This document shows, one piece after another, positions 1 through 33,248 of a stretch of 33,248 nucleotides of DNA. The DNA is taken from the NCBI GenBank assembly GCA_030648495.1, contig JAUSHV010000033.1, forward strand, positions 1 through 33,248. Reading direction: 5' to 3'. The DNA comes from a bacterium (GTDB lineage: Bacteria; Patescibacteriota; Minisyncoccia; UBA11713; 2-01-FULL-45-33). Within the stretch, counting starts at the first letter, position 1. Each line of letters opens with the position of its first letter. The translations under genes were made by a program, and so were the position numbers. Under the pieces are notes generated by a model, which searched no databases, was not told the DNA's origin, and saw only the letters and a list, made by a program, of their open reading frames with translations.

Positions 1-223
1 AAACTTTTATATTTTGAGACTTCAAATTTGCTACGGCTTTGTCCAGAACCTCCAAATTTTTTTCCACGGAACACAATCCGCCTGTTGAAATCGGTCCGCA
101 GACCATGGCAACCGGTCCTGGCTGCATTTTTTCAAGCACTAGCATTGCTTTGTCGGATAGGCACGGAAAACTAGAACATGGTTCAAGATTTTTTAAATCT
201 TCCGGAGTCCAAAATGGTCCCAT
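1..223 (-). CDS. Hypothetical protein, N-terminal part only (runs off left edge)
   Basis: Open minus-strand frame from ATG at 223 to the window edge (MGPFWTPEDLKNLEPCSSFPCLSDKAMLVLEKMQPGPVAMVCGPISTGGLCSVEKNLEVLDKAVANLK...); G-rich SD-like stretch upstream. Preferred over the plus-strand 39..260 ORF. Confidence 0.55.
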   Translation of the reverse strand, partial: MGPFWTPEDLKNLEPCSSFPCLSDKAMLVLEKMQPGPVAMVCGPISTGGLCSVEKNLEVLDKAVANLKSQNIKV

Positions 224-284
224 TAAGCACCCCCCAATCTTTTTAGAGTATATCACGTAATAATAATTTTGGCAAGAGAAAAAG

Positions 285-307
285 AAAAACGCCGGAAAGG
301 CGTTTTT
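285..307. terminator. Bidirectional intrinsic terminator
   Basis: AAAAACGCC-GGAAA-GGCGTTTTT perfect 9-bp stem, U-tract on either strand. Confidence 0.75.
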
Positions 308-686
308 ATATTGCGAGTAGAAGAATTTCTACCAAGCCGAGCTTATCCAATTCTTTTCGAAGTGCGCTTTTTTTGGTTTCCAATTTTTGAATTTCATCAT
401 TTATGTCTTTTATTTTTTTTGAGAGAATTTTGGTTTTTTCAAGATCAATCTTGCCTTCAAGATATTCTGTTAACAAGTTGATATGGTTGCTCACCCTATT
501 AATAGAGGTTTGAATGTCGCTCTCGGCGCGTTCAAGCGAAGCCGCGCATAATTCGCTACCATATTCATTCCAAGCGGATTTGTTAAATTCTTTCTTAGCT
601 TTTAATTTTTTTTCAAACCGAGCCTTCTCTTCTTTAAGTCTCTCAATTTCTCGAGCTATCTTTTGATTGATTGTGGCCACGCACAC
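306..686 (-). CDS. Coiled-coil hypothetical protein
   Basis: 126-aa ORF, K/E-rich heptad-like sequence, terminator at its 3' end. Confidence 0.65.
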   Translation of the reverse strand: MCVATINQKIAREIERLKEEKARFEKKLKAKKEFNKSAWNEYGSELCAASLERAESDIQTSINRVSNHINLLTEYLEGKIDLEKTKILSKKIKDINDEIQKLETKKSALRKELDKLGLVEILLLAI

Positions 687-734
687 CCCTTTAATCTAAA
701 AGCATTCTAACGCCTAGAAAAATTTTGTCCAGAC

Positions 735-2042
735 TTACTCCGCAGAGATGCCTTCTCCCGAAACATCCCCCTCTGTGTTGGCTTCGGCCACGGTTTCGCC
801 TGTTTTTGAACGGATATCTATTTTATAGCCCGTGAGCTTTGCCGCAAGCCGGACATTTTGTCCGCCTTTGCCTATGGCGAGTGAAAGCTGTTCTTCGGCA
901 ACGGTAACTTTGGCATGTTTTCTTTCTTCATCAATATCTACTTCCAAAATTTTTGCGGGGGAAAGAGAAGCAGAAATATATTTTTCAGAATTGTCGTTGT
1001 AAGGAATGATATCTATTTTTTCTCCGCCAAGTTCGGCGATTACAGTGCTGACCCTTACTCCCTTTTGCCCGACGCATGAGCCGACGGGATCGATATGCTC
1101 TTCGTTTGAGGCAACGGCTATTTTTGTTCGAGACCCCGCTTCGCGGGCGATATTTTTTATCTCAACCACGCCCGAGGCTATTTCAGGAACTTCCATTTCA
1201 AATAATTTTGCGACAAATTTAGGATGAGAACGCGAAAGATATATTGAGGGGCCTCTCTGACTTTTGTCTACTTTGAGAAGCAAGGACTTAATTCGCTCTC
1301 CAACGCGGTATCTTTCTCCACGGACTTGTTCGTCGGGCGGCAGAAGGCCTATTGAACGGACCAAATCCAAAAACACGAAGCGGCCTTCTATTCTTTGGAC
1401 TATGCCGCTCACTATTTCGCCTTCACGGCCGGAGAATTCATCATAAATAGAATCGCGTTCCGCTTCACGGATTCTTTGTAAAATAACTTGTTTGGCGGTT
1501 TGTGCGGCGATTCTTCCATAGTCTTCTTTTGTCTCAAGCGGAAAAGTAAGTTCGTCTCCCGGTTTTATACTCACCGCTTTCAGCGGGACCCCGCCAGCGG
1601 CGGTGGCCTTTTTTATTTTTTTGGCTTCGCCGATCATTATGTGGCGGTCTTCATTGAAGCGGACCTTTTTGATTTCATTTGTATCTCCTTCTTCTGTGAC
1701 AACGTCTTCTCTGGCTTCCCGCGCCGCTTCTCTTGCTTCGTCGCGCTCGCTTTTATATTCGGGAGCGTAAGCCCCAGCGGCTTCTCTTACGGCTTCCTCC
1801 GCTGCGATCTCTTCTCCGGACTTTATCATTGATTCATCAACCACGGTTTTAACCTGCCAAAAAGATGCCTCTCCTGTGGCAGTATCGAATTTTGACCTCA
1901 CAACTTGAGTCTTTTTGCCGTAATCTTTTTTGTAAGCGGCGGCAAGGGCCATTTCTATGGTCTCGATGATCTTTTCCTTGGAAATGCCCTTGTCCTGTGC
2001 CAGTTGGTCGAGTGCTGCGTTGAGATTTTTTAGGTCTAACAT
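735..2042 (-). CDS. nusA: Transcription termination/antitermination protein NusA
   Basis: NusA N-terminal domain (IIETIEMALAAAYKKDYG), S1/KH region (HIDPVGSCVGQKGVRVSTVIAELGGEKIDIIPY...SLAIGKGGQNVRLAAKLTGYKIDI). Confidence 0.95.
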   Translation of the reverse strand: MLDLKNLNAALDQLAQDKGISKEKIIETIEMALAAAYKKDYGKKTQVVRSKFDTATGEASFWQVKTVVDESMIKSGEEIAAEEAVREAAGAYAPEYKSERDEAREAAREAREDVVTEEGDTNEIKKVRFNEDRHIMIGEAKKIKKATAAGGVPLKAVSIKPGDELTFPLETKEDYGRIAAQTAKQVILQRIREAERDSIYDEFSGREGEIVSGIVQRIEGRFVFLDLVRSIGLLPPDEQVRGERYRVGERIKSLLLKVDKSQRGPSIYLSRSHPKFVAKLFEMEVPEIASGVVEIKNIAREAGSRTKIAVASNEEHIDPVGSCVGQKGVRVSTVIAELGGEKIDIIPYNDNSEKYISASLSPAKILEVDIDEERKHAKVTVAEEQLSLAIGKGGQNVRLAAKLTGYKIDIRSKTGETVAEANTEGDVSGEGISAE

Positions 2043-2144
2043 TGGTTTTTATAAATGTTTAATAATAAAAGCCCATTTTCAAAATGGACCGTAAGCTAAG
2101 CCTAGCGCAAGCATAGCAATGTGTCAAGCTTGCGCAAAGAATGC

Positions 2145-2150
2145 TATAAT
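2145..2150 (+). promoter_or_regulatory. Extended -10 promoter (TGCTATAAT), likely leaderless start at 2158
   Basis: TGC TATAAT, then 7 nt to ATG at 2158. Confidence 0.6.
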
Positions 2151-2157
2151 TCTCTAT

Positions 2158-3129
2158 ATGGTGCAAAGCAGTCGGTTTGACAGCTTGAATTTGAATAAGA
2201 TATGTGGGAAATATCGGGTCAGCCTTTGGCAATGCCCGCAATTTTTGTTTTTAGTAATGGGCATGGTGATAATAGTTGCGATAATATCGGCCTATGTTGT
2301 TGCGAGCAAATACCAGGAGCCGGAGCTGGCGGCGGTTTCCGTGCTTATCCTGGCGGTGGTGCTTTTTGTAGTAGGACATATGATAATTTCAGCGTTTGAA
2401 AAAGTCGCCACAGCTTCTTTATCCAAATCAGAATTTATCAGTATTATGTCGCATCAATTAAGGAGTCCGCTTTCGGCGGTCAAGTGGCAATTAAATATGA
2501 TGCTTTCCGGTGACGGAAATGCCGCCGTGTCGAACGAGTCGCGTAACTTCCTTGAGGCCATTTACGACCAGAACGAACGCATGATACGCGCGGTAAACGA
2601 TCTTTTGGAGGTAAACCGCATAGAAGACGGAGATCTGGTTATGCGCCCATCACTTTTCTCTCTTTTTGCTCTTACCGGCCGGGTAGCCGGCGAATTTGAA
2701 AAATTTTCTTTAGTGAATAATACTAAAATCAGCATATTGGCCCAAAAAGATTTGCCGATGGTGTATGCTGATGAGGAGCGCATAAGACGGGTAATGGAAC
2801 ATTTGATAGATAACGCGGTTCGCTACAGCGCCCAAAAAGGAGATATTGCTATAAGCTTGGAGAAAAAAAACGACAATGTTCTCTGCAAGATTAGCGACCA
2901 GGGGACAGGGATATCGGATTCGGAAAAAACAAGGGTGTTCGATAAATTTTTCCGTTCAGTGAACGCAGCCAGGTACCAAACCGAAGGTAGCGGCGTGGGT
3001 TTGTTCATCGCAAAATCGATAATCAAATTATCCGGAGGGGAAATCGGATTTTCTTCTCTGCTCGGGAAAGGGTCGATTTTTTGGTTCATATTGCCTGTCC
3101 GCCGAGGAGGCGGGCCAATTAATAATTAA
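2158..3129 (+). CDS. Membrane sensor histidine kinase (HisKA-HATPase_c)
   Basis: Two TM segments, H-box SEFISIMSHQLRSPLSAVKW, HATPase motifs (DNAVRYSAQKGDIAI, DQGTGI, GSGVGLFIAKSII); start placed at ATG 2158 rather than 2119 from -10 position. Confidence 0.9.
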   Translation: MVQSSRFDSLNLNKICGKYRVSLWQCPQFLFLVMGMVIIVAIISAYVVASKYQEPELAAVSVLILAVVLFVVGHMIISAFEKVATASLSKSEFISIMSHQLRSPLSAVKWQLNMMLSGDGNAAVSNESRNFLEAIYDQNERMIRAVNDLLEVNRIEDGDLVMRPSLFSLFALTGRVAGEFEKFSLVNNTKISILAQKDLPMVYADEERIRRVMEHLIDNAVRYSAQKGDIAISLEKKNDNVLCKISDQGTGISDSEKTRVFDKFFRSVNAARYQTEGSGVGLFIAKSIIKLSGGEIGFSSLLGKGSIFWFILPVRRGGGPINN

Positions 3130-3141
3130 TAATTAAAAAAT

Positions 3142-3516
3142 ATGAAAAAGATACTGTTTGTGGAAGACGAAGAATCTTTGCAAAAATCATTAGGGGCGGC
3201 GCTTGAGGAGCAAAATTACCAGGTTTTCAGGGCTTTGGACGGTGAGGCCGGCCTTAGCCTGGCAAAAAAAGAACTGCCCGCCCTTATTTTATTGGACCTG
3301 ATACTGCCAAAAAAGAACGGATTCGAGGTGTTGTCCGAGCTGAAGAGCGATCCCTCCACCAAAAATATCCCGATAATAGTTTTGACCAATCTGGAGGGGT
3401 CCGCGGATGTAGAGAGGGCGCTTACCTCGGGCGCGACAACTTATTTGGTGAAAGCCAATTATACTTTGCAGGATGTTATAGCAAAGATTGAAGGAGTTTT
3501 AAGCCACTCAAAATAA
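3142..3516 (+). CDS. Single-domain response regulator (CheY-like receiver)
   Basis: KKILFVEDEESLQ, LILLDLILPKKNGFEVL, PIIVLTN, receiver only. Confidence 0.93.
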   Translation: MKKILFVEDEESLQKSLGAALEEQNYQVFRALDGEAGLSLAKKELPALILLDLILPKKNGFEVLSELKSDPSTKNIPIIVLTNLEGSADVERALTSGATTYLVKANYTLQDVIAKIEGVLSHSK

Positions 3517-3531
3517 TTTTTTTAATAAAGA

Positions 3532-5286
3532 ATGAAGATAGAACAGCAACAATTTAAAGCCTTTTTATTGGATTCGGAGCTTGTCAGTGCCACCGACATA
3601 GAAAAAGCCGAAAAAGAATCTAAATCCGGCGGGAAAAATATCGAAGATATTTTGCTGGCAGAAAAAAAAATCTCTGACGCAGACATAGCGCGCATTAAAG
3701 CTTATATTTTAGGCATCCCTTTTGTTAATCTTGAGGACGAGAAAATCGATCCTAAGATTTTGGCGATAATTCCCGAGCCAATTGCTAAAAAAAATAATAT
3801 TGTCTCGTTCAAAAAAAATGGAAATTTGCTGGAGGTAGCCATGCTTGATCCGGAGGACCTCGAAACCATTGAATTCATCAAGAAAAAATCTGACCTAAAA
3901 ATACTGCCTCGCCTAACCAACGCGGCTTCGATAAAAAAAGTGCTCTCGCAGTATCAAAAAAGCCTTGAAGTCGAGTTCGGCGATATTATCAAAAACGAAA
4001 CGGAAAAAACGCTGATATCGGTTGCGCAGGAAGAAGGAAAGGAAATTAGCGAGGAAGATCTGAAAAAAATAGCCGAAGACTTGCCGATAATTAAGATAGT
4101 GGATACTTTGCTGCGCCACGCAATTTTGGGACGCGCTTCCGATATACATATAGAACCTATGGAAAAAGAAGTACTTGTCCGTTACCGTATCGACGGGATC
4201 CTTCACGAGGCGATGGTTTTGCCCGCGCAAGTTGCGCCCGGAATCGTCGCCCGCATAAAAGTGCTTTCAAATCTTAAATTAGACGAACATAGGCTTCCCC
4301 AGGATGGGCGTTTCAAAATCGAAACACCGGAATATAAAATTTCTTTTCGCGTGTCGGTGCTCCCGGTTTTTGACGGCGAAAAGATAGTTATGAGGCTGCT
4401 CCCCGAAAGTAGCAAAGGATTTACTTTTGAAGAATTATCGTTTCATGGCGAAGACCTGGAAAAATTGCATAAGTATATAAAAAGGCCTGTAGGCATGATA
4501 CTGGCAACCGGGCCGACCGGCTCAGGAAAAACAACAACTCTTTACTCGGTGCTTTCTGTGCTAAATACCCCGGGGGTGAATATTTCAACCATTGAAGATC
4601 CTATTGAGTATAGAATGCCCCGTATAAATCAGACGCAAGTGCGTCCTGAAATAGGCTTTTCTTTTGCTAATGGCATGAGGACACTCGTTCGCCAGGACCC
4701 GGATATTATGATGATTGGAGAGATACGCGATGAAGAAACCGCGGGACTAGCCATCAATGCCGCTTTGACCGGGCATTTGGTAGTAGCGACCCTACATACG
4801 AATTCTGCTGCAGGCGCTCTTCCGAGACTACTCGACATGCATATTGAACCATTTTTGATAGTTTCCACGGTAAACGTTATCATTGGTCAGCGGCTTGTGC
4901 GAAAACTTTGCAAGGACAACATTGAATACAAATTGTCGGATGCGGAATTTAAGAGTCTTTCAAAAGAGGTGGATATGAACCGAGTTCTTGATTTTCTTAA
5001 GAAAGAAAAAATCGTCGCTCCAAAAACGGAATGGAAAGACATTTCGTTTTTTAAGCCAAAGCCTGCCGGAGAATGTCCAGATGGATACTCGAGCCGTATT
5101 GGCATACATGAGGTTTTGGAAGTGACTTCAACAATCAAAAATTTAATAATGCAAAACGCTACCGGTGATGATATAGAAAAACAAGCCAAGTCCGAAGGAA
5201 TGATGACCATGATGGAAGATGGCATCTTCAAATGCGTCCAAGGACTTACAACAATTGAAGAGATTTTGAGGGTGACCAGGGAGTAA
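3532..5286 (+). CDS. pilB: Type IV pilus assembly ATPase PilB/GspE
   Basis: MshEN/T2SSE-N, Walker A GPTGSGKTTTLYS, RQDPDIMMIGEIRDEETA, TGHLVVATLHTNSA. Confidence 0.95.
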   Translation: MKIEQQQFKAFLLDSELVSATDIEKAEKESKSGGKNIEDILLAEKKISDADIARIKAYILGIPFVNLEDEKIDPKILAIIPEPIAKKNNIVSFKKNGNLLEVAMLDPEDLETIEFIKKKSDLKILPRLTNAASIKKVLSQYQKSLEVEFGDIIKNETEKTLISVAQEEGKEISEEDLKKIAEDLPIIKIVDTLLRHAILGRASDIHIEPMEKEVLVRYRIDGILHEAMVLPAQVAPGIVARIKVLSNLKLDEHRLPQDGRFKIETPEYKISFRVSVLPVFDGEKIVMRLLPESSKGFTFEELSFHGEDLEKLHKYIKRPVGMILATGPTGSGKTTTLYSVLSVLNTPGVNISTIEDPIEYRMPRINQTQVRPEIGFSFANGMRTLVRQDPDIMMIGEIRDEETAGLAINAALTGHLVVATLHTNSAAGALPRLLDMHIEPFLIVSTVNVIIGQRLVRKLCKDNIEYKLSDAEFKSLSKEVDMNRVLDFLKKEKIVAPKTEWKDISFFKPKPAGECPDGYSSRIGIHEVLEVTSTIKNLIMQNATGDDIEKQAKSEGMMTMMEDGIFKCVQGLTTIEEILRVTRE

Positions 5287-5338
5287 TATTGTTTAGTTTA
5301 ATAAAAAACACCAATTTGTTTTTGATGTTTTCTAGGTT

Positions 5339-5596
5339 CTATTTCCCAATATTTAAATAGAACTTAATGCTATTTCTGTGCGCTACTGGCAAATTACTAT
5401 AATTAGTATCAGTCCAGCGATCAATGCTTTTAAGTCCGAATCGTTTAGCGTCTGTAATAATCTGTTTTCTCTGTGTTTCGGAAACCCCAATCTGATTTAA
5501 GAATCGTTGGAATATGAGTATCTCATTTTGCCGCTCCATAGAAATACAAAAAATTATAAAAATTACGGCCAATAAAATAACTAAGGCTATACCCAT
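5339..5596 (-). CDS. Small membrane-anchored hypothetical protein
   Basis: 85-aa ORF with N-terminal TM and strong SD (AAGGGAGGA) upstream of ATG. Confidence 0.6.
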   Translation of the reverse strand: MGIALVILLAVIFIIFCISMERQNEILIFQRFLNQIGVSETQRKQIITDAKRFGLKSIDRWTDTNYSNLPVAHRNSIKFYLNIGK

Positions 5597-5663
5597 ATAT
5601 TCCTCCCTTTTGATATTCTAACTAATACATAGCAGGAATTACATAATTTTGCAAACAAGATGT

Positions 5664-5669
5664 TATAAT
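5664..5669 (+). promoter_or_regulatory. Extended -10 promoter of pilC
   Basis: TGT TATAAT, 8 nt before pilC ATG. Confidence 0.55.
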
Positions 5670-5677
5670 AAGTCTAT

Positions 5678-6913
5678 ATGCCGCTTTATCATTATAAAGG
5701 CAGGGATTCCTCCGGAGCCGAAACTGAGGGTGACAGAGATTCCAAAGACCAGTACGAGCTTGCGAAAACGCTTCGAGCGGAAGGATTTTTACCTACATAT
5801 ATAGTAGATGCTAAAAAGAATAAAGGAGGCTTATTCGGAAAAAAATTCAAACCCGGTGATTATATTCCTTCGTTCCTAAAGCGTATAAAGCTGGAGGAAA
5901 AAATGAATTTTGCCAGAAATACCGCCGTAATGGTTGGGGCGGGGCTTTCGCTGACCAAAGCTCTGGAAGTTATGACGCGCCAAACGGAAAACGAAAAATT
6001 TAAAGGGATAATACTTTCAATGGTGGAGACGATTAAGCGTGGAAAAACATTCGCCGAGGCGCTCAGCGAATTCCCGGCCGTTTTCCCGAAATATTTTCAG
6101 GAGATGGTGAGGGCGGGAGAAAAGTCAGGAAAATTGGAAGGGTCTTTGAAATTAGTGGCGATGCAGTTAAAAAAAGATTACACGCTGCGCCGCAAAGTAA
6201 GAAGTGCAATGATTTATCCTGCGGTTATTGTTGTTGCAATGATAGGCATAGGCATATTGATGCTTATCTATGTTGTGCCGACCTTGATTTCAACTTTTGA
6301 AGAATTAAAAGTGGAGCTGCCGCTCTCGACCAGAATTGTTATTTTCCTTAGCAGGTCGCTTTTACAAAGCGGAATTTTTGTAGCTGTCGGCGCATGCATT
6401 TTGGGTTATTTTCTGGTTCGTTTTTTAAAAAGTGTCATGGGAAAGAATTTTTTGGATTGGGGTTTTACTCACGCACCGATGTTAAAAGGAATAAATCAAA
6501 AACTGAACTCCGCGCGCACTTGCCGTACGTTAAGCTCGCTTCTTTCTTCGGGAGTAGATGTTTTGGAGGCGCTCTTAATTACCAAAGGGGTTTTACAGAA
6601 CCATTATTTCCAGAATGTTTTGAGCGATGCGAGGGAACGGATACAAAAAGGAGAAACTATTTCGAAAGCTTTTTTGGCCGCCGAATATTTTCCCCCATTG
6701 GTAGGCGAAATGATGGCCGTTGGCGAGGAGACCGGCGAACTTTCAAAAATGCTGTTGCGGCTGGCGATGTTCTATGAAACCGAAGTTTCGGCGGCGACCA
6801 AAGACCTTTCAACAGTCATTGAGCCCTTGCTTATGATAATTATCGGAATAGTAGTCGGTTTTTTCGCCATATCAATGATTTCGCCGATGTATAACTTGTC
6901 CGGAGTAATTTAA
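5678..6913 (+). CDS. pilC: Type IV pilus inner-membrane platform protein PilC (GspF family)
   Basis: Two GspF repeats (FARNTAVMVGAGLSLTKALEVM; CRTLSSLLSSGVDVLEAL). Confidence 0.95.
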   Translation: MPLYHYKGRDSSGAETEGDRDSKDQYELAKTLRAEGFLPTYIVDAKKNKGGLFGKKFKPGDYIPSFLKRIKLEEKMNFARNTAVMVGAGLSLTKALEVMTRQTENEKFKGIILSMVETIKRGKTFAEALSEFPAVFPKYFQEMVRAGEKSGKLEGSLKLVAMQLKKDYTLRRKVRSAMIYPAVIVVAMIGIGILMLIYVVPTLISTFEELKVELPLSTRIVIFLSRSLLQSGIFVAVGACILGYFLVRFLKSVMGKNFLDWGFTHAPMLKGINQKLNSARTCRTLSSLLSSGVDVLEALLITKGVLQNHYFQNVLSDARERIQKGETISKAFLAAEYFPPLVGEMMAVGEETGELSKMLLRLAMFYETEVSAATKDLSTVIEPLLMIIIGIVVGFFAISMISPMYNLSGVI

Positions 6914-6915
6914 AT

Positions 6916-7362
6916 ATGAAGGGATTCACACTGTTAGAGGCATTGGTCAGTATTGCAATAATCGTTATGCTGGCGGCGTTAACATTTTCGGTAATGTCTT
7001 CTTTCGGAGAATCAAACAAATTAACGGAAGCAAATTCAGGGGTTATCGGCCTGTTGCGGGACGCCCGGTCCAGAACACTCGCGTCTGAATTTAGCTCCAA
7101 TTTCGGAGTGCATTTTGAAAATACCAGAGCGGTGCTGTTCCGGGGAGACGTTTATGATTCGGCAAGTCCGGCAAACGAGCCGTATTTATTGCCTCCGAGC
7201 ATAGAAATCAGCGCAATAGACCTGACCGCGGGCGCGGTTGATACTGTATTTACCAGACTCTACGGCACAACAACGGCTTCAGGCACGGTAACTCTGAGGT
7301 CCAGATCTGTTCCGGCCAAGACTCATACGGTTTCTATATATTCAACAGGCGGTATTAAGTAG
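6916..7362 (+). CDS. Prepilin-like / GspH-type minor pilin
   Basis: N-terminal class III-type prepilin motif KGFTLLEALVSIAIIVMLAALTFSV. Confidence 0.85.
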   Translation: MKGFTLLEALVSIAIIVMLAALTFSVMSSFGESNKLTEANSGVIGLLRDARSRTLASEFSSNFGVHFENTRAVLFRGDVYDSASPANEPYLLPPSIEISAIDLTAGAVDTVFTRLYGTTTASGTVTLRSRSVPAKTHTVSIYSTGGIK

Positions 7363-7390
7363 CCGGGCGCGGTGTGTTAAAATTAAGCTA

Positions 7391-7885
7391 ATGGGGAAAA
7401 CTAAGATAAACAGCGGTTTCGGTGTAATTGAAGTTTTAGTGGCCGCCACGATAATCAGTACCGCCATTTTTTCGCTTTTTAATGTTTTTGTGCTGGCCGC
7501 CAGGCTGTCGGAGGAATCCGCGGATAAAATACGCGCAAATTTTTTGGCCGAAGAAGGGCTTGAAGCACTGCGGTATTTAAGAGACGAAAGCTGGCAGTCA
7601 AATTTAGCGGCCTTAAGCGCCGGCACGAATTATTATTTGTCTTTTGACGGCGGTACGTCGGAGTGGAGCATCGGAACTTCAAATCCCGGCGCGATAGATT
7701 CGGTATTTACGCGGACAATTACGCCGGCGAATGTTTCAAGGGATTCATCCGATAATATTGTTTCCGCCGGCGGAACGAACGACCCGAATACCAAACTGTT
7801 CAGTGTCCGGGTAACCTGGTTGGAGCATGGCGCGCTTCAAAGTTTAGTATTGAGCACTTATTTAGCGGATATTTATAATAAATGA
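7391..7885 (+). CDS. Prepilin-like / PilV-type minor pilin
   Basis: GFGVIEVLVAATIISTAIFSLFNVFVLA...LAEEGLEALRYLRDESW. Confidence 0.8.
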   Translation: MGKTKINSGFGVIEVLVAATIISTAIFSLFNVFVLAARLSEESADKIRANFLAEEGLEALRYLRDESWQSNLAALSAGTNYYLSFDGGTSEWSIGTSNPGAIDSVFTRTITPANVSRDSSDNIVSAGGTNDPNTKLFSVRVTWLEHGALQSLVLSTYLADIYNK

Positions 7886-7904
7886 TTCACCCCGTTAGAA
7901 AATT

Positions 7905-8471
7905 TTGAATCGTGTTATGTTAACAAACAACTTTAAAAAAAATAGCAATAAATTTGGTGGTAATAAATTTACTAGTAAATTTTCATACGGGGTAAAAAAA
8001 CTCAAAGGTTTTTCTCTCATAGAAGTTGTTGTCTATCTCGCGCTGATAGCCGTCGTTGGAGTTGTAACCGTGGAATCGGTTTTTACCGTTTATAAGGCAT
8101 ACGCGCGTTTAAGAGTTGAGAGGCGGATAATGCTCAATGGCGATACGGCAATGGAAACAATTATCCGCAGTGTGCGCGAAGCCACAAGCACGGACTCCGC
8201 GGGAAGCGTGTTCGGGACAAATCCGGGCATTTTGAGCGCCGGCGGAAAAATATTTTCCGTAAACAGTTCAAGCGGCGCGCTTCAGATTGATGACGGGTCC
8301 GGAAATGCGGATATCACTACCGATGCCGCCATTACGAATCTGGTTTTTTACCGTCAGGCAACGACAACTTCGGAAATTATAAAAATTGAAATGACGCTCT
8401 CGGCCGGACAGGGGTCATTTAATAAAACAAGGAATTTTTCCGGAAGCGCGGTATTAAGAGGAAAGTATTAA
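7905..8471 (+). CDS. Prepilin-like minor pilin (PilW/GspJ-like)
   Basis: KGFSLIEVVVYLALIAVVGVVTVESVF. Confidence 0.8.
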   Translation: MNRVMLTNNFKKNSNKFGGNKFTSKFSYGVKKLKGFSLIEVVVYLALIAVVGVVTVESVFTVYKAYARLRVERRIMLNGDTAMETIIRSVREATSTDSAGSVFGTNPGILSAGGKIFSVNSSSGALQIDDGSGNADITTDAAITNLVFYRQATTTSEIIKIEMTLSAGQGSFNKTRNFSGSAVLRGKY

Positions 8472-8474
8472 AAC

Positions 8475-10232
8475 ATGAAACTAGAAACTAGAAATTATAA
8501 ATCGGGACAGGCGGCGCTGATAGCGGTCATATTCATGATGACAATCATGCTCTCGGCCATTTTTGGAGTTATCGGACTTTCCTTAAAAGAGGCGAGGGTT
8601 GCGGGCAAGAACTATAAATCAAGAAATTCTTTTTTTGCCGCGGAGGCGGGAATAGATGACGCCGTTTACCGGATTAAGCGAGGAAAAAATTTAAGCTCGT
8701 CTTATTCCGTTTCGCTGAACGGTGCTACGGCAGATATAGATGTTACTAATATTTCTTCCAATGAAAGAAGGATAGTCTCTTCAGGAGACGCTTCCGGCGC
8801 GAACCGCTCTTTGTCGGCCGGCCTTGTAACCGGAACAACAGACGTAAGTTTTTTCTACGGAGTTCAGGTTGGAGACGGAGGGCTTGATATGGGCGAGAAC
8901 ACGAAGATTGCGGGTAATGTTTATTCTAACGGAAATATCATAGGCGAAAACGGCTCTGCTATTACCGGCAGTGCCACTGTAGCGGGCGGGATAAATTCAG
9001 CCCCAAGCATTGAGGCGGCCGTAACTGATTCAAATTTTGCTTTCGCGACAGCTTCGGGAAACCGCGATATAGCGCAGTCTTTCATTGCGAATGCAACGGA
9101 CAAGCTAAATAAAGTCTCTGTTTTTTTGGGGAAATCCGGAGCGCCGGGCTCAAATATAACTTTGCGTATTACAAACGATGACGGCGGAGAACCGGATAAA
9201 AACGATATAGCGAGCACTGTGATTCCCGCGTCAATGGTCGGCAGTACGGTTTCATGGATAGGCGCCTCATTTGCTTCTCCGCCAAATCTGACTAACGGCA
9301 ACAAATATTGGATTGTGCTTGATTATGGCTCAAACTCAGCGAGCAATTATTGGCTGTGGGGAAAAGATTCGGCTGATAGCTATGCGGATAATACCGGAAA
9401 ATACACATCGGATTGGGACAGCCAAAACGCGAACTGGAGCAATGCCGGAGGAGACCTTGCTTTTCAGGCCTGGATCGGCGGAGTAAGCACAAAAATAGAC
9501 GGACTTACAATCGGAACTTCAACGGCCGGCACCGGGCATGCCAACGTGTTCGTAGATACGTCTGTTCACGGTTCCGCTTGCCCCAATCAATATTGTTTCG
9601 TAGAAAATCCTCCGCGTGAGGAGATGCCTATTTCAGAAGGCGTTATTCAGGACTGGCGTAATGGCGGGTCCGCGGGAGGAACTTGCGTGCCGCCAACCTG
9701 CGATTCCGACGGAAATTATTCTTTGACGGTCAACGGCGGTTCTGCTTCGTTGGGACCCATAAAAATAACCGGCGATTTAACGGTTTCTAATAATTCAACA
9801 TTGACCGTTAACGGTCTGATTTATGTTGCGGGAAATATAAATCTTTCCAACGGATGTGTGGTCAAACTTTCTTCCGGATACGGTTCACTTTCGGGGGTTA
9901 TTGTGACGGACGGAACCGTTAATGTTTCTAATAATTGTACTTTTTCCGGATCCGGTACGCAGGGGAGCTATATAATGATTATGTCTGCCAAAAATGCACC
10001 AGCCGGCGATGTTATAAATGTAAACAATAACGCCGTTAGTGTAATTTTTTATGCAAGCAACGGACGGATAAATTTTTCTAATAATGCCGCCGCGAAAGAA
10101 GCCACTGCGTACGGCATAGATCTGGAAAATAATGCTACAATTACTTATGAATCAGGCCTCTCTAATGTAAACTTTTCGTCCGGGCCGGCCGGAGGCTGGG
10201 ATATTATTGAGTGGAAAGAAATAATTCCGTAG
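8475..10232 (+). CDS. PilX-like pilus protein with large C-terminal beta-rich extension
   Basis: N-terminus SGQAALIAVIFMMTIMLSAIFGVIGLSLKEARVAGKNYKSRNSFFAAEAGIDDAVY (PilX-like), followed by a jelly-roll/choice-of-anchor-like segment and Asn-rich beta-helix-like repeats. Confidence 0.8.
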   Translation: MKLETRNYKSGQAALIAVIFMMTIMLSAIFGVIGLSLKEARVAGKNYKSRNSFFAAEAGIDDAVYRIKRGKNLSSSYSVSLNGATADIDVTNISSNERRIVSSGDASGANRSLSAGLVTGTTDVSFFYGVQVGDGGLDMGENTKIAGNVYSNGNIIGENGSAITGSATVAGGINSAPSIEAAVTDSNFAFATASGNRDIAQSFIANATDKLNKVSVFLGKSGAPGSNITLRITNDDGGEPDKNDIASTVIPASMVGSTVSWIGASFASPPNLTNGNKYWIVLDYGSNSASNYWLWGKDSADSYADNTGKYTSDWDSQNANWSNAGGDLAFQAWIGGVSTKIDGLTIGTSTAGTGHANVFVDTSVHGSACPNQYCFVENPPREEMPISEGVIQDWRNGGSAGGTCVPPTCDSDGNYSLTVNGGSASLGPIKITGDLTVSNNSTLTVNGLIYVAGNINLSNGCVVKLSSGYGSLSGVIVTDGTVNVSNNCTFSGSGTQGSYIMIMSAKNAPAGDVINVNNNAVSVIFYASNGRINFSNNAAAKEATAYGIDLENNATITYESGLSNVNFSSGPAGGWDIIEWKEIIP

Positions 10233-10236
10233 TTTT

Positions 10237-11289
10237 ATGAGAATACCTAATTTTTTAAAATTTCCCGTTTACGCGTTTGATCTTTCCGACCGGTCTTATA
10301 AATATTTGTTGCTGAAGGAGACAAAGGGCAGGATTGAGGTGCGTGATTTCGGGGAAGGCGAAATACAGCCGGGTATAATGGTCAAAGGAGAAATAATCAA
10401 GCCGGATCTTTTGATTACCTTGCTCAAGGGTATAATTTCCAAGAAAAAAATAAAATATGTCGCGTTGGCGCTTCCTGAAGAAAAGGGTTTTTTGCGCACC
10501 GTGCGCCTTACGGGTATAAAAGAAGAGGAAATCGGCCAGGCTTTGGAGCTTCAGCTGGAAGAACACGTGCCTCTTCCGGCCGCCGAGGTGGCTTTTAACT
10601 ATTCATTAGGAAGCAAAGAAAAAGATCACATTGATGTTATTTTGGAGGCTTTTCCAAAGAAGATAGTTGAGTCTTATTTGGATGTTTTTTACCGGGCCGG
10701 AGCTTTGCCCGTCTACATCGAGTCAGAGCTTAATGCGGCTATGCGCTCGATTGTGCCTGCCGATTTCAAAAAAGCGGCGATGCTTATTGACTTTGGGCGG
10801 ACGCGTACCAGCTTTTCCATTGTGGAAGGAGGAACTCTCCGGTTTGCTACGACCATTCCTATAGGAGGCTTGGCTGTGGATGAAATAATATCAAAAACTT
10901 TGAATGTGAATTTGACGCGTGCCGGCGAGCTTAAACGCGAGAATGGATTTTTGCAAAAGAAAGGCGAGGAAGGGGTTTTCGAAGCCATTGTTCCGATAGT
11001 CTCCGCTATCAAAGAAGAAGCCCAAAAATACATCGATTATTGGCAGACGCACTCCGAAAAAAAAGAAGCTCCGGAAAGGGTGTATCTTTACGGAGGGGAA
11101 GCGAATCTTTTGGGCCTTTCGGAATACCTGATGCAGGAAACCGGCATCGAAGTTTCAGTGGCCGACCCGTGGATAAATGTGGTTTTCCCTGAAAAATACT
11201 TGCCTGAGATAGAATGGAAAAATTCGATACGCTATACCACGCCTGTAGGGCTTTCATTAAATGCCATTAAAGAAGAAGAGATTTTATGA
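10237..11289 (+). CDS. pilM: Type IV pilus assembly protein PilM (actin-like ATPase)
   Basis: AFDLSDRSYKYLLL, LIDFGRTRTSFSIVEGGTLRFATTIPIGG, YLYGGEANLLGLSEYL. Confidence 0.9.
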   Translation: MRIPNFLKFPVYAFDLSDRSYKYLLLKETKGRIEVRDFGEGEIQPGIMVKGEIIKPDLLITLLKGIISKKKIKYVALALPEEKGFLRTVRLTGIKEEEIGQALELQLEEHVPLPAAEVAFNYSLGSKEKDHIDVILEAFPKKIVESYLDVFYRAGALPVYIESELNAAMRSIVPADFKKAAMLIDFGRTRTSFSIVEGGTLRFATTIPIGGLAVDEIISKTLNVNLTRAGELKRENGFLQKKGEEGVFEAIVPIVSAIKEEAQKYIDYWQTHSEKKEAPERVYLYGGEANLLGLSEYLMQETGIEVSVADPWINVVFPEKYLPEIEWKNSIRYTTPVGLSLNAIKEEEIL

Positions 11290-11840
11290 CGTTTTTAGGC
11301 GAAAAATACGAAAGGGCGCTTCGGAGAGAAAAAATTTATAAGCTCTCATCGGCGTTTCTGATTTTGCTTTCCATATCCGCATTAATATGGATAGTTTGCA
11401 TGACGTCTTCTTATTTCACGATTATTTTTTCAAAGGACGATATATTGAGAAGGGTTGACGCCGAAGAGGCGGTTTTGGCGAGGCGCAAGCTGAACGAACT
11501 CGAGTCGGAGACGGCAAAAATAAATAAAAATATTTCAGATTATGGAATCAACGAAACCAAGAGGCGCTCTTTCTCAGACCTGCTTATAAGCATATTCCGC
11601 GCGGCGTCGCATGGAATAAACTTCGAGAACATCGCTTTATCAAAAGACAAGGATGGCTCTTTTATTTTGAATCTCGGCGGCAACGCGTCTACACGCACAG
11701 AACTCATTTCGTATATTTCCGTTTTGCAAAAGATTCCCGCATTCTCCGAAGTACGCTCCCCGATCAGCAACCTTCTGGAGGAATCGAATGCTAAATTCAA
11801 TCTGGAGCTTAAAATTAAGCCGGAAGTTTATAAATTATGA
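11286..11840 (+). CDS. PilN-like type IV pilus assembly protein
   Basis: Single TM plus coiled coil, position directly after pilM, 4-bp overlap. Confidence 0.7.
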   Translation: MTFLGEKYERALRREKIYKLSSAFLILLSISALIWIVCMTSSYFTIIFSKDDILRRVDAEEAVLARRKLNELESETAKINKNISDYGINETKRRSFSDLLISIFRAASHGINFENIALSKDKDGSFILNLGGNASTRTELISYISVLQKIPAFSEVRSPISNLLEESNAKFNLELKIKPEVYKL

Positions 11841-12358
11841 GCATGTCCAGAAAATCGTTATTTATATTGTTTGGAAACACTTTGTTGTTTTTATGTTTAG
11901 CAGCAGCAGGCTGGTTTTTGTACTCACAGATAAATACGGAGAGCAGGGCTATATCTGACGCTTCGACAAAAATCGCTCTTTTGCAGGAAAAAGAGCGCGA
12001 GTTCAACGAATCAAGCTCCAACATAATAAAATATGACGCGGAGATACAAAAACTAAAAGGAGCGTTTCTCACGGAATCTACTTTTGTTGAATTCTTAAAA
12101 ACAATGGAGGAGCTTGCGAAAAAAGCGGAAGTAAAATTTAAGGCTGTTAATGCGGTATTGCCCAAGGGTGACAACGAAAAGGCGACTTTAATTTTCGGAT
12201 TGGAAGGCAATACGGTTCAGCTTGTAAGATTTTTCATTCTTTTAGATAAGGTGCCGTATTCCGGTATGGTGGTAAATATGCAATGGGCCGAGCAGGGTAA
12301 GGTGGGCGATACGGCAAAGGTGAGCGCGGATTATCAGATTTTCAATTATACAAAATAA
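11837..12358 (+). CDS. PilO-like type IV pilus assembly protein
   Basis: Single TM, coiled coil, ferredoxin-like C-terminus; operon position. Confidence 0.7.
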   Translation: MSMSRKSLFILFGNTLLFLCLAAAGWFLYSQINTESRAISDASTKIALLQEKEREFNESSSNIIKYDAEIQKLKGAFLTESTFVEFLKTMEELAKKAEVKFKAVNAVLPKGDNEKATLIFGLEGNTVQLVRFFILLDKVPYSGMVVNMQWAEQGKVGDTAKVSADYQIFNYTK

Positions 12359-12359
12359 C

Positions 12360-12635
12360 ATGAAGTTAAAATTCAAATTTTATTTTCACCTCCCGCGCTT
12401 AATAGAGATACGCAAGATTTGGACATTAGAGGTTTTTGTCGCAGGCGCCATACTGTTGGCACTCTTGGGATGGGATGTCTGGATTTATTTTAAGATTGCA
12501 GAGGCAAGTAAAAATTTTTCTGCCACGCCCGACCAGTCGAAAGTAATTACTCTCAAAAAAACCGAGCTCGAAGCCATCTCAAAAAAACTCGATGCATATA
12601 ACGCGTTCCTAAAAAATCCTAATTTTACTTTTTGA
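12360..12635 (+). CDS. Small single-TM protein ending the pil operon
   Basis: 91-aa ORF directly after pilO-like gene; TM EVFVAGAILLALLGWDVWIYF. Confidence 0.6.
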   Translation: MKLKFKFYFHLPRLIEIRKIWTLEVFVAGAILLALLGWDVWIYFKIAEASKNFSATPDQSKVITLKKTELEAISKKLDAYNAFLKNPNFTF

Positions 12636-12657
12636 TTGTGCTGTAAGCGCCAGGCCT

Positions 12658-13575
12658 CTACGCTCTAGGGCTTTCTATGTTCTCGCCCTCAATCGGGTTC
12701 ACTTCCGGTTTTATTTCGCCGGGTGGGGTTTCGCTCTTCGGGGCTTCTGGTTTTTTCTCCGGCTTAGGTTCTTCAGGCTTTTCTTCCTTTTTTTGCTCCT
12801 CTTCTAATCTCTTGTTTACACGCTCCGTCGCTTCTTTAGTCAAACCCTCATCAAATTTTTTCAAAAGTTCCGGTAAGGCTTCAAGAATTTTTGGTAGTAG
12901 CTTAATTCCTTCCTTGAAAGCTTTTGCCAGAGATTGTGCGATTTCGGCATCAAGAGAACCCATTGATTTGCTCTCAACATTTTGTCCCTTGGAAGTTTTT
13001 CCGCTCTTAAAAATACTTTCAAAGTCGCGAGGATTAAGCTCCTCAAATTCTTTGAATACTTCGTTAATTTTTTCTTGCAAGATTTTTTCTTTTTCCTCGC
13101 GAATAAGCAGTTCTTTTTCTTGCCGGCTAATGAGTTCTTCTTTTTGTTTATCTAAGCCCTCTTGTTCGGCTTGTAATTTTTCCAGTTTATCTTTTTCTGA
13201 AAAAACGCTCGGCGGGTCTTCTTCGGTCGGCGGAAGGCCAAGTTTTTCTCGTGTTTCATTGAGCTTCGCCTTTGTTCCTTCAACTGATTCGGTCAATCTT
13301 GAAATTTCTTGTTGTCGAGTTTCAATATCTCCTTCTAAATTTTTAAGCTGTTCTTCTGGAGATAATTCGGGTTGTTCTGCTTTTTGTTTTTGCGCTTCTT
13401 CCACTTTTAGCCTTTCCAATTCTTCCGGGGCAAGTTCATTCTCTAATTTTTTCGCAATGTTAAAGTCTGCCACCATTTCGCCGGGGTTTAATTTTGAATT
13501 ATTCATATTTGGAGTACTTTCAAATTTTGGCATAGTTTTTGTTGATTGGATTAAAAAATTTTCTTTCCTGTCCAC
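12658..13575 (-). CDS. Long coiled-coil, E/K/P-rich hypothetical protein
   Basis: 305-aa ORF (GTG start or internal ATG); extended -10 TGTTATAAT about 20 nt upstream. Confidence 0.65.
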   Translation of the reverse strand: MDRKENFLIQSTKTMPKFESTPNMNNSKLNPGEMVADFNIAKKLENELAPEELERLKVEEAQKQKAEQPELSPEEQLKNLEGDIETRQQEISRLTESVEGTKAKLNETREKLGLPPTEEDPPSVFSEKDKLEKLQAEQEGLDKQKEELISRQEKELLIREEKEKILQEKINEVFKEFEELNPRDFESIFKSGKTSKGQNVESKSMGSLDAEIAQSLAKAFKEGIKLLPKILEALPELLKKFDEGLTKEATERVNKRLEEEQKKEEKPEEPKPEKKPEAPKSETPPGEIKPEVNPIEGENIESPRA

Positions 13576-13610
13576 GCTAAAGTTTCAATAGTTTCATTAT
13601 AACATGCTTT

Positions 13611-13682
13611 TGCCCTCGGCAGGAATCGGACCTACATATGCGCCTTAGAAGAGCGCCGTTCTATCCATTGAACTACGAGGGC
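13611..13682 (-). tRNA. tRNA-Arg (anticodon TCT)
   Basis: GCCCTCG/CGAGGGC acceptor, GCGCT-CTTCTAA-GGCGC anticodon arm, GTAGG-TCCGATT-CCTGC T-arm; no encoded CCA. Confidence 0.93.
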
Positions 13683-13763
13683 GTGCTGGATATAATTGTA
13701 ATATTAGCTTATTTTTTAAGGGTTTTCAAGAACCATTTGATTTATTGCTATAATTGTGCTATC

Positions 13764-14201
13764 ATGACAGCAAGTATGGATTTTGTATCAATAAATAAAA
13801 AATTCGGAAAAACGTTGATTATACTGACTGCGGTTTCTTTTTTGTGGCTTGGTACTTTTGGTTTATTTAACCACATGAATGAAACGAAGCAGGACGACGC
13901 AATGAGCGGGTGCCTGTTTAACGGTCATTTGGAAGTATGCATTATGAATGTTTCGGAGCACATTGCCGTTTGGCAATCAATGATGACAACTTTGCCTCAA
14001 AAAGCCGGATTCGCCGACTTGCTCGCTTTTGCCGTGGTATTTGCGGTAATAATTGTTTCTTATAAAAACCGTCTTTTTGATATCGCCGAATTTACCGGAT
14101 ACCGCAGGAGACTGTATATAAAACAGCACAACGAAATAAGTTTTTTTAACGCTCTCTCAGAAATATTTTCTCAGGGCATTCTCAACCCCAAAATCTACTA
14201 G
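13764..14201 (+). CDS. Small membrane protein with Met/His/Cys-rich loop (copper cluster)
   Basis: TM - NHMNETKQDDAMSGCLFNGHLEVCIMNVSEHIAVWQSMM - TM; extended -10 TGCTATAAT 9 nt upstream; true start downstream of the ORF-track start, which overlaps tRNA-Arg. Confidence 0.75.
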   Translation: MTASMDFVSINKKFGKTLIILTAVSFLWLGTFGLFNHMNETKQDDAMSGCLFNGHLEVCIMNVSEHIAVWQSMMTTLPQKAGFADLLAFAVVFAVIIVSYKNRLFDIAEFTGYRRRLYIKQHNEISFFNALSEIFSQGILNPKIY

Positions 14202-14214
14202 CCGGCAACAATAT

Positions 14215-14240
14215 AAGCTTTGTGGTTAACAAGGCTTTTT
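14215..14240 (+). terminator. Putative intrinsic terminator
   Basis: AAGCTTTGT-GGTTA-ACAAGGCTT-TTT hairpin with one G-U pair. Confidence 0.45.
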
Positions 14241-14286
14241 GTAGTTGTATTTTTATTAAGTAGTTGTGGAATGTAATAAAATATTT

Positions 14287-15654
14287 ATGGATAACCAACA
14301 ATTAAAAAAAGTAAAACTCAAAATTCACGGCATGCATTGCTCAAGCTGTGAGATTCTTATTGAACGGAAATTCAAACAAGTTGCCGGAATTGAAAAAGTT
14401 AAAGTAAATCACGCGAACGGCAAAGCGGAGCTTATTTGCTCGTGCGAACCGGATTTGCACCAGCTGAATAGGCTGGTAAAAGAAGACGGCTATCAGGTTT
14501 CTTCGTGGGATGAACGCAGTAATAGTTCTCACGCCGTTGCTCATAAAAATACCTTTACGGATTATTTGCAGATAGGGTGGATTTTTCTTGTGATTGTTTC
14601 TTTGTATTATATTTTGAAACAACTGGATTTTCTGCCTGCTATTTCCGTAACACAGCGCATGAGTTACAGTCTGATTTTCGTTATCGGTTTGGTCGCCGCA
14701 GTATCGTCATGCATCGCCGTTGTAGGAGGGCTTCTCTTGGCACTTGCGGGGAAGTACAACGAAGCACATCCTAATCTCACAGGAATTCAAAAATTCAAAC
14801 CGCATATCTATTTTAATGCCGGACGCATTGCGGGGTATACCGTCTTTGGCGCCGCGGTTGGAGTATTGGGCTCCGTGATGACTCTTTCGCCAAAAGTAAA
14901 CGGCTATCTTATGATATTGGTGAGCGTAGTAATGCTTATGCTCGGATTTCAATTGCTTCATCTTTTTCCGGGATTAAGGCGGTTCAGCCCGAAAATGCCG
15001 AAATTCATCAGCCACAAAATTCACGATCTTAGTACAAAAGAAAGCAGGGGCGCGCCGTTTGTTCTTGGCTCATTAACATTTTTTCTGCCCTGTGGCTTTA
15101 CACAGGCATTGCAGCTGTATGTTTTGGCAAGCGGAGACTGGAAAATCGGAGCATTAACAATGTTTACGTTCTCATTGGGGACTTTGCCTGCATTGCTTTC
15201 GCTCAGCGCCGTTTCAAGCTTTGCCAAAGGCGTATTTCAAAAACACTTTTTGAGATTCGCCGGTGTATTGATTGTCTTGCTCGCCGTATTCAATATAAAC
15301 AACGGTTTAACACTTGCGGGATACAGTTTCGATTTTAAACAACCTGATGCGTCTCCGGTACAAATTGTGAACGGAAAGCAGATTGTGAAAATGAAAGTCA
15401 GCGGTTATACATATACGCCCAACAGATTTACAGTTGTTGAAGGTGTGCCGGTTGAGTGGCAGATAGATGGCGGTAACGCAGCCGGATGCGGCCGCGTAAT
15501 AGTAATGCCGTCTTTGGGCATTAGCAAATACCTGATACCTGAAGGAATTACCATAATTACCTTTATCCCTTCGCGCACGGGAGATATTCCTTTCAATTGC
15601 AGTATGGGCATGATGACTCGTGGCTCGGGATTTACCGTTATTAGCCGAAATTAA
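14287..15654 (+). CDS. HMA domain - TauE/SafE (DsbD-like) membrane domain - cupredoxin-like fusion
   Basis: GMHCSSC HMA motif; multi-TM block (GGLLLALAGKYNEAH...FFLPCGFTQALQLYVLASGDWKIGALTMFTFSLGTLPALL); C-terminal cupredoxin-like FNCSMGMMTRG. Confidence 0.85.
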   Translation: MDNQQLKKVKLKIHGMHCSSCEILIERKFKQVAGIEKVKVNHANGKAELICSCEPDLHQLNRLVKEDGYQVSSWDERSNSSHAVAHKNTFTDYLQIGWIFLVIVSLYYILKQLDFLPAISVTQRMSYSLIFVIGLVAAVSSCIAVVGGLLLALAGKYNEAHPNLTGIQKFKPHIYFNAGRIAGYTVFGAAVGVLGSVMTLSPKVNGYLMILVSVVMLMLGFQLLHLFPGLRRFSPKMPKFISHKIHDLSTKESRGAPFVLGSLTFFLPCGFTQALQLYVLASGDWKIGALTMFTFSLGTLPALLSLSAVSSFAKGVFQKHFLRFAGVLIVLLAVFNINNGLTLAGYSFDFKQPDASPVQIVNGKQIVKMKVSGYTYTPNRFTVVEGVPVEWQIDGGNAAGCGRVIVMPSLGISKYLIPEGITIITFIPSRTGDIPFNCSMGMMTRGSGFTVISRN

Positions 15655-15676
15655 TATAGAAGATTAAACTAAATAT

Positions 15677-18028
15677 ATGAGTATAGACAAAATAATCATT
15701 CTCGTCGTAAGCTCTTTGGGTATGTGGTTTACCTATTGGTTTTTCCTCGCGAAAAAAGAGAAAGAGGTTCATGGCCACGATCATAAAGAAAATCATATGA
15801 ATCAAAATAAAAAAACTTTTTCGATTAAGGGCATGCATTGCGCGTCATGCGTGATGATACTTGAAGATTCGCTTAAAAAAGTAGAAGGCGTAACGCAGGC
15901 CGTTGTTAATCTTTCGACTGAAAAAGCAACTGTGACATATGATTCAGCAAAAGTTACCGACGAAAAACTTTCTTCGGCCGTTTCCAATGTCGGCTATCAG
16001 GCGTTGATTGGCGAGGAAATAAGAACAGAGGACGAGGAACAGAAAGAAAAACAGCGTGATCTCCGCGACTTGCGGCGTAAGGTTTCAGTCAGCCTTGTTT
16101 TGGGCGGGTTAATTTTGTGGGGCGCTTTCCCGGGACTTATGAAAACTGCGCCGATGATTCTGCAGAATTTTTGGGTGCAATTATTGCTTGCTACTCCGGT
16201 TCAATTTTGGGCCGGTTTTGGTTTTTACCGGGCTACGATTTCGGCTTTGAAACATAGGACTGCGAATATGGATACGTTGGTTGTAATCGGCACGACAGTT
16301 GCGTATGTGTATTCTGTTTTTGTTACTATGTCGCCGGAGCTTCTGATAAAAATCGGCATTGAGCCGATGCCTTATTTTGATACCGCGGCGATAATTATCG
16401 GATTGATTTTGCTCGGCCGTTATTTTGAAGCAAAGGCCAAGGCCGGCACATCGGAAGCAATTAAAAAACTTATCGGGCTTCAGGCAAAGACAGCCAGAGT
16501 ATTAAGAGACGGAAAAGAAATAGATATACCGATAAGCGAAGTAATAATCGGCGATATTATCCGCGTCCGTCCGGGCGAAAAAATTCCTGTCGATGGTATT
16601 ATCGTTGAAGGAGAGTCATCAATTGATGACTCTATGATTACGGGCGAGAGCATGCCGGTTGATAAGGCTAAAGGGGATGTGGTGGTCGGAGCAACAATGA
16701 ATAAGACCGGTACTTTTACTTTTAAAGCCACAAAAGTCGGGGCAGATACAATGCTGGCCCAGATTATTAAATTGGTGCAGGAGGCCCAGGGAAGTAAAGC
16801 TCCGATTCAGCGGCTTGCCGATTTGGTGTCTTCTTATTTCGTACCGGTAGTAATAATGCTTTCTTTTCTAACTTTTGCCGTCTGGTATATTTTTGGCCCC
16901 GCTCCTACGCTTCTATTCGCGTTGCTCAACACTATCGCTGTTCTTATTATTGCCTGCCCCTGCGCGATGGGCCTAGCTACCCCTACCGCCATTATGGTCG
17001 GCACAGGCAAAGGAGCGGAGCAGGGTATTCTTATCAAAGATGCCGAGAGCTTGGAAACCGCGCACAAAATTAACACAATTATTTTTGATAAAACCGGCAC
17101 GCTGACAAAAGGACAGCCGGAAGTAACTGATATCGTCGTTTTTGGTTCAATAGACAAGGATGAATTATTAAAATTAGCAGGGTCAATTGAGAAAGGCTCG
17201 GAGCATTCACTTGCCGAAGCGATTGTTAAAGCTGCAGAAGCAAAAAAATTTACATTATCTAAGGTTGAAAAATTTCAGGCCATTCCGGGACACGGAGTTG
17301 AAGGCGTTGTTGACGGTAAAAGAATTGCTTTTGGCAATAAGCGGTTGATGGATAAGGAAGGTATTGATATCGGATTGGCCGGAAATAAAATCGGCGAGAT
17401 GGAAAGTGCCGGCAAAACAGTTATGATGATTGGCATAGAAAATAAACTTGCCGGACTTATTGCCGTTGCGGATATAATTAAAGAAAGCGCTTTGGGAGGG
17501 CTCTCTGCTTTGCAGAAGCTCGGCATAGAGGTGGTTATGATAACGGGAGACAATCAAAGGACGGCCAGCGCTATCGGACACAAATTAGGTATCACCAGAA
17601 TTCTTGCTGAAGTGTTGCCTGACCAAAAAGAAGCAGAGGTGAGAAAAATTCAGGCGGAAGGAAAAGTTGTAGCCATGGTCGGCGACGGTATAAACGATGC
17701 CCCCGCGCTCGCCGCCGCGGATGTTGGGATTGCAATGGGAAGCGGAACGGATGTTGCCATTGAAGCGGCGGATATTACTCTCATTAATAAAGATTTGAAA
17801 TCAGTAGCGGCCGCGGTTGTATTGTCAAAAAAAACAATGCGTACCATCCGCCTTAATTTATTTTGGGCATTCGGATATAATGTGATTTTAATTCCCGTCG
17901 CGATGGGCGCACTTTATCCTTTTTTCGGTCTTTTGCTAAATCCGATATTTGCCTCAATTGCCATGGCCACAAGTTCAATTTCAGTGGTATCAAATTCACT
18001 TCTCCTCAAAAGGAAGAAGATTGTTTAA
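15677..18028 (+). CDS. copA: Copper-translocating P-type ATPase (CopA family)
   Basis: TM and His-rich (HGHDHKENH) N-terminus, [56 protein letters not shown]. Confidence 0.95.
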
Positions 18029-18043
18029 AATCTCACAAATAAA

Positions 18044-18064
18044 AAAACCGAATTAATCGGTTTT
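18044..18064. terminator. Bidirectional terminator between convergent copA and ASCH-like gene
   Basis: AAAACCGA-ATTAA-TCGGTTTT. Confidence 0.6.
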
Positions 18065-18439
18065 CGCGTGTTCGTTAAATTGTACTACCGGCACGTCGTT
18101 TACTCGAAGGATTTCGAATATAATTACCGCTCCCATGGTGTTCCAAGTAAGATCAGGATAAAAATTTGCAAGATCTTTCAAGTATTCCTTATCGAAATAA
18201 TAACCGTTTTTTTCAGTATCTTTTTTATTTGCTCTTAGGCGTCTGAATTCGGCTATTTTTGTGTCCGCCAAAGCGCGAAGCAAAATGTTGAGCCCGTCCT
18301 TAAACTCGCCTACAAAAATCTCGTCTTTCGCAAAATCATGCGAACCTTCTCTGTATTTTCTGACAGTAAATCTTTTACTTCCGTTCAATGACGGCGACAT
18401 CAAGCCGTCTCCAAAGATCAGCCTTTTCATTTTGGTCAT
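18053..18439 (-). CDS. ASCH-domain-like protein
   Basis: LIFGDGLMSPSLNGSKRFTVRKYREGSHDFAKDE resembles the ASCH fold's N-terminal motif; SD TTAGGAG before ATG. Confidence 0.55.
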   Translation of the reverse strand: MTKMKRLIFGDGLMSPSLNGSKRFTVRKYREGSHDFAKDEIFVGEFKDGLNILLRALADTKIAEFRRLRANKKDTEKNGYYFDKEYLKDLANFYPDLTWNTMGAVIIFEILRVNDVPVVQFNEHAKTD

Positions 18440-18525
18440 GCTATTCTCCTAAGAATTTAATCTCTTAGTAAAATAGCATACGCCTAAGAATGTTTAAATG
18501 AGAGAGTGTGGATAAAATCGCGCCC

Positions 18526-18574
18526 TACTCGTTCTTTATCTTGAGCTTTTGGATGCGGGTTTTGTCGAGTTTTG
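18526..18574 (-). repeat. Duplicate of hsp20 3' end (copy distal to the TA cassette)
   Basis: 48/49 identity to 19110-19158; encodes the same KLDKTRIQKLKIKNE-stop peptide. Confidence 0.9.
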
Positions 18575-18597
18575 TTTAAGAACTTCGCAATGGTGGA

Positions 18598-18867
18598 TTA
18601 TTTGTATGCTCCGCCGCGCCAGTCAATGACTTCAATAAAAACAACAAAATGATCAAATTTAAACTCCGCAATAATACGGAGCTTCCCTTTTCGAATTCTA
18701 TGAAAGCCTTCCCACTTCCCGCTTAGTTTTTTAATATTAACATTAATATCTTCGCCTCTAAATTTTCCAACAGCGTCTTTAATGGCGCTAAATATCTCAT
18801 TTTGCGGGATTTGATTTCTTGCAAGAAACTTCTCAGCTTGTCTGCTGAGACCTATCCGCAAGTTCAT
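18598..18867 (-). CDS. RelE/ParE-family toxin-like protein
   Basis: 89 aa; ...NIKKLSGKWEGFHRIRKGKLRIIAEFKFDHFVVFIEVIDWRGGAYK typical RelE/ParE core; ATGA overlap with upstream gene. Confidence 0.8.
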   Translation of the reverse strand: MNLRIGLSRQAEKFLARNQIPQNEIFSAIKDAVGKFRGEDINVNIKKLSGKWEGFHRIRKGKLRIIAEFKFDHFVVFIEVIDWRGGAYK

Positions 18868-19058
18868 GCTTTGAGCAAATAACTTTTAGAAACTTTTCTA
18901 GTGGGCTTTTTGTAAAGTTTTTCTATTTCTTTCTGTTCCTTTTTAGACACGTAAGGCAATAATAAAGCGCCAAATTGCATAAATTTAGAATCGAATGTTT
19001 TGGCGACACTATCTTGAATTAAGTTTTTTAGCCGTTTTTCTGTTATCTGAATAGTCAT
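18864..19058 (-). CDS. Cognate antitoxin-like small protein
   Basis: 64 aa, immediately upstream and overlapping the toxin gene by 4 bp. Confidence 0.7.
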   Translation of the reverse strand: MTIQITEKRLKNLIQDSVAKTFDSKFMQFGALLLPYVSKKEQKEIEKLYKKPTRKVSKSYLLKA

Positions 19059-19108
19059 GTTCCTATTGTTGCAAGAATGAAAGAAAAAATCAATAGGTTG
19101 CGAACTAC

Positions 19109-19576
19109 TTACTCGTTCTTGATCTTGAGCTTTTGGATGCGGGTTTTGTCGAGTTTTGGGAGACGGATGGTAACAAGGCCGTTTTTGATTGTTGCTTCGG
19201 ATTCGTCGGGGTCTATCTCCTGTGGCAAGAGGACAGAACGGCTAAACGCGCCCCAGTAGAGTTCCTGGTAAAAATAATCGCTTCCCGCTACCTCTTTCAA
19301 TCTTTCGCGTTTTCCGGAGAGCGTGATAGAGTCTTGCGAAATAGACACGTCCAAATCCTCGGGTTTTACGCCCGCAACGATGCTCTGGACGATAATTTCA
19401 TCAGGCGTTTGCCAGACGTCAACCGTAAGCTGGGCCTCTTCCTCGGTTTCAACGGACGTTGCTGCTACGGTGGCGCGCACAGAACCCAAATTTGTAGGCT
19501 TTAAATGCACCGAATTCATTGCTTCGTCTATTTTTACGCTACCGGTAAGCCTTTCAAAAAATGAACGTTTTTCCAT
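19109..19576 (-). CDS. Small heat-shock protein, Hsp20/alpha-crystallin family
   Basis: DVWQTPDEIIVQSIVAGVKPEDLDVSISQDSITLSGKRERLKE...GAFSRSVLLPQEIDPDESEATIKNGLVTIRLPK. Confidence 0.93.
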   Translation of the reverse strand: MEKRSFFERLTGSVKIDEAMNSVHLKPTNLGSVRATVAATSVETEEEAQLTVDVWQTPDEIIVQSIVAGVKPEDLDVSISQDSITLSGKRERLKEVAGSDYFYQELYWGAFSRSVLLPQEIDPDESEATIKNGLVTIRLPKLDKTRIQKLKIKNE

Positions 19577-19596
19577 AGGTTTGTTTGAAATTACTT

Positions 19597-20325
19597 TTAT
19601 ATGTTAATTATACGCCTTGCCCTTTCAAATAAGAAGAGCCCGGCTACAGCGCCCAGAAGCACGAGACCTGTCGCAATTATTTGCCCGAAGTTTTCGCCGA
19701 TATTGTCTGTATTGTTAATTATAAAAAAATTATAAGAAGCGTGCAATAAAGTGCTGAAAACTATAGCCCCTCCAAGCTCTTTCCACCTCCGTTCGTGGTG
19801 AAAATATGAGAACGCGAAGCCGGCGCCGATAAGGATGGCGGTAGAGGCATGAAGCAGTATTGCGTTTATAAAGCGAAAGGCGCTCACAAGGATTGTCTGG
19901 TTTACGCTGTACTGCAGGCTGTCCGCGATAAACAAAATATTTTCCAGTGCGGCGAAACCCATGGCAGCGGTTACCATATAGATCATTGCGTCTATCGGTT
20001 CATCGAAATATTTTGAACGGAGAGCCGTAAATATGACAGCAAGCATTTTACATATTTCTTCAATAAAAGCGAACCCAAGAAGATTTACAATCTGAAAAAT
20101 AGCAGGGCTATAACCGAAAGCTTCGCGGGAAAGCTGATTTGATTTGAAAAAATAATTTTCCAAAAATACCGCGAGCGCCACAATAGCCATGCCCGCGAAG
20201 AACACCGCCAAAATTTCTTTTCTAGGTTCAGGGTGCGGGTCTTCTTTGACCCAAAAGACGAGCCAAAGTACCGGAGGTATGAATCCGAAGAGAATGATAT
20301 ATAAAAGAAGCATTGTGAGGCTCAT
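19597..20325 (-). CDS. PrsW-family intramembrane metalloprotease
   Basis: EDPHPEPRKE, FAFIEEICKMLAV, FAALENILFI, LLHAS...LLHASYNFFII. Confidence 0.88.
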   Translation of the reverse strand: MSLTMLLLYIILFGFIPPVLWLVFWVKEDPHPEPRKEILAVFFAGMAIVALAVFLENYFFKSNQLSREAFGYSPAIFQIVNLLGFAFIEEICKMLAVIFTALRSKYFDEPIDAMIYMVTAAMGFAALENILFIADSLQYSVNQTILVSAFRFINAILLHASTAILIGAGFAFSYFHHERRWKELGGAIVFSTLLHASYNFFIINNTDNIGENFGQIIATGLVLLGAVAGLFLFERARRIINI

Positions 20326-22487
20326 TTTTGTTTATCCGCTGTGGCGGGCCAGCTCTCAACCATTAATAGTTTTTTATTTCCCATTTCCTGCCAAATTTTT
20401 TCTGTGATGAACGGCATGAATGGGTGGAGGAGTTTAAGTGATATCGAGAGAATTTCGAAAATAGTCCATTTGGCAGAAAGTATTATTGATTTATCCTCGT
20501 TTTTTATTTTTTCTTTTGACGCCTCAATTATTTTATCCGCGAAAGCGTGCCAGAAATAATGATAAAGTTTTTCCGCCGCCAGATAAAATCTAAAATTTTC
20601 CATATCCGTGGTCACGTCTTCGGAAATCATCTTTAGTTCATCAAGAAGTTTTTGATCCTCTACAGTAATCTCAGGTTTTTTAGAACGGTCAATGTCCGAG
20701 GAATTCATCAGAACAAATCTTGTCGCGTTCCAGATTTTATTTGCGAAATTTTTATATCCGCGTATACGGTCTTCGGACAGCGCGAGGTCCGTTCCCGGAG
20801 TATTTCCTACAATAAGTCCAATGCGCAGAGCATCCGTTCCATATTTTTTGGAAAGTTCCAGCGGATTTATAACATTACCTTTGCTTTTGCTCATTTTTTT
20901 GCCTTTTGCGTCGTTGACCAGGCCATGGAGGTAAACTGTGTGAAAAGGTATAATTTTTGCGCGGTATAGACCAAAAATAACCATCCTCGGAACCCAGCGG
21001 AATATTAAATCGTGTCCAGTTTCCATAATGTCGGTAGGATAAAATGTTTTAAAATCTTTATTGTCAGGGTAGCCCAGCACCAAATACGGCCATTGTCCGG
21101 ATGAGAACCAGGTATCAAAAGTATCCGTGTCAGCCACAGCTTCGCCACCGCATTTGGGGCATTTATTTATTTTGTTTTCCAGATCCGGGAACCCCACACC
21201 GCATTTTTCGCAGAGTTTCGCCGGTATTGGTATTCCCCAGACAATTTGGCGTGAGATGTTCCAGTCAATTGTGTTTTCCATCCAATATAGAAATATTTTT
21301 TTATAATTCTCAGGAATAAATTTGATTTTTCCGTCATTTACCGCATCAATCGCAAGCTTTGCAAGCGGTTTCATTTTTACGAACCACTGTTCCTTGATTT
21401 GTGGCTCAATCAGATTTTCACATTTGTAACAAACTTTCACGTTGTGTTGATAATTTTCATCAATTTTTATTAGCAACCCTTTTTCTTTCAACTTCTCAAC
21501 GATTTTTGAGCGCGCTTCTTTTATTTTCATGCCCGCGAATTCCCCGGCAACAGGCAAAAGTTTGCCCCGCCAATCAATTATCTGTTCTTTTTCCAGGCCG
21601 TGCCTTTCTGCAATTTCAAAGTCAACCGCATCGTGCCACGGGGTAATCGTCATAACCCCTGTTCCGAAGGCCATATCAATCGCCTCGTCTTTAATTACGG
21701 TAGCCGTAATTTTCCCGTTTATCCATTCGACTTCCAATCTTTGCCCGTCTTTATATTCTTTATAGCGCTCATCTTTCGGGTGCATGACAACATATTTGTC
21801 TCCGAATTTTGTTTCTGGACGCGAAGTCGCAATAGTAAATGGTCCATATTTAATATAGTAGAAAGGATCGTTCTGTTCTCTGAATTCGGTCTCTACATCG
21901 GAAAGTGAAGTTTGGTGTTTCTGGCACCAGTTGATTATTCGGTTTCCGCGGTATACCAGGCCGTCATCGAACATTTGTTTGAATGTGCGCTGGGTTTCGC
22001 GGATGATTTCCGGATCTAGCGTAAATTTTTCCCGCGACCAGTCGCAGGAAGCTCCCATTGCGCGCACATCTGCTTCCATGTATTTTTTATTTTCTAAGGT
22101 AAAAGTTAAAATTTCTTCGTAAAGCTTTTGCGGGTCCATTCCAAAACGCGAGCGTCCTTGTTTCTCAAGCTCTCTTTCGTAAACTATTTGCGTTTCAAAT
22201 CCGGCGTGGTCAGCTCCGGGAATCCAAAGAGTTTTTTTCCCGCGCATTCGCTCAAAACGGGTCATAATATCCTCAAGTGTTATAAAAAGAGTATGCCCGG
22301 CATGAAGATGTCCGTTCGCGTTGGGAGGTGGCATTATTATCGTAAAAGTTTTTTCCCGGTTCCCGGCTTGCCTCGCGGTCGGCGGGGGCAATTTATCCGG
22401 ATTGAAAAAACCGGATTCTTCCCATATCCTGTAGATATTTTCTTCGTGTTCTTTCGGTTCGTATGGTTTGTCGAAAATGCTGGGCAT
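20322..22487 (-). CDS. valS: Valyl-tRNA synthetase
   Basis: MPPPNANGHLHAGH, KKMSKSKGNVINP, GADHAGFETQ; 721 aa without C-terminal coiled-coil arm. Confidence 0.95.
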   Translation of the reverse strand: MPSIFDKPYEPKEHEENIYRIWEESGFFNPDKLPPPTARQAGNREKTFTIIMPPPNANGHLHAGHTLFITLEDIMTRFERMRGKKTLWIPGADHAGFETQIVYERELEKQGRSRFGMDPQKLYEEILTFTLENKKYMEADVRAMGASCDWSREKFTLDPEIIRETQRTFKQMFDDGLVYRGNRIINWCQKHQTSLSDVETEFREQNDPFYYIKYGPFTIATSRPETKFGDKYVVMHPKDERYKEYKDGQRLEVEWINGKITATVIKDEAIDMAFGTGVMTITPWHDAVDFEIAERHGLEKEQIIDWRGKLLPVAGEFAGMKIKEARSKIVEKLKEKGLLIKIDENYQHNVKVCYKCENLIEPQIKEQWFVKMKPLAKLAIDAVNDGKIKFIPENYKKIFLYWMENTIDWNISRQIVWGIPIPAKLCEKCGVGFPDLENKINKCPKCGGEAVADTDTFDTWFSSGQWPYLVLGYPDNKDFKTFYPTDIMETGHDLIFRWVPRMVIFGLYRAKIIPFHTVYLHGLVNDAKGKKMSKSKGNVINPLELSKKYGTDALRIGLIVGNTPGTDLALSEDRIRGYKNFANKIWNATRFVLMNSSDIDRSKKPEITVEDQKLLDELKMISEDVTTDMENFRFYLAAEKLYHYFWHAFADKIIEASKEKIKNEDKSIILSAKWTIFEILSISLKLLHPFMPFITEKIWQEMGNKKLLMVESWPATADKQK

Positions 22488-22517
22488 TCCCTAAATTATG
22501 CCAATTTTCGGGTGAAT

Positions 22518-23558
22518 TTACAATTTTAAGCCGCCTTGGGCGTTGATTGTCCGCCAGCTGGCGGACGGGTTTGAGATTTTTTTGGCCTTGGCTTTAAAAT
22601 AGGCGGCTACAGCTATCATCGAGGCATTGTCACCGGTGAATTGTTTTTCAGGGAGCAAGATGCCAGGGATTTTTTTTAAGAGTTCTTTGCGAAGCCTGTC
22701 GTTTGCGGCGACCCCGCCTCCCAGAGCTATGGTTTTTGGTTTAAATTCTGCTACCGCTTTCAATGTTTTTGAAACAAGAACATCAACGACGGCTTGTTCG
22801 AATGACGCGGCAACGTTGGCTTTTGAAAATTTTGGGTTGTCGCGAAGATAATAAAGCACCGCTGTTTTCAGCCCGGAAAAACTAAAATTTAAATCTTTAG
22901 AGTTTATTATTGGACGTGGAAAGTTTATTGCGCTTGGATTTCCTTTCTTTGCTATTTTAGAAATCTCCGGCCCGCCCGGATAAGGAAGTCCAAGCATCCT
23001 CGCGACTTTGTCAAAGGCTTCGCCGGCAGCATCATCTAAGGTTTCTCCTAAAATTTTGTAGCTTAAATGTTTTTTTACCAAAACGAGCTCGGTGTGTCCG
23101 CCCGATACTATTAATGTAAGCAAAGGAAAAATATTTTTTGGAATGATAAATTTATCCTCGTGCATGAATGCGGAGTAAATATGTCCTTCAAGGTGGTTTA
23201 CGGGAATAAGCGGTAATTTATATTCCTCCGCCAGTTTTTGCGCGAAATTTATACCCGTCCACAATGCCGGCTCAAGTCCGGGGCCTGATGTGACGGCAAT
23301 CGCATCCAACTTGGGTGCTCGGCTTCCAAGTGGGGGTGGGATTTCTTTTAAAATCTTCTTCAACAAAATCGGCAGATTTTTGATATGCTCACGCTTGGCA
23401 AGATTCGGCACAACGCCTCCGAAAGGAGCGTGAATTTTGACTTGCGATGAAATATGGCTCGAAAGAATCGTAAAATCATCGCCTTTAAGCGTTTTTTTAC
23501 CTTTTATAATTGAAATAGCAGTCTCATCGCATGATGTTTCTATGGCAAGTATTTTCAT
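22518..23558 (-). CDS. tsaD: tRNA N6-adenosine threonylcarbamoyltransferase TsaD
   Basis: ILAIETSCDETAISI, HLEGHIYSAF, SGGHTELVLV, LGGGVAANDRLR. Confidence 0.96.
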   Translation of the reverse strand: MKILAIETSCDETAISIIKGKKTLKGDDFTILSSHISSQVKIHAPFGGVVPNLAKREHIKNLPILLKKILKEIPPPLGSRAPKLDAIAVTSGPGLEPALWTGINFAQKLAEEYKLPLIPVNHLEGHIYSAFMHEDKFIIPKNIFPLLTLIVSGGHTELVLVKKHLSYKILGETLDDAAGEAFDKVARMLGLPYPGGPEISKIAKKGNPSAINFPRPIINSKDLNFSFSGLKTAVLYYLRDNPKFSKANVAASFEQAVVDVLVSKTLKAVAEFKPKTIALGGGVAANDRLRKELLKKIPGILLPEKQFTGDNASMIAVAAYFKAKAKKISNPSASWRTINAQGGLKL

Positions 23559-23612
23559 AAGATATCTTGATTTTACGCATATTTATTGTAAAATCAATGC
23601 AAGGAATAAAGC

Positions 23613-23687
23613 GCTCCTATCGTCTAGCCTGGCCTAGGACACCGGCTTTTCAAGCCGAGAACCCGGGTTCGAATCCCGGTGGGAGCA
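23613..23687 (+). tRNA. tRNA-Glu (anticodon TTC)
   Basis: GCTCCTA/TGGGAGC acceptor; loop TTTTCAA; T-arm CCGGG-TTCGAAT-CCCGG; no encoded CCA. Confidence 0.92.
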
Positions 23688-23799
23688 AACGCACAGTTAA
23701 AATTATAAAATAGAACGCTTGAACACGACGGGATGAGAACCGCGGGCCGCAGGCACCGAAGAGGTGCTGTAGGTTTCGAGCCGTAGCAACGGCGAGAGG
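23688..23799 (+). other. tRNA-associated structured element, copy A
   Basis: Shares 45-nt core (23737-23781) with copy B; hairpins GGCACC-GAAGA-GGTGCT and GCCGT-AGCA-ACGGC; bounded by tRNA-Glu 3' end copies 23670-23689 and 23800-23819. Confidence 0.75.
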
Positions 23800-23819
23800 C
23801 GAATCCCGGTGGGAGCAAA
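23800..23819 (+). repeat. Direct repeat of tRNA-Glu 3' end
   Basis: CGAATCCCGGTGGGAGCAAA identical to 23670-23689. Confidence 0.95.
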
Positions 23820-23824
23820 AATTT

Positions 23825-24031
23825 ATGGAAATACCATCAAAAAAAGACCAAATTTCTTTTGAAGAATTGCAATCGTTTATAAATGATCCCGCCTTGGATT
23901 TACCCGAGCTAAGAAGAGATATGTCAAAAGAAGAAAATATCCGCTGGCTTGTGAGAAATATTTTAATTCAAAATGGCGATAAAGTATCAGAAGAGCATTA
24001 TAAGGCCCTGGGCGCTTTGCTTAAAAAATAA
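23825..24031 (+). CDS. Small hypothetical protein
   Basis: 68-aa ORF between tRNA genes. Confidence 0.55.
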   Translation: MEIPSKKDQISFEELQSFINDPALDLPELRRDMSKEENIRWLVRNILIQNGDKVSEEHYKALGALLKK

Positions 24032-24095
24032 TCTGAAGCATTTCTTCCGATATTTGCAATGGGAGAAATTATAATCAATAATTTAAGTAATATTT

Positions 24096-24170
24096 GCGCC
24101 CATAGCTCAGTGGTAGAGCGTTCCCTTGACATGGGAAAGGTCTGAGGTCCGATCCCTCATGGGCGCACCA
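24096..24170 (+). tRNA. tRNA-Val (anticodon GAC), CCA encoded
   Basis: GCGCCCA/TGGGCGC acceptor; TTCCC-TTGACAT-GGGAA; ACCA end. Confidence 0.93.
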
Positions 24171-24187
24171 GATAAAAATATAAATAA

Positions 24188-24514
24188 ATGGAAACAATTT
24201 CTTACGAAGAATTTAAAAAGATTGATTTAAGGGTCGCGAAAATTTTAACCGCCGAAAGGGTTGAGGGCTCTGATAAATTGTTGAAGCTTGTGGTTTCGCT
24301 TGGCGAAGAGGAGAGGCAAATTGTTGCGGGTATCGGGAAAGTCTATTTGCCGGAAGATTTGGTGGGTAAGGAAATAGTAGTAGTTGCGAATCTTGAGCCG
24401 AGAAAATTGTTGGGACTGGAATCGCAGGGGATGCTTCTTGCCGCTGATGCGGAAGATGGTCCGATTTTGCTGGCGCCGGACAAAGAGTCTCCGCCGGGAA
24501 GTATTATAAAATAA
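24188..24514 (+). CDS. EMAPII/MetG-C-terminal-type tRNA-binding domain protein
   Basis: KIDLRVAKILTAERVEGSDKLLKLVVSLGEEERQIVAGIGKVYLPEDLVGKEIVVVANLEPRKLLGLESQGMLLAA. Confidence 0.88.
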   Translation: METISYEEFKKIDLRVAKILTAERVEGSDKLLKLVVSLGEEERQIVAGIGKVYLPEDLVGKEIVVVANLEPRKLLGLESQGMLLAADAEDGPILLAPDKESPPGSIIK

Positions 24515-24539
24515 AACCCGCCAGAATGACTCTGTCGGG
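24509..24539 (-). terminator. Intrinsic terminator (minus strand)
   Basis: CCCG.CAGA...TCTG.CGGG stem followed on minus strand by TTTTATTTT. Confidence 0.6.
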
Positions 24540-24550
24540 CTGGTCCCCGC

Positions 24551-25186
24551 TTACTTTGCGGGGAAATGTTTGTCTAAGAATTTTAGAAATTGTTCGTGAT
24601 TGCGCTTTCTATTAATTTTGTAAAGAAAACAAGCGTCTCGGTCATAGCCGATTTTAACAGCCGCTTCTATATTATATGGCTGGTCATCTACAAAACAGGC
24701 GTCGCTTGGTGAAAAACCGAATACGCTTGAAGCGTGCGTGAATGGCGTGCCATTTCTTTTTAAAGAATGAATATCGTGCGACAAGACAAATTGGTCAACG
24801 CCATCCTTCCTAAAAAGCGGGAAAATCAGCGTGTATTGTATGGTTGTTTGAGAAAACATAAAGTGATTGTTGTCGGTGATGCATACAAGATTTACGCCGC
24901 GCTGTTTTAAATCGGCAAGAGCGTGGTACATCGGCATATGGATTCCGTTAAGACATAGCGAATAGGCTCCGACAAAGTTTTCCCAGAGCACTTCACCCGA
25001 AAAAAATCCGTCTTTTTTCATATGCTGGTAAAGCGACCAAAGATGGAGCTCGTCTGTGTCGTGTTTTGTTATGCTGGAGTCAACAAAATCTTTTATTTTC
25101 TCTTTTTTTATCAAATCAGCAACAGGCTTACCGGTGAATTCAATGAGCACATTTCCTAAATCAACACATAAAACTTTCTTTGCCAT
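24551..25186 (-). CDS. HAD-superfamily hydrolase
   Basis: VLCVDLGNVLIEF (DxG variant of motif I), VCITDNN, ACFVDDQPYNIEAAVKIG. Confidence 0.8.
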   Translation of the reverse strand: MAKKVLCVDLGNVLIEFTGKPVADLIKKEKIKDFVDSSITKHDTDELHLWSLYQHMKKDGFFSGEVLWENFVGAYSLCLNGIHMPMYHALADLKQRGVNLVCITDNNHFMFSQTTIQYTLIFPLFRKDGVDQFVLSHDIHSLKRNGTPFTHASSVFGFSPSDACFVDDQPYNIEAAVKIGYDRDACFLYKINRKRNHEQFLKFLDKHFPAK

Positions 25187-25218
25187 TTTTATTGCTCTAA
25201 TTCTTTTATAAGGTTAGC

Positions 25219-25893
25219 ATGAGAGTAATGAGTGCGCAACTGGAAATAATATATGAAGATGATAATTTAGCAGCGGTAAATAAACCATGTGGCGTAATTT
25301 TTGACTGGGCTTTGGGGCAAAGACCAGATTTTTTGCCGGTTCACCGCCTGGACAAAGATACTTCAGGTATAATTCTATTTGCAAAAAATATCGAAACCCA
25401 GGAATATTTAAGAAAACTATTTCAAAATCATGAGATTAAAAAAACCTATTTAACTTTAGTTGTTGGGGAAGTTAAAGATCGCGAAGGAAAAATTGATCTA
25501 GCGATTGGCAGGAGCAAAAAAACTCCTTTAAAGCGCGTGGCGATAGGAGAGCAGAGAGGAAAGATCAGGGAGGCTGTTACTGAATATCGAGTCATCAAAC
25601 GGTTTGATGACTCGACCCGCCTGAATGTGAAAGCTTTCGGCGGGCTTACGCTTGTTGAAGCCTATCCTAAAACCGGACGGACTCATCAAATCCGTTCGCA
25701 TTTTGCAGCCATCGGCCATCCGGTGGTCTGCGATAAGCTTTACGCTGGCAAAAAATTTATTTGCCCTGCGGGGCTTACGCGCCAATTTTTGCATGCTGCC
25801 GCGATTGAGTTTACTCTCCAATCAGGCTCAAGGTTAAGATTGGAAGCCGATTTGCCGGAAGATTTGGAAGCAGTGTTAAAGCAGAACCAATGA
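25219..25893 (+). CDS. RluA-family pseudouridine synthase
   Basis: YEDDNLAAVNKPCGV, VHRLDKDTSGIILFAK, KTGRTHQIRSHFAAIGHPVVCDKLY. Confidence 0.92.
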   Translation: MRVMSAQLEIIYEDDNLAAVNKPCGVIFDWALGQRPDFLPVHRLDKDTSGIILFAKNIETQEYLRKLFQNHEIKKTYLTLVVGEVKDREGKIDLAIGRSKKTPLKRVAIGEQRGKIREAVTEYRVIKRFDDSTRLNVKAFGGLTLVEAYPKTGRTHQIRSHFAAIGHPVVCDKLYAGKKFICPAGLTRQFLHAAAIEFTLQSGSRLRLEADLPEDLEAVLKQNQ

Positions 25894-26009
25894 GACTCTG
25901 AACTGGTTTTGCTCAAGCAAGTTGAGTAATTTTTGAGCTCATTCTCGCCCCGCAGTTGCGGGGCTCCGAAGGTTCAGAGGCCTCACAAATCGCTCAAAAA
26001 CCACTCACC

Positions 26010-26038
26010 TTGCCTTCGCTAAAAACCCGTGCTAATCT
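26010..26038 (+). promoter_or_regulatory. rplS promoter, likely leaderless
   Basis: TTGCCT - 17 nt - TAATCT with TGC extended -10, 6 nt before rplS ATG. Confidence 0.55.
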
Positions 26039-26044
26039 TTCCCC

Positions 26045-26482
26045 ATGCCGACATTAAATTTAATCTATTCTCCGGTTAACTCCGAAACCCGCAAAAATCT
26101 GGATTTTCGCGCGGGAGATACGGTACGGGTATACCAAAAAGTAAAAGAAGGGGATAAAACCCGCCTCCAGGCCTTTGAGGGCCTTGTTCTTTCCCGCAAA
26201 CATGGAGCCGAGCCAGGGGCTACATTTACTCTCCGCAAAATAATAAGCGGCGTTGGCGTTGAAAGAATATTCCCATTGTATTCGCCGGATATCGACAAGA
26301 TAGAGATAAAGTCGCGCGCGAAATATAAACGCGCCAAGCTTTATTATGTCCGTGAAAGAGCCGCGCGGGATATCCGCAAAAAAATGAAATCAGTCCGCGT
26401 CAGCTTCGCTGAAGCGCGCCGCGCCGAAATCGCCGCGAAAGAAGCGGCAGAGGCGCCGAAGGAGAAAGCGGAAAAAGAATAA
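26045..26482 (+). CDS. rplS: 50S ribosomal protein L19
   Basis: [60 protein letters not shown]. Confidence 0.95.
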
Positions 26483-26528
26483 ATTTGCTAGACGCAACCT
26501 CTTTAACGCATTAAGATTAAATCATCAT

Positions 26529-26612
26529 GCGCGGGTGGCGAAATTGGCAGACGCACTACCTTGAGGTGGTAGCGGGGGCAACCCCTTGGAGGTTCAAATC
26601 CTCTCCCGCGCA
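26529..26612 (+). tRNA. tRNA-Leu (anticodon GAG)
   Basis: GCGCGGG/CCCGCGC acceptor; CTACC-TTGAGGT-GGTAG; long variable arm. Confidence 0.93.
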
Positions 26613-26676
26613 AAAACATAGGCAAACAATTTAAAGGAAAAATAGCCCTCGAAAATTATTTCAGGGTTTTTAGTTA

Positions 26677-26682
26677 TATAAT
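26677..26682 (+). promoter_or_regulatory. -10 box of apt
   Basis: TATAAT, 6 nt before ATG. Confidence 0.55.
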
Positions 26683-26688
26683 GTATAT

Positions 26689-27210
26689 ATGGACAACTAC
26701 CCGAACCTTAAGGCTAAAATTAGGGAAATCAATGATTTTCCTACCCCCGGAGTTCATTTTAAGGACATTACCCCTCTTCTTGAGGATCCGGTGACTTTTT
26801 GCGAAGCGATAGACGGTATCGCCGGTTTTTTTAAAGATAAAAAAATTGATAAAGTAGTCGGAATAGACGCCCGCGGATTTTTACTTGCATCCGCGGTTGC
26901 CTATCTTTTGAAAGCAGGAATGGTTGTCGTAAGAAAAAAAGGAAAATTGCCTTGGGATAAAATTTTACGCGAGCACGATTTGGAATATGGCAAGGGTTCT
27001 TTGGAGATGCATATAGATTCGATTAAGAAAGGAGAGCGCGTTTTAATAGTCGACGATGTTTTGGCAACCGGAGGGACGGCGGAGGCGGCGATTAAGTTGG
27101 CGGAAGAATTGGGAGGCAAGATTGTCGGCATTGCTGTTTTGCTCGAGCTCCCGATGGGTGGGCAAGAAAAATTGAAGAACTACAATATAAAATCGCTCAT
27201 AAAATATTAG
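26689..27210 (+). CDS. apt: Adenine phosphoribosyltransferase
   Basis: FPTPGVHFKDITPLLEDP, GIDARGFLLASAVAYLL, VLIVDDVLATGGTAEAAIKL. Confidence 0.95.
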   Translation: MDNYPNLKAKIREINDFPTPGVHFKDITPLLEDPVTFCEAIDGIAGFFKDKKIDKVVGIDARGFLLASAVAYLLKAGMVVVRKKGKLPWDKILREHDLEYGKGSLEMHIDSIKKGERVLIVDDVLATGGTAEAAIKLAEELGGKIVGIAVLLELPMGGQEKLKNYNIKSLIKY

Positions 27211-27251
27211 GATGTGTAATACACCAGACTTTTAAAAACTATATAAAATGG

Positions 27252-27269
27252 TGCGCGATGTAGGGATTG
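27252..27269 (-). repeat. Direct repeat of tRNA-Val(TAC) 3' end
   Basis: TGCGCGATGTAGGGATTG (plus) identical to 27401-27418; flanking bases would give an ACCA tail. Confidence 0.95.
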
Positions 27270-27337
27270 CCTCTCACTTCTGTTGAAGCTCGAAACCTAC
27301 GGCGCCTCTTCGGCGCCTGCGGCCCGCGGTTCAATCC
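27270..27337 (-). other. tRNA-associated structured element, copy B (conserved part)
   Basis: Minus strand GGATTGAACCGCGGGCCGCAGGCGCCGAAGAGGCGCCGTAGGTTTCGAGCTTCAACAGAAGTGAGAGG; 42/45 core identity to copy A. Confidence 0.75.
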
Positions 27338-27351
27338 TCTAAACCAAACTC

Positions 27352-27398
27352 TTGGAAATAAAAAATACCTCCATAAATGGAAGTATTTTTATTTCCAA
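27352..27398 (-). terminator. Long inverted repeat, probable terminator of the tRNA-Phe/tRNA-Val unit
   Basis: TTGGAAATAAAAATACTTCCA-TTTA-TGGAGGTATTTTTTATTTCCAA (minus); the single base change is G-U on minus, C-A on plus. Confidence 0.6.
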
Positions 27399-27400
27399 TG

Positions 27401-27472
27401 TGCGCGATGTAGGGATTGAACCTACGACCTACCCGGTGTAAACGGGTCGCTCTGCCACTGAGCTAATCGCGC
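27401..27472 (-). tRNA. tRNA-Val (anticodon TAC)
   Basis: GCGCGAT/ATCGCGC acceptor; ACCCG-TTTACAC-CGGGT; T-arm GTAGG-TTCAATC-CCTAC; no encoded CCA. Confidence 0.94.
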
Positions 27473-27481
27473 AGTATTTTT

Positions 27482-27553
27482 TGCCGCGGGGGTGAATCGA
27501 ACACCCGACACGACGCTCTTCAGGCGTCTGCTCTACCACTGAGCTACCACGGC
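27482..27553 (-). tRNA. tRNA-Phe (anticodon GAA)
   Basis: GCCGTGG/CCGCGGC acceptor; GACGC-CTGAAGA-GCGTC; no encoded CCA. Confidence 0.94.
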
Positions 27554-27615
27554 ATCTTTCAATCAATATTAAAATATACTAGCAAAAAAACAGGATTTAT
27601 GCTATATTTCCATTC

Positions 27616-28185
27616 ATGATGACGGAGTATCGTGGCCATGAAGAAAATTCAGGAAAATTAAATGAACATTTTACTTTGGGTGAAATTAACCCTACGCCGG
27701 AGTATCTTAAAGAGCTCAAAGATGTTCAGAAAAAAAACGGTTATGTTTCTTATGAAGACTCGCTTCATTTGGTAAGAAAATTTAGTCCGTATGACCCGAT
27801 AAATCCCGCGAAGCCGTTTCTGAATGATTTGAGGATTGAATTTATTGATGCCCTGGGTTTCACAAAGGACGAGGACATGGATAGGATAAAAATTTTTACG
27901 GCGGTAGGTTCGCCGCTGGATCATTGGCACGGCGCGGATGTTTTTATCGAGATTGAAAACGAAAACCACAGAGGGTCTTATATTGTAATGTTTGACCTAA
28001 AAACCGACGCGAAAGTAGAGTCTGAAATAAAAAGAAATAATCTCCACGACCTGAAAGCGCATGTTTTGATTTATGATATTCCCGATAGCCGGGAAGATAA
28101 TAAAAAATATTTAGTGAGAATGGGAGAAATAGGTGAGGAGGCAGCCGAAGTTTTCAGAAAGATGGAGAATAGAGCCGCTGCTTAA
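27616..28185 (+). CDS. Hypothetical protein
   Basis: 189-aa ORF with extended -10 TGCTATATT 7 nt upstream of ATG. Confidence 0.7.
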   Translation: MMTEYRGHEENSGKLNEHFTLGEINPTPEYLKELKDVQKKNGYVSYEDSLHLVRKFSPYDPINPAKPFLNDLRIEFIDALGFTKDEDMDRIKIFTAVGSPLDHWHGADVFIEIENENHRGSYIVMFDLKTDAKVESEIKRNNLHDLKAHVLIYDIPDSREDNKKYLVRMGEIGEEAAEVFRKMENRAAA

Positions 28186-28195
28186 AAAATAATAT

Positions 28196-28270
28196 GGTGC
28201 CTATAGCTTAGTGGTAAAGCACCGCTCTGTGGCAGCGGTCACAAGGGTCCGATTCCCTTTAGGCACCCCA
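28196..28270 (+). tRNA. tRNA-His (anticodon GTG), CCA encoded
   Basis: G-1:C73 pair, GTGCCTA/TAGGCAC acceptor, CCGCT-CTGTGGC-AGCGG. Confidence 0.94.
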
Positions 28271-28276
28271 CATTGA

Positions 28277-28307
28277 CAAAATAGCGCATATGCGCTATTT
28301 TGTTTTT
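28277..28307 (+). terminator. Intrinsic terminator after tRNA-His
   Basis: CAAAATAGCGCATATGCGCTATTTTG perfect palindrome then TTTTT. Confidence 0.8.
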
Positions 28308-28331
28308 AGGAATTTTGTACGGATGATATAA

Positions 28332-28565
28332 ATGGATATTAGCTTGATCGGCGCTTTGAGCGTCAATGAGTTGGCGGATTTTATAAACCATTTAGGCGAA
28401 GGCACTCTCGAAGAATTACGCAAAGAAAAATGGTTTCATCACGTAGAAAAACTTGTTCCTAAAGATATTAATACTGAAACAGTTCACACTTTGTGGGTTT
28501 TGCTGATAAATGTTCATAGCGAGCGCTATATGGCGGAAGTCACGAAGAAACGAAAAACAAAATAA
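28332..28565 (+). CDS. Small hypothetical protein
   Basis: 77-aa ORF flanked by terminators. Confidence 0.6.
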   Translation: MDISLIGALSVNELADFINHLGEGTLEELRKEKWFHHVEKLVPKDINTETVHTLWVLLINVHSERYMAEVTKKRKTK

Positions 28566-28597
28566 CCGACTGGAACAGCCAGCGGTTTTTCTTTTTG
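28564..28597 (+). terminator. Intrinsic terminator
   Basis: ACCGaCTGG-AACAG-CCAGCGGT followed by TTTTCTTTTT. Confidence 0.65.
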
Positions 28598-28631
28598 TCT
28601 CACAAAGGTTGTAACCTGCTATAATTGCGGT

Positions 28632-29135
28632 ATGGAAATTAGGGAAGCAACTACAAAAGAATGGAAACAAGTTCGGGATTTATATCTGGCGCTTCTAAAA
28701 AATGATCCGGAGGCTTTTGTTGATCAATATGATGAGATAGCGGCACTTTCCGAAGAAAGATGGATAAGAGGCTTGGAAAATAAAGACGCAAAGGTGTTTG
28801 TTGCGGTTGAAAATGACAAATTTATCGGGATGGGGCGTATTAATTTTTATAAAGAACTTCCGGGGATTCCGGTTTTGCATAAGCTCGGAGTACTTTCGGA
28901 ATATCGTGGGCAGGGAATAGCTAGAAAATTAGTGAAGGCAAGAGAAGAATGGGCAAAATCTATGGGCGCGCACAAAGTCCGCTTGGGTATTATAGCTGAC
29001 AGGCTAAAGACTATAGAATTTTCAAAAAAGAATGGCTATAAGATTATGGAGACTCTGCGGAATCGCGCGCAAATAAAAGATGGCACATGGGTTGATGTTG
29101 TTTTTATGGAGAAAGATTTGAGCGCGGAAAGATAG
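28632..29135 (+). CDS. GNAT-family N-acetyltransferase
   Basis: MEIREATTKEWKQVRDLYLALLK...LHKLGVLSEYRGQGIARKLVKAREEWA...NGYKIMETLRNR. Confidence 0.9.
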   Translation: MEIREATTKEWKQVRDLYLALLKNDPEAFVDQYDEIAALSEERWIRGLENKDAKVFVAVENDKFIGMGRINFYKELPGIPVLHKLGVLSEYRGQGIARKLVKAREEWAKSMGAHKVRLGIIADRLKTIEFSKKNGYKIMETLRNRAQIKDGTWVDVVFMEKDLSAER

Positions 29136-29176
29136 AGATATGGGCACTCGCATACAAAATAAGGTATACTTAATAA

Positions 29177-29674
29177 ATGTTAAAAGCTCCGATTCCGACA
29201 GATGAAGAAAGAAGAATGGATGCCGTAAAAAGGCTGAATATACTTGATACCAAGCCAGAAGCGAGGTTTGATGAATTAACAAAAACCGCCATAAAGCGTT
29301 TTAATGTTGCCATTTCGACAATTACGGTAATAGACAAAGACAGAGAATGGTATAAATCCTGTCAGGGCACACAATCACATTCAGAGCTAAGAGAGATTTC
29401 TTTTTGCGGACACGCCATGTTTTCGCGTGATATATTTATAGTTGAAAATACATTAAAAGACGAAAGGTTTGCGAATAACCCTATGGTTGTCGGGCCTCCC
29501 TATATTCGTTTTTACGCCGGTGTTGCGATACATGAAAGGAAAAGCGACCAGCCAATAGGAGTTTTTTGCATAAAGGATACGCAGCCGAGGACCATGTCTC
29601 CGGAGGATATAGTTTTTTTGGTGGAATTAGCCAAAAAAGCGGAAGATATGCTGAACGGCGAAGCGTCAAAGTAA
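29177..29674 (+). CDS. GAF-domain protein
   Basis: RRMDAVKRLNILDTKPEARFDELTKTAIKRFNVAISTITVIDKDREWYKSCQG...FCGHAMFS...FYAGVAI. Confidence 0.88.
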   Translation: MLKAPIPTDEERRMDAVKRLNILDTKPEARFDELTKTAIKRFNVAISTITVIDKDREWYKSCQGTQSHSELREISFCGHAMFSRDIFIVENTLKDERFANNPMVVGPPYIRFYAGVAIHERKSDQPIGVFCIKDTQPRTMSPEDIVFLVELAKKAEDMLNGEASK

Positions 29675-29679
29675 TAAAA

Positions 29680-29717
29680 AAATCCCGTCTCGCGACTATA
29701 CGTCGGGGACGGGATTT
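29680..29717. terminator. Bidirectional terminator
   Basis: AAATCCCGTC...GACGGGATTT between convergent genes. Confidence 0.7.
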
Positions 29718-29731
29718 ATTCTTTGTTTTTT

Positions 29732-30700
29732 TTACACTCCACATTTAGTAAGTAGGGTCTGCCATTCTTGGTCGATACGGTTTTGGATGTAGGCAACTTT
29801 TTCTTTATCGCCGAGAACGCCTTTGAATTTTTCCTGCGCCGAAAGGAATTCAACAACAGGCATCTTGGCTTTTGGTTTGTAATTCAAGGTCCACTTCCCT
29901 TCGATTATTTCGAAAAGCGGCCAGTAGCATGTTTCTACTGCGAGCCTTGCGAGTTTTATCGTGTCTCCTTCAGGAAATCTCCATCCGCGACTGCAGGGCG
30001 AAAGAATATTCATGAATGCGGACCCCTCTGCTTCGAATGCCCGGCCAACTTTTTCGTAAAGGTCGCGCGGCTTCGTTGAAAATGGTGCGGCTTGCGCGAC
30101 ATACGGAATTCCGTGCGCGGCGATTATTTCCGTGAGATTCTTCCGCCATTCGACTTTTCCGGCATTTGTCGTCGTGGTCCAGGCGCCGTAAGGCGTTGCT
30201 GAAGAGCGCTGGATTCCGGTATTCATGTAGCCCTCGTTGTTGAGGCACACATATAAAAATTTGTGGCCACGCTCAAGAGCTCCTGAAAGCGACTGGAAAC
30301 CGATGTCGTAAGTTCCTCCGTCTCCGGCAAACGCGACGAACCGGTATTCTTTTTTTGAGGCAAGCCTGCCTTTTTTTCTCATGACCGAATATGCTTCCAC
30401 TACTCCGGACATCGTGGCGGCAACATTCTCGAATGCATTATGGAGAGTCGGAACTCCCCATGATGTATACGGACACGGAGTAGTTGCAACCTCAAGGCAT
30501 CCCGTTGCTACGCCTACAACGACCGGATAAGGATCTTTTAAATCAGTTTTCGCTCCGTCAAATTCCGCATATCTAGCGGCATCCAATACTTGCCGTACAA
30601 TTGTTCCTTCGGCGCAACCGGCGCAAAGGCGATGCCCGCCATAAAACGCAGGTTCTGCAGTTTCCAATTCTTTCAGTGTAGGTATTTTTACATTGTTCAT
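29732..30700 (-). CDS. porB: 2-oxoacid:ferredoxin oxidoreductase beta subunit (PorB-like, TPP-binding)
   Basis: YGGHRLCAGCAEGTIVRQVL, TGCLEVATTPCPYTSW, FAGDGGTYDIGFQSLSGALERGHKFLYVCLNNEGYMNTGIQRSSATP. Confidence 0.9.
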   Translation of the reverse strand: MNNVKIPTLKELETAEPAFYGGHRLCAGCAEGTIVRQVLDAARYAEFDGAKTDLKDPYPVVVGVATGCLEVATTPCPYTSWGVPTLHNAFENVAATMSGVVEAYSVMRKKGRLASKKEYRFVAFAGDGGTYDIGFQSLSGALERGHKFLYVCLNNEGYMNTGIQRSSATPYGAWTTTTNAGKVEWRKNLTEIIAAHGIPYVAQAAPFSTKPRDLYEKVGRAFEAEGSAFMNILSPCSRGWRFPEGDTIKLARLAVETCYWPLFEIIEGKWTLNYKPKAKMPVVEFLSAQEKFKGVLGDKEKVAYIQNRIDQEWQTLLTKCGV

Positions 30701-31890
30701 AATACACTTCCTTTTTTGCGGACGGCAATGAATAATTCTTCATTCGGCGGCTTTCCATTTTTTACGGTTTCAAGAAGCATTTTAAATAAACTCATCGCAT
30801 CATCAGGCATTAATTCGCGGCCGCCAAGACCGTAGATATTCGGTACGAGGACAGGCTGAACATGCATACCATAAAGCGCCGAACATATATCCGCAAAGAG
30901 CGGGCCGCCGGGAGTTCCGGGAGAATCAGCCCTATCGAGCACCGCAACGGCTTTTACATACATCAAAGCTTGGCGTAATTCTGCCGACGGGAACGGACGA
31001 AAAGACCTGACGCGCAAAACTCCTGCGCGTATGCCTTTTTCACGAAGCTCGTCAACCGTATCTTTAAGGGTTGCTGAGGTCGAACCGATGACAATCGCAG
31101 CGACATCCGCGTCTTCCATTTTATAATTATCAACAAGGCCGTAATTTCTTCCGAATTTTTTGCCAAATTCCTGCCCGACGCTAATAATAACATTCTTCGC
31201 TTCGCACATTCCTTGCCTTACCTGTCTTCTATACTCCATGTAGTAATCGGGAAGCGCAAAAAGTCCGAATGTGGCGGGATGTTCCGTATCAAGAACTGAA
31301 TGTTCAGGAACATATTTGCCGACGAAATTTTTTACTTCATCGTCTTCCAATACCTCAACGCGGCTGACGGCATGGCTGACGGTGAAACCGTCGAAGCCGA
31401 TTATTATCGGAAGAAGTACATTCTTATGTTCCGCGATGCGGAAAGCCTGGATTACCGTGTCGTAGACTTCTTGCACGGTTTCGGAGTAGAGATGGAGCCA
31501 GCCCGCATCACGCGAACCCATCGTATCAGAATGGTCGGCGTGAATATTGAGTGGGGCGGACAGTGCGCGGTTTGCGACAAGCATGACAACCGGAAGGCGC
31601 GAGCCAGCCGTGATGTACAATATCTCGTGCTTTAGTGCAATGCCTTGCGACGCAGTCGCATCCACGACTCTAGCGCCGGCAAGAGCAGCTCCATGGGCCG
31701 CGCTGATAGCCGAATGTTCGGATTCTGTCCGTATCATTACGGTATCAACTTTTTTTTGAGCAATTAACTCATCAAAAAGTTCAGGAATCTGTGTGCTTGG
31801 AGTGATAGGGAACATCGCGAATATGTCAGGATTTATCTGGCGCAATGCTTCCACCGCGGCTTCATTGCCGGTCAGAGCTTTAACTTTCAT
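30697..31890 (-). CDS. porA: 2-oxoacid:ferredoxin oxidoreductase alpha subunit (PorA-like)
   Basis: TGNEAAVEALRQINPDIFAMFPITPSTQIPE, RTESEHSAISAAHGAALAGARVVDATASQGIAL, DHSDTMGSRDAGWLHLYSE. Confidence 0.92.
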   Translation of the reverse strand: MKVKALTGNEAAVEALRQINPDIFAMFPITPSTQIPELFDELIAQKKVDTVMIRTESEHSAISAAHGAALAGARVVDATASQGIALKHEILYITAGSRLPVVMLVANRALSAPLNIHADHSDTMGSRDAGWLHLYSETVQEVYDTVIQAFRIAEHKNVLLPIIIGFDGFTVSHAVSRVEVLEDDEVKNFVGKYVPEHSVLDTEHPATFGLFALPDYYMEYRRQVRQGMCEAKNVIISVGQEFGKKFGRNYGLVDNYKMEDADVAAIVIGSTSATLKDTVDELREKGIRAGVLRVRSFRPFPSAELRQALMYVKAVAVLDRADSPGTPGGPLFADICSALYGMHVQPVLVPNIYGLGGRELMPDDAMSLFKMLLETVKNGKPPNEELFIAVRKKGSVL

Positions 31891-32776
31891 TTTGCTTCTC
31901 CTTTTTTATTTCCATCTTGATGGCATCGAATTTTTTTGGGCAGACTTCGGAACAAACTCCGCATCCTTTGCAATGCTCTTCGTCCAAAACAAGTTTACCG
32001 CCCATGACCCTGAAAGAATTTTCAGGACACATTGCCCAGCATATCATGCACATTTTGCATTTATCGAGATCAATAACCGGTAGCGAAATGCCCCATCCGC
32101 CGGTTTTATAATTTCTGGAATTTCCGGCGTCGGTTTGAACGGCTCCCGGAATTATTTCATTCCAGGCCGGTTTTGCCGGAGTCTCGGTGGAAAGGCAGAC
32201 GCATGGTTTAGAAAGTTCTCCGATTGTCCGCACTGCTTCGAAACCGCGGTGTGCGGCGCGAAGATTGCCTCTCAGGTTTTTTTTCGGGATATTATTGCGG
32301 ATTGCCAGGAACATGCTGTTTCTACCGACAATGCCGGTCGCTTTTACCAAAGCCCCGAATAGCGCAATGCCCGGAAGCGCTTTGCCGAGTTCAGTTTTTG
32401 ATATTCCGGAAGCATCCAGAGACCAAATGGGACGACCAAGCGCCTTGGCAATTTTTATCGCTGGTTCCGGGGAATCAACGATAACGACGGAATTTTCTCC
32501 TATGCCGCCGAACACGCCATCATCCTTCAAGGCTGTTTTAAAAACAACTATGATATCAGGATTTTCAATAGGAATCGGCAGGGGTCTTTCGCAAATACGG
32601 ACGGAACACACAACCGGAGCGCCCGACCGTTCGGGGCCGAATGTTGGGAACATTTGGGCATTCTTTCCTTCACCTTCGATAACTCCCCAAGCCAGTATTT
32701 TTGCGGCCGTAACAACTCCATCGCCTCCATGACCATGAATTCTGATGTTCAAGCGTTTTGCATTTTTCATTTTCAA
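31880..32776 (-). CDS. 2-oxoacid:ferredoxin oxidoreductase gamma-delta fusion (PorG + 2x[4Fe-4S] PorD)
   Basis: IRIHGHGGDGVVTAAKILAWGVIEGEGKNAQMFPTFGPERSGAPV (gamma); CKMCMICWAMCPE and CKGCGVCSEVCPK (two ferredoxin motifs). Confidence 0.92.
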   Translation of the reverse strand: MKMKNAKRLNIRIHGHGGDGVVTAAKILAWGVIEGEGKNAQMFPTFGPERSGAPVVCSVRICERPLPIPIENPDIIVVFKTALKDDGVFGGIGENSVVIVDSPEPAIKIAKALGRPIWSLDASGISKTELGKALPGIALFGALVKATGIVGRNSMFLAIRNNIPKKNLRGNLRAAHRGFEAVRTIGELSKPCVCLSTETPAKPAWNEIIPGAVQTDAGNSRNYKTGGWGISLPVIDLDKCKMCMICWAMCPENSFRVMGGKLVLDEEHCKGCGVCSEVCPKKFDAIKMEIKKEKQNES

Positions 32777-32852
32777 AGTCCCTTTCTAACTCTTGTTACC
32801 ACAAACATTACACAATGTCAAAATATTTTGCCGGCGGACACGGCAAAAAAAT

Positions 32853-32870
32853 ACCGCATTTAAATGCGGT
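32853..32870. terminator. Palindromic terminator-like hairpin
   Basis: ACCGCATTTAAATGCGGT. Confidence 0.5.
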
Positions 32871-32902
32871 GATTTTGTATGAGGCAAGGCGTTATTGTCG
32901 GA

Positions 32903-33229
32903 TTAACGGCAACCTTCGCCGGTGACTGGTACTTTTAGACAAATTGGACAATGTTGATTAGGTTTATGGTACGCTTCTTTTAGTTTATTCAATGCGCCTA
33001 ACTCTTCGGCCATCCGTAATGCATTAGCAAATAACATCGCGTCATTCATTGGACCATGGTGATATTGGACGTCTTCTGGTTTAGTATCTCCGCGCAATAT
33101 TCCGAATAGAACAATTGCCTTATTATTATTGTCCAATCCAAGTCCGGCATATTCTACCAGATTTATGGCTGCAAGTTCATGTTGTTTATTTAACTGTCTT
33201 TCGCTTTGGGTAACGTTTTTCTCCCTCAA
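32903..33229 (-). CDS. Hypothetical protein with C-terminal CPIC motif (may extend past right edge)
   Basis: Open minus-strand frame; ORF-track start is TTG at 33229 and no in-frame stop lies between it and the window end. Confidence 0.55.
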   Translation of the reverse strand: MREKNVTQSERQLNKQHELAAINLVEYAGLGLDNNNKAIVLFGILRGDTKPEDVQYHHGPMNDAMLFANALRMAEELGALNKLKEAYHKPNQHCPICLKVPVTGEGCR

Positions 33230-33248
33230 AAGAGAGTTATCGTATTCT

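What the first reader, a model, noticed from the sequence alone, without database searches (positions are those of the whole stretch)
23670..23819. Structured element inserted at the tRNA-Glu T-loop with duplicated tRNA 3' end (copy A)
Seen directly: intact tRNA-Glu is followed by 110 nt of non-tRNA sequence and then a second copy of the last 20 bp (CGAATCCCGGTGGGAGCAAA). The junction is ...GAGAGG|CGAATCCCGG, i.e. it joins the tRNA exactly between GGTT (54/55) and C56. The insert carries a GC-rich block in AT-rich surroundings, GAACCGCGGGCCGCAGGCACCGAAGAGGTGCTGTAGGTTTCGAGC. It can fold as GAACC/GGTTTC enclosing GGCACC-GAAGA-GGTGCT, then GCCGT-AGCA-ACGGC, with CGGGAT (23729) pairing the tRNA-derived ATCCCG (23803). 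Established: tyrosine-recombinase elements often use tRNA T-arms as att sites and restore the 3' end. Inference: this is a minimal site-specifically integrated element, or a ncRNA that has taken a tRNA 3' half as its tail. It is far too small to encode an integrase.
Basis: partly seen in the sequence, partly recalled or inferred. Interest (0 to 1): 0.88.

Follow-up and report, generated by a model that had tools for sequence, protein, structure and literature searches.

The report
Folded mini-cassettes inserted inside tRNA genes
Some ultra-small bacteria carry many copies of a tiny folded DNA element, about 130 bases long, that has inserted at exactly the same point inside different tRNA genes while supplying each gene with a new ending, so the genes are interrupted but not broken; what moves it is unknown.

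Summary
The 20-bp tRNA-Glu 3' end is duplicated (23670-23689 and 23800-23819), and the second copy joins a structured core exactly at C56. The core is not unique: covariance model R1 finds eight copies in this genome, including a second in the window (27261-27341, minus strand, behind tRNA-Val). It also occurs patchily in 12 of 384 genomes sampled from the class, almost always behind a different tRNA and usually ending in that tRNA's own 3' end. Covariation is strong, and the core's 5' arm is the reverse complement of the tRNA 3' end it sits beside. An empty-site comparison (tRNA-Val-CAC) shows the insertion lies exactly between T55 and C56. The inserted piece brings a new tRNA 3' end, a spacer (terminator or gene) and the core, and leaves the old 3' end behind. 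Unrelated cores with the same three-way-junction shape occupy the same site in other Paceibacteria, and tandem arrays occur. It works like an integron cassette anchored in a tRNA gene. The mover is unknown: no integron integrase was found in the carriers checked, IS110 is absent from ten of eleven and Y1 transposase from three of ten. No Rfam family or paper was found that describes it.

The parts
23613..23687 (+). tRNA-Glu(TTC) gene, the target; its C56-A73 (23670-23687) is inferred to be the insert-supplied new 3' end
   Evidence: ARAGORN and Rfam RF00005 56.3 bits; direction of insertion inferred from the empty site at tRNA-Val(CAC)
23688..23728 (+). spacer of copy A; no terminator hairpin here, unlike many other copies
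23729..23741 (+). 5' arm (CGGGATGAG) plus AACC: decayed reverse complement of the tRNA T-arm GGTT-CGAATCCCG
   Evidence: arms match their own tRNA copy better than those of other tRNAs, 0 of 2000 permutations
23742..23799 (+). structured core: hairpin A (GGCC-GCA-GGCACC-GAAGA-GGTGCT-GTA-GGTT, 23745-23775) and hairpin B (TC-GA-GCCGT-AGCA-ACGGC-GA-GA, 23776-23797), ending GG|C56
   Evidence: R1 96.8 bits, E 1.2e-26; covariation
23800..23819 (+). second copy of the tRNA-Glu 3' end from C56, inferred to be the old native 3' end
   Evidence: empty-site comparison at another tRNA
27400..27472 (-). tRNA-Val(TAC) gene, target of copy B
27342..27399 (-). spacer of copy B with a long, nearly perfect hairpin (terminator-like)
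27261..27341 (-). copy B: 5' arm, core, and the start of the old tRNA-Val 3' end (C56 at 27269)
   Evidence: R1 95.2 bits, E 4.0e-26
27251..27269 (-). second copy of the tRNA-Val 3' end CAATCCCTACATCGCGCAC, followed by CA so that CCA is encoded
   Evidence: 19-nt identity

Best explanation
This is a small, apparently non-autonomous mobile cassette that inserts between T55 and C56 of tRNA genes. The unit is a new tRNA 3' end (C56-A73), a spacer that is usually a terminator and sometimes a gene, a 5' arm complementary to that 3' end, and a 60-nt folded core. Shown: insertion between T55 and C56, polarity, multiple copies, patchy distribution, tandem arrays, and folding with covariation. Inferred: as a single-stranded circle the 5' arm and the 3' end pair to make a double-stranded imitation of the tRNA gene end next to two hairpins, and a recombinase swaps one strand of it into the tRNA gene, as integron integrases do with folded attC sites. 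A tyrosine recombinase, Xer-type in the three I scanned, is the only tested enzyme family found in every carrier searched, but nothing here shows that it acts.
For: Eight copies in this genome, each 3' of a different tRNA. Empty site: 400 bp from the second copy of the tRNA-Val(CAC) end onward in G000 aligns to the uninterrupted tRNA end and flank in G002 (score 412), and the inserted spacer does not (18). Copies with an exact or near-exact 3'-end duplicate join at C56. Covariation: 171 double-changed cells against 54 shuffled, 0 of 500. 5' arm specific to its own tRNA along the whole 3' end, 0 of 2000 for both halves. G.T but not A.C pairs in helix 2 (63 against 0) mark the tRNA-sense strand as the folding one. 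Tandem arrays in G002, G084, G000 and G375. Single-strand by double-strand recombination is known for integron integrases (PMC4792948, abstract).
Against: No recombinase was linked to it. No circle, excision or movement was observed. The two 3'-end copies are identical more often than imported cassettes would predict: at tRNA-Val(TAC) both copies share three differences between G000 and G002, and 15 of 25 comparable tRNAs differ between these two genomes. That suggests the new end is copied from the target. The conserved G.U pairs and tandem GA would suit an RNA as well.
Confidence: 0.5

Rival explanations
1. Guided insertion that copies the target: the core acts as an RNA whose 5' arm (GGATTCGAACC) pairs with the T-arm GGTTCGAATCC, and a polymerase or reverse transcriptase duplicates the tRNA 3' end during insertion, giving a target-site duplication.
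For: The 5' arm plus AACC is the exact complement of the uninterrupted T-arm in the best copies, and AACC follows the arm in 30 of 38 rows. The two 3'-end copies are usually identical within a genome and change together at tRNA-Val(TAC) between G000 and G002. The duplication starts at C56 but has a variable far end, roughly 15 to 31 bp in the well-matched copies. Conserved G.U pairs fit RNA.
Against: No candidate protein. IS110, the RNA-guided recombinase I tested, is in one of eleven carriers. Reverse transcriptases were not searched. Other core families lack the CC of AACC.
Confidence: 0.22
2. A functional small RNA: the core and the tRNA-like tail are transcribed and regulate or process the neighbouring tRNA. 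The insertion is old and selection keeps the fold.
For: Strong covariation and conserved G.U and GA motifs; stable folds; terminators often separate it from the tRNA, so it would be its own transcript.
Against: Patchy presence (12 of 384 class genomes; G001 in the same genus has none by R1), tandem arrays, decayed copies (Met in G002 and G000), an empty site, and interchangeable unrelated cores at the same spot.
Confidence: 0.15
3. Remnants of ordinary integrative elements (islands, phages) that used the T-loop as att site through their own tyrosine integrase and then shrank.
For: T-loop att sites and restored 3' ends are the classical pattern (own knowledge). A gene-bearing insert exists (tRNA-Val(CAC), 203-aa ORF).
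Against: A shrunken remnant has no reason to keep a covarying single-strand fold whose arm tracks each tRNA. The spacer is 2-206 nt in most copies. No extra integrase in G000, G062, G336, G355 or G375, and no match to a family-1 core in viral contigs and only short unconvincing matches in phages and plasmids.
Confidence: 0.1

Closest known systems
Integron gene cassettes with attC sites
   Same: Short units ending in a folded, covarying recombination-site-like structure; units stacked in tandem behind a fixed anchor; the fold is kept while sequence varies; may carry a gene.
   Different: Anchor is a tRNA gene, not attI; crossover is GG|C56, not the G|TTRRRY of attC; no integron integrase found; most units carry a terminator instead of a gene; each unit carries a tRNA 3' end.
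tRNA-targeting integrative elements (genomic islands, prophages using the T-loop)
   Same: Integration in the T-loop and restoration of the tRNA 3' end.
   Different: About 130 bp with no integrase; many different tRNAs in one genome share one core; a single-strand fold that includes the tRNA-derived end.
CTX-type phage attP made by folding single-stranded DNA (Xer-dependent; own knowledge)
   Same: A folded single strand could present a double-stranded site to the host Xer recombinase.
   Different: Target is a tRNA gene, not dif; no phage genes; mechanism only inferred here.
Mobile double-hairpin / repetitive hairpin elements of mitochondrial genomes
   Same: Tiny hairpin-forming repeats that spread without an evident gene (PMC2800124, title and abstract seen; not read further).
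   Different: Those are mitochondrial; a fixed T55/C56 site and a tRNA-matched arm are, to my knowledge, not described for them.
IS110 bridge RNA and IS200/IS605 single-strand transposition
   Same: Guide-like pairing with the target, hairpins near the cut.
   Different: IS110 absent from ten of eleven carriers; Y1 transposase absent from three of ten carriers.

Membership tests
Integron cassette | Folded site at the 3' end of the unit, with covarying stems | tested here: met
   89.2% of cells paired, 171 double changes, 0 of 500 shuffles
Integron cassette | Inserted at a fixed anchor with defined polarity, in arrays | tested here: met
   T55|C56 junction, empty site, tandem units
Integron cassette | attC boxes RYYYAAC ... 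G|TTRRRY | tested here: not met
   Crossover is GAGAGG|CRA in nearly all family-1 copies; compared by eye
Integron cassette | Integron integrase IntI in the host genome | tested here: not met
   One tyrosine recombinase in G000, G062, G336, G355 and G375; three scanned (G000, G355, G375) pass the XerA cut-off and score far below the integron-integrase cut-off; the extra ones in G002 and G091 were not typed
tRNA-integrating island or prophage | tRNA 3' end restored by the insert, old end left at the far side | tested here: met
tRNA-integrating island or prophage | Integrase gene in the element | tested here: not met
   Spacer of 2-206 nt in most copies; ORFs of the two longer units match no integrase family
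IS200/IS605 (Y1) element | Y1 transposase available in the genome | tested here: not met
   No Y1 in carriers G084, G091, G355; G355 is listed as 100% complete
IS110 bridge-RNA element | IS110 recombinase in the genome | tested here: not met
   Only G062 of eleven carriers
Known structured RNA (Rfam 15) | Match above gathering score | tested here: not met
   Only tRNA at gathering score; only chance-level hits around copy A at permissive threshold
Xer/dif-type folded attP | Xer acts on the folded strand | not testable with these tools
   Needs biochemistry

The most novel reading that the evidence does not exclude
A widespread class of nucleic-acid-guided mobile cassettes in Paceibacteria uses tRNA genes as integration platforms: a folded strand or RNA carries the complement of the tRNA T-arm, recognises tRNA genes by base pairing, inserts between T55 and C56 and copies or restores the tRNA end, building gene arrays transcribed from tRNA promoters, without an integron integrase.
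Probability: 0.3. Interest if true: 0.92.

Novelty: new variant of a known kind. Interest (0 to 1): 0.8.

Why it matters
It would be an integron-like way of collecting DNA in bacteria with very small genomes, anchored in essential tRNA genes and moved by an unidentified enzyme. It shows that tRNA genes can be interrupted repeatedly at one exact base without loss, gives a defined substrate (GG|C56, 80 nt) for finding the enzyme, and explains odd tRNA 3'-end duplications in Patescibacteria.

Tried and rejected
Rfam at gathering and permissive thresholds: nothing but tRNA and chance hits. Assembly artefact: rejected, since copies occur in many independent genomes. Dedicated tyrosine integrase, Y1 transposase and IS110 as a common mover: not supported. 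Viral, phage and plasmid origin: no match for family-1 cores in viral contigs, only short chance-like hits in phages and plasmids; one UViG contig holds family-2 cores but its genes look cellular. Terminator hairpin as a constant part of the unit: rejected, because uninterrupted tRNAs have such hairpins too and several units lack one. Two weak class hits (G327, G378; L122, L123) have no tRNA and are counted as chance. The weak phylum hit G719 was not followed up. Literature: no paper found that describes this; bioRxiv and most subscription journals are not in the library.

Full report
WHAT IS THERE. The window comes from a Paceibacteria-type genome; the best relatives of its tsaD gene are Candidatus Giovannonibacteria. 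tRNA-Glu(TTC) lies at 23613-23687. Its last 20 bp, from C56 of the T-loop on, are repeated without a change at 23800-23819. Between the copies lie 110 nt with two GC-rich hairpins. A BLAST search of the whole genome finds further copies, and a covariance model (R1) finds eight in all. The second in the window is 27261-27341 on the minus strand, behind tRNA-Val(TAC). The G000 copies lie behind Glu, Ile, Trp, Val(TAC), Ser(CGA), Ser(GGA), Val(CAC) and Lys(TTT).

ANATOMY. Reading along the tRNA strand: tRNA 1-55; C56-A73; a spacer, often a long terminator-like hairpin of about 45 nt; a 5' arm; AACC; hairpin A; hairpin B; GAGAGG; then C56-A73 again. In copies with an exact or near-exact duplicate, the repeated end is that of the tRNA directly upstream (for example Ile 31 nt, Gly 21, Arg 21, Glu 20, Ser 20, Val 20) and starts at C56. 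Of about 36 family-1 copies, 29 have a same-strand tRNA within about 210 nt upstream (my count). Some right-hand copies have decayed or do not match the nearest tRNA (L108, L112, L116, L120, L126, L128-L130). The right-hand copy more often encodes CCA than the left (by eye).

STRUCTURE. In 38 aligned copies 89.2% of cells form standard pairs, with 171 double-changed cells against 54 in shuffles (0 of 500), and sliding the partner by one base drops pairing to 42-43%. The alignment was fitted to the model, which leans toward the structure, but hairpin B shows AU, UA, CG and GC at the same position. The 5' arm matches its own right-hand copy better than those of other tRNAs, both at positions 56-62 (188 against 151, sd 4.4) and at 63-74 (83.5 against 50.6, sd 6.5), 0 of 2000 permutations each. 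So it probably once complemented the whole tRNA 3' end. Helix 2 keeps G.T pairs (63 cells) and shows no A.C, so the tRNA-sense strand is the one that folds, as RNA or single-stranded DNA. AACC, which is the complement of the GGTT shared by nearly all tRNAs, follows the arm in 30 of 38 rows.

IT IS AN INSERTION. G002, a species of the same genus, has tRNA-Val(CAC) without a core. Its tRNA end and flank align over 400 bp with the sequence from the second copy onward in G000 (score 412) and the inserted spacer does not (score 18). The inserted piece is therefore new C56-A73, a 203-aa ORF and the core, placed between T55 and C56; the old 3' end was left on the right and has acquired changes. At tRNA-Val(TAC) the empty relative G001 has the tRNA end directly beside the APRT gene, as the right-hand copy is in G000. 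A Ryanbacteria pair (L021, L022) looks the same by eye; the local alignment there was dominated by a neighbouring tRNA, so I give it little weight.

DISTRIBUTION. R1 hits 14 of 384 genomes sampled from the class, of which two weak ones lack a tRNA, leaving 12 in nine families. In 381 genomes of the phylum only this genome and one borderline hit appear. Presence is patchy: in the same genus G002 has six hits and G001 none.

OTHER CORES, SAME SITE. A model-free scan of 105 tRNA genes in 80 unrelated loci found five 3'-end copies downstream and none upstream, all starting at or one base past C56. Their inserts are not family 1. One group shares GAAAGNCGGA...GGGTCG...TGAC|C56; another sits behind tRNA-Asp of G001 and G002. 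The examples folded (two of the first group, one of the Asp type, one from L021) give the same three-way junction of closing stem, hairpin A and hairpin B; the fold is far better than shuffles for the first group and only weakly so for the Asp type. Tandem units occur: tRNA-Asp in G002, tRNA-Leu in G084, tRNA-Lys in G000, tRNA-Glu and tRNA-Tyr in G375.

WHO MOVES IT. PF00589 finds a single tyrosine recombinase in G000, G062, G336, G355 and G375, among others; G002 has three and G091 two. The three I scanned (G000, G355, G375) are Xer-type: above the XerA cut-off, far below the integron-integrase cut-off. Y1 transposase is absent from carriers G084, G091 and G355. IS110 is in one of eleven. The gene cargo is unremarkable: the 203-aa ORF has a sub-threshold likeness to 2H phosphoesterases, and the 134-aa ORF matches nothing.

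MECHANISM. I think a folded single strand is recombined into the tRNA gene, as integron integrases join a single-stranded and a double-stranded partner (PMC4792948, abstract seen). In a circular strand the 5' arm pairs with C56-A73, which imitates the end of the tRNA gene, with the cut GG|C56 beside the junction. The steps after 'insertion between T55 and C56' are inference. A target-copying, guided mechanism is a real rival, because left and right copies usually agree and share three differences at tRNA-Val(TAC) between G000 and G002.

VERDICT. The feature is real and multi-copy. It behaves like an integron cassette anchored in tRNA genes but fails two defining integron features (attC boxes, IntI), so I do not file it as an integron. 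I rate it a new variant of a known kind, possibly categorically new if the mover proves unlike a tyrosine recombinase.

Noticed in passing
L106, L108, L112, L114; L157 near 13156; L188 (minus strand) near 596: A second, REP-like GC-rich hairpin (CCCGCCTGCAACGC...GCATTGCGGGCAGG and variants) sits inside orphaned tRNA 3'-end copies, apparently within their T-arm.
   Followed up: partly
L242 about 14286-14530 (G375 contig 5): A tRNA gene missed by ARAGORN seems to be split by a sequence that looks by eye like a group I intron, and carries a family-1 unit in its T-loop as well.
   Followed up: no
L258 (IMGVR_UViG_3300033463_005745), about positions 2620-3319: A contig filed as viral holds tandem family-2 cores with tRNA-Ser-like 3' ends beside galE-like, cysE-like and cytidine-deaminase-like genes.
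   Followed up: partly
L198 7945-9849 (G002): Between the old tRNA-Val 3' end and APRT, G002 has 2.3 kb with three ORFs (158, 152 and 297 aa) that is absent from G000 and G001; no second core was seen.
   Followed up: partly
window 18526-18574 and 19110-19158: A 49-bp direct repeat, 98% identical, 584 bp apart.
   Followed up: no
window 23826-24032 (+): A 68-aa ORF directly after the old tRNA-Glu end, without any Pfam match.
   Followed up: partly

What the first reader, a model, noticed from the sequence alone, without database searches (positions are those of the whole stretch)
27252..27418. Second copy of the same element beside tRNA-Val(UAC), inserted at the same T-loop position (copy B)
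On the minus strand, tRNA-Val is followed by a terminator-like inverted repeat, then GGATTGAACCGCGGGCCGCAGGCGCCGAAGAGGCGCCGTAGGTTTCGAGCTTCAACAGAAGTGAGAGG, then CAATCCCTACATCGCGCA, an exact 18-bp copy of tRNA-Val's 3' end. Again the join is GAGAGG|C56. The same core, orientation relative to the tRNA, and junction occur next to an unrelated tRNA, so this is a family and not a chance duplication. The duplicated 3' end here continues as ACCA although tRNA-Val itself does not encode CCA, which could mean capture of a CCA-bearing 3' end or a differently encoded ancestor.
Basis: seen in the sequence. Interest (0 to 1): 0.85.

Follow-up and report, generated by a model that had tools for sequence, protein, structure and literature searches.

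The report
Tiny mobile folded element in tRNA genes
Next to a valine tRNA gene of a tiny uncultured bacterium sits one of at least eight copies of a ~150-base gene-less mobile unit that enters tRNA genes at one exact base, re-supplies the end of the tRNA, and carries a strongly conserved folded RNA whose first arm is complementary to the very tRNA it sits in.

Summary
On the minus strand tRNA-Val(UAC) is followed by a terminator hairpin, a 10-nt arm, a 58-nt core ending GAGAGG, and an exact 18-nt copy of the tRNA 3' end from C56. This is a family: eight copies in this 824-kb genome beside Val, Glu, Ile, Trp, two Ser, Val(CAC) and Lys tRNAs; 13 of 384 genomes of its class have it, and 1 of 380 genomes drawn across the phylum (the window's own). 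Empty sites exist: same-genus G001 has tRNA-Val(UAC) directly beside apt without the unit, and has no copy anywhere. The core is a structured nucleic acid: 31 copies show heavy covariation (125 double-changed cells versus 38 shuffled). G·U without A·C mismatches at P3/P4 means the tRNA-sense strand folds. The arm is antisense to its own tRNA's T-arm, more so than chance even within genomes. It matches no Rfam family and was not found in phages, plasmids or viral contigs. No dedicated recombinase or reverse transcriptase accompanies it. I read it as a non-autonomous mobile element directed to the tRNA T-loop. How it moves is unproven. An RNA-guided or intron-like mechanism is the most novel reading not excluded.

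The parts
27400..27472 (-). tRNA-Val(UAC), intact, no CCA encoded; its 3' half from C56 on is 27401-27418
   Evidence: ARAGORN and Rfam
27352..27398 (-). H1: A/T-rich bidirectional terminator-like hairpin directly after the tRNA
   Evidence: sequence; dyad axis coincides with that of the T-arm/antisense-arm pair
27338..27351 (-). 14-nt spacer, as long as the tRNA segment it faces in the inverted repeat
27328..27337 (-). antisense arm GGATTGAACC, exact complement of this tRNA's G52-C61 (GGTTCAATCC)
27270..27327 (-). conserved core GCGGGCCGCA...GAGAGG (helices P2, P3, P4)
27252..27269 (-). distal exact copy of the tRNA-Val 3' half (C56-A73); its first 6 nt pair with the arm (P1)
27249..27251 (-). 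CCA following the distal copy
23613..23687 (+). tRNA-Glu(UUC), host of copy A
23730..23741 (+). copy A arm GGGATGAGAACC (no strong H1 in this copy)
23742..23799 (+). copy A core, ends GAGAGG
23800..23817 (+). copy A distal exact copy of the tRNA-Glu 3' half from C56

Best explanation
This is a small non-autonomous mobile element that inserts into tRNA genes exactly between T55 and C56 of the T-loop. The usual unit (about 140-150 bp) is: tRNA 3' half (C56-A73), a terminator hairpin, an arm antisense to the T-arm, and a 58-nt folded core ending GAGAGG; then comes the tRNA's own original 3' half. Because the unit supplies a fresh 3' half and usually a terminator, the tRNA stays intact and insertion is tolerated. 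The tRNA-sense strand folds (as RNA, or as single-stranded DNA) into a three-way junction closed by the arm pairing with the distal 3' half. Shown: exact junction, duplication, empty sites, patchy occurrence, covarying fold, and arm matching its own tRNA. Inferred: that the fold and arm are what the mobilising machinery recognises, that the arm (about 11 nt spanning the T55|C56 junction) helps choose the target T-arm, and that the enzyme acts in trans. Which enzyme moves it is not known.
For: Eight copies in one genome beside different tRNAs. Six copies in G002, none in G001 of the same genus, 13/384 genomes of the class. Empty tRNA-Val(UAC) next to apt in G001; 44-tRNA census of G000. Junction GAGAGG|C56 in copies from many genomes. 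Unit size clusters at 139-149. Covariation: 96.1% of cells paired against 79.0% shuffled and 38-46% slid; 125 double-changed cells against 38; score 0.49 against 0.16, 0/500 shuffles. Folded strand is the tRNA-sense strand: P3+P4 G.T 9, A.C 0. Arm matches own tRNA 10.9/12 against 9.2/12 for others; 0/20000 shuffles over all copies and 2/20000 within genomes. Same-genome cores slightly more alike (0.83 vs 0.81, 136/5000), with no tendency by tRNA type. Tandem and gene-bearing units: L041 (tRNA-Asp, two units), L006 and L035 (ORFs).
Against: No mobilising enzyme is linked to it. Only one tyrosine recombinase is found in G000, as in copy-free G001. Reverse transcriptases are absent in G000 and in 7 of 9 positive genomes, and Y1 transposases are absent in two positives. 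Serine recombinases and DDE transposases were not tested. No movement has been seen. Some copies lack H1 or have short or broken distal copies, so the exact limits of the moved DNA are uncertain; H1-like hairpins also follow some element-free tRNAs. The core clusters only weakly by genome, so intragenomic spread is not strongly shown.
Confidence: 0.62

Rival explanations
1. Integron-cassette-like system: the folded strand is an attC-like single-stranded DNA site, the tRNA T-loop acts as the insertion site, and a tyrosine recombinase (a lost integrase, or the host Xer) moves units that may carry small genes.
For: Folded site with boundary-pairing arm, insertion always at the same base, units in tandem (L041), units with small ORFs ending at the site (L006, L035). 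Every positive genome checked has at least one tyrosine recombinase.
Against: The core is strongly conserved in sequence, unlike attC; the junction lacks the G|TT crossover, since T54T55 are absent after GAGAGG. G000 has a single tyrosine recombinase, as does copy-free G001. Most units carry no gene.
Confidence: 0.25
2. Intron-like or RNA-guided element: the arm acts as guide and splint, pairing with G52-T55 and C56-C62 across the junction as the internal guide sequence of a group I intron does with its exons. The read-through RNA could be cut at T55|C56 and G|C56, or the RNA could attack tRNA T-arms.
For: The arm is complementary across both sides of the junction, including G52-T55, which the distal copy lacks. 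In L050 the tRNA has GGTCC and the arm GGACC. The element ends in G before the junction; G.U pairs point to RNA. The predicted fold of the read-through RNA of copy B pairs the 5' acceptor strand with the distal copy and the arm with the T-arm.
Against: The 58-nt core is far too short for a group I catalytic core and matches no Rfam family. No reverse transcriptase in most positives. AACC is nearly invariant because GGTT is, so only one copy tests the 5' side, and L085 disagrees.
Confidence: 0.2
3. A resident regulatory or processing RNA for tRNA genes, kept for its function and spread mainly by descent and occasional transfer.
For: Strong conservation of the fold across families; the distal copy tracks its own tRNA in G000 and G002 although both have the Val(UAC) unit.
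Against: Very patchy (13/384), no fixed tRNA set, usually behind a terminator, high turnover within a genus.
Confidence: 0.12
4. A mutational product: template switching at the tRNA T-arm and terminator hairpin made a direct-inverted-direct triplication, without any mobile element.
For: T-arm/arm and H1 share one dyad axis in most copies; tRNA-Arg copies L077 and L084 have 24 and 23 nt of unbroken inverted tRNA 3' end.
Against: Does not explain the conserved, covarying 58-nt core shared across families.
Confidence: 0.04

Closest known systems
tRNA/tmRNA-targeted genomic islands and phages with tyrosine integrases, T-loop type (e.g. mycobacteriophage Ms6, PMC1762012; Dehalococcoides ssrA islands, PMC3146451)
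   Same: Insertion in the T-loop, RNA gene 3' end kept by the incoming DNA, ~20-nt direct repeat at the far end, tandem accretion (PMC3146451 places its insertion in the middle of the tmRNA T-loop with a 20-bp repeat)
   Different: Those are kilobases long, encode an integrase and use one or few RNA genes; this unit is ~150 bp, has no integrase, uses many tRNAs and has a folded core with an arm antisense to the T-arm
Integron gene cassettes and attC sites
   Same: Small units bounded by a folded site whose 5' arm pairs with the sequence at the insertion point; arrays; occasional single small genes
   Different: Insertion point is a tRNA T-loop, sequence-conserved core, no G|TT crossover, mostly gene-less
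Group I introns in tRNA genes
   Same: Arm complementary to both sides of the junction, terminal G, located in tRNA genes
   Different: Far too small, no Rfam match, tRNA already complete without splicing
REP/MITE-like hairpins moved in trans (e.g. REP with Y1 transposase)
   Same: Short, structured, non-autonomous, multicopy
   Different: Tied to one base of tRNA genes, with an ~18-nt target copy; Y1 transposase absent in two positive genomes

Membership tests
tRNA-targeted integrative element (tyrosine integrase) | insertion keeps the tRNA intact and leaves a direct repeat of its 3' part | tested here: met
tRNA-targeted integrative element (tyrosine integrase) | integrase gene inside the element | tested here: not met
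   unit of 149 bp without ORF; G000 has a single Phage_integrase gene, on another contig
Integron cassette / attC | folded site with 5' arm pairing to the insertion-point sequence | tested here: met
   P1 pairs 91.7% of cells
Integron cassette / attC | R' box GTTRRRY with crossover G|TT, variable core sequence | tested here: not met
   junction is GAGAGG|C56 without TT; core conserved
Integron cassette / attC | integron integrase (IntI) in the genome | tested here: inconclusive
   one Phage_integrase hit in G000, also in copy-free G001; not typed to subfamily
Group I intron | catalytic core, Rfam match | tested here: not met
   no match to the core beyond weak chance hits, even at E up to 10
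Group I intron | internal guide complementary to both exons, intron-terminal G | tested here: met
   arm matches 52-62, GAGAGG end; a resemblance only
Retroelement (RT-dependent) | reverse transcriptase in carrier genomes | tested here: not met
   absent in G000 and 7 of 9 positives
REP/RAYT or IS200-type hairpin element | Y1 transposase in carrier genomes | tested here: inconclusive
   present in G000 (6) but also in copy-free G001 (5); absent in positives G091 and G355
IS110 bridge RNA element | IS110 transposase in carrier genomes | not tested
Element splicing or moving as RNA | transcript, cleavage or ligation products | not testable with these tools
   needs RNA

The most novel reading that the evidence does not exclude
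A new kind of minimal mobile genetic element in Patescibacteria whose transcribed strand is a ~70-nt structured RNA that uses a short arm as guide or splint on the tRNA T-arm (spanning T55|C56) to choose and enter tRNA genes, either as a tiny intron-like RNA or as the guide of an unknown enzyme working in trans.
Probability: 0.25. Interest if true: 0.88.

Novelty: new variant of a known kind. Interest (0 to 1): 0.66.

Why it matters
tRNA genes are the classical docking sites of mobile DNA, but the known guests are large and bring an integrase. A gene-less ~150-bp guest that uses many different tRNAs, leaves the tRNA it enters intact and is built round a covarying fold with an arm complementary to its own target would show a different way of reaching this safe harbour. 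It is found in a phylum of tiny, reduced genomes where few mobile-element mechanisms are known, and the system is small enough to be rebuilt whole in a test tube. The nearby empty and occupied sites make the question of how it moves directly testable.

Tried and rejected
Rfam at gathering and permissive thresholds: nothing credible on the core. Phage and plasmid collections: no match. Viral contigs: only chance pattern matches that fail the covariance model. Pfam on the ORF in L006: only a weak 2H-phosphoesterase hint below cut-off. Copying from mature tRNA (to explain CCA): rejected because only 5 of 23 distal copies have CCA and some continue into genomic flank. H1 as an element-specific hairpin: not established, since element-free tRNAs also have such terminators, though the 52-63 nt spacing and shared dyad are regular in most copies. 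A degenerate pattern search of the own genome was uninformative. Dedicated tyrosine recombinase, RT and Y1 transposase as common factors: none separates carriers from non-carriers. Literature: no paper found that describes this element, in an open-access library only.

Full report
OBSERVATION. The window is contig C33 of an 824-kb genome. Its relative with the element, G002, appears to be the Candidatus Giovannonibacteria genome MFHL01, because the same loci are found in both; this is my inference. On the minus strand, tRNA-Val(UAC) (27400-27472) is followed by a hairpin (27352-27398), a 14-nt spacer, the arm GGATTGAACC, a core of 58 nt ending GAGAGG, and an exact 18-nt copy of the tRNA 3' half from C56, then CCA.

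FAMILY. A search of the whole genome with copy B and with a covariance model built from five copies finds eight copies: beside Val(UAC), Glu(UUC), Ile(GAU), Trp, Ser(CGA), Ser(GGA), Val(CAC; with a 203-aa ORF between) and Lys(UUU; with an ORF between). A ninth, beside a tRNA-Met (L126), has lost most of the core (TGGATTTGAACCGCGGGCAAATCC) but keeps the arm and the start of the distal copy. In a census of all 44 tRNAs found the remaining ones show no comparable copy. Among relatives G002 (same genus) has six, G001 (same genus) none, and the seven other family members sampled none; in a class-wide sample 13 of 384 genomes have it and in a phylum-wide sample only the window's own genome (1 of 380). 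A pattern scan of GTDB contigs gives further copies, nearly all in Patescibacteria.

JUNCTION AND EMPTY SITES. In copies from these genomes the core ends GAGAGG (rarely GAGAAG or GAGGGG) directly before C56 of a second copy of the 3' half of the tRNA just upstream, whatever the tRNA. The distance from proximal to distal C56 is mostly 139-149. In G001, tRNA-Val(UAC) lies beside apt with no hairpin, arm or core. tRNA-Tyr, Asp and Lys(CUU) are occupied in G002 and empty in G000. The distal copy is the likelier original end: 5 of 23 near-intact distal copies have CCA although the tRNA now lacks it, and tRNA-Tyr of G000, which is empty, encodes CCA. The Ile copy extends 13 nt into the flank, so this is a DNA-level duplication.

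FOLD. An alignment of 31 standard copies was scored for the structure P1 (arm with distal copy), P2, P3 and P4. 96.1% of cells form standard pairs (79.0% when shuffled, 38-46% when slid), 125 cells change on both sides (38 shuffled), and the covariation score is 0.49 (0.16 shuffled; 0/500). P4 is 100% paired in all copies. Conserved tandem G.A pairs lie inside P4, and P3 sometimes carries a tandem G.A too. G.T pairs at P3 and P4 number 9 and A.C 0, so the tRNA-sense strand is the one that folds; the frequent and invariant G.U pairs favour RNA over DNA but do not prove it. Single-sequence folds are about 2-2.8 standard deviations better than shuffles.

ARM. The arm is antisense to G52-C62 of the neighbouring tRNA. 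Its match to its own tRNA is 10.9 of 12 on average against 9.2 for the tRNAs of other copies; no shuffle of 20000 reaches this, and 2 of 20000 do when shuffling only within genomes. Part of this is explained by pairing with the distal copy, but G52-T55 are not in the distal copy, and in L050 the arm follows a GGTCC T-arm; L085 is a counter-example. Core identity is slightly higher within genomes than between (0.83 vs 0.81, 136/5000) and does not follow tRNA type. The T-arm/arm pair and the terminator hairpin share a dyad axis in most copies (centre shift of at most 3.5 nt in most of those with a 38-63 nt gap), and two tRNA-Arg copies have a nearly full-length inverted tRNA end. Whether the hairpin is part of the unit is open.

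WHAT MOVES IT. G000 has one tyrosine recombinase, as has G001, and no reverse transcriptase, like most positives. Y1 transposases do not separate carriers from non-carriers. Serine, DDE and RNA-guided families were not tested. So a dedicated enzyme within the element is excluded, and the agent in trans is unknown.

OTHER CORES WITH THE SAME DESIGN. L176 (tRNA-Tyr of G013), L171 (tRNA-Asn of G131), L041 (first unit at tRNA-Asp of G002), L053, L060 and L052 have the same antisense arm and the tRNA 3' copy round different cores. A pattern of arm plus distal start matched in 8 of 384 genomes against 0 for the reversed control in the rows listed, though not all of these matches are elements. The design may thus be broader than the core family described here.

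VERDICT. Confirmed and more interesting than described: a new, patchy, gene-less tRNA-T-loop element with a covarying fold and a target-complementary arm. I file it as a new variant of tRNA-targeted mobile elements, because insertion and 3'-end restoration are of that kind, while the integrase is missing and the fold and arm are new.

Noticed in passing
L041 (G002, tRNA-Asp): Two units in tandem after one tRNA, the first with an unrelated core (GGGATTTGAAGGGCGCC...AAAAAG) but the same arm and a full 3' copy.
   Followed up: partly
L176 (G013 tRNA-Tyr), L171 (G131 tRNA-Asn), L052, L053, L060: Units of the same design with other core sequences, suggesting a larger superfamily.
   Followed up: partly
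L006 908-1519 and L035 (reverse strand, about 1025-1429 of the reversed locus): Small ORFs (203 aa, weak 2H-phosphoesterase hint; about 130 aa) between tRNA and element, like cassette cargo.
   Followed up: partly
L035, L042, L043: Distal tRNA copies are interrupted in the T-stem by a further hairpin (CCCGCAACGCTTCGCG...GCGGG), as if a second small element had entered the first.
   Followed up: no
L005 (G000 C30, tRNA-Ser GGA): Here the core, without its arm, sits in the T-loop of a truncated second copy of tRNA-Ser, so the insertion looks directly T-loop-borne.
   Followed up: partly
L039 against L001 (tRNA-Val UAC of G002 and G000): The same tRNA is occupied in both, but each distal copy matches its own, different tRNA 3' end: concerted change or repeated insertion.
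   Followed up: no
L077, L084 (tRNA-Arg GCG): Full-length inverted copy of the tRNA 3' half (24 and 23 nt) before the core, with a short distal copy; the reverse of the usual pattern.
   Followed up: partly
G002 C14:158-2858 (L154, L155): Two extra tyrosine recombinases side by side in G002 only.
   Followed up: no
window 23825-24031 (+): Orphan 68-aa ORF directly after copy A's distal repeat, no Pfam match.
   Followed up: partly
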